Below are positions 1 through 64,000 of a stretch of 64,000 nucleotides of DNA, one piece after another. The notes beneath the pieces were generated by a model. That model saw only the letters and a list, made by a program, of their open reading frames with translations. It was not told the origin of the DNA and did not search any database. The DNA is from Sphingomonas sp. Leaf208. Its GTDB lineage: Bacteria; Pseudomonadota; Alphaproteobacteria; Sphingomonadales; Sphingomonadaceae. The stretch is from contig NZ_LMKH01000001.1 in the NCBI RefSeq assembly GCF_001421415.1, positions 310,001 to 374,000 of the forward strand, read 5' to 3'. The position numbers and the translations under genes were made by a program. How positions within the stretch are numbered: position 1 is the stretch's first letter; each line of letters opens with the position of its first letter.

Positions 1-681
1 CTGCCGCGCAAGGGTGAGGCGAAGTCCGACCTGATCGACCTGCGCCGCACCATCTGCGCAGACGTTCTGACCGCTGCCACCCGTGTCGTCGAGTTCGACC
101 TACCCGAACGCGACACGGCCGCGCCGTATCTGAGTGCGGTCGAGCGATGGCACGACGCGATCGCGCTCGCTTGGCGAGACGAGATTGCACGGCATTTGCC
201 GACCGGTGGCCGCCTGGCGTTGCTCGTCTGGGGCGACCCATCGCTCTACGACAGCACGTTGCGGATCGCCGATCGGTTGCGCGCTGATGGCCTAGCGATC
301 ACCGTGACGGTCGAACCTGGCATCACCAGTCTCCAGGCGCTGACCGCAGCGCATGCCATACCCTTGAATACGGTCGGCGCGCCGGTTCTCATCACGACGG
401 GACGCAAATTGAGGGCAGGGGGGTGGCCGGTGGGCGTCGATACGATCGCGGTCATGCTCGACGGGGATTGCGCATTCAGCACGCTGGATTTTCGCGGTAT
501 CGAGATCTGGTGGGGTGCCTATTTAGGCATGGCATATCAGATGCTGATTGCCGGTTCCCTGGACGAGGCGGCCGAACGGATTGTCGAGGCTCGTGCCAGC
601 CTCAGGGAGCGGCATGGCTGGATCATGGACATCTATCTTTTGCGCCGCGTCGTTCCGATCGACGAACTCAGGTTACGCTGA
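1..681 (+). CDS. cobF: Precorrin-6A synthase (deacetylating), 5'-truncated by window edge
   Basis: This is the C-terminal 226 residues of a SAM-dependent precorrin methyltransferase; the reading frame is already open at base 1. CobF methylates precorrin-5 at C-1 and releases acetate in the aerobic cobalamin pathway. Visible features are the tetrapyrrole-methylase core LLVWGDPSLYDSTLRI followed by VEPGITSLQALTAAHAIPL, and a C-terminal IWWGAYLGMAYQMLIAG stretch that I associate with CobF rather than CobI, CobJ or CobM. The natural start lies upstream of the window. No other cob gene follows, so this is the downstream end of any cob cluster. The family call rests on reading the motifs. Confidence 0.9.
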   Translation: MPRKGEAKSDLIDLRRTICADVLTAATRVVEFDLPERDTAAPYLSAVERWHDAIALAWRDEIARHLPTGGRLALLVWGDPSLYDSTLRIADRLRADGLAITVTVEPGITSLQALTAAHAIPLNTVGAPVLITTGRKLRAGGWPVGVDTIAVMLDGDCAFSTLDFRGIEIWWGAYLGMAYQMLIAGSLDEAAERIVEARASLRERHGWIMDIYLLRRVVPIDELRLR

Positions 682-767
682 ACCTCCGATTGCTACTACG
701 TTCAGGGAGTATCCGGACGGTGCGGCGTATGCGCCGGGCAGCGAAATACGACCGGAGCTCGACCAAG

Positions 768-887
768 ATGAAGATCGTCATCATCGTCTTCGCGGCGATA
801 TGGGGTGTATCGATGCTGTTCGGCGTGACCTTGCTCGTCGGCAGTCGCTACTCGACCCGTATCCGAAGGTTCGTGACCGGCGACTGA
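768..887 (+). CDS. Small single-pass membrane protein (39 aa), hypothetical
   Basis: This short ORF starts MKIVIIVFAAIWGVSMLFG and continues with TLLVGSRYSTRIRRF. One hydrophobic helix (about residues 3-24) is followed by a basic tail, which fits a small inner-membrane protein with a cytoplasmic C-terminus. A GGAG lies about ten bases before the ATG. It sits 86 bases after cobF on the same strand. I recognise no family. It could be a chance ORF, but the hydrophobic-then-basic composition is typical of real small proteins. Confidence 0.4.
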   Translation: MKIVIIVFAAIWGVSMLFGVTLLVGSRYSTRIRRFVTGD

Positions 888-978
888 AGCGCGCGCGCCA
901 ATCGCGCTCCAATCTATCGTCGGCAAACCGGGGCGGATGACGGCGCCAACGGGCAGCCGCCATCCGCCCTCGTCGCTG

Positions 979-1248
979 TTATTCGAGATCGTCTTCGTCG
1001 ACGATGATCGTCGATGCATTCGGCTTACGCTCGATGGCCGCAAGGCAGGCATCGACGATGTCGTCGTTGAAACGATTGAACAGTTCGATGCCGTCGTCCT
1101 CGGGTTCGTCGCCGCTCAGTTCCTTCAGAACCGCGTACTTGACCGCGAACTCATATTCGTCGCCGTCGAACTCGCCGGAAAACTCGATCTGCTTCTGGAT
1201 GTCGTTGTCGACGACGCTCGCCTGATCGATTTCGAGGGTATTTGCCAT
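979..1248 (-). CDS. DUF1488-like small acidic protein (89 aa)
   Basis: Starts MANTLEIDQASVVDND and ends ASTIIVDEDDLE. The pattern of an IEFSGEF strand, a central AVLKELSG segment, FNRFNDDIVDACLAAIERKP and a final IIVDEDDL resembles the DUF1488 family of small soluble proteins of unknown function. This start was chosen because AGGAG lies eight bases upstream; the frame stays open further upstream but without a good ribosome site. It converges on the small membrane ORF to its left and diverges from the peptidase gene to its right. The family match is by eye. Confidence 0.7.
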   Translation of the reverse strand: MANTLEIDQASVVDNDIQKQIEFSGEFDGDEYEFAVKYAVLKELSGDEPEDDGIELFNRFNDDIVDACLAAIERKPNASTIIVDEDDLE

Positions 1249-1392
1249 GTCGGAACTCCTGGGGTTTGACCGCCTACTGCCTGCGAGCGGGCGGCAGTGC
1301 AAGCGCTCAACCGGGCGGTTTGCTAACCGATTGTAACAAGGGCTGCGGCAGGGCAAGGATAGGGGCATCACTCCTGCCATTGTGAGTCGTCA

Positions 1393-3528
1393 ATGTCGCG
1401 TTCCAGCCTGCTTCGTTCCGCCGCCATCCTCTGCTGCATCGCCAGCGCCGCCTCCGCGCAAACCCCCGCCAAATCGTCGCGCGTCAATCCGCTGACCGTC
1501 CCCAGCACGCTGCCGTTCCAGGCGCCGCGCTTCGACCAGATCACCGACGCCGATTACCAGCCCGCGCTGGAACAGGGCATGGCGGAACAGATCGCCGAGA
1601 TGAAGGCGATCGCGAACAATCCCGCGGCACCGACCTTCGCGAACACGATCGAGGCGATGGAGCGCTCGGGCCGCACGCTCGACCGCGCGAGCCAGGCGTT
1701 CTTCGGCGTGTCGCAGGCGAACACCAACGACGCACTCGACGCGGTACGGTCTGCCGAGGCGCCCAAGCTCGCGCAGCACAGCGACGCGATCTATCTCGAC
1801 CCGAAGCTCTTCGCACGCGTCCAGGCACTGTACGCAAAGAAGGATTCGCTAGGCCTCGATGCCGAGCAGAAGCAGGTCCTCGAGATCTATCACAGCGATT
1901 TCCTCCATGCCGGCGCGCAGTTGAACGATGCCGACAAGGCCAAGCTGCGGTTGCTCAACACACAGATCTCGACCGCGACGACCGACTTTCAGCAGAAGCT
2001 GCTCGCCGGCACCAAGGCGGGTGCCCTAGTGGTTGACGACAAGGCCAAGCTCGCCGGGCTGAGCGATGCGGAGATCGCCGCCGCTGCCGAGGGCGCGAAG
2101 GAGCGGGGGATGCTCGGCAAATACGTGCTGTCGCTACAGAACACGACGCAGCAGCCGGCGCTCGCCTCGCTCTCCGACCGCGCGACCCGTGCGGCGCTGT
2201 TCGAGAAGAGCTGGAACCGGTCGAAGCGCGGCGACGCCAATGACACGCGCGCGCTCATCCAGAAAATCGCGCAGTTGCGCGCGCAGAAGGCGCAGCTGCT
2301 CGGCTATCCGAACTACGCCGCCTATTCGCTGTACGACCAGATGGCGAAGACACCTGCGGCGGCGAAGGGGTTCATGACGCAGCTCGTCCCCGCGACCGCC
2401 GCGGAGCAGCGTCGCGAGGCGGCCGAGTTGCAGAAGACGATCAACGCGACCGGCACCTCGTTCCCGCTCGCGCCGTCCGACTGGGATTTCTATTCGGACA
2501 AGGTGCGGAAGGCCAAGTACGACCTAGACCAGAACGAGCTGAAGCCGTATTTCGAGATTTCCCGCGTGTTGACCGACGGCGTGTTCTTCGCCGCCAATCA
2601 GCTCTACGGCGTCACCTTCAAGGAACGCCGCGACATCCCGACCTACCAGCCGGATATCCGCGTGTTCACGGTGTTCGACAAGGACGGCTCCGAACTGGGC
2701 CTGATGTATTTCGATTACTGGAAGCGCGACAACAAGGCAGGCGGTGCCTGGATGTCGAACTTCGTCGGCCAGTCGAAGCTGCTGAAGACCAAGCCGGTCG
2801 TCTATAACGTCGGCAACTTCACCAAGCCCGCGCCGGGCCAGCCCGCGCTGATCACGTTCGACGACGTCACGACGATGTTCCACGAATTCGGCCATGCGCT
2901 GCACGGCCTGTTCGCGAACCAGACCTATCCGCTGGTGTCGGGCACCAACACCGCGCGCGACTGGGTCGAGTTCCCGTCGCAGTTCAACGAGCATTGGGCG
3001 CTCGATCCCAAGGTGTTCGCGAACTATGCCAAGGATTACCGCACCGGCGCGGTGATGCCGCAGGCGCTCGTCACGAAGATCAAGAATGCGGCGAAGTTCA
3101 ACCAGGGGTATGAGCTTGGCGAGCTGGTCGCGGCGGCGACGCTGGATCAGGACTGGCATTCGCTGCCGGCGTCAGCCGGGCCGCAGGACGTCGACGCGTT
3201 CGAGACCAAGGCGCTGAATTCGATGGGGCTGGACACGAAGGACGTGCCGCCGCGCTATCGCACCAGCTATTTCGCGCACATCTGGGCGGGTGGCTATGCG
3301 GCCGGCTACTATGCGTATCTGTGGACGCAGATGCTCGATAACGACGCCTATGCGTGGTTCATGGCGCATGGTGGGCTGACGCGCGCGAACGGCCAGCGCT
3401 TCCGCGACATGATCCTGTCGAAGGGCCATACCGAGGATTACGGTCCGATGTTCAAGGCGTTCTACGGCAAGGACCCCGATATCGGTCCGATGCTCGAAGA
3501 CCGGGGCCTGACGGCGGGCGCGAAGTAA
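1393..3528 (+). CDS. M3 family metallopeptidase, exported peptidyl-dipeptidase Dcp type
   Basis: This 711-residue protein has an N-terminal signal peptide (SSLLRSAAILCCIASAASAQ), so it is probably periplasmic. The zinc site HEFGH is at residues 497-501 within MFHEFGHALHGLF, and the third ligand is probably Glu526 in DWVEFPSQF, the spacing seen in thimet oligopeptidase-like M3 enzymes. Length and layout match bacterial Dcp, which removes C-terminal dipeptides from oligopeptides. The gene is monocistronic: a strong hairpin follows the stop, and the next gene begins 144 bases further on. Oligopeptidase A is an alternative M3 member, but the signal peptide favours Dcp. Confidence 0.9.
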   Translation: MSRSSLLRSAAILCCIASAASAQTPAKSSRVNPLTVPSTLPFQAPRFDQITDADYQPALEQGMAEQIAEMKAIANNPAAPTFANTIEAMERSGRTLDRASQAFFGVSQANTNDALDAVRSAEAPKLAQHSDAIYLDPKLFARVQALYAKKDSLGLDAEQKQVLEIYHSDFLHAGAQLNDADKAKLRLLNTQISTATTDFQQKLLAGTKAGALVVDDKAKLAGLSDAEIAAAAEGAKERGMLGKYVLSLQNTTQQPALASLSDRATRAALFEKSWNRSKRGDANDTRALIQKIAQLRAQKAQLLGYPNYAAYSLYDQMAKTPAAAKGFMTQLVPATAAEQRREAAELQKTINATGTSFPLAPSDWDFYSDKVRKAKYDLDQNELKPYFEISRVLTDGVFFAANQLYGVTFKERRDIPTYQPDIRVFTVFDKDGSELGLMYFDYWKRDNKAGGAWMSNFVGQSKLLKTKPVVYNVGNFTKPAPGQPALITFDDVTTMFHEFGHALHGLFANQTYPLVSGTNTARDWVEFPSQFNEHWALDPKVFANYAKDYRTGAVMPQALVTKIKNAAKFNQGYELGELVAAATLDQDWHSLPASAGPQDVDAFETKALNSMGLDTKDVPPRYRTSYFAHIWAGGYAAGYYAYLWTQMLDNDAYAWFMAHGGLTRANGQRFRDMILSKGHTEDYGPMFKAFYGKDPDIGPMLEDRGLTAGAK

Positions 3529-3537
3529 TGCAGCGGC

Positions 3538-3566
3538 GGTGCAGCGGCCTTTTGGACCGCTGCACC
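3538..3566 (+). terminator. Hairpin terminator after the M3 peptidase
   Basis: Arms 3538-3547 and 3557-3566 form a perfect 10-bp stem with a 9-base loop, beginning ten bases after the peptidase stop. The following sequence is AT-rich (CATATTAAAT) but lacks a clean T tract. It probably terminates the peptidase transcript before the receptor gene. Confidence 0.6.
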
Positions 3567-3672
3567 GCACCATATTAAATCTGTAGCGTAACGGTCATCC
3601 GACTGTCTCGTCGTGCCAATAGGCGCAGCCCCGGGAGTGACGATCGATCGATCTCGCTAGGGGTTTTCAAGA

Positions 3673-6086
3673 ATGACGATGTTTTCTCGTACGGCCGCGC
3701 GGCTGTTGTGCGGCGCAATCGGGTTTGTCGTGGTCGGCGTGCCAGTCACCGCAACGGCGCAGTCGCTGGTTGCCAAGGACGTGGAGCCGGGTTCGCCTGC
3801 TTCGATCGTCGATCTCGCCGATACAGCCACCCCGCCCGCCGGGCAGGATGATACGATCGTCGTCACCGGCGCCAACACGCGGTCGGTGACGCAGGTCAGC
3901 GGCGTCGACATCCAGAAGATTCTTCCCGGCGTCAGCCCGTTGAAGGCGCTCCAGACGCTCCCCGGCGTTACCTTCCTCACCGCCGATCCATGGGGCAACA
4001 ACGAGCAGAACATCTCGCTGTTCGTCCATGGCTTCAACGCGCAACAGCTTGGCTACACGCTCGACGGACTGCCACTGGGGGATCAGAATTACGGCAATTA
4101 CAACGGCTTGTCGCCGCAACGTGCGATCATCTCGGAGAACGTCTCGCGCGTGACGCTGGCCAGCGGCGCGGGCGATCTTGGCACTGCCTCGACCAGCAAT
4201 CTGGGCGGCACGATCGATACCTTTTCGAGCGACCCGAAGAAAGATCTCGGAGTCCAGGTCGACCAGACGCTCGGCAGCCACTCGACCTCGCGACTGTTCG
4301 CGCGGATCGACAGCGGCGACCTTGGCAACGGCAACGCGTTCTATATCTCGGGCTCGCGGCAGAAGGCCAAGGCGTGGGATTTCAACGGTATTCAGGGCGG
4401 CTATCAGGCTAATGCGAAGTTCGTTCATGACGACAGCAACGGCAAGCTGACGCTCTATGGCGCGTTTTCGGACAAGACCGAACCGAACGAGGATGCGACC
4501 GTCGTCACGACGGCGACGGAAGGCACCGCGCCGTATGTCCGCCCGTTCGTCTATCCCAATTTCAACGCAATGCTGACCTATCTCAACTCTGGCGCGTACA
4601 AGGCGGACGGGTCGAACTACCGCAATTATTACGGCGTCGCGGCGCGCACCGACTATCTCGGCTACGTCAAATACGACTGGAACGTCAGCGACCGAGTGAC
4701 CTTCTCGAACCAGGCTTATTATCATCACAATGACGGCGTCGGGGTCATCGGCGGCCCGATCGACGTCGCCGGCCTGCCCAAGCTGTTCTCGTTCTATTAT
4801 CCCGGCCAGAACCTACCCAAGTGTTCGGTGGCTCAGGGCTCGCGACGCGCACGACAGAATATCGCATCGACCGCGGTGGCCTCGTCTCCACCGTCGCGCT
4901 CGATCTCGGCGCGCATCATGTCGAGTTCGGTGCCTGGTACGAGCATCAGAGCTCGTCCGCGTATCGCCGCTGGTATCCGTTCCCGGTCAACGATCCGAGC
5001 ACGCCGTACCAGCGTCCGCGTGAGGAACTGACACCGCTGATCACGCAATATCACAGCGAAGTCCGCGTCGACGAATACCAGGCACATATCCAGGACAGCT
5101 GGAAGGTCTTGCCAACGCTCACGATCCAGGGCGGCGTCAAGAGCACGTTCCAGAACGCGTCGCAGCGCGTGCCGACGCAGCCTATCCCGGGCTCGTTCAC
5201 CGGCTCGGTCGCGCTGCCGGTCGGCAAGATCGACACGCACAAGTACTTCCTGCCGCAGCTTGGTGCGCTGTGGGATGCGACCGACAACGAACAGGTATTC
5301 GTCAACGTCCAGAAGAACATCCGCCAGTTCCAGACGAGTGCCGCCGCCGGATTGTCGCCGTTCGCACTCGGCAGCCAGGCGGCGTTCGACCTGTTCAAGC
5401 AGGATGTCGAGCCCGAGACGAGCTGGACCTATGAGGCGGGCTTGCGCTCGCACCATTCGCTGAACCTTGGCCCGCTCACCGGCTTCGACGGCCAGATCAG
5501 CGTCTATCACGTCGACTTCAGCGACCGCCTGCTCGGGATCAGCCCGAACCCGGTAGTGACCGCAGTCGTCAGCGGCGCAGCGATTCTGCAGAACGTCGGT
5601 GCGGTGAAGACCGACGGGTTCGACGTCGCCGGCACGTTCCGGTTCGGCTCGCACTTCTCGTTCTACGATGCGCTGTCGTACAACAACTCGCGCTACGAGG
5701 AGAACTACATCAGCGGGACGAGCATCGTCGCCACGGCGGGCAAGAAAGTGCCGGGCAGCCCCGACTGGCTGAACAAGTTCACCGCCTCGGCCAATTACGA
5801 CATCTTCGACGCGCAACTCGTCGGCGACTATATCGGCAAGCGGTTCGCGACCTACACCAACGACCTGTCGGTGCCGTCCTACTTCACGCTGTCCGGCCGC
5901 ATCGCCGCGCACGTACCGTTGTCGGAAGGGGAGATCGTCAAGACGGCGACGGTCAGCCTCAACGTCACTAACATCACCAACAAGCGCGCCGCCTCGACGC
6001 TCAGCATCGGCGCGGCGAGCGGGACGTTCAACCAGTTCCCGGTCGCACCCCGCCAGGTGTTCGGGACGATCAGCGTCGGCTTCTGA
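3673..6086 (+). pseudogene. TonB-dependent receptor interrupted by a frameshift
   Basis: Two reading frames together make one outer-membrane receptor of about 804 residues. The first (3673-5031) has a signal peptide (LLCGAIGFVVVGVPVTATAQ), a plug domain with DDTIVVTGANTRSV and LKALQTLPGVTFL, and the start of the barrel. The correct sense breaks off after FSFYYPGQNLP. The second (from about 4821 to 6086) continues the barrel with VFGGSGLATRTTEYR and ends QVFGTISVGF, with the terminal aromatic typical of barrels. Joining the frames requires one extra base near 4815-4825, so this copy has lost one base or gained two. It is either a recently disabled gene or a sequencing or assembly error; both halves are otherwise well preserved. 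The substrate is unknown. Confidence 0.8.
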
Positions 6087-6120
6087 CGCGGGCAGGGGGC
6101 CTCGGTCTTGCCGGGGCCTC

Positions 6121-6747
6121 CTACTGGATCGGGAATAGCATCGGTGGATCGCCCGGTTGCCAAGGCGTTGGGCGTATCATGACCTTAGCGAACGGCGACG
6201 ATGCGAGGTGCATCGCCAGCCACGCATGCAGTCGCTCGAACGGCAGGCCGTCGAAATAGGATCGATCGGTTTGCGCGAACTGGCGGACGAACGGCATGAT
6301 CGCGAGATCGGTCATCGACTGCGGGCTGGTGCCGAAACTGTCGCTAGCACGCAACCTCTCGTCCAGATCGCGGAGCAGCACGGTAGCCGCATCGCGGTGC
6401 TCGATCGGATCGACGCCGTAGCGATCGGCATATTTGTAGCGGTCGAGATGGTGTTTGAAGGCGCCGTCGTTCGTCGCGATCAGTGCGGCGTCGCTACCGG
6501 TCGGCCACTCGGCGTCGCCTGTGTTCGCACAGGCCCAGCGCATGATGTCGAGGCTCTGGTCGATCACCGTCCCGTCCGGCAGCACCAGCACCGGCACGGT
6601 TCCCTTGGGCGACGCGTCGAGCATCGCCGCCGGCTTGTCCCGCAAGACGATCTCGCGCAGTTCGACACGACGGTCGTTCGCCGCAATCGCGAGCCGTGCG
6701 CGCATCGCGTAGGGGCACCGTCGGAAGCTGTAGAGGATCGGCATCAT
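6121..6747 (-). CDS. Glutathione S-transferase family protein
   Basis: This protein of about 208 residues starts MMPILYSFRRCPYAMRAR. It has a thioredoxin-fold N-terminal half with a CPYA motif (a candidate catalytic or glutathione-binding Cys) and the cis-proline region PKGTVPVLVLPDGT, then DQSLDIMRWA, followed by an all-alpha C-terminal half. These are GST features, possibly of the glutaredoxin-2 or omega-like type. The frame is open 22 codons further upstream, but that stretch is not GST-like, so I start at the double Met. It converges with the frameshifted receptor 34 bases away. The substrate cannot be inferred. Confidence 0.85.
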   Translation of the reverse strand: MMPILYSFRRCPYAMRARLAIAANDRRVELREIVLRDKPAAMLDASPKGTVPVLVLPDGTVIDQSLDIMRWACANTGDAEWPTGSDAALIATNDGAFKHHLDRYKYADRYGVDPIEHRDAATVLLRDLDERLRASDSFGTSPQSMTDLAIMPFVRQFAQTDRSYFDGLPFERLHAWLAMHLASSPFAKVMIRPTPWQPGDPPMLFPIQ

Positions 6748-6855
6748 CGGACCTGCATAATGCGAGCGAGCGTCCAGGTCGCCTGATCCCGAGAACAGTC
6801 GGCGCGACCGCAATCGATACCGCGGAACGGCATCGATCGCGGCAAGGCCGTCAAC

Positions 6856-9006
6856 TCAGAAACGGTAGCCGATCGTCGCCTGCACGGTCCGGCGGTTGCC
6901 GTACCAGCACCAGTTATAGTTGGCGAAGCACGACGTCAGATACTTCTTGTCGAAGATATTGGCACCGTTGACGGCGAGGCTGAGGCCCCGGAGCGATGGG
7001 GCGAACTTCTCCAGGTCGTAGCGAATCAGTGCATCATAGACGGTGTAGGACGGGCTGTTGCGACCCGCGGTCTCGCCCGGCGTTACTCCCGCATAGACCT
7101 GGTCGACGTGACGCACCGCGCCGCCGATCGTCAAACCTTCCAAGGCACTCACGGGCGGCGCCCAGTCGAGGCCGAGCGACGCACCGCCGCGCCCAACGGT
7201 TTCGAGCCCCCGTCCGACGCGCATTGGATCGTTCACGTCCTGCGTCACCTTCACGCGCTGACGGCTATAGGCGGCACGGGCTTTGAAGCCGTACGGCAGC
7301 GGCGCGCTACCTTCGAATTCCACGCCCTGCGAGCGGACCTTGCCGGTCTGCGTCGAGACCGAGAACGTCGGCGTCGAGGTCAGCACGTTGGTCTGGTCGA
7401 TGCGGAACCACGCTCCCGAGAGCAGGATCTGCGTGCCCGGAATCGTGAACTTCGCGCCGGCCTCGAACTGCTTGCCGAGCGACGGATCGGCGATGCCGAA
7501 CGATCCATCGGGACGGAGCACGGTGCCGGCCTGCTGTTCGAACGACGTCGAATAGCTCGCATACGGCGCGAGGCCGAATGGCAGCGTGTAGAGCGCCGCT
7601 GCACGGTAGGTGAACTTCTCGTCGTGCTTCGCAGCGCCGCCGATCTGTTGCGCGCGCGCCCAGTCCTGGCGGCCGCTGAGCACGACGCGAAGCGCGCCCA
7701 GCGCCATCTGGTCCTGCGCGTAAAGACCCTGCTGGCGCTGGCGGATCACTGTATAGCCGCCGAACGGATCCGGCACTGCCGCGACGCTCTGTGGCGGAAT
7801 GACGGTCCCATAAACTGGGGCGAACCCGTTTAGCGATGGCGCCGAACCGAACGCGAAATCCTCGATCGAATGCGCAACCTGGCGGTCTACACCGAACAGG
7901 AGCGTGTGCTTGATCGGGCCGGTCTGGACGGAGCCGGAGAGCTGGTTGTCGAACGTCCAGTTGTTGAGCTGCTCGCGGGTCGCGTAGGACGCGCGACTGA
8001 AAGTCTGCTGCGTCGGGTCGGTCGTGTCGAGGCCGCCTGCGGTATAGATGAGCCCGAGCGCCGACTTCACATATTGATAGCGACCCGACGAGCGGAATGC
8101 CCAGCCGCCACCGAAATCATGACGGAAGATATAGGTGAGCGCCGCCTGCTCACGGCTGAAGCGGTTGCCGGCCTCGCCGCCATCGAAGCTGGTCGGCAAC
8201 TTGCCGTTGGGGTTGGCGAGTAGCGTGCCGCTGGCTGGAAACACGCCGTAGTCGCCGTTGTAAGGGTCATGCGAATAGGCGCCGAGCAGCGTGAAACTAG
8301 TCGAACTGCCCGCGCCTGCCGTCACTGCGCCCGAGATCGTCTGGCGTTCGCGCTTGCCGAATTTTTGTTGCGTGTCGGCACCGTTCGCGCTGCCGTTGAT
8401 TCGCCACAGAACGCCTTCGCCGGCTCGGCCACCGATGTCGGCATCGACGCGGTAGAGATCGTAGTTGCCGTAGGTGCCGCTGATCGCGCCGTAGAGCGCT
8501 TGGTCGAGCGGGAGCTTGCTCGACTCCGCAACAAGGCCACCGGGGCTCGACTGGCCGTACAATACTGATGCGGGACCCTTGATGACTTCGATCCGGTCGA
8601 GCCGGGAGACGTCCACCTGCGGAACCGCGTAGCCGGACGGGCTGCCGAACTGCTTCAGGCCATCGAGATAGACCGGGGCATCGAAGCCGCGCAGCTTGAA
8701 CTGGTCATAGACCTCGCCGCTCGACCCACGCGTTTCGGGGGTCACGCCGGCAACGAAACGGAGCGCCTGGTTGAGGTTCTGCAAACTGCGTCCGGCAATG
8801 TCGTCGGCGGTGATGACGGTGATCGACTGGGGCGTCTCGGCGAGCGGCGTATCCGTCTTTGTCCCGGAGGATGCCTGGTCTCGCGGATGCTGTCCGGTAA
8901 CGACGATCACGTCCGAGGCGTCTTCGTGCAAAGTCTGCGCATAGCCCGGCGCGACGGCGAAAGCAGCGGAGCCCAGCAGGATGGCGATGCCAAGACGACG
9001 TGTCAT
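6856..9006 (-). CDS. TonB-dependent siderophore receptor
   Basis: This 716-residue outer-membrane receptor has a signal peptide (RRLGIAILLGSAAFAVAPGYAQ). The plug region shows ETPQSITVITADDI, LNQALRFVAGVTPETRG, FKLRGFDAPVYLDGLKQFG and RIEVIKGPASVLYGQSSPGG, characteristic of the FhuE/FpvA-like ferric-siderophore group. The barrel ends in WYGNRRTVQATIGYRF, a full-length finish with terminal Phe. An AAAGGGA ribosome site precedes the ATG, and a Fur-like palindrome lies 38 bases upstream, so iron repression is likely. No siderophore synthesis or periplasmic permease genes adjoin it, which suggests uptake of a foreign siderophore. The exact ligand is unknown. Confidence 0.92.
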   Translation of the reverse strand: MTRRLGIAILLGSAAFAVAPGYAQTLHEDASDVIVVTGQHPRDQASSGTKTDTPLAETPQSITVITADDIAGRSLQNLNQALRFVAGVTPETRGSSGEVYDQFKLRGFDAPVYLDGLKQFGSPSGYAVPQVDVSRLDRIEVIKGPASVLYGQSSPGGLVAESSKLPLDQALYGAISGTYGNYDLYRVDADIGGRAGEGVLWRINGSANGADTQQKFGKRERQTISGAVTAGAGSSTSFTLLGAYSHDPYNGDYGVFPASGTLLANPNGKLPTSFDGGEAGNRFSREQAALTYIFRHDFGGGWAFRSSGRYQYVKSALGLIYTAGGLDTTDPTQQTFSRASYATREQLNNWTFDNQLSGSVQTGPIKHTLLFGVDRQVAHSIEDFAFGSAPSLNGFAPVYGTVIPPQSVAAVPDPFGGYTVIRQRQQGLYAQDQMALGALRVVLSGRQDWARAQQIGGAAKHDEKFTYRAAALYTLPFGLAPYASYSTSFEQQAGTVLRPDGSFGIADPSLGKQFEAGAKFTIPGTQILLSGAWFRIDQTNVLTSTPTFSVSTQTGKVRSQGVEFEGSAPLPYGFKARAAYSRQRVKVTQDVNDPMRVGRGLETVGRGGASLGLDWAPPVSALEGLTIGGAVRHVDQVYAGVTPGETAGRNSPSYTVYDALIRYDLEKFAPSLRGLSLAVNGANIFDKKYLTSCFANYNWCWYGNRRTVQATIGYRF

Positions 9007-9043
9007 ATGATTCCCTTTACGTTATCGCGCCCCGCTAATGTTT

Positions 9044-9060
9044 TTGATAACTATTATCAA
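9044..9060. promoter_or_regulatory. Fur-box-like palindrome upstream of the siderophore receptor
   Basis: TTGATAA-CTA-TTATCAA is a perfect 7-3-7 inverted repeat and resembles the core of a ferric uptake regulator site (GATAAT-type repeats). It lies between the receptor gene on the minus strand and the unknown gene on the plus strand, so it could control one or both. The context of a siderophore receptor supports an iron-responsive operator; a related regulator could also use it. Confidence 0.65.
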
Positions 9061-9149
9061 TAGCCGCGTTCCGACCGAGCCAGATAGCTCTTGCCTCTGC
9101 GGCAATATGGCAACACCAGCCGCGAAACGTAACGTGATGGACGATAGAC

Positions 9150-9491
9150 ATGAGCGGCAAGATACTGGCGGTCGAGATTGCAACGGCGGGGGACGCATCC
9201 TGGTTCGAGAAGCATCCCGATCGCCGGCTGCGGATCCGCAACATGGTGATGGGCGAGTTCGGCGACGTGAGCGGCGAGCCTCCGGTCGGCATGGCGTGGC
9301 GAACGATCGTCCTGGAAGCGCAGCCTGGCGCCCGTAGCCGCCAAGCGATCGCACTCCCGATCGGCACGGATGTCGAGTCGTTCGACGACGACGATCTATT
9401 CGATCTATTCCGGCGCGTGGCTCCGCCCGGCGCGCGGAAAATGATTGCAGCATTGCGCCAAGTTAAGTTGCCCGGCACGCCCGAAACCTGA
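9150..9491 (+). CDS. Hypothetical protein (113 aa)
   Basis: Starts MSGKILAVEIATAGDASWF. It is a soluble protein with no signal or membrane segment; central parts read RLRIRNMVMGEFGDVSG and MAWRTIVLEAQPGARSR, with an acidic DDDDLFDLFRRVAP patch near the C-terminus. I do not recognise a family. It diverges from the siderophore receptor and shares the intergenic region holding the Fur-like palindrome, so it may be iron-responsive. Overlapping frames on the other strand are less protein-like. Confidence 0.55.
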   Translation: MSGKILAVEIATAGDASWFEKHPDRRLRIRNMVMGEFGDVSGEPPVGMAWRTIVLEAQPGARSRQAIALPIGTDVESFDDDDLFDLFRRVAPPGARKMIAALRQVKLPGTPET

Positions 9492-9809
9492 GTCCGTCTC
9501 GCGCGGTTCAGCACCATGATTATGGGAACAAATATCGGGCAAAGCGGGGCTTTCCCGTGATGGACTGCGCTTCTAACTTCCCCGCCGCCTGCTAGCTTGA
9601 GTGACAGTGACGCGCTGCCGAAGGGCGCTGCGTCCTCGGTGCCCTGCCCGGATACGAGAGTGTCGCACGGACGGGCGGGGCACCTCGTTCATTTCTAATT
9701 CACCTTCGAACGGCATATCGCGAATTAGAGGCATCGCCCAAGTAACGCGTACCTTCAGCGCCCCGTCGGTTTCAGTCACACGGACGGACGGGGCGCTATT
9801 TCGCGCCGG
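9492..9809. other. Gene-free stretch with three stacked hairpins
   Basis: I find no convincing gene here. Three inverted repeats follow one another: 9639-9650 with 9672-9683 (12 bp, one G-U), 9694-9701 with 9722-9729 (8 bp, perfect) and 9757-9767 with 9787-9797 (11 bp, perfect), each enclosing about 20 bases. The 3' portions of the first and third (9662-9681 and 9775-9794) match at 18 of 20 positions, so one may be a duplicate of the other. The last stem is 13 bases past the antiporter stop on the minus strand and could be its terminator. An RNA element or a degenerate repeat is also possible. Confidence 0.5.
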
Positions 9810-11462
9810 TTAAGCCAAGCCCTGCCGCGACAACCGCGCATCGATCAGGTCGAGCTCGCGCCCGAGTTGCTCCGCCAGTTCCACCCCGATCTCCCGGCGC
9901 CTTGCAAGGTCGAAGATCGCGTTGCGCTCAGCCCGCACCGCCGCAAGCCGCATGTCCCGTTCGATCTTGACGTCGCCCTGCCGCGCGCGGTCCTCCGGCC
10001 GTGACGACAGGCTATCGATGCGTTCGCGGTACTGGTCCATCAATCGCGCCGCGACATCGGTGAAACGATCGGGATCGTCACGCCCCTCGGCCATCCGATG
10101 TTGAACACGGTCGAGTTCGGCGATCGCGGCGTTGGCAGCGACCAGCCGAGCCTGATCGCGCGCGGCACCGATGCCGGTTTCGGGCGGCAGACTGAGGCCC
10201 CGCAGCAGCAACGGCAGCGCGACGGCGGCAATGACCAGCGACGACAGGATGACGCCCGACGCAAGGAAGATGACGAGATCGCGCGCCGGGAAGGGCGTAC
10301 CGTCGGCTAGGCTCAACGGCAGCGTAAGCGCGCCTGCCAAGGTGATGGCACCACGCGCGCCGGCGCATGACATCGCCGCAATGATACGCCGCGGCGGGCT
10401 TTCGCCCGCGGTCGTATCGTTGCGACGCCGTGCGCGGAGAAGCGTGAACTGGAGTGAAACCCAGACCCAGCCGTAGCGAAGGATCGCCAACCCGGCGACG
10501 ACGGCAATGACATAGACGGCCAACCACCACGGGCTGACATGCCCGGTCGACGTAACCGTGTCGCGGGCGCGAACGAACACTTCGGGCAGTTGCTCGCCGA
10601 GCAGCACGAAGATTACGCCGTTCAGGGTGAACTGGAGCATGTCCCACACCGCGCGCCTGCGGATGCGCGTACCGGCGGCGACCGCCGTGGTCGCGTCCGT
10701 GAAGGTCATCGCGATACCCGCGGCGGCGGCAGCGAGAACGCCAGACGCGTGGATGTGTTCGGCCAATAGATAGGCGGCGAACGGGATCAGCAAGCTGACG
10801 AGGATGTTCGAGCCGGCCTCGTCGCCGAACCGTCGTGCGAAGGCGCTCTTGGTCGCGACGATACCGAGCGCGACGCCGACGCCGATCGCAACGCCCGCAA
10901 TCGCCATCCACGCGAAGGTCGCGGCGGCATCGGCGAACGAGAAAGTGCCGGTCAGTACGGCGGCGATCGCAAAGCGGACGCAGACCAGGCCGGACGCGTC
11001 GTTCAGCAATGCCTCGCCTTCGAGGATATGCATCATCCGCTTCGGGATCGGCGCGTTCTGGGCGACCGCGGAGACGGCGATAGGATCGGTCGGCGACACG
11101 ACCGCTGCGAGTGCGAACGCGACGCCGAGCGGCATCGCCGGGATCAGCCAGTGCACGAACAAGCCCATGCCCAGCACGGTGAGGAAGACGAGCCCCAGTG
11201 CGAGCCCCAACACTGCTCCGCGATCGCGAAAGAGTTCGTCCTTGGGAATGCGCCAGCCATCGAGGAATAGGAGCGGCGGCACGAGCAACAGGAAGAAGAG
11301 TTCGGGATCGAGTTCGACCCGGACATGCGCAACCATGCCGATGAGTGCGCCGAGCGCGATCTGCACCAGCGGACGCGGCAGCGCCGACGGCAGCATGCGC
11401 GACGCGATGCCGCTGACCACGACGGCAAGCAACAGAAACAGGCACAAGGTCACAATCTGCAA
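9810..11462 (-). CDS. CPA1 family Na+/H+ antiporter (NhaP type)
   Basis: This 550-residue inner-membrane cation/proton antiporter has about twelve hydrophobic segments over the first 410 residues. Motifs include ELFFLLLVPPLLFLDGW, the transport-site region VVSPTDPIAVSAVAQ and EGEALLNDASGLVCVRFA, whose Asn-Asp pair is the expected ion-binding site of this family. The last 130 residues are hydrophilic and helical, a cytoplasmic tail usual in this group. It should exchange sodium or potassium for protons in pH or salt balance. It appears monocistronic. Ion preference cannot be read from sequence. Confidence 0.92.
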   Translation of the reverse strand: MQIVTLCLFLLLAVVVSGIASRMLPSALPRPLVQIALGALIGMVAHVRVELDPELFFLLLVPPLLFLDGWRIPKDELFRDRGAVLGLALGLVFLTVLGMGLFVHWLIPAMPLGVAFALAAVVSPTDPIAVSAVAQNAPIPKRMMHILEGEALLNDASGLVCVRFAIAAVLTGTFSFADAAATFAWMAIAGVAIGVGVALGIVATKSAFARRFGDEAGSNILVSLLIPFAAYLLAEHIHASGVLAAAAAGIAMTFTDATTAVAAGTRIRRRAVWDMLQFTLNGVIFVLLGEQLPEVFVRARDTVTSTGHVSPWWLAVYVIAVVAGLAILRYGWVWVSLQFTLLRARRRNDTTAGESPPRRIIAAMSCAGARGAITLAGALTLPLSLADGTPFPARDLVIFLASGVILSSLVIAAVALPLLLRGLSLPPETGIGAARDQARLVAANAAIAELDRVQHRMAEGRDDPDRFTDVAARLMDQYRERIDSLSSRPEDRARQGDVKIERDMRLAAVRAERNAIFDLARRREIGVELAEQLGRELDLIDARLSRQGLA

Positions 11463-11593
11463 ACCGGACTCCCCAAGGTTTTGGACGCGCGGCAGGCACG
11501 CAGGCGCGCGATCAACAGGACCGGCAGGTATCCTCGATCAGATAGCAGAGAATCGGAAATTTCGGAAGCGTGCGCTACCTTTCCCCACAGCGT

Positions 11594-12125
11594 CTACGCC
11601 GTCCGCAGCACCACGCAGCCGCCGCGGACGTCAAGGTGGTAACCCGACACTTCCATCCCGCGATCGAACCGATGCCAGGTTCGGCCGCCGTCGCCGCTCA
11701 TGGCGTACGTCACGATGTGGCGATTGTTGGTCACGTGGATCTGCATCGAACGACCATGCGGGTTGGCGGGGCGGCCGCGTTGGGCGCCATATTGATGCGT
11801 GACGAAACGATCGCCGTCGAAGCCAGGACCGCAATAAAGCTTGTCGTCGTAGAACAGCAGGAGCCCAGCGGTCGTGCCGGGAGTCGCAGTCGAAGCGGTA
11901 TCGCGTATCCCCGGCGATCAGCTACAGCGGAGATGAGTTCACGGGCGCGGAGCCGTTAGCGGCGAGGGTCAGCGTGTTGCCGGAGATCGATGCGCGCTTT
12001 GCCTCGTTGGGACGCAGGCGAAAACTCCATTTCGTGCCGAGCGCGAGCTTATCGAAGTTGTCGGATTTGCTTGGCCGTGCGAAACTAAGGCGGATACGAT
12101 CGCCGCCCGAGAGGAAGAGCCACAT
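11594..12125 (-). pseudogene. Remnant of a GH43-type glycosidase C-terminal domain
   Basis: Reading the minus strand, the first piece (12125 to about 11900) gives DNFDKLALGTKWSFRLRPNE and SGNTLTLAANGS, an in-frame TAG at 11922-11924, then LIAGDTRYRFD. After a frame change near 11895-11900 it continues as TAGLLLFYDDKLYCGPGFDG, FVTHQYGAQRG, SMQIHVTNNRHIVTYAMSGD, MEVSGYHLDVRGG and a stop at 11594. This is the concanavalin-like C-terminal domain found on family 43 beta-xylosidases and arabinofuranosidases. The catalytic propeller that should precede it is absent; the DNA upstream is the leader of the sugar kinase. With a stop, a frameshift and no catalytic domain, it is a decayed fragment. Confidence 0.75.
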
Positions 12126-12304
12126 CCTCGCCGTCGATGGCAGCTGGCTCGCTCGGTGACGTTCGTCCCCGCACGGAAGCGGGGGCCAATCTCACGCTAA
12201 CGGGAAGGGGCTTCCGCTGGCGTATCCATCGTGGCACGCACGCTCCACCACGACCAAGCAAAGGCCTTCCTCCCTTTGCTGGGCGGATCAGACGAAAGGG
12301 TAAT

Positions 12305-13312
12305 ATGACGAAATTCCTGGCGTTCGGCGAGATCATGTTACGGCTTTCCCCGCCGGGTCGCGAGTTGCTGTTGCAGACGCCGAAGCTCGACGTTTGGGTC
12401 GCAGGCGCCGAGGCGAACGTCGTGACGCAGCTTGCACGGCTCGGCCATGACGTCGGGATGGCAACGATGGTCCCCGACAATGATCTCGGCCGCGCGGCGA
12501 TCACGACGTTGCGTGGTCACGGTGTCGACACGTCGACGATCACACTGGGCGGCGACCGGATGGGGCTGTATTTCGTGACGTCGGGCGCGGGCCTCCGCGC
12601 TACCGAAGTCATCTACGACCGGGCCTGGTCGTCGTTCGCGGAAGCGCCCGCCGACACCTGGGACTGGACTTCGCTGCTCGACGGCGTCGATCGCCTGCAT
12701 CTGTCCGGCATCACCCCGGCGCTCGGCCCGGTCCCGGCGGAAGCGGCGCTGGCCGCGGTTCGTGCCGCGACCGAACGCGGAATTGCGGTCTCGTTCGACG
12801 GCAATTGGCGGGGCAAGCTGTGGGAACGGTGGGACTCAAACCCGCGCGCGATCCTGACGCAACTCGTCGAGCATGCGGACCTGATGTTCGGCAATCACCG
12901 CGACATCGCCCTGCTGCTCGATCGCGACTTCTCCGGCGAGGCCGAGGATCGCCGACGCGAGGCGACGGAGGCGGCGTTCGCTGCGTTCCCTCGCCTGCAG
13001 ACGATCGCGTCGACTGCGCGTCATGTCGAACACGTCGATCTCCACCGCCTTTCCGCGCGGATCGATACGCGCGACGCTAGCGTTCAGACCGACGAGGTCG
13101 TGCTGGCCGGTATCGTCGATCGGATCGGCGGCGGCGACGCGTTCGCTGCGGGTATCCTGCATGGCTTGCGGTCGGGCAAGGACATCGCCGAAACCGCGCG
13201 CATCGGCTTGGCGCTTGCTGCGCTGAAACACTCGTTACCTGGCGATGCGAGCCTGTTCCGCCAAGCGGATATCGACGCATACCTGGCCGGCGGACTCGAT
13301 GTCCGGCGATGA
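12305..13312 (+). CDS. kdgK: PfkB-family sugar kinase, probably 2-keto-3-deoxygluconate kinase
   Basis: This 335-residue protein starts MTKFLAFGEIMLRLSPPGRE, with AAAGGG just before the ATG. Features are the N-terminal sugar-binding segment WVAGAEANVVTQLARLGHD, YFVTSGAGLRATEVIYDR, and the C-terminal nucleotide and catalytic signature DRIGGGDAFAAGILHGLRSG, whose Asp is the catalytic base of the family. The pattern resembles KDG kinases, which phosphorylate 2-keto-3-deoxygluconate from uronate or pectin breakdown. It lies intact between a GH43 remnant and a TonB-receptor remnant, suggesting a former polysaccharide-use locus. Fructokinase or another PfkB member is possible. Confidence 0.8.
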   Translation: MTKFLAFGEIMLRLSPPGRELLLQTPKLDVWVAGAEANVVTQLARLGHDVGMATMVPDNDLGRAAITTLRGHGVDTSTITLGGDRMGLYFVTSGAGLRATEVIYDRAWSSFAEAPADTWDWTSLLDGVDRLHLSGITPALGPVPAEAALAAVRAATERGIAVSFDGNWRGKLWERWDSNPRAILTQLVEHADLMFGNHRDIALLLDRDFSGEAEDRRREATEAAFAAFPRLQTIASTARHVEHVDLHRLSARIDTRDASVQTDEVVLAGIVDRIGGGDAFAAGILHGLRSGKDIAETARIGLALAALKHSLPGDASLFRQADIDAYLAGGLDVRR

Positions 13313-13375
13313 TGACTGGACGCTTGGGGCGGCGATAGGCGCTAATTCGTCCAATGGCGCCGGGGCGAATGCGTC

Positions 13376-13582
13376 GTGCTCGGTGCGTTGCCGAACGCGA
13401 CGCGCACGGCATTGCTCTACGGCCTGTCGAAGCGCGCGTATAACGGCACGCTCTATTACGAAGACAAGACGTTCAGCGCGCGCGGATCCGTCAGCTATCG
13501 CAGTCCGTACATCGACGGCAGTTCGGCGACGGGCAACCTGTTCGAGGGGTATGATTCGACCCGGAACGTCGGTGTAGTCTGA
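13376..13582 (+). pseudogene. C-terminal remnant of a TonB-dependent receptor
   Basis: About 68 codons read NATRTALLYGLSKRAYNGTL, YYEDKTFSARGSVSYRSPYI and GNLFEGYDSTRNVG before a stop. Such barrel strands occur near the end of sphingomonad carbohydrate-type TonB receptors (YEDKTFSARxSxxYRS, then NxFEGYxST). The plug and most of the barrel are missing upstream, where the sugar kinase ends only 63 bases before, and the true C-terminal strands are missing downstream. It is therefore an internal fragment left by deletion. Confidence 0.7.
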
Positions 13583-13630
13583 ATCCGCAAGCGACCCGGT
13601 GGCGCACTCCTGGCGAGAGTGCGCCACCGA

Positions 13631-14920
13631 TCAGATCTCGTCGGGGCTGAAACCGAGCGCTGTGGTCAAGGCCGAACGGGCACGGAGACACTGCTCCCAA
13701 AGATGTGGATTACCCAGATCATCGGGCGCAATCGCTTCGGGCCATTCGCGCGCAATGACCGCTTCGATCCGGTCGCAGGCCGCATCATCGAGCAGGAAGC
13801 GGCGATCGATCGCCGCAAACGCTTCCGCATCGACCTGAACGCGAAGCCGGAGACACGCAGGACCGCCGCCGTTGCGCATCGATTCGCGGACGTCAACGAT
13901 CTCCAGTCGGGTGATCGGCCCCCCGGCTGCGATCAATTCCGACAGCCAAGTCCAGACATCGGCATGCTCACGTGCTTCGGCAGGCAGGACAAGGGTCATT
14001 CCCCCATCCGGCATCGTGACCAGTTGGGAATTGAACAGATACGTCCGGATCGCCGTGTCGAGGCTCACGCGATCTGCCGGAACCTCGACGATCACCGCGT
14101 CGGGGACGAGCGCCGCCACCGCATCGTACAGCGCGCGAGGATCGGCGAACGCCTGCTCATGCGCGAACAGGACGTGACCGTTGGCCACTGCGACCACGTC
14201 ATTGTGGAAAGCACCCGCCGCGATCGCCGCCTCGCTTTGCCGAACCATCAGCGTATGGCGGGGATCAAGGCCGTGGCGGCGTGCGACCGCCTCGTTCGCG
14301 CTGCGGTGCTGACGCGAGGGGAAGCCACCAGCCTGACCCTCGCCATAGACGAACATCTCTACCGCAGCGCCGCCTGCGGGCGAGACCAGCCGCATGAAGT
14401 TGGCTGCACCTTCATCCCCGAATGCGGCGGGCAGGGGGGGATGCACCCGGAAATACCGTGCGTCTGAAAACGCGAGGCGGAGTTGTCGTTCGGTCTGCAC
14501 TGCCTCGGTCGCGCGGTGCGGCATCGTCGACAGGTTCGCGACCGAGATATGGCATAGGCCGTCATCCGTGTCGGTCGCCGGGGACACCGTGCCCGCATTC
14601 GCCGTCCACATCGACGACGCCGACATCGCGTTGGCGACGAGCGCTCTGTCGGCAGCCCACGCGGACCCCAGGACTTCCGCATCGGAACCCGCGAACCCTA
14701 GCGTCCTCAACCAATCGACTTGCGGCCTGACGTGCGGCAGAAAGACGCCTTGCTTCAGGCCTATCGCCATCAGGCGACGCATCTTGCCCATGCCCTGAAG
14801 CGCGGCAAGACGGGGGGCGGATACCGCGCCGGCGTTGGCGGACGACGCGCGGTTGCCGATCGAGAGCCCCGCGTAATTATGCGTCGGACCGACGATTCCA
14901 TCGAAATTGACCTCGATCAC
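13631..14920 (-). CDS. astB: N-succinylarginine dihydrolase
   Basis: This enzyme of about 429 residues converts N2-succinylarginine to succinylornithine with release of CO2 and ammonia, step two of the AST arginine-degradation pathway. The start region IEVNFDGIVGPTHNYAGLS is diagnostic of AstB. The amidinotransferase-type catalytic residues fall in AGAFHNDVVAVANGHVLF (His) and NGGGPACLRLRV (Cys). I place the start at the GTG at 14920, because GAGGAG lies seven bases upstream; an ATG thirteen codons further up is also in frame. No astA, astC, astD or astE is nearby, so the pathway genes are scattered or incomplete. Confidence 0.93.
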   Translation of the reverse strand: MIEVNFDGIVGPTHNYAGLSIGNRASSANAGAVSAPRLAALQGMGKMRRLMAIGLKQGVFLPHVRPQVDWLRTLGFAGSDAEVLGSAWAADRALVANAMSASSMWTANAGTVSPATDTDDGLCHISVANLSTMPHRATEAVQTERQLRLAFSDARYFRVHPPLPAAFGDEGAANFMRLVSPAGGAAVEMFVYGEGQAGGFPSRQHRSANEAVARRHGLDPRHTLMVRQSEAAIAAGAFHNDVVAVANGHVLFAHEQAFADPRALYDAVAALVPDAVIVEVPADRVSLDTAIRTYLFNSQLVTMPDGGMTLVLPAEAREHADVWTWLSELIAAGGPITRLEIVDVRESMRNGGGPACLRLRVQVDAEAFAAIDRRFLLDDAACDRIEAVIAREWPEAIAPDDLGNPHLWEQCLRARSALTTALGFSPDEI

Positions 14921-15177
14921 GGCATCACTCCTCGTCCCGTCGGTCTCGGTGTTTGCCACCGCCGTCCCGCGAATGGCAGGCCGATAGCCGGAATTGCCGA
15001 CAGGGTAAAAGGTGCCGTGCCCGATGGAGGATAGCTATCAGGCAGCGCCAACGGTCTCGAGCGACGGGGCGGGTTAGCGCGATAGGCTTCCGCTCTGCGC
15101 CATCAAGCGCCTGTGCGTGGCAACCGTGCGACGGTGCGAGGTTCCGATCCGCTGGTGTCTGTGGCACATCCTTCGGC

Positions 15178-16224
15178 ATGGGTGGGGTAACACGAGCAGC
15201 AACTTGGCTGCGCAACGGCGCTTTCGGCGCGATCGCAATGCTGTCCGTCGGCGGACCGGCGGTCGCGCAGGACGACGCAGGGTTTCAGTCGTATATGCGC
15301 GAACTGCGTCAGCAGGCGCTGGCCGATGGTGTCAGCGCGCGTACGGCGGATGCGGTCTTTCCGACGCTGACGCTCAACCCCCGCGTGATCGAACTCGACC
15401 GGGCACAGCCGGGCGCAACGAACTCCAGCGCGATACCCGCCTTCGCGCCGTATCGAACGCAGCATGTCGACGCGGCACGGATCGCTCGCGGTCGCCAGAC
15501 CTATCAGGCGCAACGCTATCGGCTCCAGCGGATCGAGCAGCAGACCGGTGTTCCCGAATCGGTCATGGTCGCGATCTGGGGCCATGAGACGAACTACGGC
15601 AGCTACACGGGCGACTTCGACCTCCTGCGGTCGCTCGCGAGCCTTGCTTATGAAGGCCGGCGGAGGTCGCTGTTCGCGGGCGAGTTCATCGCCGGGTTGA
15701 AGATGCTCGATCGCGGCGTGACGCGGTCGCAATTGAAGGGAAGCTGGGCAGGGGCCATGGGCAACCCGCAGTTCCTGCCGTCCATCTACCTGCGGATCGC
15801 GCGAGACGGCGATGGCGATGGCCGCGCGGATATCTGGAACAGCCCCGCCGATACGCTCGCGTCGATCGGCAACTATTTCGTCGACGCCGGCTGGCGCGCT
15901 GGTCAGCCCTGGGGGGTCGCGGTCAACGTGCCCGCCGGGTTCGATCGATCGCAGGTCCGCAACCGCCTCGTCTCGCCGCGCTGCCCGCGCGTGTTCGAAC
16001 GACATAGCGGCTGGCGAACGATTGCCGAGTGGCGCGCGTTGGGGGTCAGCCCGCAAAGCGGTAGAGCGCTGGACGGTTCGGTGATGGCCACGTTGCTCGA
16101 ACCGGATGGCCCCGGCGCGACGGCCTATCTGCTGACCAGCAACTACCGCGTGATCCTCGATTACAATTGTTCGAATTTCTATGCGCTGTCGGTCGGGTTG
16201 TTGGCCGATGCGGTCGAGCGCTAG
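15178..16224 (+). CDS. Lytic murein transglycosylase, MltB-like (GH103)
   Basis: This 348-residue exported enzyme carries a signal peptide ([22 protein letters not shown]). It cleaves the MurNAc-GlcNAc bond of peptidoglycan to a 1,6-anhydro product. The catalytic Glu is residue 137 in [17 protein letters not shown]. Further MltB marks are [34 protein letters not shown] and [20 protein letters not shown]. There is no lipobox, so it is probably soluble in the periplasm. Its stop lies inside the start of the next gene (17-base overlap), so it is translationally linked to the RlpA gene. The frame is open upstream, but the signal peptide fixes this ATG. Confidence 0.92.
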
Positions 16225-16939
16225 GGCCCTGAGCCTGGCGTTCGCGCTCGCGGCCTGTGGTCACGCGCGCGAAAGCGGTGGCGCGATACTGTCGGCTGGC
16301 GGCGGACTGTACGGCAGCTATCAGGATACCGGCACGGCAAGCTGGTACGGCGACGAATTGTCGGGCAACCGCACGGCATCGGGCGAGGCGTTCGATCCGG
16401 ATGCGATGACCGCGGCGCATCGCACACTGCCGCTTGGGTCTTTCGTCGAAGTCACCTCGATCGAGACCGGCCGGTCGATTCTGGTCCGCATCAACGATCG
16501 CGGCCCCGGTCGTCGTGACCGGATGATCGACTTGTCCCGCGCCGCAGCGCACATGCTCGGCACCGACCGCCATCAGGTGGCAACCGTCCGCATCCGCGCG
16601 ATCGTGCCGTCGATGCGGGACGCTTCACTGCTGAGGGCGGGTAAGGCGGTCGCTCTGCAACCCGCCACCTATACCCGCGCGATGAGCATCGACACCTTGC
16701 CGTCTCGTGCACCGGTGACGCTGATACCCGGCCGTCGGTATCTGTTGCAGGTCGCGACCTTCTCGAACGAAGCGCGCGCGACCGCCTTGGCCAAGCGCCT
16801 CGATGCCGACGTGGTCGAAGGCGGTGGTCTGTACCGCGTCCGCATCGGCCCGTTCAAAGATGCTATCAGCCTGCAACGCGCGCGTGACGCGGTCGCCGAG
16901 CGCGGCTATGGCGATGCCCAGGTCCTGCCCACGGATTGA
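16208..16939 (+). CDS. rlpA: RlpA-like lipoprotein with SPOR domain
   Basis: This protein of about 243 residues starts [20 protein letters not shown], a signal peptide with a lipobox (AAC), so it is predicted to be lipid-anchored. The double-psi beta-barrel domain has [33 protein letters not shown] and [20 protein letters not shown]. The C-terminal SPOR domain ([20 protein letters not shown] to the end) binds denuded septal glycan. In enzymes of this family the barrel can cleave such glycan. It sits between the mltB-like gene and a penicillin-binding protein, forming a cell-wall cluster. Confidence 0.9.
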
Positions 16940-16965
16940 GTTCCCTTTTGCTCACGGAATACCCC

Positions 16966-18129
16966 ATGAAGAAGCTGATCGTCGCACCGCTTGCCGCCCT
17001 CGCGCTGGCGCATCCGTCCATCGCCGCTGCGCCGCAGTTCCAGACCGCGGCGCCGATCGCGTACATGGAAGACCTGTCCTCCGGCGCGGTGTTGTTCTCG
17101 CGTGATGCCGACCGCCGCATGCCGCCGGCGTCGCTCGCCAAGATGATGACGGTCTATGTCGCGTTCGACATGGTCAAGAAGGGCGAGCTGAAGCTTGACC
17201 AGATGATGACCGTGCGCCCCGAGACCTGGGCGAAATGGCATGGCCCGACCGCGGGTTCGACGATGTTCCTGTCGTCCGGTGAGAACGTCAGCGTGGCCAA
17301 CCTGCTTTACGGTATCGTCACGCTATCGGGTAACGACGCGTGCATCGTGCTTGCCGAAGGGATCTCCGGTTCCGAACAGGCATTCACCGAGCGTATGAAC
17401 CGCAAGGCAGCCGAACTCGGCCTCAAGGACAGCCATTTCGGCACCGCGAACGGTTGGCCCGACAACGGCGTCACCTACGTCACCGCGCATGACCTTGCCG
17501 AGCTCGCTGCCGCGACGATCAACAACTATCCAGACCTCTACAAGCAGTTCTACTCGAAGCGCGACTTCACCTGGGGCAAGACGATGGGCGGCAGCGCCAT
17601 CACTCAGGCAAACCGCGATCCGATCCTTGGTCGCGTCGCCGGTGCCGATGGCCTGAAGACCGGGCATACCGAGGAAGCGGGCTACGGCTTCACCGGCTCG
17701 GCCGTGCAAAACGGGCGCCGCCTGGTCATGGTCGTTGCCGGCCTGACAAGCGCGGGGCAGCGCGCAGAAGAATCAGTGCGATTCATGGAGTGGGGCTTTC
17801 GCGCATGGCAGTCGAAGCCGATCGTCGCCAAGGGCAAGAAGGTCGAGACCGCAGCGGTCCAGCTCGGCGATGCCTCGTCGGTCGGTCTCGTTGCGCCCAA
17901 GGCACTGACCGTGACTCTGCCCGCCGGTACCTCGCCGAACCTCACCGCCAAGGTCGTGTACGAGGGCCCGATCAAGGCGCCAATCAAGGCCGGCCAGCAC
18001 ATTGCAGATCTCGTCGTAACGACGTCGGACGGCCTGCAGCAGCGCATGCCGCTCGTCGCAGACAAGGATGTCGCCGTTGCCGGCTTCTTCGGACGTGCCT
18101 GGGCTGGCCTGACCGGGTTCTTCGGATGA
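16966..18129 (+). CDS. D-alanyl-D-alanine carboxypeptidase (DacA/DacC-type PBP)
   Basis: This 387-residue protein has a signal peptide (LIVAPLAALALAHPSIAAAP) and all three penicillin-binding motifs: S56-L-A-K59 in PASLAKMMTVY, S121-G-N123 in VTLSGNDACIV and K231-T-G in DGLKTGHTEEAGYG. The C-terminal 90 residues form the beta-rich PBP5-type domain, ending in FFGRAWAGLTGFFG, an amphipathic helix likely to lie on the membrane. It trims the terminal D-Ala from peptidoglycan stem peptides. It starts 26 bases after rlpA. The dTMP kinase gene I would expect next in alphaproteobacterial order is missing. Confidence 0.93.
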   Translation: MKKLIVAPLAALALAHPSIAAAPQFQTAAPIAYMEDLSSGAVLFSRDADRRMPPASLAKMMTVYVAFDMVKKGELKLDQMMTVRPETWAKWHGPTAGSTMFLSSGENVSVANLLYGIVTLSGNDACIVLAEGISGSEQAFTERMNRKAAELGLKDSHFGTANGWPDNGVTYVTAHDLAELAAATINNYPDLYKQFYSKRDFTWGKTMGGSAITQANRDPILGRVAGADGLKTGHTEEAGYGFTGSAVQNGRRLVMVVAGLTSAGQRAEESVRFMEWGFRAWQSKPIVAKGKKVETAAVQLGDASSVGLVAPKALTVTLPAGTSPNLTAKVVYEGPIKAPIKAGQHIADLVVTTSDGLQQRMPLVADKDVAVAGFFGRAWAGLTGFFG

Positions 18130-18157
18130 CGATGCATGTCCCGGACGCGCGACGGGC

Positions 18158-19135
18158 ATGACTGAGATATTCGGCAACGCCGCCGCGCAGTCCGCTTTCC
18201 TTTCGGCGATGCGCGGCGGCGCGTTGCATCACGCCTGGCTGCTGACCGGACCGCAAGGCGTCGGCAAGGCAAGTTTCGCGCGGCTGGCGGCGATGCGGAT
18301 GCTTGCTGACGGCGCCAATCCTGATGCCACTCCGGCTGGGTTCGACGTGCCGCAGGGCGACCGCACGCGGTCATTGATCGAGGCGGGGTCTCACCCGGAC
18401 TACCGTGTGCTCGCGCGTCTTCCGAAGGATCCGGAGAAACCCGACCAGGACTTGGCGCGAAGCATCACCATCGCACAGGTCCGCACGCTCCAGCCGCTGT
18501 TCGCGACGACGCCGTCAATGAGTGCGCGCCGCGTGGTGGTGATCGATGCGATCGACGATCTCGAACGCGGCGGTGCCAATGCGTTGCTCAAGAACCTCGA
18601 GGAGCCGCCCGCCGGAACGATCTTCCTGCTTGTCAGCCACGCACCCGGGCGACTGCTGCCGACGATCCGGTCGCGGTGCCGATTGCTACGGTTCGAAGCA
18701 CTGGGTCAAGACGAGGTGACGAAGGCGATCCGCGCACTCCGCCCCGAAGCGGATGACGAAGAGGTCGCCGCACTTGTCCGTGCCAGCGACGGGGCACCGG
18801 GCAGGGCGCTACGCTATGCCGGCCTGGACATCGCCGGCATCGACAGCGCGCTTGCCGAGATCGCGCGCGACGGTGACCGTGATAATGGCCGGCGCCTGAA
18901 ATTGGCGAAAGCGCTGGGGAGCAAGGCGTCGCAACCGCGATACGAGGCGTTCCTGGACCGCGCGCAAGCCTTTGTCGCCGACCAGGCACGCACGCGATCC
19001 GGACCCGCTTTGCGTACCGCGCTCGATGCCCATGCGGCTGCGCGCGATCTCGCCGGCGCGGCGGTTGGACTGTCGCTGGACGCGCAGGCGACCGTTTTCG
19101 AAATGGCCGGGATCGTCGCGTCGCTGCGCCAGTAA
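18158..19135 (+). CDS. holB: DNA polymerase III subunit delta'
   Basis: This 325-residue AAA+ clamp-loader subunit has the P-loop-like segment LLTGPQGVGKASFARLAA, RRVVVIDAIDDLERGGANAL, LKNLEEPPAGTIFLLVSH and the sensor-1/SRC region LLPTIRSRCRLLRF. Delta' acts with DnaX and HolA to load the sliding clamp. It begins 28 bases after the carboxypeptidase stop and precedes metG, the usual alphaproteobacterial order apart from the missing tmk. It is full length for the family. Confidence 0.93.
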   Translation: MTEIFGNAAAQSAFLSAMRGGALHHAWLLTGPQGVGKASFARLAAMRMLADGANPDATPAGFDVPQGDRTRSLIEAGSHPDYRVLARLPKDPEKPDQDLARSITIAQVRTLQPLFATTPSMSARRVVVIDAIDDLERGGANALLKNLEEPPAGTIFLLVSHAPGRLLPTIRSRCRLLRFEALGQDEVTKAIRALRPEADDEEVAALVRASDGAPGRALRYAGLDIAGIDSALAEIARDGDRDNGRRLKLAKALGSKASQPRYEAFLDRAQAFVADQARTRSGPALRTALDAHAAARDLAGAAVGLSLDAQATVFEMAGIVASLRQ

Positions 19136-19214
19136 GCGGCGGAATCGCACAAGCGTCCCGGCGGGGTCATAGCGCGGGCTTCACCTGATCGGACCGATGC
19201 TCTAGGAGCGCGGC

Positions 19215-20762
19215 ATGGCCGACCCCTTTTATATCACCACCGCAATCCACTATCCCAATGGCCGGCCGCATATCGGCCATGCCTATGAGATGATTGCCGC
19301 CGACGCGATCGCCCGGTTCCAACGTCAAGCCGGACGCGACGTGCTGTTCCAGACCGGTACCGACGAGCACGGCCTCAAGATGGCGCAGGCCGCGCGCGAC
19401 CGGGGCATTCCGGTACGCGCGTTCGCAGACGAGATGTCGTCGCATTTCAGCGTGATGGCCGATCGTCTTGGCATCTCCTATGACCGTTTCATTCGTACCG
19501 TGGACACGGATCACTACGCCGCAAGCCGTGCCATCTGGCAGGCTATGGCGGACTCGGGCGATCTGTATCTCGATCGCTACGAGGGCTGGTATTCGGTTCG
19601 CGACGAAGCGTTCTACGATGAATCCGAACTGACCGGGGAGGGCGATGATCGCCGTTCGCCGCAAGGCACGCCGGTCGAATGGACCGCCGAGGAAACGTGG
19701 TTCTTTCGCCTGTCGAAATACCAGCAACCCCTGCTCGATCTCTACGCCGCCAACCCGGACTTCATTCGCCCCGAAAGCCGTCGCAACGAGGTGATGCGCT
19801 TCGTCGAGGGTGGTCTGAAGGATCTGTCGGTGTCGCGTACCAGCTTCGACTGGGGCGTGCCGGTACCCGACAGCCCCGGGCACGTCATGTATGTGTGGGT
19901 CGACGCGCTGACGAACTACCTGACCGGTATCGGCTATCCCGACATGACGGGCGACAAGGCGAAGTTCTGGCCCGCCGATATCCATTTGATTGGCAAGGAT
20001 ATCGTCCGGTTCCACGCGGTGTACTGGCCCGCGTTCCTGTTGTCCGCGAACATTCCGTTGCCGAAAAGCGTGTTCGGTCACGGCTTCCTGCTCACACGCG
20101 GCGAAAAAATGTCCAAGTCGGTCGGCAACGTCGTCGATCCGATGGCGTTGGCAGACGCGTTCGGCGTCGACGCCCTCCGGTATTTCTTCCTGCGGGAGGT
20201 CAGCTTCGGTCAGGACGGGAGCTATTCTCCCGAGGCAATCGTGACCCGTGTGAACGCCGAACTGGCGAACAGCTTCGGCAATCTGGCGCAGCGGACTTTG
20301 TCGTTCATCGCCAAGAACTTGGAAGGCGTGTTTCCTTCTGCTGGCACGGTCCAGGAAGCGGATGGCATGTTGATCGAGGAGGTCATCGTCGCGTGCGCCG
20401 GCCTCAAGGCAGGCTTTACCGATCTGGCCTTGTCGCAGGGTATCGAGGCCTGGATGCGTGGCGTGTTCGCTTGCAACCAGTATATCGACGCACAGGCGCC
20501 CTGGGCACTGCGCAAGACCGATCCCGACCGGATGCACGCCGTATTGCGCACGCTGGTGCGCGCGATCCGCATGCTGGCGATCGCGATCCTGCCGGTCGTG
20601 CCGGACTCCGCCGGTAAGGTTCTTGATCAGATCGGCGCGGTCGAGCGCGATCATGCGGCGATCGACGATGATCGCTGGTACGACCGGGTAGCTGCGTCCG
20701 ACTTCCGGATTACGCCACCATCCCCCGTCTTCCCCCGTCTCGAACTGCCCGCGGAGGCCTGA
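19215..20762 (+). CDS. metG: Methionyl-tRNA synthetase
   Basis: This 515-residue class I synthetase begins MADPFYITTAIHYPNGRPH. The HIGH signature is at residues 19-22 and KMSKS at 298-302 (within TRGEKMSKSVGNVVDPM). It lacks the C-terminal tRNA-binding extension seen in E. coli MetG, so it is the short form common in alphaproteobacteria. The anticodon-binding helices occupy about residues 350-500. Its TGA overlaps the ATG of tatD by one base. Confidence 0.96.
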   Translation: MADPFYITTAIHYPNGRPHIGHAYEMIAADAIARFQRQAGRDVLFQTGTDEHGLKMAQAARDRGIPVRAFADEMSSHFSVMADRLGISYDRFIRTVDTDHYAASRAIWQAMADSGDLYLDRYEGWYSVRDEAFYDESELTGEGDDRRSPQGTPVEWTAEETWFFRLSKYQQPLLDLYAANPDFIRPESRRNEVMRFVEGGLKDLSVSRTSFDWGVPVPDSPGHVMYVWVDALTNYLTGIGYPDMTGDKAKFWPADIHLIGKDIVRFHAVYWPAFLLSANIPLPKSVFGHGFLLTRGEKMSKSVGNVVDPMALADAFGVDALRYFFLREVSFGQDGSYSPEAIVTRVNAELANSFGNLAQRTLSFIAKNLEGVFPSAGTVQEADGMLIEEVIVACAGLKAGFTDLALSQGIEAWMRGVFACNQYIDAQAPWALRKTDPDRMHAVLRTLVRAIRMLAIAILPVVPDSAGKVLDQIGAVERDHAAIDDDRWYDRVAASDFRITPPSPVFPRLELPAEA

Positions 20763-21538
20763 TGCTCGCCGACAGCCATTGCCACCTCAACTACAAGGGG
20801 CTCGTCGAGCATCAGCAAGCCGTACTTGCACGGGCGCGAGCGCGGGGCGTGACGGCGATGCTGAACATTTCGACCCGCGAGAGCGAGTGGGATGATATCG
20901 TCGCGACCGCAGAGCGCGAGCCCGACGTCTGGGCAACGATTGGCATCCATCCGAACGAGGCGGACACCTATCCCGACGTCGATGCCGCCAAGCTGATCGA
21001 ACGGGCACGTCATCCTCGCGTGGTGGGGCTGGGCGAAAGTGGCCTGGATTATTTTCGCGACACGTCCGATCGCGCCCGCCAGCAAGCGAGCTTTCGCGCG
21101 CACATAACGGCATCGCGCGAGACCGGGTTGCCAATCGTCGTCCACACACGCGATGCCGAGGACGATACCGCTGCGATCATGGCAGAGGAAATGGGGAAGG
21201 GGGCCTATCCCGGCGTCATCCACTGTTTCACCGCAAGCGGAGCTTTCGCCGACAAGGCGTTGGACATGGGCCTTTATATCTCGATATCGGGTATCGTCAC
21301 CTTCAAGAACGCACGTGATCTGCAAAAGACGGCCGCGCGCTTACCCATCGAAAGACTTCTGATCGAGACCGACGCACCGTTTCTCGCGCCGGTCCCGCAT
21401 CGTGGCAAGACCGGAGAGCCGGGCTTCGTCGCCGACACGGCGAAATTCCTGGCCGACTTGCGCGGTGAGGATGTCGAAGACTTATCGCGCCGTACGGCCG
21501 AGAATTTCCACACGCTGTTCGGCAAGACGCGCGCATGA
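20762..21538 (+). CDS. TatD family metal-dependent hydrolase
   Basis: This 258-residue TIM-barrel hydrolase shows LADSHCHLNYKGL (metal-binding HxH), GLGESGLDYFRDTSDRARQQ, LPIVVHTRDAEDDT, PGVIHCFTASGAFADKALD and the final metal ligand region LIETDAPFLAPVPHRGK. TatD proteins are DNases, and some edit D-aminoacyl-tRNA or other substrates, so the exact reaction is uncertain. It lies between metG and an MBL hydrolase, a widely conserved order, with the stop overlapping the next ATG by four bases. Confidence 0.93.
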   Translation: MLADSHCHLNYKGLVEHQQAVLARARARGVTAMLNISTRESEWDDIVATAEREPDVWATIGIHPNEADTYPDVDAAKLIERARHPRVVGLGESGLDYFRDTSDRARQQASFRAHITASRETGLPIVVHTRDAEDDTAAIMAEEMGKGAYPGVIHCFTASGAFADKALDMGLYISISGIVTFKNARDLQKTAARLPIERLLIETDAPFLAPVPHRGKTGEPGFVADTAKFLADLRGEDVEDLSRRTAENFHTLFGKTRA

Positions 21539-22299
21539 GAATCACGATTCTCGGATCGGGCACGTCGTCCGGCGTCCCGCGGATCGGCAACGACTGGGGC
21601 GATTGCGATCCTGCCGAACCACGCAACCGCCGCACGCGCGCGTCCGCGCTGATCGAGCATGATGGTACGCGCATCCTGATCGACACGAGCCCGGACATGC
21701 GCGAGCAACTTCTCGCGGCCGACGTCGACCGGGTCGACGCCGTTATCTGGACGCACGATCACGCGGATCACTGCCACGGTATCGACGATCTGCGCCAACT
21801 CTACCACGCTGCGGGAACGCCGGTACGTGGCTATGCGCGACCTGCCACGCTCGCGGCGCTGGACTCGCGTTTCACCTATGCATTCCATGGCCGAGCCGGC
21901 TACCCGCCGACGATCGCGGCAGAAACGCTACCCGATCGGCTGACGATAGGCGGGATCGAAATTCGCGTTACCGATCAACCTCACGGTAGCATCCACGCGG
22001 CTGGATTGCGGTTCGAAGCGGGTGGCGCTTCGATCGGATATGCTACCGATTTCAATATCATGACCGACGATATGGCCAAGCTTTACGAAGACCTCGACGT
22101 CTGGGTCGTCGATGCATTGCGGCGACGGCCGCACCCAACGCATATGGAATTGCCGGCCGTGCTTGGATGGGTCGACCGACTGCGGCCGGGGCGAACCGCG
22201 CTCATCCACATGGACCACAGCATGGACTATGCGAGCTTGGTCGGCGAACTTCCGAAGGGTGTCGAGCCTGGTTATGACGGGCTCGTGCTCGACGCATGA
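21535..22299 (+). CDS. MBL-fold metallo-hydrolase (PhnP-like)
   Basis: This 254-residue metallo-beta-lactamase fold protein begins MRITILGSGTSSGVPRIG, as in PhnP and related phosphodiesterases. The metal site is in IWTHDHADHCHGIDDLRQL (HxHxDH); further His residues are in DQPHGSIHAAGLRF and ALIHMDHSMDY. PhnP hydrolyses phosphoribosyl cyclic phosphate, but no phn genes are nearby, so a general cyclic-phosphodiester or RNA-related role is as likely. The ATG overlaps the tatD stop. Confidence 0.88.
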   Translation: MRITILGSGTSSGVPRIGNDWGDCDPAEPRNRRTRASALIEHDGTRILIDTSPDMREQLLAADVDRVDAVIWTHDHADHCHGIDDLRQLYHAAGTPVRGYARPATLAALDSRFTYAFHGRAGYPPTIAAETLPDRLTIGGIEIRVTDQPHGSIHAAGLRFEAGGASIGYATDFNIMTDDMAKLYEDLDVWVVDALRRRPHPTHMELPAVLGWVDRLRPGRTALIHMDHSMDYASLVGELPKGVEPGYDGLVLDA

Positions 22300-22889
22300 C
22301 CGCCGACCGTGCAGCCCAGTTCGCGCTGTACGCCGTGATGCTGATCCTGCCGCTGTCGGCGCTGGTTGCGCGGCGAAGCGCCGTCAAGCCGATGCTCAAG
22401 ATGGCGCTGGCATGGGTAGGCATCTTCGCCGTCGGTCTCCTGATTGCGAGCCAACGGGATCGACTGTCCGGCGTCATTGCGATGTTCGACGACCAACAGG
22501 TCAGCGGAACCGAAACCCGCATACGCATGGCTGACGACGGTCATTTCTGGGCGAAGGTGGAGATCAACGGGGTCGGTCGGCGCATGCTGATCGATAGCGG
22601 TGCCACGACGACGGCACTGTCGATGCAGACCGCGAAGGCGGCGAGTCTCGACTTGGACGAAAGTCCGTTTCCCGTAATTCTCTCAACTGCCAACGGCCAG
22701 GTCACCGCACGGTCGGCGACCGCGAAACGCGTAGCCGTCGGAAATATCGTCATGACCGATCTTGGGATCGTGACGTCGCCGGCCTTCGAAGAGACGGACA
22801 TCCTCGGCATGAACTTCCTGTCGCGACTAGGTTCGTGGCGGGTCGTCGGCAAGACGCTCATCCTGTCGCCACCGCCACCCCGTATTTAA
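22296..22889 (+). CDS. Membrane-anchored retropepsin-like aspartic protease
   Basis: This 197-residue protein has two N-terminal hydrophobic segments (about residues 8-25 and 36-52), then a single clan AA aspartic protease domain: AKVEINGVGRRMLIDSGATT, containing the catalytic DSGA, then LGIVTSPAFEETDILGMNFL and LGSWRVVGKTLILSP. Single-domain bacterial retropepsins act as dimers; the alphaproteobacterial group resembles the TIGR02281 family. It is the last gene of the run from holB and overlaps the MBL gene by four bases. The substrate is unknown. Confidence 0.85.
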   Translation: MTADRAAQFALYAVMLILPLSALVARRSAVKPMLKMALAWVGIFAVGLLIASQRDRLSGVIAMFDDQQVSGTETRIRMADDGHFWAKVEINGVGRRMLIDSGATTTALSMQTAKAASLDLDESPFPVILSTANGQVTARSATAKRVAVGNIVMTDLGIVTSPAFEETDILGMNFLSRLGSWRVVGKTLILSPPPPRI

Positions 22890-23115
22890 CATAATGTATA
22901 TTATCGATCTTATATTGTGTGAAGCATATCGGTTGATTCCGAGGTGCTCCTAGGCATCTCGGTAGCCAAGCAGCTTACGTATAATGACGACGCTCTGCTC
23001 GTCATGAGCGCTCATCCCTGGCTCAGCGTATGCGGTTCAACGGTGAACGCTGCCAATGATAGCGCCACCGATCCGGCACGATACCGTATCGAAGGTATCG
23101 TCCGGCGTATGAAGA

Positions 23116-23149
23116 GGCTGAGGCAGCGCCACGCCGCGCTGCCTCAGCC
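23116..23149. terminator. Strong hairpin between the retropepsin and aminopeptidase genes
   Basis: Arms 23116-23128 and 23137-23149 form a perfect 13-bp GC-rich stem with an 8-base loop, starting 13 bases past the aminopeptidase stop on the minus strand. There is no T tract on either side. It lies between converging transcripts, so it may serve both. The remaining gap from 22890 is relatively AT-rich and contains no gene I can support. Confidence 0.6.
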
Positions 23150-23162
23150 CCGTCCTTGCGCG

Positions 23163-25835
23163 CTACTTCGCGTTCGCAAGAGCCGCTGCGATCTCCGCGG
23201 ACTTCGCCTGGCGCAATACACCGCAATGGCGAATGCTCTCCAGCGTGCGCTGATAATTTAGCAACCCGACGTTAGCCTTGCGGATCGAGGCGCCGACCTT
23301 GGCATCGATCCGGTCCGCCTGTTCGGCACCGCACTGGACCGCGAGCGCCTGCGGCAGGCGGCTGGTGATGAAGATGCCGTTGCCACCGGCGAGAAGCTTG
23401 TCGTAGTTCGCCAGGATCCAGTCGATGCCGAGATCGCGCGTTTCCGCATTGCCGGCGACGCCGAAGATCAGCCCGATCCTGTCATAGCTCCGCATCCGCT
23501 TGTCTTCGAGCGACAGGAGATAATTGGCGGCGTCGGGCCGCCCACTGGACGCAGCGGCGCCGAGAGCAGCCTGGCGGAAGCCCGGGTCCTCGCTCGATAA
23601 CGCCTTGTCGACCAGCATCTTCGCAGCAGGCAGACCGCCCTCCTCTGCCACCACGGTCAGCGCAGCTCCGAGAAAGCCGGAGTCGAGCGCCGCGGTGTCG
23701 CCCGCCAGGTATTTTTCCCCCGCTGACTTCAGTTTGTTGCGGACGGCGGGATCGCGCGCATCGTCCGCGACGAGATTGACCAGTTCGTGGCGCAGGTTCT
23801 GCCGACCTGGATCATCCTTTGCATAGGCGCCGGCTGCCGGGTTGAACCCCAGCGCGGTCAGGCGCGGTGTGTAGATCGAGGCCAACAGTGCGCGGTAGGC
23901 AGGCAGCGAAGCGGCCGAGATCAAGCCGCGCGAGCGCAACCCAGCAATCCGCCGCCCGCCGTCGATGCTGGCGGTCGAATCCGGGTTCGCCGCGACCGCA
24001 CGCGCTTCCGCGAACAGCCATGCGGCCGGTGCCTTGCCAGCGCGGAACGCGGCCCACAGGCTATCGGTGGTGGCGAGCGCCTCGCCCGGGGACAACGTGC
24101 CCGAAGCCGCGATCAACGCCTGCCAATCCGCCGGTGCCATGTCGAAACGGTAATAGCCCGCACCACCGACGTTCGGCATGATCACCCCTGAGGCGGGCGC
24201 GGCGATCGACGTCGTGGTCTTGTCGAGCAGCGTGCATTGCTTCGCCGCGCCGACCCGAACGCAGAACGGGATCGTCCAGCTCAATGGCGGCGGAGACGAT
24301 CCCAGGAAGGCATAGCGCGACTGGGACGCGACGATGCCGTTACCCTGCCGCCGGACGTCGATGACCGGAACGCCCTGCTGGTCGACGAACGATTTCAGCG
24401 CGGACAGCACGCGCGGATCCTTCGCCGCATCCGAGATCGATTGAAAGAACTGCTCGGACGTCGCATTGCCATACGCGTGACGCTTGAGGTGAAGGCGGAC
24501 CCCCGCCTTGAACTTCTCGTCGCCGAGATAGGCCGCGATCATCGCGACCACCTGCCCGCCCTTTCCGTAGGTTATGCCGTCGAACGCGGAATCGATCTGG
24601 CCGTTGTCGGTGATCGGCTGGTGGATCGGGCGTCCCACCTCCAGCGCATCGGTGTTCATCGTGCCGAAGCCCTCATCCAGCGCACCGACGCCGATGTTGA
24701 GCTCGGGCCGCCAGGCGTTGCCGATGCGATAGCCCATCCAGTTGGCGAAGCTTTCGTTCAGCCAGATGTCGTCCCACCATGCCGGCGTGACGAGGTCGCC
24801 GAACCATTGATGCGAGAGCTCGTGCGCGACGATCATCCCGAACGCCTGCTTGTCGGACGTCGTCGCACCGGCCGAGAGGAAGATGATGCCGTCGCCATAG
24901 GTGTCCGCGCCCGCGTTTTCCATCGCGCCCGGCATGATCGGCGTGCCGATCTGGTCGAGCTTGGGGAACGGGAACGGCTCGCCGAAATATTGCTCGAGCA
25001 GGGACACGATGCGCGGCGTCTCCGCCATCACATAGCCCATCTTGTCCTTCTGCGCGTGCGTCGCGACGGCGCCATACGGCATCGGGGTTGGTCGTTCGGG
25101 AGTCGCCGGGATCGTCCCGATCTGGTGAACGAACGGCCCCGTATCGAACGCAACAAGATAGGTCGGCAATGGCTTGGTAACCGCGAGCTGATGCTTCTCC
25201 ATTCCCCCGGCGACCTTCGTGACGGACACCTTCGGCGCGTTGCCGATCACGACCAGACCTGGATGGGTCGTGACGGACACGGTGAACGGCGTCTTGAAGC
25301 CAGGCTCGTCGAACCCGGGAAACGCAGCGCGTGCATCGATGCTTTCGAACTGCGTCCAGCTGTACCAGGCATCGCCGACCTTGACGTGGAACAGGCCGGA
25401 GGCGCTGTCCCCGAAACTGCCCGTATAATCGAACGCCAGCGTCGCCGCGCCGGCGGGCAGGACATTCGCGAAGTCCAGCCGCGCCGTGCCACTCTGATCG
25501 ACCTGCGTGAAGATCGCCGGGGTAGCCTTGCCACCTACCATCGCGACCGCCTTGCCAATTTTCAGGTCGCGGCCGTGGATATACAGGGATTTTGTCGCAG
25601 CCTTCAGCGTGACGTCGATCTCGTCATGTCCCGAAAACCGGTCAGCCTCGGGCAAAATGGTGAAGTCGAGGCGATACGCCTTGGGTATCGCCGCATCGGA
25701 CAGACGCCCCTTCGGTGCGTTCGCATCGGGTACGATCGCCGCCTTGGCGGGCGCTTCCGTCGTCGCCTTCGGACTTGCATGCGCGGTCGACGACAACAGG
25801 AGAGCGGTGAAACCGATGAGGCATGAGGCGCGCAT
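23163..25835 (-). CDS. M1 family aminopeptidase, exported
   Basis: This 890-residue zinc aminopeptidase has a signal peptide (SCLIGFTALLLSSTAHASP). The exopeptidase motif is GAMENAGADTYG, and the zinc site is HELSH from His338 in VAHELSHQWFGDLVTP, with the third ligand Glu in DIWLNESFANWMGYR. The second half is the helical ERAP1-like C-terminal domain. It removes N-terminal residues from peptides in the periplasm. The start was placed at 25835 because the signal peptide begins there, although the frame is open further upstream. It diverges from the NRPS operon with 167 bases between. Confidence 0.92.
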   Translation of the reverse strand: MRASCLIGFTALLLSSTAHASPKATTEAPAKAAIVPDANAPKGRLSDAAIPKAYRLDFTILPEADRFSGHDEIDVTLKAATKSLYIHGRDLKIGKAVAMVGGKATPAIFTQVDQSGTARLDFANVLPAGAATLAFDYTGSFGDSASGLFHVKVGDAWYSWTQFESIDARAAFPGFDEPGFKTPFTVSVTTHPGLVVIGNAPKVSVTKVAGGMEKHQLAVTKPLPTYLVAFDTGPFVHQIGTIPATPERPTPMPYGAVATHAQKDKMGYVMAETPRIVSLLEQYFGEPFPFPKLDQIGTPIMPGAMENAGADTYGDGIIFLSAGATTSDKQAFGMIVAHELSHQWFGDLVTPAWWDDIWLNESFANWMGYRIGNAWRPELNIGVGALDEGFGTMNTDALEVGRPIHQPITDNGQIDSAFDGITYGKGGQVVAMIAAYLGDEKFKAGVRLHLKRHAYGNATSEQFFQSISDAAKDPRVLSALKSFVDQQGVPVIDVRRQGNGIVASQSRYAFLGSSPPPLSWTIPFCVRVGAAKQCTLLDKTTTSIAAPASGVIMPNVGGAGYYRFDMAPADWQALIAASGTLSPGEALATTDSLWAAFRAGKAPAAWLFAEARAVAANPDSTASIDGGRRIAGLRSRGLISAASLPAYRALLASIYTPRLTALGFNPAAGAYAKDDPGRQNLRHELVNLVADDARDPAVRNKLKSAGEKYLAGDTAALDSGFLGAALTVVAEEGGLPAAKMLVDKALSSEDPGFRQAALGAAASSGRPDAANYLLSLEDKRMRSYDRIGLIFGVAGNAETRDLGIDWILANYDKLLAGGNGIFITSRLPQALAVQCGAEQADRIDAKVGASIRKANVGLLNYQRTLESIRHCGVLRQAKSAEIAAALANAK

Positions 25836-26002
25836 GTGAAGATTCCCGACGAAGGTGTAGTAGGGGTGTAAGTCAGCACCGAAGGCGCCGCAAGCCTTGT
25901 CTGGCCATGCCCTCGATCCGCGCCGGGCGGAAAATTTCGAAGGTTTTCCTGCACGCCGATGACGAGTAGCAAATGGCGTTCGACATCGTCTAAGGCTTGA
26001 GT

Positions 26003-29000
26003 ATGCAGCAAGACACGCCGGTAAGCCCTTCCGATACCGCCATTTTAGCAAGGACGGCTTACCCGTCGATCGCCCCCGCCCCTGCGTTGCGTGCCGCAGA
26101 GCCTTACGCCCGTGACGAACTGCTGCACGAGATCTTCGACGCCACGCGCGCGGCGCATCCCGACGCGATCGCGCTGCGGCTTATCGGCGCAGACGAGGAA
26201 TACGACCGCAAGACCGCCTGGACCTATACCGACCTCGCCACGCGCAGCCTCGCGCTCGCGCACCGCCTGCGCGCGATGGGGATCGGCCGCGGCGACCGCG
26301 TCGTGCTGTGCCTGCCGCGCGGGCTTGACCAGTATATGGCGATCCTCGGCGTGCTGCGCGCAGGTGCCGCCTATGTGCCGGTCGACTGGGGCTATCCGCA
26401 GGACCGCATCGACTTCATCGTTGAGGACAGCGAAGCCGCCCTGACGATCACCGTCGCCAACCGCGTCGCCAACCTGAAGGGGAAAACGCTCGCGCTCGAC
26501 GCGGCGCTGGGCGATCTCGCGGCTGAGCCGTCCGAGCCGATCAGCCGCGACGTCACGCAAAGCGATCCGCAGGACCTCGCCTACATCATCTACACATCGG
26601 GCACGACCGGCCGGCCCAAGGGCGTGATGATCTCGCACGGCAACGCGTGCCACCTGGTCCGCTCGGAAAGCGCGATCCTCGACCTGACCCCGGCCGACGT
26701 CGTGTTCGGCGGCTTCAGCCTCGCGTTCGACATGTCGGTCGAGACGATGTGGAGCGCGTTCTTCGTCGGTGCGGTCGTGCTGGTCGCGACCGAGGCGCTG
26801 GCGACCAGCGGGCCTGACGTGGCGATCGCGCTCGCCGAGGCGAACACGACGATCTGGCACGTCGTCCCCTCGCTGATCGCGCTCGTCGAGCATCCGGTGC
26901 CAACGCTGCGCCTGCTCAACATGGGCGGCGAAGCGTGCCCGGCCGACCTGCCACGCCGCCTCGCGCGTCCGGGCCTCCGCCTGCTCAACACCTACGGTCC
27001 GACCGAGACGTCGGTCACCGCGACCTGGACCGAGGTGTTCCCCGGCCATCGCATCACGATCGGCAAGCCCCTCCCCGGCTACACCGCCTGGGTGGTCGAC
27101 GAGCATATGCAGCCGGTCCCCGACGGCCAGGAAGGCGAACTCGTCATCGGCGGGCCGGGCGTCGGCGTCGGCTACGTCAACCGCCCCGACCTGACCGCCG
27201 AGAAGTTCATCATGACGCCGTTCGACGGCCCGTCGGGCGCGCCTGAGCGGATCTACCGGTCGGGCGACCTGGTGAAGCTCGACGCGGCGGGCGACATCGA
27301 TTTCGTCGGGCGCATCGACACGCAAGTGAAGATCCGCGGCTTCCGCGTCGAACTCGCCGAGATCGAGGCGGTGATCGGCGAATGGCCAAGCGTCGCGCAA
27401 ACCGTCGTCCAGCTCTTCACCGACGGCGATGGCTCCGAATTCCTCGCCGCGTTCCTGATCGCGCGTCCGGCGGAGGAGATCGACATGGTCGGCCTCAAGG
27501 CCCGCGTCGCCGAGCGGCTCCCCAACTACATGCGCCCCGCGGGCTACCAGTTGCTGTCGCACATGCCGACGCTGCCCGCCTCGGGGAAGGTCGACCGCAA
27601 GGCGCTGGTCAAGCCCGAGATCACCGTGACGTCGGACCGCGAGATGGTCGCGCCCGCCACGCCGATGGAGGAAAGCCTGCACCGCGTCTGGGCCGAGGCG
27701 TTCGCGCCGCAGCCGGTATCGGTGCTCGACGACCTGTTCGAGGATCTCGGCGGCCATTCGCTGAAGGCCGCCCGGTTGGTTTCGGCAGCGCGAAAGGTGC
27801 GCGGGCTCGAAGGGCTGTCGCTCGAGGACGTCTACGCCGCGCCGACGATCCGCGCGCTAGCGCTGCGGATCGGCGGCACCACGCCCGTCGCGATCCTCGA
27901 CGAGACCAGCTTCCACCATATCGCGCCGTGGAAGCGCCGGCTGTGCGTCGCCGCGCAGACGCTCGCGCTGCTGCCGATCTACACGCTGGCGGGGCTGCAG
28001 TGGTTCTCACCCTATCTCGCCTACACGCATCTCGCCGGCGACATGCCGCGGGTCGACGCGCTGATCCTCAGCGGGCTGTTCTTCACGGTCGTGCCGATCG
28101 CGTCGATGTTCCTGTCGATCGCGCTCAAATGGCTGATCGTCGGGCGCTTCAAGGCGGGCGATTACCCGCTCTGGGGCAGCTATTATTTCCGCTGGTGGCT
28201 GGTCCGCCGAATCATCGGCGTCACCGCGACGCCGTATCTCGCGGGCACGCCGATGATCCGCGGCTATTACCGGATGATGGGCGCCAAGATCGGCGAGCGC
28301 GTCCATATCGGCACCGGGATCATCGACACTGCCGACCTGCTCCACGCAGACGACGATGCGATCATCAGCGACCAGTCGGTGCTCTCGACCAGCTCGGTCG
28401 AACGCGGGTTGTTGCGGCTCGGCACGGTAAAGCTCGGCAAGGGCGCGTTCGTCGGGTCGATGGCAGTGGTCGGCCGCAACGCCGCGCTCGGCGACGACGC
28501 GATGCTCGACGATCTGTCCGCGCTACCCGCGGATACGACGATCCCGGCTGGCCAACGCTGGGCAGGTTCGCCTGCCGCGCATGACGGCGATGCGCCCCGC
28601 CGCCCGGCCACCGCAGCGCAGCGCAGCGCGGGCCCGGCGATCGGCCTGTTCCTGTGCGCGCTGATCCTGCCGCTGGTCGCGATCCTGCCGATCGCTCCCG
28701 GGCTGATCGCGCTGATCGAGCTCGATTGGGCGACCAGCGGCTATGCCTATGTCGCGGTCGCGCCGCTGCTCGCGGTCACCTATGTCGTGATGATGTGCGT
28801 GCTGACCGTGGCGGCCAAGCGCCTGATCCTCGGCCGCGTCGCGCCTGCGGTCTATGCGCTCAACAGCGGGTTCTACGTCCGCTACTGGTTCGTTCAGCAG
28901 ATCAACGACCTCGCGCTTCGCCTGCTCCACCCGATCTTTGCGACGCTGTACGTGGTGCCTTGGTACCGTGCGCTCGGCGTGAAAGTCGGTCGTCGCGCGG

Positions 29001-30028
29001 AAATCTCGACCGCCAGCGCGATCGTGCCCGACCTCGTCGAGATCGGCGAGGAGAGCTTCATCGCGGACTCGGTGATCTTCGGCGCGGCGCGGATCGGCCA
29101 CGGCACGATCGAACTCGCGCACACGAAGATCGGCCGCCGCAGCTTCATCGGCAACTCCGCACTGCTGCCGAGCGGCACGCAGATCGGCGACGAGGTGCTC
29201 GTCGGCGTCCTCTCGAAGCCACCGAGCGATCCCGCGCTCGCCACCGAAGCGGGCAGCACCTGGTTCGGCTCACCCGCGATCAAGCTGCCGGTGCGACAGG
29301 TCAACACGATGTTCGACGAAGGCGCGCGGTTCAATCCGTCGCGCGCGCTGATCGCCACGCGCCTGTCGATCGAGGCGGTTCGCACCACGCTGTCCCTGAC
29401 CGCGTTCCTGGTGTTCTTCAGCTTGCTTCTGTCGGTGGTCGGCGACCTCGACGATCTCGACAATGGCGCACTGGTCGTCGCGGCGACGTTCCCGTTCCTG
29501 TACGTCGGCTTCTGCCTGGCCTGCGGGATCTTCGTCCTCGCGCTCAAATGGCTCGTCGTCGGCCGCTACAAGGTCACGACTGCGCCGCTCTGGAGCACGT
29601 TCGTCTGGCGCACCGAACTGGTGACCGCGACTTACGAGAACCTGGCGGTCGCCAACCTGCTCGAACCGCTTCGCGGCACGCCGTGGATCGCGCTCTATCT
29701 CCGGCTGATGGGCGCGCGGATCGGCAAACGCTGCTACATCGACACCACCGACCTGACCGAGCACGACCTCGTCGACATCGGCGACGACGTCGCGCTCAAC
29801 GACTTCGCCGGCCTGCAGACGCACCTGTTCGAGGACCGCGTGATGAAGGTCGGCGCGATCCGCGTCGGCGACCGCGCGACGATCGGCTCGCTCGCGATCG
29901 TGCTGTACGACGCCGAGATCGGCGCAGACGCACAGCTCGGCGACCTGTCGGTGGTGATGAAGGGCGAGACCTTGCCCGACGGCACGAGCTGGGACGGGAG
30001 CCCGGCGCGGATCGCCGTCGCGACGTGA
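26003..30028 (+). CDS. Pls/PosA-type single-module NRPS with three tandem membrane/beta-helix units
   Basis: This 1341-residue protein has the layout of epsilon-poly-L-lysine synthetase. The adenylation domain (about 30-540) shows YIIYTSGTTGRPKG at 194, NTYGPTETSV, IYRSGDLVKLD and LPASGKVDRKAL. The carrier domain (about 555-630) has its pantetheine Ser at 586 in DLGGHSLKAA. Then come three repeats, each with two transmembrane helices ending in KWLIVGRFK (about 709), KRLILGRVA (939) or KWLVVGRYK (1182), and a hexapeptide beta-helix starting at MGAKIGERVHIG (about 757), LGVKVGRRAEIS (992) or MGARIGKRCYID (1236). No condensation or thioesterase domain is present. In Pls such tandem units extend the chain. 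The predicted product is an amino-acid homopolymer or short oligomer made at the inner membrane. The ATG at 26003 is preferred over a TTG two codons earlier. Confidence 0.88.
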   Translation: MQQDTPVSPSDTAILARTAYPSIAPAPALRAAEPYARDELLHEIFDATRAAHPDAIALRLIGADEEYDRKTAWTYTDLATRSLALAHRLRAMGIGRGDRVVLCLPRGLDQYMAILGVLRAGAAYVPVDWGYPQDRIDFIVEDSEAALTITVANRVANLKGKTLALDAALGDLAAEPSEPISRDVTQSDPQDLAYIIYTSGTTGRPKGVMISHGNACHLVRSESAILDLTPADVVFGGFSLAFDMSVETMWSAFFVGAVVLVATEALATSGPDVAIALAEANTTIWHVVPSLIALVEHPVPTLRLLNMGGEACPADLPRRLARPGLRLLNTYGPTETSVTATWTEVFPGHRITIGKPLPGYTAWVVDEHMQPVPDGQEGELVIGGPGVGVGYVNRPDLTAEKFIMTPFDGPSGAPERIYRSGDLVKLDAAGDIDFVGRIDTQVKIRGFRVELAEIEAVIGEWPSVAQTVVQLFTDGDGSEFLAAFLIARPAEEIDMVGLKARVAERLPNYMRPAGYQLLSHMPTLPASGKVDRKALVKPEITVTSDREMVAPATPMEESLHRVWAEAFAPQPVSVLDDLFEDLGGHSLKAARLVSAARKVRGLEGLSLEDVYAAPTIRALALRIGGTTPVAILDETSFHHIAPWKRRLCVAAQTLALLPIYTLAGLQWFSPYLAYTHLAGDMPRVDALILSGLFFTVVPIASMFLSIALKWLIVGRFKAGDYPLWGSYYFRWWLVRRIIGVTATPYLAGTPMIRGYYRMMGAKIGERVHIGTGIIDTADLLHADDDAIISDQSVLSTSSVERGLLRLGTVKLGKGAFVGSMAVVGRNAALGDDAMLDDLSALPADTTIPAGQRWAGSPAAHDGDAPRRPATAAQRSAGPAIGLFLCALILPLVAILPIAPGLIALIELDWATSGYAYVAVAPLLAVTYVVMMCVLTVAAKRLILGRVAPAVYALNSGFYVRYWFVQQINDLALRLLHPIFATLYVVPWYRALGVKVGRRAEISTASAIVPDLVEIGEESFIADSVIFGAARIGHGTIELAHTKIGRRSFIGNSALLPSGTQIGDEVLVGVLSKPPSDPALATEAGSTWFGSPAIKLPVRQVNTMFDEGARFNPSRALIATRLSIEAVRTTLSLTAFLVFFSLLLSVVGDLDDLDNGALVVAATFPFLYVGFCLACGIFVLALKWLVVGRYKVTTAPLWSTFVWRTELVTATYENLAVANLLEPLRGTPWIALYLRLMGARIGKRCYIDTTDLTEHDLVDIGDDVALNDFAGLQTHLFEDRVMKVGAIRVGDRATIGSLAIVLYDAEIGADAQLGDLSVVMKGETLPDGTSWDGSPARIAVAT

Positions 30029-30624
30029 CGCCGGTCTGGCACTACGGTCCGCTCGACGCGCTCGTCTGGGACGGGCGGTCGCCAATCGCGTGGAGTGTTG
30101 CCGAGACCGGACCGTACGCTGCCGGCCTGCCCGGCGATGCGCGCGCGATCCGACACGGCCTGGCCGTTGCGCTCATCCGCAAACTGGCCGGCGACTCTGA
30201 CGATGTTCGACTGACACGCAGTGCGGCCGGCGCGCCGATCGTTTCCGCCCCCGGCGGCTGGTATCTCAGCCTCTCCAGCCGCGGCGCACACGCCCTGATC
30301 GGCCTTGCGCGCCAGCCGATCGCGGTCGACCGCGAAGTCGTCGACGACCACGCTCCGCTCTGGGACATGCTAACCCCGACCGAAGCCGACGCGCTCCGCC
30401 GCCTGCCCGCCCTCGCCCAGCCCCACGCATGGCTCCGTCGGTGGACGATCAAGGAAGCGCACGCGAAGCTCATCGGCGAACCCCGCCGCATCCGCCCCGA
30501 ATCGATCGAAACCATCGTCACCGATCCAACCCACGCGACCGCAACGTTCGAAGGCACTTCGCGCTGCTGGAGCCGTTCCATCCCCGACGCGATCGAAACC
30601 ATCGCGCAGTGGAGCCAGCCATGA
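30025..30624 (+). CDS. 4'-phosphopantetheinyl transferase superfamily protein
   Basis: This protein of about 199 residues starts at a GTG overlapping the NRPS stop (GTGA). The family signature is IAVDREVV with Asp102 and Glu104 (magnesium ligands) and LRRWTIKEAHAKLIGE with Lys143-Glu144 and a downstream Lys. Such enzymes move phosphopantetheine from CoA to a carrier-domain serine. The four-base overlap makes it the obvious activator of the carrier domain in the preceding NRPS. Sequence outside the signature is divergent, so the call rests on motifs plus context. Confidence 0.82.
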   Translation: MTPVWHYGPLDALVWDGRSPIAWSVAETGPYAAGLPGDARAIRHGLAVALIRKLAGDSDDVRLTRSAAGAPIVSAPGGWYLSLSSRGAHALIGLARQPIAVDREVVDDHAPLWDMLTPTEADALRRLPALAQPHAWLRRWTIKEAHAKLIGEPRRIRPESIETIVTDPTHATATFEGTSRCWSRSIPDAIETIAQWSQP

Positions 30625-31139
30625 CCAGAATCCTGACCCGCCGCTACGAGGACAAGGACCGCGCTGCCGTCCTCGCGATCTTCGACTCGAACCTCCCCGA
30701 GTATTTCGGCGACGGCGACCGCGATTGGCTGGAAGAAACGCTCGACGACCCCGACGGCCCGGCATTCGTGGTCGACGTCGACGGCATCCCGGGCGCGTTC
30801 GGCGGCTACGAAATCTGGGAGCATTACAACAAGGCACTGCTCTATTGGGGTATGGCCGCGCGCGCATATCACGGCGCCGGTCTCGGCAAACTGCTGCTGT
30901 TCGAACGCCTACTCCACGTCGCCACCTCAGGCGAGCCGCCCACGCGCTACGTCACAGTCGATACGTCGCCCCAGGTCTCTCCGTTCTTCCAGCATTGCGG
31001 CTTCGAACTGACCAGCGTCTGGCCCGGGGGCTACCGGTCCGGCATGGACATGCACGAACTCCGCTTCGATATTGCGGGGGTGTCGCTCGAAGACCTGACG
31101 GGCAGACGCGACGCTGCTTTTGCGCGATGTACGGCCTGA
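30621..31139 (+). CDS. GNAT family N-acetyltransferase, third gene of the NRPS operon
   Basis: This 172-residue protein starts MTRILTRRYEDKDRAAVLA. The acetyl-CoA-binding motif is in MAARAYHGAGLGKLLLFERL (a GxGxG/A variant), followed by VDTSPQVSPFFQHCGFEL, typical of GNAT motif B. It is joined to the transferase gene by ATGA, so all three genes are one translational unit. It could acetylate the NRPS product, a precursor, or the product for self-protection; sequence alone does not decide. Confidence 0.82.
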   Translation: MTRILTRRYEDKDRAAVLAIFDSNLPEYFGDGDRDWLEETLDDPDGPAFVVDVDGIPGAFGGYEIWEHYNKALLYWGMAARAYHGAGLGKLLLFERLLHVATSGEPPTRYVTVDTSPQVSPFFQHCGFELTSVWPGGYRSGMDMHELRFDIAGVSLEDLTGRRDAAFARCTA

Positions 31140-31222
31140 TACGGTTCAGTCTTCATCTACCACGCCCTCGATGTTTCGGCGTACGTTCCGGATCGAAAAA
31201 TCCCGTTCTATAAGGCTTCTCT

Positions 31223-31957
31223 ATGATCGAACGTCTCGTCGCCATCATGGCCCGGTTGCGCGATCCCGTCGAAGGTTGCGACTGGGACCGTGTGCAGACC
31301 TGGTCGACGATCGCACCCTACACGATCGAGGAAGCCTATGAGGTCGCCGACGCGATCGAACGGAACGATCCCGGGGACCTCAAGGACGAACTGGGCGACC
31401 TTCTGCTTCAGGTCGTGTTCCATAGCCGCATTGCGGAGGAAGCCGGTGCGTTCACGCTGGCCGACGTCGTGACCTCGATTGCCGACAAGATGGAACGGCG
31501 TCATCCGCATATATTCGGGGACGTGGAACAGTCACCTGGTTGGGAAGCGATCAAGGCGCAGGAGCGTTCGGCCAAATCGGACAGCAGCGCGTTGGCGGGG
31601 GTCGCACTTGGCCTTCCGGCACTGTCTCGCGCCGACAAGTTGCAGAAACGCGCAGAGCGGGTGGGCTTCGACTGGCCGGATGCGAGCGGGCCGCTGGCGA
31701 AAGTTCACGAGGAAATCGAGGAGGTTCGCGAAGCCCCTTCCGATAAACTCGCGGAAGAAGTTGGCGACCTGCTATTCGCGGTTACCAACTGGGCGCGGCA
31801 TCTCGGAGTAGACGCGGAAAGCGCGTTACGCGCCGGCAATTTGAAGTTCGAGGCGCGGTTCCGGGCGATCGAGGATCTCGCCGGCGATGCGTTCGCCGGC
31901 ATGACCCTCAATCAGAAGGAAGAACTATGGCAGGTGGTCAAACGTCGCGGCGGGTGA
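31223..31957 (+). CDS. mazG: Nucleoside triphosphate pyrophosphohydrolase MazG
   Basis: This 244-residue protein has two MazG helical domains. The first has CDWDRVQTWSTIAPYTIEEA, IEEAYEVADAIER and DELGDLLLQVVFHSRIAEE, supplying the EExxE and ExxD magnesium ligands; the second has VHEEIEEVREAPSDK and EEVGDLLFAVTNWAR. It hydrolyses NTPs to NMP and pyrophosphate, removing damaged nucleotides or modulating (p)ppGpp. It stands alone on the plus strand, with 20 bases at its 3' end overlapping hflX on the other strand. Confidence 0.95.
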   Translation: MIERLVAIMARLRDPVEGCDWDRVQTWSTIAPYTIEEAYEVADAIERNDPGDLKDELGDLLLQVVFHSRIAEEAGAFTLADVVTSIADKMERRHPHIFGDVEQSPGWEAIKAQERSAKSDSSALAGVALGLPALSRADKLQKRAERVGFDWPDASGPLAKVHEEIEEVREAPSDKLAEEVGDLLFAVTNWARHLGVDAESALRAGNLKFEARFRAIEDLAGDAFAGMTLNQKEELWQVVKRRGG

Positions 31958-33230
31958 ACCGGTCATAGTCCGCATCGGACAGTCGCACGTCATATGTCGT
32001 CTCGAGCTCGTCATCGACGCTCCCGAACACTTCGCCATGCGCATGCAGCCAAGCAGCGCCCGCGCCATCGCTGGCATCGAGCGTGATCCGGTAGCGCCGA
32101 TGCGCCCCCGTCAGCTTTGCCGCGATCTGCTCGATCAGATGCGGCACCCCTTCCCCGCTCAGCGCCGATATCGCCACGACATCGTCGCGCCGCGCCGCTT
32201 CGCCGGCAATCTCGTCGTGCGCGTCGGGGTCAAGCAAGTCGAGCTTGTTCCAAACCTCGAACCGCGGCGTATTGTCGTCGACACCGATCTCGGCCAGCAC
32301 AGTCTCGACATCGGCACGCTGCGCCTCCGAATCCGGGTGGGCGATATCACGGACATGGACCAACAGATCGGCGGAGACCACCTCTTCCAGAGTTGCCTTG
32401 AACGCGGCGACCAACTGCGTCGGCAGGTCAGAAACGAAGCCGACGGTGTCCGACAGGATCGCCTTGTCTAGCCCAGGGAGCTGAATCTGACGTAGCGTCG
32501 GATCTAGCGTTGCGAACAGCAGATCCTCCGCCATCACGTTGGCACCAGTCACGCGATTGAACAACGTCGACTTACCCGCATTGGTATAGCCGACCAGCGC
32601 GATTACCGGCCATGGCGCGCGCTGGCGCCGTTCACGGTGTAGCCCGCGCGTCCGGCTGACCTGCTCAAGCTCACGCTTCAATCGCGCCATCCGGTCGCGA
32701 ATCAAACGACGATCCGCTTCGATCTGGGTTTCGCCCGGACCGCCAAGGAAGCCGAAGCCGCCGCGCTGGCGTTCGAGATGGGTCCAGCTCCGCACGAGCC
32801 GGCCAGCCTGGTAATCAAGATGCGCGAGTTCGACCTGCAAGCGCCCCTCGGCCGTCGCGGCGCGTTCGCCGAAGATCTCGAGAATCAGTCCGGTGCGATC
32901 GATCACCTTCACCTCGAGCGCTTTCTCCAGATTGCGCTGCTGGATCGGAGTCAGGCTCGCATCGAAAACGACCAGTCCCGCCTCTTCCATCCGAACTTGG
33001 GTGGCCAACAATTCAACCTGCCCGCTTCCAATCAGCGTTGCGGGCTTTGGCTGGCGGACGCGGTAAGCGATCCGTTCTACCACCTCTACACCGATCGCAG
33101 CGGCCAACCCCGCGGTTTCCTCCAACCGGGCATCTACGTCGCGCGCAGCGTCGCCTTGGTCGGGAAGAACGACGATCGCTCGTGTTCCACGGGTGAACTC
33201 GTCCCGATCGCGTTCGAAACCACTACTCAA
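31938..33230 (-). CDS. hflX: GTPase HflX
   Basis: This 430-residue ribosome-associated GTPase has an N-terminal HflX domain ([40 protein letters not shown]), a linker with [20 protein letters not shown], and a G domain with P-loop [17 protein letters not shown], switch ATLDPTLR, G3 [11 protein letters not shown] and G4 NKLD. It splits or rescues stalled ribosomes under stress. The start overlaps the hfq stop by four bases, so hfq-hflX are translationally coupled, the standard proteobacterial pair. Confidence 0.95.
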
Positions 33231-33730
33231 TCGTCATCGTCCGTTTCATCCGTATCGGTGGGCTCTTCGGCAAGGTTCAGCGGGCGGGCCGGCTGGATCG
33301 TCGAGACAGCGTGCTTGTAGACGAGTTGTGCCATGCCTTCGCGCTGGAGCAGCATGCAAAACAGATCGAAGCCTGCGATCTGGCCCTGCAGCATGACGCC
33401 GTTGATGAGGAACATCGTCACGCTATCTTCGGATTTGCGCACCGCGTTGAGAAATATATCCTGCAAAAGCGGGTGCTTCTTCTGGTTTTCTCCCACCGCA
33501 TCGACGATTGCCGACACGTCCATGGGCCCAGCAGGCATGATCGTCGAGATCGCATGCTTGTAGATCAGCTGCGACTGGCCATCGCGGCGGAGCAGGACGG
33601 AAAAATTATCGAACCATGTGACGATGCCCTGGAGCTTTACGCCCTTGACGAGGAACATGGTGACCGGCGTCTTGGAGCGCCGGAGTGCGTTCAGGAACAG
33701 ATCCTGAAGCGAGCCTGGTTTATCGGCCAA
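33227..33730 (-). CDS. hfq: Tandem two-domain RNA chaperone Hfq
   Basis: This protein of about 167 residues contains two complete Sm/Hfq modules. The first (about 8-66) has [40 protein letters not shown] and [12 protein letters not shown]. The second (about 89-148) has [40 protein letters not shown] and [13 protein letters not shown] short linker joins them, and the C-terminus is an acidic tail ending DDDD. A normal Hfq is one module of about 80-100 residues forming hexamers; tandem copies could build a pseudo-hexamer from three chains. I chose the TTG at 33730 because AAAGGG is eight bases upstream; another TTG lies 13 codons earlier. It is the gene downstream of ntrX, separated by a hairpin. 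Confidence 0.93.
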
Positions 33731-33829
33731 TGGGATAACCCTTTGTTTTTGGCGGGACTTTGCCCGCAAGGCGCCGTTTCCCGGCGTCGGAGATGCACCC
33801 GGTTACCGGGCGCGGTACTGATCTATGAT

Positions 33830-33858
33830 CGCCGCCCTGCTATATCCAGAGGGCGGCG
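33830..33858 (-). terminator. Hairpin between ntrX and hfq
   Basis: Arms 33830-33838 and 33850-33858 form a perfect 9-bp GC-rich stem with an 11-base loop, starting 13 bases after the ntrX stop in the direction of transcription. It probably ends or attenuates the ntr transcript before hfq. No T tract follows. Confidence 0.55.
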
Positions 33859-33870
33859 AAATTACGGCGT

Positions 33871-35247
33871 CTATTCCTCGCGGCTTTCGGTGATGCCGAG
33901 CAGCTTCAATTTTCGATGAAGCGCCGAACGCTCCATGCCGATGAAGCTGGCCGTCCGTGAGATATTTCCCGAGAAACGTCGGATCTGCACCCGGAGATAT
34001 TCCCGCTCGAACGTCTCGCGCGCTTCCCGCAAAGGCGAGCCCATGATCGCGGTCGATCCGGCCGATCCGATATCGCCTTGATCGCCCAAGACCTCGGCCG
34101 GCAACAGGTCGAGGTCGATCCGCCCGATCCGGTCTCCCGGCGCCAGAATGATCGTGCGCTCGACGACGTTGCGCAGCTGCCGGACATTTCCCGGCCAGTC
34201 GTAGGATTGCAACGCAACCATCGCGTCCGGCGCGATTTCCGGCGTCGGCACGCGGCGCTCGGATGCGTAGTGCGCAATGAAATGCTGGACCAGCGCGGGG
34301 ATGTCCTCGCGACGATCGGACAGCGGCGGGATCATCACCGGTACGACGTTGAGCCGGTAATACAGGTCCTCGCGAAACCGTCCTTCGGCGATTTCGAAGA
34401 CGAGGTCGCGCGCGGTCGCGGAGACGACACGAACGTCGACCTTGACGACGCGCGTACCACCTACCCGTGTAAAGCTCTGGTCAGTCAGAGCGCGCAGGAT
34501 ACGGGCCTGCGTCGCGATCGGCATGTCGGCGATCTCGTCGAGGAACAACGTACCGCCATGCGCCTGTTCGAACAGACCGGGACGGACGAGATCGCCCGCT
34601 TCCTCGACACCGAACAGTTCCTCGTCCATTCGCTCGGGCGTCATCCGCGCGGCGCTGACGATGATGAACGGCGCGTCGGTCCTCAGGCTCCAACCGTGTA
34701 GCAGGCGCGCGGCGACTTCCTTGCCGACTCCCGCCGCGCCCATGATGAGGACGCGGCTGCCTGTTGCCGCCACCCGCTTCAAGGTCGCGCGAACGCCATT
34801 AATCGAGCCCGAACTGCCGGTCAGGTCGGTTTCGCGGCCGACCGTAGCGCGCAGCGTAGCGACCTCGCGGCGGAGGCGTTCGGTCTCGGTCGCGCGGGCT
34901 ACCATCAGTAGCAATCGTTCGGCCTCGAACGGCTTTTCGATAAAGTCGGACGCCCCGCGGCGAATTGCGGCGACGGCGGTATCCAGATTGCCGTGACCCG
35001 AGATCACCAGAACAGGGATCGACGGATCGCGCCGCTTGATCTCGTCGAGCAGTTCGAGGCCGTCGAGACGCGAACCTTGCAGCCATACATCGAGCAGCAC
35101 CAGCGACGGACGCCGCGCCGCGATCGCTTCCAAGGCGGAATCGCTGTCGCCAGCGTCGCGGGTCTCATAGCCTTCGTCCTCCAGGACGCCGGCTACGAGT
35201 TCGCGAATGTCACGTTCGTCGTCCACGACGAGAATATCGAGCGCCAT
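33871..35247 (-). CDS. ntrX: NtrX response regulator lacking the GAFTGA loop
   Basis: This 458-residue protein has a receiver domain (LDILVVDDERDIREL, phospho-Asp in VLLDVWLQGSRLDG, Lys in SDFIEKPFEAE), an AAA+ domain (Walker A GAAGVGKEVAARLL, GGTLFLDEIADMPIATQARI, FREDLYYRLNVVPVMIPPLS) and a C-terminal Fis-type helix-turn-helix (NISRTASFIGMERSALHRKL). In place of the sigma-54-contacting GAFTGA motif the sequence reads ELFGVEEAGDLVRPGLFEQA. This absence is usual in alphaproteobacterial NtrX and suggests it acts without sigma-54. It is transcribed behind ntrY with four bases between. Confidence 0.94.
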   Translation of the reverse strand: MALDILVVDDERDIRELVAGVLEDEGYETRDAGDSDSALEAIAARRPSLVLLDVWLQGSRLDGLELLDEIKRRDPSIPVLVISGHGNLDTAVAAIRRGASDFIEKPFEAERLLLMVARATETERLRREVATLRATVGRETDLTGSSGSINGVRATLKRVAATGSRVLIMGAAGVGKEVAARLLHGWSLRTDAPFIIVSAARMTPERMDEELFGVEEAGDLVRPGLFEQAHGGTLFLDEIADMPIATQARILRALTDQSFTRVGGTRVVKVDVRVVSATARDLVFEIAEGRFREDLYYRLNVVPVMIPPLSDRREDIPALVQHFIAHYASERRVPTPEIAPDAMVALQSYDWPGNVRQLRNVVERTIILAPGDRIGRIDLDLLPAEVLGDQGDIGSAGSTAIMGSPLREARETFEREYLRVQIRRFSGNISRTASFIGMERSALHRKLKLLGITESREE

Positions 35248-35251
35248 TAAA

Positions 35252-37489
35252 TCATGTCCGGTTGCGGGTCATCGTGTCGAGTCGGCCCTCCCCAGCCAAC
35301 TCGGATGCGGATGCCCCTTGGTCGAGCGCGGCCAGCGCCTTGGCGTCGAAGGTCATGGTGACGAGTGTACCGCCCCCCGGCCGATCGGAAAAGCCGATCG
35401 TCCCGCAATGCTCCTCAATGATCTTCTTGACGATGGCAAGGCCGAGGCCTGTGCCGCGGGCACGGGTCGTTACATAAGGTTCGACGATCCTGTCCCGCTC
35501 CGCGGGTAGCCCGATGCCGGTGTCTGCCACTGCGATGCCGAGCGTGTTGGCATCGCTCGTCAATGTCATCGTCACCGATCCGCCGGGTCCACCACGCGTT
35601 TCAATAGCTTCCACCGCGTTCTTGACGATGTTCGTGAGCGCCTGACCGATCTGGCGGCGGTCGCAAACCAGCGTGAGGCCCGGATCGTCCTGCACCAGTT
35701 GGAAGCTAATCGCGGGATGCGCAACCTCGTGCAGAAACAGCGCCTGGCGCGCGGCATCGACCAGCGATTCCTCGCGAAATACCGGCTTCGGCATCCGCGC
35801 GAACGAGGAGAACTCGTCGACCATGCGACGAAGATCGCCAACCTGGCGGATGATCGTGTCGGTTAATCGCGAGAACGTGCCGTCCTGCGCCTCGATCTTC
35901 CCACCATAGCGGCGTTGAAGCCGCTCGGCCGCAAGCTGGATCGGTGTCAGCGGGTTCTTGATCTCATGCGCGATCCGGCGAGCGACGTCCGACCATGCCG
36001 CGCGGCGCTGATCGAGCAGCTGCTGCGTGATGTCGTCGAACGTCAGGATCGGGCCAGTAGCTGGTCGGGCGATCCGCACGGCAAGCGTGCGGACCTCGCT
36101 CCCCTGGCCAACTTCGACGATCGCTTCCCGGTCGCCACCATCGAGCATCGCGTCGAGCTCGGGCGCGACATCGACCAGGCGCCGTCCGACCAGCCCGCCA
36201 GTATCGGTGCCCAGCAACGTCGTCGCCGAATCGTTCGCAATCGTGATCGTCCGCTCGCGTCCGGTTGCGACGACGCCTGCGGAGACCCCCGCCATCACCG
36301 CCTCGATCAACGCGCGACGGCTTTCGAGCTGGCCGTTGGCGGTGACGAGTTCGGTGTTTTGCGCCTCCAGCTGCCCGGTCATCTGGTTGAACGCGTTGGC
36401 GAGCGTGCCGACCTCATCGCGGCTGCGCGGATCGGGGACACGCGCGGTCAGGTCGCCGGCTGCCACCCGGCGTGCGGCGTCGACGAGCTCGCCAACCGGC
36501 CGGACGAGGCGATCCGCAACCGCCAGCGCGATCCACACCGCAATCCCCACGATCAGCAACGAGATCAACAACAGTGCCGCATTGAACTGCAACTGGAGAC
36601 TGCGTGCCCTGGCCAGAAGTGATCGATAACTCTTGAGCACGTCGTTCGCACGCGTGGTCTGTTCGGAGAGTGATTTCGTATCCTCGACGCGCCCCGCATA
36701 GAGAAACAGCTCGTCAGATCCAGGCAGCATCGTGATCGTCTGGATACGATCGCCCGTCACCGCCACGACCGCGCTTTTGCCCGACCGCAACTCGGCGATC
36801 GCCGAGGGTGTGACACGGCGCGTAAAGTCGATCTCGTACGGGTTGACGATCGCCAGCGTCTGGATGCCCTGCTGAGGGGACAGCTTGAACAACGCCGCTT
36901 CCGAGAGGCTGCGAAAATAGACCTGTTGGAGAAACCAGCCGGAAAAATCTGGGCTCTGCAGCGAGCGCTCTCGGAGATAGGCAGACATGTCGCTCGCCAT
37001 CGTCACGGTGGCTTCCTGCCATCGGTTGAGCTGGCGTGCGTAGGACGACTGGGCAAGCCCGGTTGCGTTCTCGAGCATCCCCCGCGCCTGATCGGAATAC
37101 CAGAACTGGACGCCATATTGGAACAGCAGCGATGCGAAGATCGTCACCAGCAGCATCGGCACCGCGGCGACGATCGAGAACAAAGCGACGAGGCGAACGT
37201 GGAGGCGACCGCCACCGCCGACCGGCGAACGCGCTGCACGGCGCATGGCCACACGTCGCCCTAGCAACATGAGGAGTGCGATGCCGGGCACGAGGTTCGC
37301 GACCAGCAGCAGCGCTACCAGGGGTGGCGGGATCAGGCGCTGCGGTGCGTCGCTGCCGGTAATGATGAAGTAGCTCGTGACGGCGATCGCGATCGCCACG
37401 CCGAGCACGACCGCCTCTACCGCAGGCGTCACGGCAAACCGGTGTGCAGGCCCGTCATCGTCCATCGGTAGCGTCGCGGAAGCGATCAT
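35252..37489 (-). CDS. ntrY: NtrY membrane sensor histidine kinase
   Basis: This 745-residue kinase has three N-terminal hydrophobic segments (from about residue 25 to 130), a periplasmic sensor region, a fourth helix (LLISLLIVGIAVWIALAVAD), a HAMP linker (LVRPVGELVDAARRVAAGDL), a PAS domain, the phospho-accepting His508 in [20 protein letters not shown], and an ATPase domain with NIVKNAVEAI, VADTGIGLP and GTGLGLAIVKKII. NtrY phosphorylates NtrX in nitrogen, redox or envelope control. It lies between ntrC and ntrX, the standard alphaproteobacterial order. Confidence 0.95.
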   Translation of the reverse strand: MIASATLPMDDDGPAHRFAVTPAVEAVVLGVAIAIAVTSYFIITGSDAPQRLIPPPLVALLLVANLVPGIALLMLLGRRVAMRRAARSPVGGGGRLHVRLVALFSIVAAVPMLLVTIFASLLFQYGVQFWYSDQARGMLENATGLAQSSYARQLNRWQEATVTMASDMSAYLRERSLQSPDFSGWFLQQVYFRSLSEAALFKLSPQQGIQTLAIVNPYEIDFTRRVTPSAIAELRSGKSAVVAVTGDRIQTITMLPGSDELFLYAGRVEDTKSLSEQTTRANDVLKSYRSLLARARSLQLQFNAALLLISLLIVGIAVWIALAVADRLVRPVGELVDAARRVAAGDLTARVPDPRSRDEVGTLANAFNQMTGQLEAQNTELVTANGQLESRRALIEAVMAGVSAGVVATGRERTITIANDSATTLLGTDTGGLVGRRLVDVAPELDAMLDGGDREAIVEVGQGSEVRTLAVRIARPATGPILTFDDITQQLLDQRRAAWSDVARRIAHEIKNPLTPIQLAAERLQRRYGGKIEAQDGTFSRLTDTIIRQVGDLRRMVDEFSSFARMPKPVFREESLVDAARQALFLHEVAHPAISFQLVQDDPGLTLVCDRRQIGQALTNIVKNAVEAIETRGGPGGSVTMTLTSDANTLGIAVADTGIGLPAERDRIVEPYVTTRARGTGLGLAIVKKIIEEHCGTIGFSDRPGGGTLVTMTFDAKALAALDQGASASELAGEGRLDTMTRNRT

Positions 37490-37541
37490 CGTTGCCCCGA
37501 TACAACGTCAACCGTTGCCGTGAAACCACATAATGACAGAA

Positions 37542-38995
<1,454 letters not shown>

Positions 38996-38999
<4 letters not shown>

Positions 39000-40060
39000 G
39001 ACGCGGCTCTCGGCAGCAGGAGGCGAAGGACGGTCATCTCGGGGTTTCCTTCGCGGCCGTATTGGACGATGCCGCCCATGTCTCTGGTCAGCTTGTCGAC
39101 GAGCGCGAGACCAAGCCCCTGCCCTTCGCGCCGCCCCGATACGAACGGGTCGAACAGGTGATCGGCGATGTCGGCGGGGGCGCCGGGACCGTTGTCAAAG
39201 ATACAGATCTCGATCGGCAGCGGCAGGCGCGGCTTGCCGGGTGCCGAACTCACGGTGATGCCGTGTCGGTACGCGGTGGTCATCACGATCCGCGGTTCGC
39301 GTACGTTGCGAACGGCTTCGCGCGCGTTCTTCAGCAGGTTTATGACGATCTGCAGCAGCGCGTCGCGGTTGATCTGGGCAGGCGGGAGCGAGGGATCGAA
39401 GCGTTCCTCGATCGTTATGCCGCGCGCGAAACCGGCGAGTGCGAGCCGGCGGGCGTGACCGAGCAGCGGATAGATGTTCTCGCTGGCGAGCGGCAAGGGG
39501 CGGGTGTCGCTGAAGTCCTGCATGCGGTCGATCAGCGCGGCGATGCGATCCACTTCGGTCACGATCAACGTGGTAAGTTCGCCCGCACCGAGCAGTTGCG
39601 CCGCGCCGCGGATACCAGATAGCGGATTCTTGATTTCGTGCGCGAGCATCGCCGCGGCACCGACCGCAGCCCTGGCTCCAGCGGCGCGATCCGCCGAGTG
39701 TCCAAGCCGCCGCGAGGTGGCGGATGCGTGCAAGGTGATCGCCCGCCAGCCCGGGTAGTCGGCGATCTGCGTCTCGGCGAAATCTGCACGGATCTTGACA
39801 CCGCGCGCGGTCGAGATTTCGGTGTCGTAGACGGCGAGAGCGTGGCCGGCCCGATTTCGCGGATCGTCTGGCGGCGGGATGATAGCATCGAGCGGTTGTC
39901 CGATCATCAACCGTTCCGACAGGTTCAACAGTTGCTCGGCGAGTGCGTTGGCATGAGCGACCTTGTGGTCGGGATCGACGACGACCACGGCCACCGGCAG
40001 TGCGGCGAAGAGTTCTGCGAACCCCGGCCGATTGCGCGATGGCGTATCAGGCCGCTTCAA
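38996..40060 (-). CDS. ntrB: NtrB nitrogen-sensing histidine kinase
   Basis: This soluble kinase of about 354 residues has an N-terminal PAS domain ([35 protein letters not shown]), the phospho-accepting His141 in [20 protein letters not shown], the N box [20 protein letters not shown], and [12 protein letters not shown] plus [12 protein letters not shown]. It phosphorylates or dephosphorylates NtrC under PII control. I place the start at the TTG at 40060, which overlaps the end of dusB by 14 bases; no clear ribosome site is visible, and the frame stays open upstream inside dusB, so the exact start is uncertain. Confidence 0.92.
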
Positions 40061-41045
40061 GGTCGCGCCAGGGAGCGTAGAACTCGGCCAGCATCGCCTT
40101 GACCTGCTTGGGATCGGGAACCTGGTTGACCTTGTTGCGGAACTCCGCAGAACCGGGGAGGCCCTTGGTGTACCAGCCGATGTGCTTCCGCGCCATGTTG
40201 ACGCCGGTCTCGATCCCGTAATGTTCGAGCATCGCCTCGTAATGCCCTGCGATCGCGTCATATTGCTCGGTGATCGACGGGTCTTCGATGCGCCGTCCGG
40301 TGGCGAACCACTCCATCACCTGGCCGAGCACCCATGGGCGGCCGTAAGACCCGCGACCGATCATCAGGCCATCGGCGCCGGACTGGTCCATTGCGGCTTC
40401 GGCATCGGCGATCGTGCAGATGTCGCCGTTGACGATCACCGGCACGCTCACCGCGTCCTTGACCTTGCGAACGAAGCCCCAGTCGGCGCTGCCCTTGTAC
40501 ATCTGGTTGCGTGTGCGGCCGTGGACGGTGATCAGCTTGATGCCGAGGTCTTCCGCGATGCGCGCGAGATCGGGCGCGTTCAGGCTGTCGTGGCACCAGC
40601 CCATCCGCATCTTCAGCGTCACCGGGACGTCGACCGCCTTGACGGTTGCCTCGATGATCGCGCTGGCGAGCTTGGTGTCGCGCATCAGCGCCGAGCCTGC
40701 GTCGCCATTGACGACTTTGCGCACCGGGCAGCCCATGTTGATGTCGATGATCGCCGCGCCGCGATCCTGGCTGAGCTTGGCGGCCTCACCCATCTCGTAG
40801 GGGGTGCAACCGATCAGCTGCATCGACACCGGCTCTTCGAGCCGATCCCATGCCGCCTTCTGCAACGACTGCCGCGTCTCGCGGATCGCCGCCTGGCTGG
40901 CGACCATCTCGGTGACGTTGAGGCCCGAGCCATAGCGTCGCACCAGAGTGCGGAACGGCATGTCGGTGACGCCGGTCATCGGCGCGAGCACGACGGGGCT
41001 TTCGATCCGGACAGGACCGATCTGGATAGGAGCAAGGTTACGCAT
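40047..41045 (-). CDS. dusB: tRNA-dihydrouridine synthase DusB (NifR3)
   Basis: This 332-residue flavoenzyme reduces uridines in the tRNA D-loop. Motifs are [19 protein letters not shown] (FMN site), [20 protein letters not shown] with the catalytic Cys, [51 protein letters not shown] and [18 protein letters not shown]. It is the first gene of the nifR3-ntrB-ntrC-ntrY-ntrX run, as in rhodobacters and rhizobia, and diverges from ispDF. Confidence 0.95.
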
Positions 41046-41136
41046 GGATGTGCCTGAAAAAGAGGCATCCCCCTACCTCAACCTGCCGTTTCAGGCAAGG
41101 CTGGCGAGGGCCGGAGCGAAGCGCTAGGTCGCGAGG

Positions 41137-42285
41137 ATGACACAGGCACAGCGTATCGTCGCGATCATCGTCGCGGCCGGAACCGGCGTGCGCGCCGGGG
41201 GATCGGTTCCCAAGCAGTTCGCGCTGATCGCCGGCAGGCCGATGATCGCCTATTCCCATGAGGCGTTCGCGACGCATCCGGCGATCGCCGAAACGATCGT
41301 CGTCGTCGCCGAGGGCCAGCAAGGCTTGGCGACCGCAGCATTGGGGGACGTGTCGATCGTCGTTGGCGGGACGACGCGCCGCGAGTCGGTCACCAACGGC
41401 CTCGCGACGGTCGGCGAAGCGACGCACGTATTGATCCACGACGCCGCCCGCCCCTTCCTTTCGCATGCGGTCATCGATTCGCTCGCCGCCGCTTTGAAGA
41501 CCAGGGACGCGGCCATTCCGGTGCTGCCGGTGACCGATACGCTGGCGCGCGGCAGTGTCCTGTTGGGCGATATCGTGCCACGCGCGGACCTCAACCGGGT
41601 GCAGACCCCGCAGGCGTTTGCCGTGGAGGCACTGCGTGCCGCCCATGCCGTCTGGCCGGCGGACGAGGAGGCGACCGACGACGCGCAGATGGTGCGACGG
41701 CTTGGCGTCGGCGTCGCGTTGGTGCAGGGCTCGGCGATGCTCGAGAAAGTCACGCACCCAGAAGATTTCGCGGCCGCCGAAGCGCGTGTTGCCTACGAGA
41801 CCCGCACCGCGATGGGCTTCGACGTCCACCGCCTCGAAACCGGCGAGGAACTGTGGCTCGGCGGCGTGCTGATCCCGCATGACAAGGGCTTGTCGGGGCA
41901 TAGCGACGCCGACGTCGCGCTCCACGCGCTGACCGATGCGCTGCTCGGGACGATCGCCGCGGGCGATATCGGCACGCATTTCCCGCCGAGCGACCCACAG
42001 TGGAAGGGTGCCGACTCCGCACAGTTCCTCCAGCATGCCGCCAAGCTGATCGCCGACAAGCGCGGTCGCATCGATTTCGTCGACCTGACGATCATGTGCG
42101 AGGCGCCGAAGATCGGGCCGCACCGTACGGCGATGACCGCGCGGATCGCCGACCTGCTCGGGCTTACGCTCGACCGGGTCAGCGTCAAGGCGACGACGAC
42201 CGAACGCCTCGGCTTCACCGGGCGCGGTGAGGGTATCGCCGCGCAGGCCGTTGCGACCATTCGCTTGCCCGGATCTCCGCTGTGA
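41137..42285 (+). CDS. ispDF: Bifunctional IspD/IspF of the MEP isoprenoid pathway
   Basis: This 382-residue fusion has an N-terminal IspD cytidylyltransferase (about 1-225: IVAIIVAAGTGVRAGGSVPK, HVLIHDAARPFL, VPRADLNRVQTPQAF, THPEDF) that makes CDP-ME from MEP, and a C-terminal IspF MECDP synthase (from TAMGFDVHRLE: LSGHSDADVALHALTDALLG, DIGTHFPPSDPQWKGADS, KATTTERLGFTGRGEG). The two steps are not consecutive, since IspE acts between them, but the fusion is common in alphaproteobacteria. Both active sites look intact. It overlaps the next gene by four bases. Confidence 0.96.
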   Translation: MTQAQRIVAIIVAAGTGVRAGGSVPKQFALIAGRPMIAYSHEAFATHPAIAETIVVVAEGQQGLATAALGDVSIVVGGTTRRESVTNGLATVGEATHVLIHDAARPFLSHAVIDSLAAALKTRDAAIPVLPVTDTLARGSVLLGDIVPRADLNRVQTPQAFAVEALRAAHAVWPADEEATDDAQMVRRLGVGVALVQGSAMLEKVTHPEDFAAAEARVAYETRTAMGFDVHRLETGEELWLGGVLIPHDKGLSGHSDADVALHALTDALLGTIAAGDIGTHFPPSDPQWKGADSAQFLQHAAKLIADKRGRIDFVDLTIMCEAPKIGPHRTAMTARIADLLGLTLDRVSVKATTTERLGFTGRGEGIAAQAVATIRLPGSPL

Positions 42286-42806
42286 AGATCGTCGGCGCAC
42301 TTGCCGCGATCGCACTCCTTACCAGCCCGGCGGTCGCCCAACAGCGTTGCATCACCGGGCCCGAGGCCGAATCGCTGACGCTCGTCGCGATGCCCGACAT
42401 TCTCCGCGAAACCGGTCGCGTCTGTGCGGCGCAGCTTCCCGCCAGAAGTCTCATCCGATCGCAGTCGAGTGCGTTGATCGACCGGTATCAGGTCGAGTCC
42501 GACCGGGCTTGGCCAGCGGCCCGCGCGGCGATCGTCAAGCTCAGCGATCCTGCCGTGGACGCGATGCTCGATTCGGAGTTTGCGCGACCGCTGCTGACGA
42601 CGTTGCTGGTGCCGCAGATCGTCGGGCGGATCGCTACGCGCGATTGCGGGACGATCGACCGGATGGTGACGCTGCTCCAGCCCTTGCCACCGCGCAACAC
42701 GGCGGGCATCGTCGTCGAGACGTTGCGGTACCTCAAATCCCAGAAGTCGCGCAGCGGTGATATCGCCGCGGTGGCGATGCTGCTCTGCCCGGTGGAGACT
42801 CGCTGA
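42282..42806 (+). CDS. Exported hypothetical protein (174 aa) between ispDF and pncC
   Basis: Begins with a GTG overlapping the ispDF stop and encodes a signal peptide (KIVGALAAIALLTSPAVAQQ). The mature part is helical with four Cys (QRCITG, GRVCAAQ, TRDCGTID, MLLCPVE), which could form disulfides in the periplasm. I do not recognise a family. The one-base overlap with the pncC ATG places it inside the ispDF operon, but its role is unclear. Confidence 0.75.
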   Translation: MKIVGALAAIALLTSPAVAQQRCITGPEAESLTLVAMPDILRETGRVCAAQLPARSLIRSQSSALIDRYQVESDRAWPAARAAIVKLSDPAVDAMLDSEFARPLLTTLLVPQIVGRIATRDCGTIDRMVTLLQPLPPRNTAGIVVETLRYLKSQKSRSGDIAAVAMLLCPVETR

Positions 42807-43321
42807 TGGATACGATCCTTCCCGCCGAACTGGTCGACGCCGCCCGCAAGGTGGTCGAGCAGAACCGTGCGATTGGTCGCCGCGTCGCGGTCGCCGAGAG
42901 CTGCACCGGCGGGCTCGTCGCGGCTGCCCTGACCGAGATCCCCGGCTCGTCTGACGTATTCGAGGTCGGCTTCGTCACCTATTCGAACGCCGCCAAGCTC
43001 GGCGTGCTGAAGATCAGTTCGGACGTGCTCGAAACGTTCGGCGCGGTCTCGATCGCGGTGGCGTGGAGCATGGCGCAGGCCGCGCTCAAGCAGTCGGGCG
43101 CCGACATCGCGGTGGCGATAACAGGTGTGGCGGGCCCCGGTGGCGGATCGCTCAAGAAGCCAGTCGGTACCGTCGTGTTCGGTCGCGCCGAGAAGGGTCG
43201 CGACCCGTCCGACGTTCACGCCGATCGCAAGGACTTCGGTGATCTCGGTCGTGGCGGGATCCGGCTTCAGGCCGCGTTGTGCGCGCTCGAACTCTTGTTG
43301 CCGGACGCTTCGGCGCCATAA
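42806..43321 (+). CDS. pncC: CinA-family nicotinamide-nucleotide amidohydrolase
   Basis: This 171-residue stand-alone CinA C-terminal domain has AVAESCTGGLVAAALTEIPG, SDVFEVGFVTYSNAAK, GAVSIAVAWSMAQAALKQSG and IAVAITGVAGPGGGS. PncC removes the amide from NMN in pyridine-nucleotide recycling. It follows the periplasmic protein directly. Its last 55 bases overlap the end of ratA on the opposite strand. Confidence 0.92.
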   Translation: MDTILPAELVDAARKVVEQNRAIGRRVAVAESCTGGLVAAALTEIPGSSDVFEVGFVTYSNAAKLGVLKISSDVLETFGAVSIAVAWSMAQAALKQSGADIAVAITGVAGPGGGSLKKPVGTVVFGRAEKGRDPSDVHADRKDFGDLGRGGIRLQAALCALELLLPDASAP

Positions 43322-43740
43322 AGCTCGGCGGCGCGGGTCTCGAACGCGCCGATCATCTTCCGCAATGCCACGCCGAAGACCTGGCCGGCGATCATCTCGA
43401 ACATCCGGTTCTTGAACGCGAAGTCGACGGTAAAATCGACTGCGCAGCCCTGCGGCTCTGGCCGGAAATGCCATTCGTTGCGCAGATACTTGAGCGGGCC
43501 ATCGACGTAATCGACGTTGAGTTCGCTCGGCCGGACCTTCTGCACGCGCGACGTGAACGTCTCGCGCAGGCCCTTAAAGCCGACGATCATGTCGGCGAGC
43601 GTCTCCGTCTCGCTGTTCGAGCGCACGCGCATCGCGCTGACCCACGGCAGAAACTCGGCATAGCGACCGACATCGGCGACCAGGTCGAACATCTGCTCAG
43701 GCGTGTAGGGCAAGTGGCGCGTTTCCGAATGCTTCGGCAT
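43267..43740 (-). CDS. ratA: START-like RatA/Coq10 family protein
   Basis: This 157-residue protein starts [20 protein letters not shown] and shows VADVGRYAEFLPWVSAMRV, GLRETFTSRV, LKYLRNEWHFRP and VDFTVDFAFKNRMFEMIAG, the polyketide-cyclase/START fold of Coq10 and RatA. In alphaproteobacteria it is more likely a coenzyme Q-binding respiratory factor than a toxin. Its start overlaps the lipA stop (ATGA), a common pairing. Confidence 0.88.
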   Translation of the reverse strand: MPKHSETRHLPYTPEQMFDLVADVGRYAEFLPWVSAMRVRSNSETETLADMIVGFKGLRETFTSRVQKVRPSELNVDYVDGPLKYLRNEWHFRPEPQGCAVDFTVDFAFKNRMFEMIAGQVFGVALRKMIGAFETRAAELYGAEASGNKSSSAHNAA

Positions 43741-44666
43741 CAGATGCGCGCGACGCCCAGCTTGGCGTCACGGTTCGCGCGCAACCGCTCGAAGTCATCC
43801 CCCGCGTGATAGCTCGACCGCGTCAGCGGCGACGATGCGACCAACAGGAAGCCCTTCGCGCGGGCAATCGAGGCATAGGCATCGAACGCCTTAGGCGGCA
43901 CGAACTCGGCGACCTTGGCATGGCGCGGCGTGGGCTGGAGATACTGCCCCATCGTCAGGAAATCGATGTCGGCGCAGCGCATGTCGTCCATCACCTGATG
44001 GATCTCTAGCCGCTCTTCGCCGAGCCCGAGCATAACGCCCGACTTGGTAAAGATCGACGGATCGTGCTTCTTGACGCTCTCCAGCAGCCGCAACGACGCG
44101 TAGTAGCGCGCACCTGGGCGGATCGTCGGATACAGCCGCGGCACCGTCTCGAGATTATGGTTGTAAACGTCGGGACGCGCCTCGACGATCGACTCGATCG
44201 CGGCTTGGGCCTTGTTACGGAAGTCTGGGGTCAGGATCTCGATCGTCGTCGTCGGGTTCGACGCACGGATCGCCTGGATCACCTTGACGAATTGCGACGC
44301 ACCGCCATCGGGCAGATCATCACGATCAACCGAGGTGATGACGATGTGGTTCAGCCCCATCTGCGCGGCTGCATCGGCGACGTTCTGCGGCTCCATCCGA
44401 TCGACCGCGCGCGGCATGCCGGTCTTGACGTTGCAGAAGGCGCACGCCCGCGTGCATGTGTCGCCGAGGATCATGACCGTCGCATGCTTCTTCGACCAGC
44501 ATTCGCCAATGTTTGGACACGCCGCCTCTTCGCACACGGTGGTGAGGCTTTTCGAGCGCATGAGTTCGCGGGTTTTTGCGAAGCCAGCGGAGGTCGGCGC
44601 CTTGACGCGGATCCAGTCGGGCTTGCGCGCACGGACCGGTGCAACCATCGGGGTCATGTCGTTCAT
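43740..44666 (-). CDS. lipA: Lipoyl synthase
   Basis: This 308-residue radical-SAM enzyme inserts sulfur into protein-bound octanoyl groups. The auxiliary cluster Cys are in [20 protein letters not shown], and the radical-SAM CxxxCxxC is in [16 protein letters not shown]; further motifs are [36 protein letters not shown] and [11 protein letters not shown]. The start at 44666 was chosen because homologues begin near here; the frame is open 30 codons upstream without similarity. It forms an operon with ratA. Confidence 0.95.
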
Positions 44667-44755
44667 GCACGCCAGATAGCCCCGCCCTGCCGCTGAGACA
44701 ATGGTGGCGGGCCATGTCGACGGGTTGGAACCATCGGACGAACCGGATAAAATCA

Positions 44756-44790
44756 TGGAACCAGTTCCAACATGACAAGTTTGTCATGTT
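44756..44790. promoter_or_regulatory. Two adjoining palindromes upstream of carbonic anhydrase
   Basis: TGGAAC-CA-GTTCCA (44756-44769) meets a second inverted repeat with 10-bp perfect arms (44769-44778 and 44781-44790) around a GT spacer, containing TGACAAGTTTGTCA. They lie between divergent lipA and the carbonic anhydrase gene, 30 bases before the GTG start. TTGTCA within the second arm could serve as a -35 element. Operator function is inferred from symmetry and position only. Confidence 0.5.
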
Positions 44791-44819
44791 GCATCGCAAA
44801 CTGATATGGAAGGCTAACC

Positions 44820-45482
44820 GTGCCAACTCACTTTCCGGAAATGATCGAAGGCTATCACCGCTTCAAGGACGGCCCCTGGGAGGAGCAGCGCGAGCGCTGG
44901 AAGGAATTGCAGGACGGCCAGAGCCCCAAGGTGATGATCATCGCGTGCTCCGACAGCCGCGTCGAACCCGCGCAGATTTTCGATACGCTCCCCGGCGAAG
45001 TGTTCGTCGTCCGCAACGTCGCCAACCTCGTACCGCCTTTCGAGACGGGTGGTGGTTATCACGGTGTCTCGGCTGCGATCGAGTTCGCGGTTACCCAGCT
45101 GAAGGTCGAAGAGATCGTTGTGATGGGCCACGAGAAGTGCGGCGGGTGCAAGGCTGCGCTGACGCAGGCGTTTGCCGATGCCGATCACGGTGCAGGCGGG
45201 TTTGTGTCCGACTGGGTCAGCCTGCTCGACGGTGCCCGCGAGAAGGTCATCGCAAAGTACGGTGAGGGCGCCGAGGCCGGCCGCGAGATGGAACTCGAAT
45301 CCGTCCGCACCTCGATCGCCAATCTGCGGACGTTTCCGTTCGTGGCTGAGGCCGAAGCCGCCGGCAAGCTGGCCCTTCGCGGTGCCTATTTCGGCATCGA
45401 CAAGGGCCAGATGCTGCTGCTCAACGAGGATGACGAGTTCATCCAGGCAGAGTCGACAGAAGCCAAATCCGCGAAAGCCTAA
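44820..45482 (+). CDS. Beta-class carbonic anhydrase
   Basis: This 220-residue enzyme interconverts CO2 and bicarbonate. Zinc ligands are in VMIIACSDSRVEPAQIF (Cys and Asp of CxDxR) and VVMGHEKCGGCKAAL (HxxC). VFVVRNVANLVPP, GVSAAIEFAVTQLKV and LALRGAYFGIDKGQMLLL are also typical. The start is GTG, with GGAAGG six bases upstream. It is a single gene ending four bases from the converging ppk2 gene. Confidence 0.94.
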   Translation: MPTHFPEMIEGYHRFKDGPWEEQRERWKELQDGQSPKVMIIACSDSRVEPAQIFDTLPGEVFVVRNVANLVPPFETGGGYHGVSAAIEFAVTQLKVEEIVVMGHEKCGGCKAALTQAFADADHGAGGFVSDWVSLLDGAREKVIAKYGEGAEAGREMELESVRTSIANLRTFPFVAEAEAAGKLALRGAYFGIDKGQMLLLNEDDEFIQAESTEAKSAKA

Positions 45483-45486
45483 CGGG

Positions 45487-46263
45487 TCAGCGAAGGCCTA
45501 ACGCCTTCTCCGCCACCTTCTTGACCTTCGGGTCGAGTGGTGGCGGCACCATCGATACGCCGGCTTCGAGGCGGTCCGCGATCAGCGTCAGCGCTGCGAT
45601 CCGGGCCGCCTTCTTTTCGTTGCCGTCGATGACGGTCCACGGCGCGGTCGCGGTGTCGGTGCGCGCGAACATCTCGGCCATCGCCTCCAGATAGTCTTCA
45701 CGCCGCGATCGGTTGTGAAAATCGTCGAGCCCGGTCTTCCAATGCTTCCACGGATCGTCGAGCCGCGCTTCCAAGCGCCGGTCCTGCTCCTTCTGCGTGG
45801 TGTGGATGAACAGCTTGATCAGCGTCGTGCCGCTCTCGACCTGCTGCGCCTCGAACGCGTTGATCTCGTCGTAACCGTGGCGCCATTCGGTCTCGCTGGC
45901 GAACCCCTCGACGCGCTCGACGAGGACACGGCCGTACCAGCTGCGGTCGAACACCGCGATGTTGCCATCGGCTGGTAGTCGGTTCCAGAAGCGCCAGAGG
46001 AAATGATGCGCCTTCTCGTCCGCGGTCGGCGCCGAGATCGGCCAGACCTTGTAGTTGCGCGGGTCCCATTCGGCCGACAGGCGCTGGATGATGCCGCCCT
46101 TGCCCGCCGCGTCCCAGCCTTCGAACATCACGATCGCGCGCGTACCGCCGACGATGTGCGCGACCTGGATATGCTCGAGGCGCTTTTGCAGCGCGGCGAG
46201 GTCGTGCTTGTACTTGCCGTCGTATTCGTCGCCGTCTTCGTAGTCGGCCAGGTGTATCGTCAT
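45487..46263 (-). CDS. ppk2: Polyphosphate kinase 2 family protein
   Basis: This 258-residue protein starts MTIHLADYEDGDEYDGKYKH. It has Walker A IVMFEGWDAAGKGGIIQRLS, the lid-like WDPRNYKVWPISAPT, Walker B NIAVFDRSWYGRVLVERVEG, and HTTQKEQDRRLEARLDDPWK. PPK2 enzymes use polyphosphate to phosphorylate nucleotides or run in reverse. The start overlaps the permease stop by four bases (ATGA), linking the two genes. The nucleotide preference cannot be judged. Confidence 0.93.
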   Translation of the reverse strand: MTIHLADYEDGDEYDGKYKHDLAALQKRLEHIQVAHIVGGTRAIVMFEGWDAAGKGGIIQRLSAEWDPRNYKVWPISAPTADEKAHHFLWRFWNRLPADGNIAVFDRSWYGRVLVERVEGFASETEWRHGYDEINAFEAQQVESGTTLIKLFIHTTQKEQDRRLEARLDDPWKHWKTGLDDFHNRSRREDYLEAMAEMFARTDTATAPWTVIDGNEKKAARIAALTLIADRLEAGVSMVPPPLDPKVKKVAEKALGLR

Positions 46264-47660
46264 GCATCGCGCTCCGTCGCAAGGGTCGGGATCTGAACGT
46301 TCCAGGCGCCCCGTCGGCGCAGGACGAACCAATAATAGGCGATCGACAGCAGGATCTGCGCGGCCGTCATGATCATGCCGGGGCGGCCCTCCTCCAGATC
46401 GGACCAGCTCGTCCAGCAGACATAGCCGAGCGCGAGCAGCGTCACCACCGGTGCGAGTGGGTAGAACGGCATCTGGTAGGGGGCGTGGGCGGTCATGCCG
46501 GTACGCCTGCCGACCATCGCCGCGACGCAGATGCCCGCGTAGATCGCGACGAGGCCGGTGCCGCTGAGCACGAGCAGCAACTGGAGCGGCAGGAAGCACG
46601 CGACGATGCCGAACCCGCCGACCAGCAGCGTGCCGACCCAGGGCGAGCCGAACTTCGGGTGAACCTGTGTCATCCACCGGTCGAGCGGACGGCCCCAGCT
46701 TCCGTCGCGCGCGGTGCCGTAGAAGAAGCGTGCGCAGGCGAGGATGCAGGCGATCACCGCGTTGACGATCGCGACGACGACGCCGATCGAGATCCAGTTC
46801 GCCGTCGTGGTTCCGCTCCGGAGGGTGACGAGCAGGCCGAACGGATCGCTGGCGGTGAGCGTGGCGTGGAGATTGGGCGTTCCGACGAGGACCGCGACGA
46901 TCGGGATGCCTTCGAACAGCAACGTCAGCGCGAGCGACGCCATGATCGCGCGCGCGATCAGCCGGGGGGCGTCGAGCATCTCCTCGCCGAAATACACTGC
47001 GGCGCCGTAGCCGTTGAGCGCGAAGATCGCGATCGAGGTGGCGAGGCCGATCGAGGCGGCGGACGCGGGGACGAGATTGGCTCCTTGCGGCATTACCGGG
47101 TGGAGCAACAGGTCGCCGATCGGGCGAACGGTATCGGCGAACCCGAGCCAGACGACCGCGCCGATCGCCAGCATCTCGACCAACAGGAAGAGCCCGGTGA
47201 GCCAGGCGTTGACGCGGATCTGGAGGATCGCGACGAGCGTCGACCCTGCGACCACGGCAATCGCGATGGGGATCTGCGGCAGGCCGGGGACGAGCGTGCC
47301 GAGCACCGCGCTGACGCCGAGCCCTGCGACTGGCGGGAAAAGCAGGTTGTTGAAGACGTTGACGCCGAGCATAACGAACCCCGCCATCGGCCCGAGCGTG
47401 TGCGCGACCGCAACGTACTCGCCACCCGCGACTGGCCATGCGGAGGATAGCTCGGCGTAGACGAACGCGGTCGCGACGCAGACGAGTCCGGCGATCAGCG
47501 TTGCCCACACCGCACCGGTGCCCGCGACCTGAAGCATGCCGGGGACGATGACGAACACCGACGATGCGGGGGTAGCGACGGAGAGGGTGAGGAACAGGAC
47601 GCCTGTCACGCCGAGGCTGCGGACGAGGCTTGGCGCCGGTGTCATCTGATCGTCGCGCAT
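46260..47660 (-). CDS. APC superfamily amino-acid permease
   Basis: This 466-residue inner-membrane transporter has about twelve hydrophobic helices. The first helix, RSLGVTGVLFLTLSVATPAS, is the substrate-binding unwound helix of the APC fold; further marks are YAELSSAWPVAGGEYVAVAH and ALNGYGAAVYFGEEM. It resembles amino-acid or polyamine transporters, but the substrate is unknown. It is translationally coupled to the downstream ppk2 gene, an unusual pairing. A palindromic repeat lies upstream. Confidence 0.88.
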   Translation of the reverse strand: MRDDQMTPAPSLVRSLGVTGVLFLTLSVATPASSVFVIVPGMLQVAGTGAVWATLIAGLVCVATAFVYAELSSAWPVAGGEYVAVAHTLGPMAGFVMLGVNVFNNLLFPPVAGLGVSAVLGTLVPGLPQIPIAIAVVAGSTLVAILQIRVNAWLTGLFLLVEMLAIGAVVWLGFADTVRPIGDLLLHPVMPQGANLVPASAASIGLATSIAIFALNGYGAAVYFGEEMLDAPRLIARAIMASLALTLLFEGIPIVAVLVGTPNLHATLTASDPFGLLVTLRSGTTTANWISIGVVVAIVNAVIACILACARFFYGTARDGSWGRPLDRWMTQVHPKFGSPWVGTLLVGGFGIVACFLPLQLLLVLSGTGLVAIYAGICVAAMVGRRTGMTAHAPYQMPFYPLAPVVTLLALGYVCWTSWSDLEEGRPGMIMTAAQILLSIAYYWFVLRRRGAWNVQIPTLATERDA

Positions 47661-47723
47661 GCCAACCCCTTATCTTGCAGGGGTATTTGCACGGTTGAGG
47701 GGGTTGAGGAAGCGTAGGTCGTC

Positions 47724-47872
47724 TTTCTCTCGCCCCTTAGGGGAGAGGGAGGGGCCCGCCCGCACTTGCGGGTGGGAGGGTGAGGGGAAGTTGGCGCGCA
47801 CCAACCGCCCCTCACCCTCCCGTGGCCAAGCGGCTCCTCCTTCCCTCTCCCCGTAGGGGCGAGGGACAGAGA
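47724..47872. repeat. Large nested palindromic intergenic repeat
   Basis: Outer imperfect arms (about 47724-47752 and 47836-47872) enclose a perfect 14-bp inner stem (47774-47787 with 47808-47821) whose loop holds a further GTTGG/CCAAC pair. The sequence is rich in GGGGAGAGGG-type runs. It lies between aspS and the permease, both on the minus strand, and could act as a terminator for aspS or as a mobile palindromic element. Confidence 0.75.
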
Positions 47873-47876
47873 GAAG

Positions 47877-49700
47877 TTACCCAGCGCTCGGCGCGACCAC
47901 CTTCGTCGCGTCCTTCGGGCCATCCACCGTCAGGCGGATGTTGAGTTCCTTCAGCTGCTTCGCGCTGACCGGGCTCGGTGCGCCCATCATCAAATCCTCG
48001 GCCTTCTGGTTCATCGGGAACAGCACGACCTCACGGATGTTCGGTTCGCCCGCGAGTAGCATCACCATCCGGTCGATCCCCGGCGCCGAGCCGCCATGCG
48101 GCGGTGCGCCGACCTTGAACGCGTTGATCATGCCCGCGAAGTTCGTGTCGACGTCGGCCTGCGTGTAGCCGGCGATCTCGAACGCCTTGTACATGATCTC
48201 GGGACGATGGTTACGGATCGCGCCCGACGACAGCTCGACGCCGTTGCAGACGATATCGTACTGATACGCCAGGATATCGAGCGGATCCTTGTTCTCCAGC
48301 GCGTCCATCTCGCCCTGCGGCATCGAGAATGGGTTGTGGCTGAAATCGACCTTCTTCGCGTCCTCGTCATATTCGAACATCGGGAAGTCGACGATCCAGC
48401 AGAACTCGAACCGGTTCTCATCGATGAACCCCAAGTCTGCGCCGATCCGCGCCCGGGCAGCGCCCGCGAGCTTCGATGCGGGCAGTTCCTTGCCGGCGGC
48501 GAAGAAGATGCCGTCGTTGGGACCGAGACCCATCTCGGCGATCAGCTTCCGCGTCGCTTCCTCGCCGTGGTTCTTGGCGATCGGGCCGCCGAGCTCACCG
48601 TTCTTCTGCGTGATGTAGCCGAGCCCGGCATGACCCTCGGCGCGCGCCCAGTCGTTCATGTCGGTGAAGAATTTGCGGCTCTTGTCGGCGGTGTTCGGCG
48701 CGGGGATCGCGCGGACCACGTCACCGCCGGCGACGATCCCCGCGAACAAGCCGAAGCCCGAGTCGACGAAGTGATGGCCGACGTCGTGGATCAGGATCGG
48801 GTTGCGCAGGTCGGGCTTGTCGCTGCCGTACTTCAGCATCGATTCGCGGTAGGGGATGCGCTTGAACGGCAATGCCGAGACCTGGCGTCCCTTGCCCTGC
48901 CAGTCGGCGAACTCCTCGAACACGCCGTGGAGGACGGGCTCAATCGCCGCGAACACGTCGTCCTGTGTGACGAAGCTCATCTCGAAATCGAGCTGGTAGA
49001 ACTCGCCCGGCGAGCGATCGGCGCGTGCGTCCTCGTCGCGGAAGCAGGGCGCGATCTGGAAATAGCGATCGAAGCCGGCGACCATCAGCAGCTGCTTGAA
49101 CATCTGCGGCGCCTGCGGCAGCGCGTAGAACTTGCCCGGATGGACGCGGCTCGGCACGAGGTAATCGCGCGCGCCTTCGGGCGACGACGCGGTCAGGATC
49201 GGCGTCTGGAACTCGGTGAACCCCTGCGAATTCATCCGGTTGCGCAGCGACGTGATCACCTGGCTGCGGAGCATGATGTTGGCGTGGAGCCGCTCGCGAC
49301 GGAGGTCGAGATAGCGATAGCGGAGACGGATATCCTCGGGATACTCGGCCTCGCCCGCGACCGGCATCGGCAGTTCGCCGGCCATCGACTGGACGGTCGC
49401 GGCGGTCGCGCGGATCTCGATCCCGCCGGTCGGCAGGTTCGGGTTCACGGCTTCCGGCGCCCTTGCGGTGACCTTGCCGGTGATCGTGACGACGCTTTCG
49501 CTCTTCAGACCTTCGATGACCTTGAACACCGGGCCGCTGACGTCGGTGACGATCTGCGTGATGCCGTAGTGATCGCGCAGATCGATGAAGACGAGGTCGC
49601 CGTGATCGCGCTTCTTGTGGACCCAGCCGGAGACACGGACCTCTTCGCCGACCTGTTCGGGGCGGAGGGCGGCGCAGTTGTGGGTGCGATAGGCGTGCAT
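47877..49700 (-). CDS. aspS: Aspartyl-tRNA synthetase (probably non-discriminating)
   Basis: This 607-residue class IIb synthetase begins [20 protein letters not shown], with an OB-fold ([20 protein letters not shown]), motif 2 ([20 protein letters not shown]), the bacterial GAD insert and motif 3 ([19 protein letters not shown]). Many alphaproteobacterial AspRS also charge tRNA-Asn; the sequence alone does not prove it. The start was set here because the frame upstream is not AspRS-like. It diverges from rnd. Confidence 0.96.
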
Positions 49701-49791
49701 GATGGGTCTTCTCGGACGATAAACAGGTGCCTCGCGCTTCCCTTCCCTACCGGGCTTTGTCAACCCGGACGAGGCTCGCTATGGACAGGCG

Positions 49792-50967
49792 ATGCATATC
49801 CACCCGCTTATCTCCGACAGTGCCACGCTCGCCAATCTGTGCGCGCGCATGGCCGACGCCGACTATGTGTGCGTCGACACCGAATTCATGCGCGAGAGCA
49901 CCTATTACCCGGAACTCTGCCTGATCCAGATCGCCGACGACAAGGAAGCCGCCGCGATCGATCCGATGGCACCGGGGATCGACCTGAAGCCGCTGCTCGA
50001 CCTGCTGGTCGAGAATCACGACGTGCTGAAGGTTGTTCATGCCGGCGGGCAGGACATCGAGATCGTCTATAATCTGACGGGCAAGACGCCTTTCCCGCTG
50101 TTCGACACGCAGGTCGCGGCGATGGCGCTCGGCCAGGGCGAGCAGATCGGCTATTCGAACCTAGTCGACAGCTGGCTCGGGATCGCGGTCGACAAGGGCG
50201 CGCGGTTCACCGATTGGGCGCGCCGGCCGCTCGACGCGCGGCAGATCGAATACGCGATCGGCGACGTTACGCATCTCTCGAAGATCTTCCCGAAGATGCT
50301 GGAGCGGTTGCGCAAGACTGGGCGCGGGGTGTGGCTGGATCAGGAGATGGAGCGGCTCGGCGATACCGCGAATTATGCGAACGATCCCGATCTGGCTTGG
50401 AAGCGCGTGCGAATTTCGGGGCGCAAGCCTGATGTGCTGGGGCGGTTGAAGGCGCTCGCGCGCTGGCGGGAGCTGGAGGCGCAGGCGAAGGACCTACCGC
50501 GCGGGCGGATCGTCAAGGACGAGACGCTGGGCGACATGGCGGGGCATCCGCCGAAGAAGCAGGCGGACTTAGCGCGGGTGCGTGGGCTTTCGGCGACTTG
50601 GGCTGGGAACGACATCGGTGGCCGCTTGATGGCGGCGATCGAGGGCGCGCAACCGCTTGGCGACGATGAACTGCCGCCACGTGACGATCGCAAGCCTGGA
50701 CTTGGCAAGGAGGGTTCGCTGGTGGCGGACCTCCTCAAGCTGCTGCTGAAGATTCGCTCGCGAGACATTGATGTCGCGTCGAAACTGCTCGCGCGCACCG
50801 ATGAACTCGAGGCTCTGGCGGCGGGTGTTCGGACCGGGCTGCCTATGCTCGAAGGCTGGCGGTTCGATCAGTTCGGCCGCGATGCCCTTGATCTTGTCGA
50901 AGGGCGACTGGCGTTCGCGGTCATCGGCGGGAAGCTCAAGATGACGCGTACGGAGGATGCCGCATGA
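49792..50967 (+). CDS. rnd: Ribonuclease D
   Basis: This 391-residue 3'-5' exoribonuclease has the DEDDy catalytic residues in YVCVDTEFMRESTYYPELCL, LKVVHAGGQDIEIVYNL, FDTQVAAMALGQGEQIGY and YAIGDVTHLSKIFPKML, followed by an HRDC domain (about 205-290). It trims tRNA and other RNA precursors. It overlaps the next gene by four bases (ATGA). Confidence 0.95.
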   Translation: MHIHPLISDSATLANLCARMADADYVCVDTEFMRESTYYPELCLIQIADDKEAAAIDPMAPGIDLKPLLDLLVENHDVLKVVHAGGQDIEIVYNLTGKTPFPLFDTQVAAMALGQGEQIGYSNLVDSWLGIAVDKGARFTDWARRPLDARQIEYAIGDVTHLSKIFPKMLERLRKTGRGVWLDQEMERLGDTANYANDPDLAWKRVRISGRKPDVLGRLKALARWRELEAQAKDLPRGRIVKDETLGDMAGHPPKKQADLARVRGLSATWAGNDIGGRLMAAIEGAQPLGDDELPPRDDRKPGLGKEGSLVADLLKLLLKIRSRDIDVASKLLARTDELEALAAGVRTGLPMLEGWRFDQFGRDALDLVEGRLAFAVIGGKLKMTRTEDAA

Positions 50968-51260
50968 GGATCATTCTGGTTGCGGCGTTACTCGCCTCGG
51001 CGGCGTGTACGCCGGTCGAGATGCGTGGCGAGACGCCTGCCGCTGCTCCGATGGCTGCGGCGTGCAATGCAGACTCGCTGGGCAATCTGGTCGGCAAGCG
51101 GGCTAGCGATGCTCGGGCTGACGTGATGCAGACGCGGTCGGGCGCACGCACGCTCCGCTGGATCGCACCGAACACGGCCGTGACGATGGATTTTCGGCCC
51201 GATCGGCTGAATGTCTATGTGGACGCCAAGGGCCGGATCGAACGCGTCAGCTGCGCTTGA
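50964..51260 (+). CDS. Lipoprotein with peptidase-inhibitor I78-like domain
   Basis: This 98-residue protein starts MRIILVAALLASAACTPVE, a lipoprotein signal with lipobox SAAC. The mature domain shows CNADSLGNLVGKRASDARAD, TLRWIAPNTAVTMDFRPDRL and VYVDAKGRIERVSC, the layout of the I78 (potato-inhibitor-like) family of small bacterial protease inhibitors. It may protect envelope proteins from serine proteases. The two Cys flanking the domain could form a disulfide. Inhibitor activity is inferred from family. Confidence 0.8.
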   Translation: MRIILVAALLASAACTPVEMRGETPAAAPMAAACNADSLGNLVGKRASDARADVMQTRSGARTLRWIAPNTAVTMDFRPDRLNVYVDAKGRIERVSCA

Positions 51261-51272
51261 ACCCATTGATCA

Positions 51273-51287
51273 TCCCCTAGAAGGGGA
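51273..51287. terminator. Short hairpin between convergent genes
   Basis: TCCCCT (51273-51278) and AGGGGA (51282-51287) form a 6-bp stem with a 3-base loop in the 31-base gap between the lipoprotein gene and ppx, which converge here. It may be a small bidirectional terminator; there is no T tract. Confidence 0.35.
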
Positions 51288-51291
51288 GGAT

Positions 51292-52803
51292 TCAGGAGAG
51301 ACCCAGTACGGGCTTGCGTCCCAGGGCGGCGGCAAGCGCGTTATGGCGACGTTCCACCGCCTCGCCGTAGAGCCCACGATCATCAGGGCGCAGCGTCAGC
51401 GTAAGTGATACCCCGTCATCTGCGAGCCCTGATCGCTTCAAAGGTCCTGCTAAGCCACCACTCATTCGCTGGCCTAGTCGCATAGCGAGGCCCCAAGCAG
51501 TCGCGCTTTTCACCGCTGCCGGAGACGCGAGGAGACCCACTGTTTCACCGGCGGAGAGATCGCCACCAAGGCTCGTATAAAGAGCTTGCGCCAGCATCCC
51601 CCGGCCGGGCGCGTCAATCGCGACCCAGTTGCCGTGCAACGCGACCTCGACGCCGCGTTCGGCGCGGAACTCGGGGTTGGCGCGCCAGCCAACGTCCGCA
51701 AGCAAGCATGCCGTGTGGCGAATGCGCGCCATCGCGGGTGGCTCGGTGGTGAACAGCGGTGCGATCCAGCGGTCGAGGAGATCGCCGTGCTCGGGAAAGC
51801 GACCGAGGAGGCGACCCTCCTCGCGGGCGGCGACGATCAGTGGATCGAGCGTTCGGTCGGCCGGCTTCAGGTTTTCGTAGAGAAGGCCTTCGCGCAGGCC
51901 ATACGCGGACACGATCGTCGTCCGGCTGCCGAGTTGTCGCATCAGTACGCCGAGCAACGCCGCAGCGTCCGCGAGCGTTGCCGTACGGCCCGACGACAGC
52001 CCCGGAATTGCTTTCAGGCGCGGCTTGGAAAGCTGCGGGATCGTCCGACTGAGCCGGGTAATCGTCGCCGCGGTCATCGAATATTGGTGGATGATCGGCA
52101 ACGGATAGTCCGACAGCTCCATGTCGAGCCGTGCCAGCGCGCGCCACGATCCGCCGACCAGATAGAGCGGAAGCCCCTGCCCCTTTGCCGTCCAGCCGGC
52201 TTCACGCACCAGGCGTGCCACGTAACGGGCAAGCACCTTGCCGCGCTTGGCGCGGATCGGGCCGATGCGGAGGACGCCGAGCGGGAACGAGACGCGGTCC
52301 TCGATCTTGCCGCGACGAACGCGGACGAGTTCGAGACTGCCACCGCCGAGATCACCGACGATGCCATCCGCCTCGGGGATCGCGGACAGCACACCATAGC
52401 CTGCCGCGCTGGCTTCCTGTTCGCCCGACAAAGTCTCGACGGTCAGGCCGAGTTGTTCAGCCGCGGCAATAAGTTCGCCGCCGTTCTTCGCATCGCGTAC
52501 CGCCGCGGTCGCGACCGTGCGGAGCGTCGAGCATTCCATTTCTTTCGCCACCGCCGCGAACCGTGCCAGCGCGACGCGTGCCGTCTTCAGCGCGGATTTC
52601 TCGATCGCGCCGGTGGCGGCGAGCCCGCGCCCGAGCCCCGCCAGGACCTTCTCGTTGAACCGGATCGCGGGGAGCCGCGGCGGCCCTTGATACACCACCA
52701 GACGGATCGAGTTCGAGCCGATGTCGATGATCCCGGTACGCGGGTGATCGTCGGTCTCGGCCTTGGGCGGGGAATTGCCGAACAGGATATTCGTGACGCT
52801 CAT
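51292..52803 (-). CDS. ppx: Ppx/GppA exopolyphosphatase
   Basis: This 503-residue ASKHA-fold phosphatase has RTGIIDIGSNSIRLVVYQGP (phosphate 1 loop), LRTVATAAVRDAKNGGELIA, LSGEQEASAAGYGVLSAI and DGIVGDLGGGSLELVRVRRG (phosphate 2 loop). It removes terminal phosphate from polyphosphate and may also hydrolyse pppGpp. It directly follows ppk1 with a four-base overlap, the classical synthesis-degradation pair. Confidence 0.93.
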   Translation of the reverse strand: MSVTNILFGNSPPKAETDDHPRTGIIDIGSNSIRLVVYQGPPRLPAIRFNEKVLAGLGRGLAATGAIEKSALKTARVALARFAAVAKEMECSTLRTVATAAVRDAKNGGELIAAAEQLGLTVETLSGEQEASAAGYGVLSAIPEADGIVGDLGGGSLELVRVRRGKIEDRVSFPLGVLRIGPIRAKRGKVLARYVARLVREAGWTAKGQGLPLYLVGGSWRALARLDMELSDYPLPIIHQYSMTAATITRLSRTIPQLSKPRLKAIPGLSSGRTATLADAAALLGVLMRQLGSRTTIVSAYGLREGLLYENLKPADRTLDPLIVAAREEGRLLGRFPEHGDLLDRWIAPLFTTEPPAMARIRHTACLLADVGWRANPEFRAERGVEVALHGNWVAIDAPGRGMLAQALYTSLGGDLSAGETVGLLASPAAVKSATAWGLAMRLGQRMSGGLAGPLKRSGLADDGVSLTLTLRPDDRGLYGEAVERRHNALAAALGRKPVLGLS

Positions 52804-54965
52804 CGTTTTCGACGGAGCGACAGCGTCGGTACGGCATTGCTGGTCGCGAGCGAGGCGCCGCGGCCGGAGAGCGAAGGATTCGTCATGAAATACCGATGCA
52901 GGTTGAACGGGCGGTCGCCGGGATCGACGCGGCTATATTCGCCGTCGGGGCCTAGCTCCCAACTCTGCTCGTTGTCGATCAGGTTCGCGACCATCACCTG
53001 ATCGAGGATCTGGTCGTGGACGGTCGGATTGAGGATCGGCAGCATATATTCGACGCGGCGATCGAAGTTACGCGGCATCCAGTCGGCCGACGAGATGAAC
53101 AGCTTCGCACCGTCGTTGGGGAGCGCCTTGCCGTTGCCGAAGGCCCAGATCCGGCTGTGCTCGAGGAAGCGCCCAATCACCGACTTTACCCGGATCGTCT
53201 CGGACAACCCAGGCACGCCGGGTCGCAGGCAGCAGATGCCGCGAATGATGAGGTCGATCTCGACCCCCGCCCCGCTCGCTTCGTAGAGCTTCTCGATCAC
53301 CGCAGGGTCGACCAGCGAGTTCATCTTTGCCCAGACGCCGGCTGGCTTGCCGGCGCGCGCGTTGGCGATCTCGACGTCGATCAGGTTCATCAGGTTCTGG
53401 CGAAGGTCACGCGGGCTTAGGCTGACACGCGCCATGTCGGTCGGTTCGACATAGCCGGTGATGTAGTTGAACATCTGCGCCGCATCGCGCCCGACCGCGG
53501 CGTCGGCAGTGAAGAAGCTGAGGTCGGTATATATCTTGGCGGTGACCGGGTGATAATTGCCCGTACCGAAGTGGCAGTAGGTGCGGAACGCCTGCCCTTC
53601 GCGGCGGACGACCAGCGAGACCTTCGCGTGCGTCTTCCAGTCGATGAAGCCGTAGACGACCTGCACGCCCGCGCGCTCCAGCGCAGACGCCCAGACCATG
53701 TTCTGCTCTTCATCGAACCGCGCCTTCAGCTCGACGACCGCGGTGACGGACTTGCCCGCCTCAGCCGCGGTGATGAGCGCGTTGATGACCGCAGGCTGCT
53801 TGCCGGCGCGGTAGAGCGTCTGCTTGATCGCCACCACATCCGGGTCGTTCGCCGCCTGCTTCAGGAAGGCGAGCACCACCTCGAACGTCTCGTACGGGTG
53901 GTGGACGACGATGTCCTTCGCCTTGATCGCCGCGAAGCAGTCGCCGCCGAATTCGCGGATTCGCTCGGGAAAGCGTGGCGTGAAGGGCGGAAATTTCAGG
54001 TCGGGACGATCCTCGTCGACCAGCCCGTCGAGGTCGACGATGCCAAGCAAATTGCCGCTCTCGGTGATGATCGCGTCGGCGCCGCCGAGCTCATCCTTAA
54101 GGACCGCGGCAAGCACGTCGGGGATACCGGTTTCGAGTTCCAGACGGATCACGCGGCCGCGGCGACGACGCTTGATCGCGTTGGCGAAGTAGCGGACGAG
54201 ATCCTCGGCCTCTTCCTCGATCTCCATGTCGCTGTCGCGTAGGACGCGGAAGCTGGCGGCGGCGAGGACTTCGTAACCGGGGAACAGGACCGGCGCGAAC
54301 CGCTTCAGGATCGATTCGATCGAGATGTAGCGCGCAGGCTCGCCGGGAAGGCGGACGAAGCGCGTCATCGTGTGTGGAAGCATGACCAGTTCGCGGACCG
54401 GCTCGTTATCCGAACGGCGGACGAGGTCGAAGATCACCGACAGCCCGCGGTTCGGGATGAACGGGAACGGGTGTGCGGGGTCAAGCGCCTGCGGGGTCAG
54501 GATCGGGAAAATCTGATCGCGGAAATGCGTTTCGAGCCACTCGTCGGCCTCACCCTCGACCGCCTCGCGCCGGAGGACGAACAGTCCGGCTTCGTCGAGC
54601 AGCACGCGGAGATCGCCCCACACCGCCTGCTGGCTCGCCATCAGTTCGTCGGCCTCGCGGACGATCGCGGTCAGCTGCTGGCCCGCGGTTAAGCCGTCGG
54701 CGGATCGCCGATCGACGTCCTGCGTCTGCTGTCCCTTCAGGCCGGCGACGCGGACCATGAAGAACTCGTCGAGGTTGGAGCCGGATATCGACAGGAAGCG
54801 GAGCCGCTCGAGCAGCGGATGCGCGGGGTTGCACGCCTCCTCCAACACCCGGCGGTTGAACGCGAGCCAGGAGAGCTCGCGGTTGAAAAACCGGTCGTTC
54901 GGCTCTGCGCCGATGGGATCGTCGTCGTCTTCCGATTGGCGGACGATATGGGCTGGACGGTTCAT
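52800..54965 (-). CDS. ppk1: Polyphosphate kinase 1
   Basis: This 721-residue enzyme polymerises ATP gamma-phosphate into polyphosphate. It shows NRELSWLAFNRRVLEEACNP, SGSNLDEFFMVRVAGLKGQQ, HHPYETFEVVLAFLKQAAND, RTYCHFGTGNYHPVTAKIYT with the autophosphorylated His, and LIIRGICCLRPGVPG. It is full length, and its stop overlaps the ppx start. The hda gene ends 16 bases upstream on the same strand, so hda-ppk1-ppx may be co-transcribed. Confidence 0.95.
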   Translation of the reverse strand: MNRPAHIVRQSEDDDDPIGAEPNDRFFNRELSWLAFNRRVLEEACNPAHPLLERLRFLSISGSNLDEFFMVRVAGLKGQQTQDVDRRSADGLTAGQQLTAIVREADELMASQQAVWGDLRVLLDEAGLFVLRREAVEGEADEWLETHFRDQIFPILTPQALDPAHPFPFIPNRGLSVIFDLVRRSDNEPVRELVMLPHTMTRFVRLPGEPARYISIESILKRFAPVLFPGYEVLAAASFRVLRDSDMEIEEEAEDLVRYFANAIKRRRRGRVIRLELETGIPDVLAAVLKDELGGADAIITESGNLLGIVDLDGLVDEDRPDLKFPPFTPRFPERIREFGGDCFAAIKAKDIVVHHPYETFEVVLAFLKQAANDPDVVAIKQTLYRAGKQPAVINALITAAEAGKSVTAVVELKARFDEEQNMVWASALERAGVQVVYGFIDWKTHAKVSLVVRREGQAFRTYCHFGTGNYHPVTAKIYTDLSFFTADAAVGRDAAQMFNYITGYVEPTDMARVSLSPRDLRQNLMNLIDVEIANARAGKPAGVWAKMNSLVDPAVIEKLYEASGAGVEIDLIIRGICCLRPGVPGLSETIRVKSVIGRFLEHSRIWAFGNGKALPNDGAKLFISSADWMPRNFDRRVEYMLPILNPTVHDQILDQVMVANLIDNEQSWELGPDGEYSRVDPGDRPFNLHRYFMTNPSLSGRGASLATSNAVPTLSLRRKR

Positions 54966-54981
54966 CGGGCCTCTTGGGGGC

Positions 54982-55626
54982 TTATGGTGGCGTGAAGAGC
55001 GGAAGGTCGAGAGCGAGTTGCGGCCGAAGGATCAGCCCGGCCTCGGTGAGTGTGGTTCGTGCAAGAGGAATGGACAAGCGCTTGCGACGTTCCATCGCCT
55101 CCTGATCGAGCGCATCGACGGTTCGCGTTACGGTAATATGACTGCGCTCGATTCTGGTCGCGAGCCAGTCGATCAGATCGGGCCGCGCATCGAGGCTGCG
55201 GCGCTCGAACAGATGCGCGAGCAACAGCCGCATGAGCTCGTCGTCGGGCGCGCCGATCGCCGCGATCGGGCTGGCGGCGAGGCGCGAGCGCAGGTCGGGA
55301 AGTTTCACCTTCCATTCGGGCGGCGCGGCGTCGGCGACGATCAGCAGCGGCTTGTGCTCCTCCTGCGCGCGGTTCCAGGCGTGGAAGAGCTGCGCTTCGG
55401 GCACGCGCTCGGCGTCGTCGATGATCGTCCCGCCGCTCTTCGCCGCGAAGATCCGCGCGAGCAGACTGCGGCCCGATTTGCGCGGGCCGGTGAGGATGGC
55501 GGTCATGACCGGCCACGTCGCGGTATGCTCCAGCGTGTGGACGGCCCGCGAGTTGGAGGGGGTAACGAGGAAGGCGTCGTCGCGAGGGTCCGCCGGCCAC
55601 CCGAGTGGCAGCGCAATTTGAGTCAT
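54982..55626 (-). CDS. hda: Hda-like DnaA-related replication regulator
   Basis: This 214-residue AAA+ protein starts MTQIALPLGWPADPRDDAFL. It has a Walker A-like MTAILTGPRKSGRSLLARIF with Arg in place of the usual Lys, IIDDAERVPEAQLFHAWNRA (Walker B region) and LLLAHLFERRSLDARPDLID. It lacks the DnaA DNA-binding domain IV. In Caulobacter, HdaA with the clamp inactivates DnaA-ATP. The position between a DUF2066 gene and ppk1 is familiar in alphaproteobacteria. The frame is open upstream, but homology starts here. Confidence 0.88.
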   Translation of the reverse strand: MTQIALPLGWPADPRDDAFLVTPSNSRAVHTLEHTATWPVMTAILTGPRKSGRSLLARIFAAKSGGTIIDDAERVPEAQLFHAWNRAQEEHKPLLIVADAAPPEWKVKLPDLRSRLAASPIAAIGAPDDELMRLLLAHLFERRSLDARPDLIDWLATRIERSHITVTRTVDALDQEAMERRKRLSIPLARTTLTEAGLILRPQLALDLPLFTPP

Positions 55627-55637
55627 CTTGGTCGCGC

Positions 55638-56882
55638 TCACCCTGTCGTCGCATTGTCCGCGGGCAAGTCCGGCGGAAGAAGTTGGGCGACCCGGCGGAT
55701 GCGGATCGTCTGGCCGGAGCCGAATACCTGATAGCCGCGGGCTTCGAGCGCGGTCTTCAGCGCAGCCGGGTCGCCATCGTACGCGACGCGCATCAGCGAG
55801 ACGCCGCCGAGTGCTAGGCTGGTCGTTGCAGCCGAGCGGACACCGGGGATCGCGCGGAGTGCGGCTTCGGTCGACGAGACCGCGGTGGCGGCGGGCGTGT
55901 CGAACTGGACGATGATCGAGATGCCCGCGCCACCCGTCAGGACGGCGGTGTTGGCGTCCGCGGTCTCGTCGGCGGGCAGGTCGTCGATCACCGCGGCTTC
56001 GGGCGGCGGCGGTGGCGACAGGCTGTAGTCGACACGGAGCGAGCCGTTGCGACGCGCCTGCTGGTAGAGGTCGTCGATCCGCTTCACGCCGGTGTCGAGC
56101 AATTGAGCGATGCCGTCGGGCGTACCGACTCGCAGCGTGAAGCTGCCGATCAGCTCGTTGTCGGGGCCATGGCGCGCTTCGAACACGCCGATCACCGGGC
56201 CGCCGGGCCATTGGCGGTAGAGCTTCACGACCGGGGTGAGCACGTCGCTGGCGCCATATTGATCGAGGATCGTCCGCCACCAGCCGCGGCCGGGGCGCTG
56301 GGTCTGGCCGACGTTGAGCAGCAGCGCGTCGGGGCCGGAGCCGGACGGGCGGACATAGTCGATGCTGCTGTTGCCGGTGCGATAGCGCGCCCAGGCCTGC
56401 TGCCACTGCGTGCTCTGCTCGAACGCCTGGCCGACGCCTCCTGAATATTGGATTGGGATCGTCAGCATCGGCTGCGAACGATCGGCGTAGGTCGAAATGC
56501 CGAGGATCGATCCGGCGCGGCCGCGATCGAACAGCACGCCGAGCTTGGCGATGTAGCGCTGCGGGCCGATCTGTTCGTTCTCGACGACGATTCCCGAGAC
56601 GAGCGAATCGAGCGTGCCATCGGACACGAGGCCGCCACCACCGCCGAGCCGGTTCGACAATTGGACCCAGGCCTTGCGCTGGGCGAGCCGCCAGCCGCTG
56701 TAGCGCGCGGCGTCCGCCGTCTTGCCGGCGACATCGACCGTGACGCCGCTCACCTCGTACGCGCTGCCGCTGTCGACCGGGGCTGCGCCTCGGCTGCCGC
56801 CTTCGATCTGCGCGAGCACGGCTCCACCGCTCAGCAGGAGAGCGGCGCCAGCAAGCGCGGTGGGAAGGGTACGGATACGCAT
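55638..56882 (-). CDS. DUF2066 domain exported protein
   Basis: This protein of about 414 residues starts [20 protein letters not shown], with a signal peptide cleaved near VLAQIEGG. The N-terminal half ([37 protein letters not shown]) matches the DUF2066 pattern; a short proline run ([10 protein letters not shown]) leads to a C-terminal beta-alpha domain ([20 protein letters not shown]). Function unknown. It precedes hda on the same strand by eleven bases and diverges from purM. Confidence 0.82.
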
Positions 56883-56946
56883 CAAGCGGGCCTTTTGGCG
56901 AAGCAGACGTGGAAATCCAAGCGCGATGTGGCTAGCAGCACCGATC

Positions 56947-58062
56947 ATGACCGATACGCCAGACTCCGCCGCTCCCGCTTCGGGCCCTTATACCTACGCT
57001 CAGGCGGGCGTTTCGATCGCCGCGGGCAATGCGCTGGTGCGGGCGATCGCCCCGCTCGCGCGCTCGACCCGTAGGCCGGGGGCGGATGCCGATCTCGGCG
57101 GGTTCGGCGGGATGTTCGACCTCAAGGCGGCAGGGTTCGTCGATCCGTTGCTGGTCGCGGCGAACGACGGCGTGGGCACCAAGCTGAAGCTGGCGATCGA
57201 TTGGGATCGGCATGAGGGCGTCGGCGTCGACCTCGTCGCGATGTGCGTCAACGATCTGATCGTGCAGGGCGCCGAGCCGCTGTTTTTCCTCGATTATTAT
57301 GCGAGCGGGAAGCTCGATGCGGCGGTCGCCGAGCGCGTCGTCGCGTCGATTGCGGAAGGCTGCAAGACCGCCGGCTGCGCGCTGATCGGCGGCGAGACCG
57401 CCGAGATGCCGGGCATGTATGCCGATGGCGATTACGATCTGGCGGGCTTCTGCGTCGGTGCGGTCGAACGGACCAACGTTCTCACCGGGCGCGAGATCGC
57501 AGCGGGCGACGTGATGCTCGGGCTGGCGTCTTCGGGCGTGCATTCGAACGGGTTCTCGCTGGTTCGGCGCCTTGCCGCCGATCGTGGGTGGAAGCTCGCT
57601 AGGCCTGCGTTGTTCGATCAGGACAAGTTGCTGATCGATCATCTGATGGCGCCGACTCGCATTTATGTGGCGAGCCTGCTGCCGTTGCTGCGTGAGCGGC
57701 GGATCAAGGGGCTGGCGCATATCACCGGTGGCGGCCTGCTCGAGAACATTCCGCGCGTGCTGCCCGAAGGCGTGCATGCGGTGGTTGACGCGGATGCTTG
57801 GGAGCAGTCGCGGTTGATGGCGTTCCTGCAGGCGCAAGGCGCGATCGAGCCGGAGGAGATGGCGCGGACGTTCAACTGCGGGATCGGCATGGTCGTGATC
57901 GTGAGTGCCCACGAGGCCGAGGCCGTGACCGCGGCGCTGGAGGCGGCGGACGAAACGGTGTGCACGATCGGGCGGATCGAGACTGGCGCGCATGGCTGCA
58001 CGGTGCGTGGGTCGGCGGGTACGTGGAGCGCGCGCGAGGACTGGACCGCGACGCATGGCTGA
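56947..58062 (+). CDS. purM: Phosphoribosylformylglycinamidine cyclo-ligase
   Basis: This 371-residue AIR synthetase shows [99 protein letters not shown] and [20 protein letters not shown]. It performs the fifth step of purine synthesis. The ATG at 56947 fits homologues, though the frame is open upstream. The gene overlaps purN by eight bases. Confidence 0.96.
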
Positions 58063-58627
58063 GAAAACGCGCGTCGGCGTGCTGATCTCCGGGCGCGGAT
58101 CGAACATGATGGCGCTGGTCCGTGCGTCGCGCGCTGCGGAGTGTCCGTACGAGATCGCTCTGGTCGCGTCGGACAAGCCGGACGCGGCGGGGCTCGAATG
58201 GGCGCGGTCGGAGGGGGTGGCGACGTTCGCGCTCTCGCCAAAGGGTTTGGGGAAGCCGGCCTATGAGGCGGCGATCGATGCAGCGTTGCGCGAGGCTGGT
58301 GTCGAGGTCGTTGCACTCGCCGGGTATATGCGACTGTTGTCCGACGGGTTCGTCGCGGCGTGGCGGGATCGGATCGTCAACATCCACCCGTCGCTGCTGC
58401 CAAAGTACAAGGGCCTCGACACGCACGCCCGAGCGATTGCGGCGGGTGATGCGGTCGGAGGCTGTTCGGTGCATGTCGTGACCGAGGAACTCGATGGCGG
58501 CGTGGTGCTGGGCCAAGCCGAGGTGCCGATCCTTGCCGGCGACGATGCGGATGCGCTTGCGGATCGCGTGCTGGCGGCGGAACATGCTTTGTACCCGAAG
58601 ACTTTGGCGGAGTTCGTGACGCGATGA
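58055..58627 (+). CDS. purN: Phosphoribosylglycinamide formyltransferase
   Basis: This 190-residue GAR transformylase starts [20 protein letters not shown]. The formyl-folate site is in [20 protein letters not shown] and [20 protein letters not shown], with the catalytic Asn-His-Asp set (NIHPSLLP and [12 protein letters not shown]). It performs step three of purine synthesis and is translationally coupled to purM, the classical pair. A four-base overlap links it to the next gene. Confidence 0.95.
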
Positions 58628-58989
58628 CCGATCTGTCCCCCCTCGACCGCGTTCGCGCGGCGGCTTTGGCGCTGCCGGAGACCGAGGAGAAGGTGTCACA
58701 CGGTCAGCCGACGTTCTTCGTGGCCGACAGGCAGTTCGCGCAGTTCCGGGCGGATCATCACGGCGATGGATTGACCATGGTGTGCGTGAAGACCAGCGGC
58801 ACCGATGAACAGACGACGCTGATCGAGGCTAACCCGGCAATGTATTCGCGGCCAGCGTATCTTGGCGCGACTGGTTGGGTCGGGATGAATGTCGCCGGCG
58901 ATCCGGACTGGGCGCTGGTCGAGGACCGCATTGCGCGGAGTTGGGAACTGGCGGCGCCTGCCCGCTTGCTGGAAGCTGGCGGACGATGA
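58624..58989 (+). CDS. MmcQ/YjbR family protein
   Basis: This 121-residue protein has ALALPETEEKVSHGQPTFFV, ADRQFAQFRADHHGDGLTMV and a closing DWALVEDRIARSWELAAPAR, the CyaY-like fold of the YjbR/MmcQ family, often described as DNA-binding. Its function is unproven. It overlaps purN and the following gene by four bases each. Confidence 0.85.
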   Translation: MTDLSPLDRVRAAALALPETEEKVSHGQPTFFVADRQFAQFRADHHGDGLTMVCVKTSGTDEQTTLIEANPAMYSRPAYLGATGWVGMNVAGDPDWALVEDRIARSWELAAPARLLEAGGR

Positions 58990-59591
58990 GCACCGAGACT
59001 CCGACCGAACGCCGCGAGGCTGCGGCTACGCGGCGGCGTTGGGTGACGCTAGCCGAGGTCGTGGCGGTCGCGGGCGTGCTGATCGCGGCGCTGACGCTGT
59101 GGACCAACTGGTCGGATCACCGTGCGAACGAGGCCGACAAGATCGCCGTGCAGTCGAGTGCGGCGCGCGAGCGGACGAAGATCGATCTGTCGGCGATCGT
59201 GCAGGATGGCGGCAACACGCTGTTGCTGAAGGATGCGCGGCATGACCTTCAGGACGTGACGATCATCTTCCCCCGCGCGCTGGGCGTCTCGCCGCAGCGG
59301 CCACCGGCGGAACCGATTATTGATGGGGCGTGGTTTTCGGCACCGTTGCTGAAGCTTACCGACGGTGGCTCGGACGATCGTGCGGGGCGGTTGCCGGTGC
59401 TGGTCAGCGTGCAGTATTTCGATGGGGATACGACGCGGTCGGCTAGCGGGATCTACGATGTGATCTGGAAGACCGAGGGGCGGATGCTGCGCGGTCGCGC
59501 GCTTAAGCTTGAGGGCTTACGGGTTCGTCAGCGCGGTGGCGATCAGGCGAAGCTTGATGCGATCTGGGCGAAAGAGAAGCCGGCGGCGTAA
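58986..59591 (+). CDS. Single-pass membrane protein, hypothetical (201 aa)
   Basis: Starts MSTETPTERREAAATRRRWV, a basic N-terminus, followed by one helix (LAEVVAVAGVLIAALTLWTN, about residues 22-41). The remainder is soluble and beta-rich, with LLLKDARHDLQDVTIIFPRA and VLVSVQYFDGDTTRSASGIY. I recognise no family. It is the last gene of the purM run, linked by ATGA. The C-terminal domain is probably periplasmic. Confidence 0.72.
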   Translation: MSTETPTERREAAATRRRWVTLAEVVAVAGVLIAALTLWTNWSDHRANEADKIAVQSSAARERTKIDLSAIVQDGGNTLLLKDARHDLQDVTIIFPRALGVSPQRPPAEPIIDGAWFSAPLLKLTDGGSDDRAGRLPVLVSVQYFDGDTTRSASGIYDVIWKTEGRMLRGRALKLEGLRVRQRGGDQAKLDAIWAKEKPAA

Positions 59592-59616
59592 GCTGCACTG
59601 CCTGAAAAGTAAGCGT

Positions 59617-59669
59617 GTTCCCCCGCGAAGGCGGGGGCCCAGTCTGGGCTCCCGCCTTCGCGGGAGAAC
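59617..59669. repeat. Near-perfect palindromic repeat (26-bp arms)
   Basis: Arms 59617-59642 and 59644-59669 match with two mismatches around a single-base centre; the core is CCCGCGAAGGCGGG. It lies between converging genes and would fold into a long hairpin in either transcript, so it may be a bidirectional terminator. A related half-copy (TCCCCGCACGGAAGCGGGGG) occurs upstream of the sugar kinase near 12166-12185. Such REP-like units are common in sphingomonad genomes. Confidence 0.8.
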
Positions 59670-59693
59670 AAGGAGGTGTGGGCTCCGGCTTCC

Positions 59694-60212
59694 TCAGACC
59701 GCTCGCGCGTAGACCGGGTCGTTGTGGAGGGTGGCGCCGACCGTGAATTGGCGGGCGCCGATTACTTTGAAGCCCTGGCGTTCGTAGAAGGCTCGGGCGC
59801 GGGTGTTCTGGTCCCATACGCCTAGCAGGACGCGGGTTCGGCCTGCCGCCGTGGCGTCTTCAAGGGCGCGCGCCATCAGGGCGGCGCCTAGGCCTGTGCC
59901 TTGAGCTTGCTTCATTAGGTAGATGCGGCGGAGTTCGATGTCCGCGGGGCCGGGCTCGATCGGGAAGTCCGGCGCGGTCAGCACCGTGTAGCCGATCGGT
60001 GCGTGGCCGGGCTCGTATTCGGCGAGCGTCACGATCGTCGTCGGATCGGCCAGCCACGTCTCGAACGTGGCGATGCTGTTCTTCATCGTACAGTGGGCGA
60101 CGATGTCGACGCCTGACAGCACGGTCGCATAGGTATCGAGGAACGTGGCGGATGCGACGAGCGATAGCGCGGGCGCATCGCCCGGCCCGGCCCGTCGCAG
60201 CCGCCAAATCAT
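59694..60212 (-). CDS. GNAT family N-acetyltransferase
   Basis: This 172-residue protein starts [20 protein letters not shown]. It contains ELRRIYLMKQAQGTGLGAAL, the acetyl-CoA pyrophosphate loop QxxGxG, and ALEDATAAGRTRVLLGVWDQ followed by ARAFYERQGFKVIGARQFTV, the usual GNAT end. The substrate is unknown. Its ATG overlaps the ndk stop by one base, an apparently co-transcribed pair. Confidence 0.87.
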   Translation of the reverse strand: MIWRLRRAGPGDAPALSLVASATFLDTYATVLSGVDIVAHCTMKNSIATFETWLADPTTIVTLAEYEPGHAPIGYTVLTAPDFPIEPGPADIELRRIYLMKQAQGTGLGAALMARALEDATAAGRTRVLLGVWDQNTRARAFYERQGFKVIGARQFTVGATLHNDPVYARAV

Positions 60213-60634
60213 CAGCCGACGATTTCTTCGGGCTTGAAGAAGTACGCGATCTCGATCTCGGCGTTCTCGTCCGAATCCGAACCGTGGACCGAGTTGGCTT
60301 CGATCGACTCGGCGAGTTCCTTGCGGATCGTGCCGGCGTCGGCGTTGGCGGGGTTGGTGGCGCCCATGATGTCGCGGTTGCGCTGCATCGCGTTCTCGCC
60401 TTCGAGAACCTGGACGACGACCGGGCCGGAGATCATGAACGAGACGAGCTCGCCGAAGAACGGACGCTCCTTGTGGACCGCGTAGAAGCCTTCGGCCTGC
60501 TCGCGGGTCATCTGGATGCGCTTCGAGGCGACGACGCGCAGGCCGGCTTCCTCGAGCATCTTGGTGACCGCACCGGTCAGGTTGCGGCGGGTTGCGTCGG
60601 GCTTGATGATCGAAAAGGTACGGTTCGCGGCCAT
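60212..60634 (-). CDS. ndk: Nucleoside diphosphate kinase
   Basis: This 140-residue enzyme starts [20 protein letters not shown] and balances NTP pools by phosphate transfer through the active His in [40 protein letters not shown] and [18 protein letters not shown] are also canonical. An ATG three codons earlier is in frame; homologues favour the later one. It precedes the GNAT gene. Confidence 0.96.
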
Positions 60635-60706
60635 GATGGTCACGGGCTCCTGTGTTGACGGTAATCGGATGCGCGGCGCTTAGGCGGGGCGCGGCGCTAA
60701 AGCAAC

Positions 60707-61153
60707 CTATGCGGCCTGTTCCCAGCGGCCGGAGTCGTTCTGTTTCCAGTAGCGGCGCTCGACGTCGTCGCGGTCGGCTAGTGCCTTCCAGGCGAGGCGC
60801 GCTTCCTGGATCGCTTCGTCGTCGAAGAGGTGGAAGCCGCGGTCAAAGGTTAGGATAAGGTCACGCCAACGTCCGTCTACCACCGCGACGTTGCGGGCGG
60901 CATTTGCCGGGGCGGTTTCTTGTATATCTTGAGCAATTAGAATGGGTTGGGCGGTGTCGTCGTTGCTGCCGGCCTGGGCGTGGGGGAGGAAGCTCTCGGG
61001 GGCGTAGGACCAGAGGAGGCGGTCGAGCGCGACGCGTTGTTCTTCGGGTTCGGCTACGATCAGGAGGCGGCCGCCGGTTGCGACTACGCGTTCGGCGATG
61101 CGTGGGAGGACGCGGTCGAGGGGGCTGGTTAGGTGGTAGAAATCGACCTGCAT
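60707..61153 (-). CDS. holC: DNA polymerase III chi subunit
   Basis: This 148-residue protein starts MQVDFYHLTSPLDRVLPRIA, followed by GGRLLIVAEPEEQRVALDRL, LLWSYAPESFLPHAQAG, QPILIAQDIQETAPANAARN and GFHLFDDEAIQEARLAWKAL. HolC links the clamp loader to single-stranded DNA-binding protein. It lies downstream of pepA on the same strand, a widely conserved neighbour, separated by a palindromic repeat. Confidence 0.9.
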   Translation of the reverse strand: MQVDFYHLTSPLDRVLPRIAERVVATGGRLLIVAEPEEQRVALDRLLWSYAPESFLPHAQAGSNDDTAQPILIAQDIQETAPANAARNVAVVDGRWRDLILTFDRGFHLFDDEAIQEARLAWKALADRDDVERRYWKQNDSGRWEQAA

Positions 61154-61160
61154 GCTTACT

Positions 61161-61258
61161 CCCCTTCCGCTTGCGGGAGGGGTCGGGGGAGGGCTTTGCC
61201 TCGCTCGACGCCGCTCGCGGTTGGCCCCTCCCCTAACCCCTCCCGCAAGCGGGAGGGG
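61161..61258. repeat. Long inverted repeat between pepA and holC
   Basis: Arms of about 33 bases (61161-61193 and 61225-61258) match closely, built from CCGCTTGCGGGAGGGG units; each arm also carries its own small palindrome around CGCTTGCGG or CCGCAAGCGG. The 31-base centre holds no gene. The element lies within the pepA-holC gap on the minus strand and may attenuate transcription or be a REP-type repeat. Confidence 0.78.
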
Positions 61259-61269
61259 AATTCATGGCC

Positions 61270-62745
61270 TCAGACCTCGAAGTTGTCCGCTACGAACTGG
61301 TCGAGCAGGCGGACGCCGTAGCCGGTTGCGCCCTTGTCGTGGTTGGTGCCCGGCTTGTCCGACCAGACCATGCCGGCGATGTCGAGATGCGCCCACTTCA
61401 CGCCCTCGTCGACGAAGCGCTTGATGAACTGCGCGGCGGTGATCGAGCCGGCGCCGCGCGGGCCGACGTTCTTCATGTCGGCGATCGGCGTGTCGATCAG
61501 CTTGTCGTAGGCGGGCGACAGCGGGAAGCGCCACAGCGTGTCGCCGGTCGTCTTGCCGGCCGCGATCAGCTGGTCGGCGAGCGCGTCGTCGTTGGCGAAG
61601 ATGCCGCCATTCTCGGTGCCGAGCGCGACGATCATCGCACCCGTGAGCGTGGCGAGATCGACGATCGTGGTCGGCTTGTGCGCCTGCTGTACCCAGGTGA
61701 CGCAATCGCAGAGCACGAGGCGACCCTCGGCGTCGGTGTTGAGCACTTCGATGGTCTGGCCCGACATCGAGGTGATGACGTCGCTCGGACGCAGCGCGGC
61801 GCCGTCGGGCATGTTCTCGACCAGGCCCATCACGCCGACGACGTTTGCCTTCGCCTTGCGGCTGGCCAGCGCCTTCATCGCGCCGGCGACGGCGCCTGCG
61901 CCGCCCATGTCCCACTTCATGTCTTCCATGCCCGCGCCGGGCTTGATCGAGATGCCGCCCGAATCGAACGTCACGCCCTTGCCGACGAACGCGAGCGTCG
62001 GCGCATCAGCCCCTGCCCCGTTCCACTTGAGCGCGAGAATGCGTGCTTCACGGCGTGAACCCTGGCTGACGCCGAGCAGCGAGCCCATGCCAAGCTCGGT
62101 CATCTGCGCCTCGTCGAGCACGGTGATCTCGAGCCCGAGACCCTCGACGTCCTTCGTCACCTTCTCTACGAAGCTCTCGGGATAGACGACGTTCGGCGGC
62201 GAGGTGACCAGCCAGCGCGTCAGGTCGAGACCGCCGGTGACGGCGGACGCTTCGGCCCAAGCCGCATCGGTGCCGTCGGGCGCGCCGGCGATGGTGATCT
62301 CGGTCAGCGTCGGCTTCGATTTCTCGGCGAGCTTGGTGCGGTACGTGTCGTAGCGCCATGCGCGCTGGGCGGCGGCAGCGGCGAAGTGTGCGGCGGCCTT
62401 GGCGGTCGGCGTAGTACCAGCCGAGAGGTCGGCGACGACCGAGGTTGCGCCGGAAGTCAGCAGGCGTGCGGTGATCGCACCGCCGGCCTTCTCCCAATCG
62501 GCAGTCTCGCCCGCGCCCACTCCGACGAGCAGCACTTGGCGAACCGCACCGTCGACGGGCACGAACAGCTCGACGACCGAACCTGCTTCGCCCGCAAAGC
62601 GTGTCGCAGTCGCTGCGCTGGTCGCCACCGCCTCGCCATCACCGCCGATCGCGCTCCACGTGATCTTCGCTAAGCCGTCCTTTGCAACGGGGACGGCGAG
62701 GATCGGGGCGTTGGCGGGAACGGTCGGGGCGAAGACGATCTGCAT
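61270..62745 (-). CDS. pepA: Leucyl aminopeptidase (M17)
   Basis: This 491-residue cytosolic enzyme starts MQIVFAPTVPANAPILAVPV. The two-metal active site is marked by LAFVGKGVTFDSGGISIKPG, GMEDMKWDMGGAGAVAGAMK and the M17 signature NTDAEGRLVLCDCVTW. It removes N-terminal residues from peptides. The start was set where the N-terminal macro-like domain begins. It diverges from lptD. Confidence 0.95.
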   Translation of the reverse strand: MQIVFAPTVPANAPILAVPVAKDGLAKITWSAIGGDGEAVATSAATATRFAGEAGSVVELFVPVDGAVRQVLLVGVGAGETADWEKAGGAITARLLTSGATSVVADLSAGTTPTAKAAAHFAAAAAQRAWRYDTYRTKLAEKSKPTLTEITIAGAPDGTDAAWAEASAVTGGLDLTRWLVTSPPNVVYPESFVEKVTKDVEGLGLEITVLDEAQMTELGMGSLLGVSQGSRREARILALKWNGAGADAPTLAFVGKGVTFDSGGISIKPGAGMEDMKWDMGGAGAVAGAMKALASRKAKANVVGVMGLVENMPDGAALRPSDVITSMSGQTIEVLNTDAEGRLVLCDCVTWVQQAHKPTTIVDLATLTGAMIVALGTENGGIFANDDALADQLIAAGKTTGDTLWRFPLSPAYDKLIDTPIADMKNVGPRGAGSITAAQFIKRFVDEGVKWAHLDIAGMVWSDKPGTNHDKGATGYGVRLLDQFVADNFEV

Positions 62746-62883
62746 GAAGAAACCTCGGGGAGCTTTTGAACGATAGGATGGGCTTGGCCCTAAGTTGATG
62801 CCGCGGGCTTGGCAAAGCAAGGTGGCGGCCTGTCATCTCACGGCGATTGCAGCGAAGCGCCGGTGATGCGATAGGCGGGCGCT

Positions 62884-64000
62884 ATGGCGGCAAACGGCTG
62901 CCCAGTGCCAAAGGGGTTGGTTCGGATCGTGTTGCGTATCGACCTTTTGACGGGTTGCGCCCTTTCGCTCGCGTTGGCGACCGGACTAGCGGCTGCTCCT
63001 GCCCAGGCCCAGGACTTCCAGAACCGCCCGGTCGCGCCTCCGGTGCAGGACCCGCCCGTCGCCAACGCGTCGACCGCAACGCCGGCCGAAGACCAGGTGC
63101 AGTTCAGCTCCACCGCGCTGGAATACAACACCAACACCGATATCGTCACCGCGACGGGCGAAGTCCGCATGTTCAGGCAAGGCAGCCGCCTGCGCGCCGA
63201 CAAGGTCGTCTGGAACCGCAAGACTGGCAAGGTCGTCGCGACCGGCAACATCGCGGTCACGAATCCCGAAGGCGACATCGCGTACGGGGACGAGATCAAC
63301 CTGACCGATTCGCTGAAGGACGGCGTGGTCGACAACATGCTCGTCGTGCTCGAACAGGGCGGACGGCTTGCGGCGAAGCAGGGCACGCGCGACGCCGACG
63401 GCACGGTCAATTTGAAGACCGCCGCCTACACGCCCTGCAGCGTCACCAACACCGCCGGGTGCCCCAAGGAACCGACGTGGAAGATCACCGCGGTCCGCGT
63501 CACCTATCGCCCCGAGCGCAAGCGCATCTTCTACAAGGGCGCGCGGCTGCACTTGTTCGGCTTGCCGAGTCTGCCGCTACCCGAGTTCTCGAACCCGGTC
63601 GGTGGCGGCAGCGACAGTGGCCTGCTGTCGCCGAATGGCGGGTATAGCCGCGTCAACGGCGTCGAAGTCAGCGTCCCCTATTACTGGAAGCTCGCCCCGA
63701 ACCAGGGGCTGGTCATCACGCCGCACATCTACAGCAGCGTGCTGCCGATGGCGCAGGTCGATTATTCCGCGCTCAATTCGAAGGGCGCGTTCAAGGTACG
63801 TGCCTACGCGACCGAAAGCCGGCGCAGCGACGACCTGACGACCGCCACCCCGACCGACACCAGCATGGCGTTCCGCGGCTATATCGACGGGATGGCGCGC
63901 TATCAGCTAACGCCGAACTGGACCGCGAGCGGGTCGCTCCGCCTGACGACCGACCGCACGTTCCTGCGCCGCTACGACATTTCGCGCGACGACCGGTTGC
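62884..64000 (+). CDS. lptD: LPS-assembly protein LptD, 3'-truncated by window edge
   Basis: The first 372 residues of the outer-membrane LPS translocon are present. A signal peptide (IDLLTGCALSLALATGLAAA) is followed by the OstA jelly-roll (VQFSSTALEYNTNTDIVTAT, GEVRMFRQGSRLRADKVVWN, KVVATGNIAVTNPEGDIAYG) and the beginning of the barrel with LPLPEFSNPVGGGSDSGLLS. The ATG at 62884 has AGGCGGG upstream, while a GTG at 62929 would give a shorter, more typical signal peptide. The frame runs off the window. It diverges from pepA. Confidence 0.93.
   Translation, partial: MAANGCPVPKGLVRIVLRIDLLTGCALSLALATGLAAAPAQAQDFQNRPVAPPVQDPPVANASTATPAEDQVQFSSTALEYNTNTDIVTATGEVRMFRQGSRLRADKVVWNRKTGKVVATGNIAVTNPEGDIAYGDEINLTDSLKDGVVDNMLVVLEQGGRLAAKQGTRDADGTVNLKTAAYTPCSVTNTAGCPKEPTWKITAVRVTYRPERKRIFYKGARLHLFGLPSLPLPEFSNPVGGGSDSGLLSPNGGYSRVNGVEVSVPYYWKLAPNQGLVITPHIYSSVLPMAQVDYSALNSKGAFKVRAYATESRRSDDLTTATPTDTSMAFRGYIDGMARYQLTPNWTASGSLRLTTDRTFLRRYDISRDDRL

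What the first reader, a model, noticed from the sequence alone, without database searches (positions are those of the whole stretch)
26003..31139. Pls/PosA-type homopolymer NRPS operon with its own phosphopantetheinyl transferase and acetyltransferase
A single adenylation and carrier pair with no condensation or thioesterase domain is followed by three membrane/beta-helix units, the architecture of epsilon-poly-lysine synthetase. It is coupled by four-base overlaps to a carrier-priming enzyme and a GNAT. This predicts a dedicated membrane-bound system making a poly- or oligo-amino acid in a sphingomonad, possibly capped or detoxified by acetylation. The combination with a private transferase and a GNAT is not something I know as described.
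Basis: partly seen in the sequence, partly recalled or inferred. Interest (0 to 1): 0.8.

Follow-up and report, generated by a model that had tools for sequence, protein, structure and literature searches.

The report
Travelling three-gene poly-ornithine module
In Sphingomonas bacteria, three overlapping genes are found together as one block at many different places in related genomes; they encode an enzyme predicted to string the amino acid ornithine into a positively charged chain, a helper predicted to switch that enzyme on, and an acetyltransferase that likely caps or defuses the product.

Summary
26003-30028 is a Pls/PosA-family synthetase (TIGR02353, 785 bits, cut-off 423). It is joined by GTGA and ATGA overlaps to a phosphopantetheinyl transferase (PF01648) and a GNAT. 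In PosA numbering its specificity code is DMEHNGTVTK; the characterised delta-poly-L-ornithine synthetase PosA has DMEHNGTVSK, so L-ornithine is the predicted substrate. In 201 sampled genomes of the genus the PPTase query hits 31, all among the 35 with Pls. The GNAT (68% identity or more) hits 28, of which 27 have Pls. Among 31 loci the trio lies in 11 left-flank contexts, and homology between sites stops within tens of bases of it. So this is a real module that moves as one unit. The pls-PPTase pair is widespread in the alphaproteobacterial loci fetched; the GNAT is an addition in one Sphingomonas clade. Most likely: PPTase primes the carrier, the A domain loads L-ornithine, the membrane triple beta-helix domain polymerises it (candidate active centre around His1274), and the GNAT acetylates free amines of the product. 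Product and GNAT target are untested. New variant of a known kind.

The parts
25966..31139 (+). Cassette: the segment shared with close relatives that carry the trio at other places (about 36 bases before pls to the end of the GNAT)
   Evidence: blastn homology with 8 loci at other sites starts at 25966/25967 in 7 (26019 in L021) and ends at 31084-31131; flank contexts
26003..30028 (+). Pls/PosA-family single-module NRPS, 1341 aa, predicted delta-poly-L-ornithine synthetase
   Evidence: (TIGR02353, 785.5 bits)
26222..27409 (+). Adenylation domain (residues 74-469); specificity residues D243 M244 E247 H286 N306 G308 T330 V338 T339 K529 (the last lies outside this match)
   Evidence: TIGR01733; code DMEHNGTVTK; PosA DMEHNGTVSK from PMC10522769
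27677..27865 (+). Carrier (PP-binding) domain, residues 559-621; predicted phosphopantetheine serine S586 in GGHSL (27758-27760)
27953..30007 (+). Membrane-bound terminal (predicted polymerising) domain, residues 651-1335: three repeats of hydrophobic helices and beta-helix
   Evidence: TIGR02353; hydropathy; model pLDDT 90.9, pTM 0.91; hexapeptide acyltransferase matches to single beta-helices
29816..29848 (+). Motif QTHLFEDRVMK (residues 1272-1282) in the third beta-helix unit: Q1272, H1274, E1277, K1282 invariant in 29 of 29 diverse members; candidate catalytic centre (inferred)
29957..29968 (+). MKGE (residues 1319-1322): M1319, K1320, E1322 invariant in 29 of 29; possible part of the same centre (inferred)
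30025..30624 (+). 4'-phosphopantetheinyl transferase (PF01648), 199 aa, GTGA overlap with pls
   Evidence: conserved D102, E104, W140, E144, A145, K148; co-occurrence
30621..31139 (+). GNAT-fold N-acetyltransferase, 172 aa, ATGA overlap with the PPTase
   Evidence: co-occurrence

Best explanation
The window holds a three-gene block, found at many different genomic places in Sphingomonas, that encodes a Pls/PosA-family enzyme predicted to make delta-linked poly- or oligo-L-ornithine at the inner membrane, a phosphopantetheinyl transferase predicted to prime its carrier domain, and a GNAT that likely acetylates free amino groups of the product. Step by step. (1) The PPTase would attach phosphopantetheine to Ser586 (inferred from family). 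(2) The A domain would adenylate L-ornithine and load it as a thioester (inferred from 9 of 10 code residues identical to PosA, the remaining one a conservative Ser to Thr). (3) The membrane triple beta-helix domain would let the side-chain amine of another ornithine or of the growing chain attack the thioester, repeatedly, without C or TE domains (family knowledge from Pls/PosA; a single active centre at His1274/Glu1277 is my inference from conservation). (4) Delta-linkage leaves one free alpha-amine per residue; the GNAT would acetylate some or all of these, or the chain end, lowering the charge and toxicity of the product to the producer (inference, by analogy to streptothricin acetyltransferase acting on a beta-lysine homopolymer). 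Shown directly: gene identities, overlaps, co-occurrence, common flank-independent block and purifying selection; folds are shown as confident predicted models. Untested: product, bond type, GNAT substrate, biological role.
Against: No biochemical evidence for any product here. The GNAT is dispensable: 4 genomes with Pls and PPTase (G345, G359, G412, G484) lack it, in 2 (G482, G470) it lies about 4 and 9 kb away, and one genome (G471, 78% complete) has a GNAT of 68% identity without a Pls match. A. baumannii posA is a single-gene operon without these partners. Five of 61 distinct loci with the same code lack a coupled PPTase (L046, L011 and the Bacteroidota loci L081, L086, L089), as do 17 of 23 with other codes. 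Without near-identical pairs the distance correlations fall to 0.65-0.76. Fold matches do not identify the GNAT substrate. No exporter or degrading enzyme was found in the cassette.
Confidence: 0.55

Rival explanations
1. The GNAT is a regulatory protein acetyltransferase: it acetylates the catalytic A10 lysine (Lys529) of the synthetase and switches it off, as AcuA and Pat do with AMP-forming acyl-CoA synthetases.
For: The synthetase is an AMP-forming enzyme with the conserved lysine; acetyl-CoA synthetase control by AcuA is established and acetylation of another AMP-forming ligase is reported (PMC11255334, PMC11619455; search listing and start of abstract only); protein N-acetyltransferases are among the closest folds.
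Against: Pls is kept in genomes without the GNAT; Lys529 is present in 95 of 95 aligned Pls ORFs, also where no GNAT is adjacent; no deacetylase is among the three genes.
Confidence: 0.2
2. The GNAT is a passenger: an unrelated amine acetyltransferase caught next to pls-PPTase in one clade and carried along.
For: It is adjacent in 30 of 61 distinct loci with this code and 0 of 23 with other codes; in G482 it sits about 4 kb from Pls, next to an aspartyl protease gene.
Against: Overlapping start codon; kept in 11 left-flank contexts; 27 of 28 genomes with it have Pls; purifying selection (dN/dS 0.14-0.20, 9 loci).
Confidence: 0.2
3. The synthetase does not make a homopolymer but transfers ornithine (or short chains) to another acceptor, such as an alcohol or a polyamine, so the product is a small conjugate.
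For: Streptomyces Pls also forms ester derivatives of the polymer with alcohols (PMC9606270, passages seen); the acceptor cannot be read from sequence.
Against: The products listed for this enzyme family in PMC10522769 (Discussion) are polymers of diamino acids; PosA with nearly the same code makes 7-12 units (abstract).
Confidence: 0.15
4. The PPTase is a general Sfp-type enzyme of the cell that merely lies in this operon and also serves other carriers.
For: Three further carrier-like matches exist in the genome.
Against: At E <= 1e-6 the PPTase query hits none of the 166 sampled genus genomes without Pls, so carriers there do without a close relative of it; more divergent PPTases are not excluded.
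Confidence: 0.1

Closest known systems
PosA, delta-poly-L-ornithine synthetase of Acinetobacter baumannii (PMC10522769)
   Same: A-T plus membrane triple beta-helix domain; specificity code identical in 9 of 10 positions; no C or TE domain
   Different: posA is a single-gene operon; here it is translationally coupled to a PPTase and a GNAT; Thr instead of Ser at the ninth code position; about 37% identical over the matched part of the terminal domain (Acinetobacter records)
Pls, epsilon-poly-L-lysine synthetase of Streptomyces albulus
   Same: Same domain order and family model
   Different: Different code (PMC10522769 gives alanine at the length-setting position); its coupled neighbour is the degrading enzyme gene pldII (PMC9223678, passages seen), here PPTase and GNAT instead
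Streptothricin acetyltransferase (STAT) and the streptothricin beta-lysine homopolymer (PMC11702664, passages)
   Same: An acetyltransferase acting on an amine of a diamino acid homopolymer, first found in a producer; what the GNAT here is proposed to work like
   Different: No demonstrated activity here; no specific sequence relation was tested; the streptothricin polymer is made by a stand-alone adenylation domain (PMC10522769)
AcuA/Pat control of AMP-forming acyl-CoA synthetases
   Same: GNAT partnered with an AMP-forming enzyme
   Different: Target here unknown; see rival explanation

Membership tests
Pls/PosA family (cationic homopoly-amino-acid synthetases) | TIGR02353 terminal domain above the curated cut-off | tested here: met
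   785.5 bits vs 423.1
Pls/PosA family (cationic homopoly-amino-acid synthetases) | One A domain and one carrier domain, no condensation or thioesterase domain | tested here: met
   PF00501, PF13193, PF00550 and hexapeptide/beta-helix families; no other Pfam family at E <= 0.001
Pls/PosA family (cationic homopoly-amino-acid synthetases) | Three units of transmembrane helix pair plus beta-helix | tested here: met
   (six hydrophobic segments; predicted model pLDDT 90.9, pTM 0.91; beta-helix matches)
Pls/PosA family (cationic homopoly-amino-acid synthetases) | Asp and Glu at code positions 1 and 3 | tested here: met
   D243 and E247
Pls/PosA family (cationic homopoly-amino-acid synthetases) | Enzyme makes an isopeptide-linked homopolymer | not testable with these tools
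   needs biochemistry
Delta-poly-L-ornithine synthetase (PosA type) | PosA pocket DMEHNGTVSK incl. Met at position 2 | tested here: met
   DMEHNGTVTK, 9 of 10 identical, Ser to Thr at position 9
Delta-poly-L-ornithine synthetase (PosA type) | Activates L-ornithine and makes delta-linked polymer | not testable with these tools
   needs biochemistry
4'-phosphopantetheinyl transferase superfamily, Sfp-like | PF01648 above cut-off with conserved acidic pair and W...KEA..K motif (motif recalled) | tested here: met
   35.5 vs 25 bits; D102, E104, W140, E144, A145, K148 conserved in at least 97% of 71 relatives
GNAT superfamily | GNAT fold | tested here: met
Streptothricin acetyltransferase type (acts on diamino acid polymer) | Acetylates an amine of the polymer | not testable with these tools
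   inferred role only
Pls-pldII pair (synthetase with coupled degrading peptidase) | Peptidase gene translationally coupled to pls | tested here: not met
   the coupled genes are PPTase and GNAT; the divergent M1 peptidase gene neighbours the cassette only at this chromosomal site

The most novel reading that the evidence does not exclude
A self-contained, site-hopping biosynthetic module for a tailored cationic polymer: the GNAT alpha-N-acetylates delta-poly-L-ornithine, giving a partly or fully neutralised polyornithine that would be, to my knowledge, the first enzymatically acetyl-tailored member of this polymer class, with its own priming enzyme so that the module works wherever it lands.
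Probability: 0.3. Interest if true: 0.75.

Novelty: new variant of a known kind. Interest (0 to 1): 0.52.

Why it matters
Cationic homopolymers of diamino acids are used as preservatives and studied as antifungals and delivery agents, yet the abstract of PMC10522769 (2023) says that, before PosA, none had been reported from bacteria other than Actinomycetes. A PosA-like enzyme is present in 35 of 201 sampled genomes of this genus (31 over the family cut-off), including leaf isolates by their record titles. The module offers a compact three-gene set for making the product elsewhere and raises a directly testable question: does a coupled GNAT tailor or neutralise the polymer, or switch the synthetase? 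The invariant QxHxxE motif in the third beta-helix unit is a candidate for the unknown active centre of the polymerising domain.

Tried and rejected
M1 aminopeptidase as part of the system (considered because pldII of Streptomyces degrades the polymer): among the named loci the window's divergent M1 gene is next to the cassette only at this chromosomal site (L019, L020, L035, L041, L062, L080), so it was rejected. My first by-eye reading of the A-domain code (DMEHLMTVTK) was wrong at positions 5 and 6; alignment to PosA corrected it.

A conserved exporter or regulator: blast clustering of called genes around pls in 55 dereplicated loci showed no family other than PPTase and GNAT adjacent in more than five of them (the gene caller was home-made and missed some genes). 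In five Caulobacterales loci a gene shortly downstream of pls looks by eye like a cytochrome c, not a GNAT. The MarR gene after pls in L046 is not a PPTase.

Limits and dropped rows: one search kept the best 80 of 286 relatives (75 loci), so the survey leans to close relatives. Pls ORFs under 1100 aa (L016, L018, L067, L078, L080 and short fragment loci) were left out; 11 pairs of duplicate loci were merged; L003 (copy of the window) was left out of the flank comparison, where L033 and L156 are the same locus counted twice. In some searches only a limited number of first-look candidates per genome were scored. Six further genomes of the 201 have only a 33-39% identical GNAT match and no Pls; I did not count them as this GNAT.

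Full report
Observation. Pls starts at ATG 26003 and ends at 30028; the PPTase starts with GTG at 30025 and the GNAT with ATG at 30621, each overlapping the stop before it by four bases. NCBIfam places the first protein in the Pls/PosA family with 785.5 bits against a cut-off of 423.1, and Pfam finds A and carrier domains and hexapeptide repeats but no condensation or thioesterase domain at E <= 0.001. It is the only one of 6 matches over the TIGR02353 cut-off in the genome and the only one of 16 over the amino-acid adenylation cut-off.

Substrate. Aligning the pocket with the solved PosA A domain, the ten code residues read D M E H N G T V T K (residues 243, 244, 247, 286, 306, 308, 330, 338, 339, 529). 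PosA is D M E H N G T V S K. PosA mutants at Asp217 and Glu221 showed no activity, Met218 limits side-chain length, and Thr304 and Ser313 bind the delta-amine. All are kept, with Thr for Ser313. The predicted substrate is therefore L-ornithine, and the predicted product delta-poly- or oligo-L-ornithine. The same code occurs in 71 of 95 Pls ORFs aligned, 61 of 84 after merging duplicates.

PPTase. Among distinct loci with this code, 56 of 61 have a PPTase HMM match within 150 bases downstream on the same strand; among loci with other codes 6 of 23 do. Of the five exceptions three are Bacteroidota by their titles. Carriers of the pair include Sphingomonas, Novosphingobium, Caulobacter and Agrobacterium (record titles, which kept the best 80 of 286 relatives). 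In 298 genomes of the family sampled, 10 have a Pls match. In 201 genomes of the genus, Pls is found in 35 and the PPTase query hits 31, all of them in that set. The four without it (G155, G378, G450, G459) carry a divergent Pls with another code. In this genome the only other PF01648 match is AcpS, recognised by eye from its sequence and its pdxJ and lepB neighbours. Three other carrier-like matches exist, so service to them is not excluded.

GNAT. Homologues of 68% identity or more (counting the split copy in G454) are in 28 of 201 genus genomes: 27 have Pls, 25 of these with the GNAT behind the PPTase. Six more genomes have only 33-39% matches and no Pls. In G482 and G470 the GNAT lies about 4 and 9 kb from Pls; the tree places the GNATs of L051 (same locus as G482) and L144 (G470) inside the cassette clade, suggesting former neighbours. 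G471 (78% complete) has a GNAT of a separate clade and no Pls match. G345, G359, G412 and G484 have Pls and PPTase without it. So the GNAT is a lineage-specific addition. The model is a complete GNAT fold; RimI, Ard1, tabtoxin resistance protein and many others lie within about 2 Z units, so the fold does not name a substrate. The protein is acidic (net -11; mean -7 over 38 aligned sequences), which suits a cationic substrate but proves nothing.

A unit that moves. In close relatives (Pls 95-99% identical) the trio lies either at the window's site, between an M1 peptidase gene and mazG-hflX-hfq, or somewhere else. Homology between close relatives at different sites covers 25966 to about 31131 and stops (8 loci). 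Among 31 loci the left flanks fall into 11 groups and the right flanks into 14 (two of the 31 are the same locus). In nine genomes with the trio elsewhere, mazG is present and homology with the window begins at mazG, with no part of the trio within the 1.5 kb held on each side. One copy is on a 385-kb plasmid of S. parapaucimobilis, annotated as Pls/PosA family, PPTase and GNAT with the same four-base overlaps. The three proteins evolve together (distance correlations 0.92, 0.88, 0.91 over 30 loci; 2000 label permutations reach at most 0.44; for the 340 pairs with Pls distance above 0.05 the values fall to 0.76, 0.65, 0.66) and under purifying selection (window against up to 10 loci: Pls dN/dS 0.05-0.22, PPTase 0.22-0.43, GNAT 0.14-0.20). 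Related sequences are not independent, so these figures describe rather than prove.

Mechanism. PPTase primes, A domain loads ornithine, the membrane domain polymerises, and the GNAT acts on product amines. The last step is the least certain. [quoted passage not shown] Against it: the GNAT is absent next to many Pls genes. The main rival is control of the A10 lysine as by AcuA/Pat (search listing and abstract starts only).

Known or new. Pls/PosA enzymes are known and so is their wide spread (PMC10522769). PosA of A. baumannii is reported as a single-gene operon, and Streptomyces pls is coupled to pldII. Eight paper searches listed no title or abstract start on a pls-PPTase-GNAT unit. I file it as a new variant of a known kind.

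Noticed in passing
L147, L152, L153, L154 (genomes G155, G378, G450, G459): Four Sphingomonas genomes carry a divergent Pls (about 30% identical over the terminal domain for the three aligned) with code DSECYGGVTK, the same as the Bdellovibrionales enzyme that PMC10522769 found modestly active with L-arginine; no coupled PPTase was detected.
   Followed up: partly
L155 (G470, second Pls copy): A genome with two Pls genes: one with the ornithine code and a second with DLEDIGSVVK, close to the unassigned type DLEDIGTV(T/V/I)K mentioned in PMC10522769.
   Followed up: no
window 33227-33769 (-): Hfq-like protein of 180 aa that seems to consist of two tandem Hfq-like halves (by eye in the translation, and as internal DNA repeats).
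   Followed up: no
G454:C1:731643-734830 and L080: The cassette is split into several reading frames; the G454 assembly is only 80% complete, so sequencing errors are as likely as decay.
   Followed up: no
L061, L063, L064, L065, L079: In five Caulobacterales loci a gene shortly downstream of pls looks like a lipoprotein cytochrome c (CxxCH by eye).
   Followed up: partly
NZ_CP155753.1:370493-384586 (L175): Plasmid-borne copy of the trio in a Chinese-cabbage isolate, with MFS transporter, SDR and glycosidase genes upstream on the same strand.
   Followed up: partly
window 23163-25835 (-): M1 family aminopeptidase gene with a signal-peptide-like start (by eye), divergent from pls; neighbour only at this chromosomal site.
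   Followed up: yes
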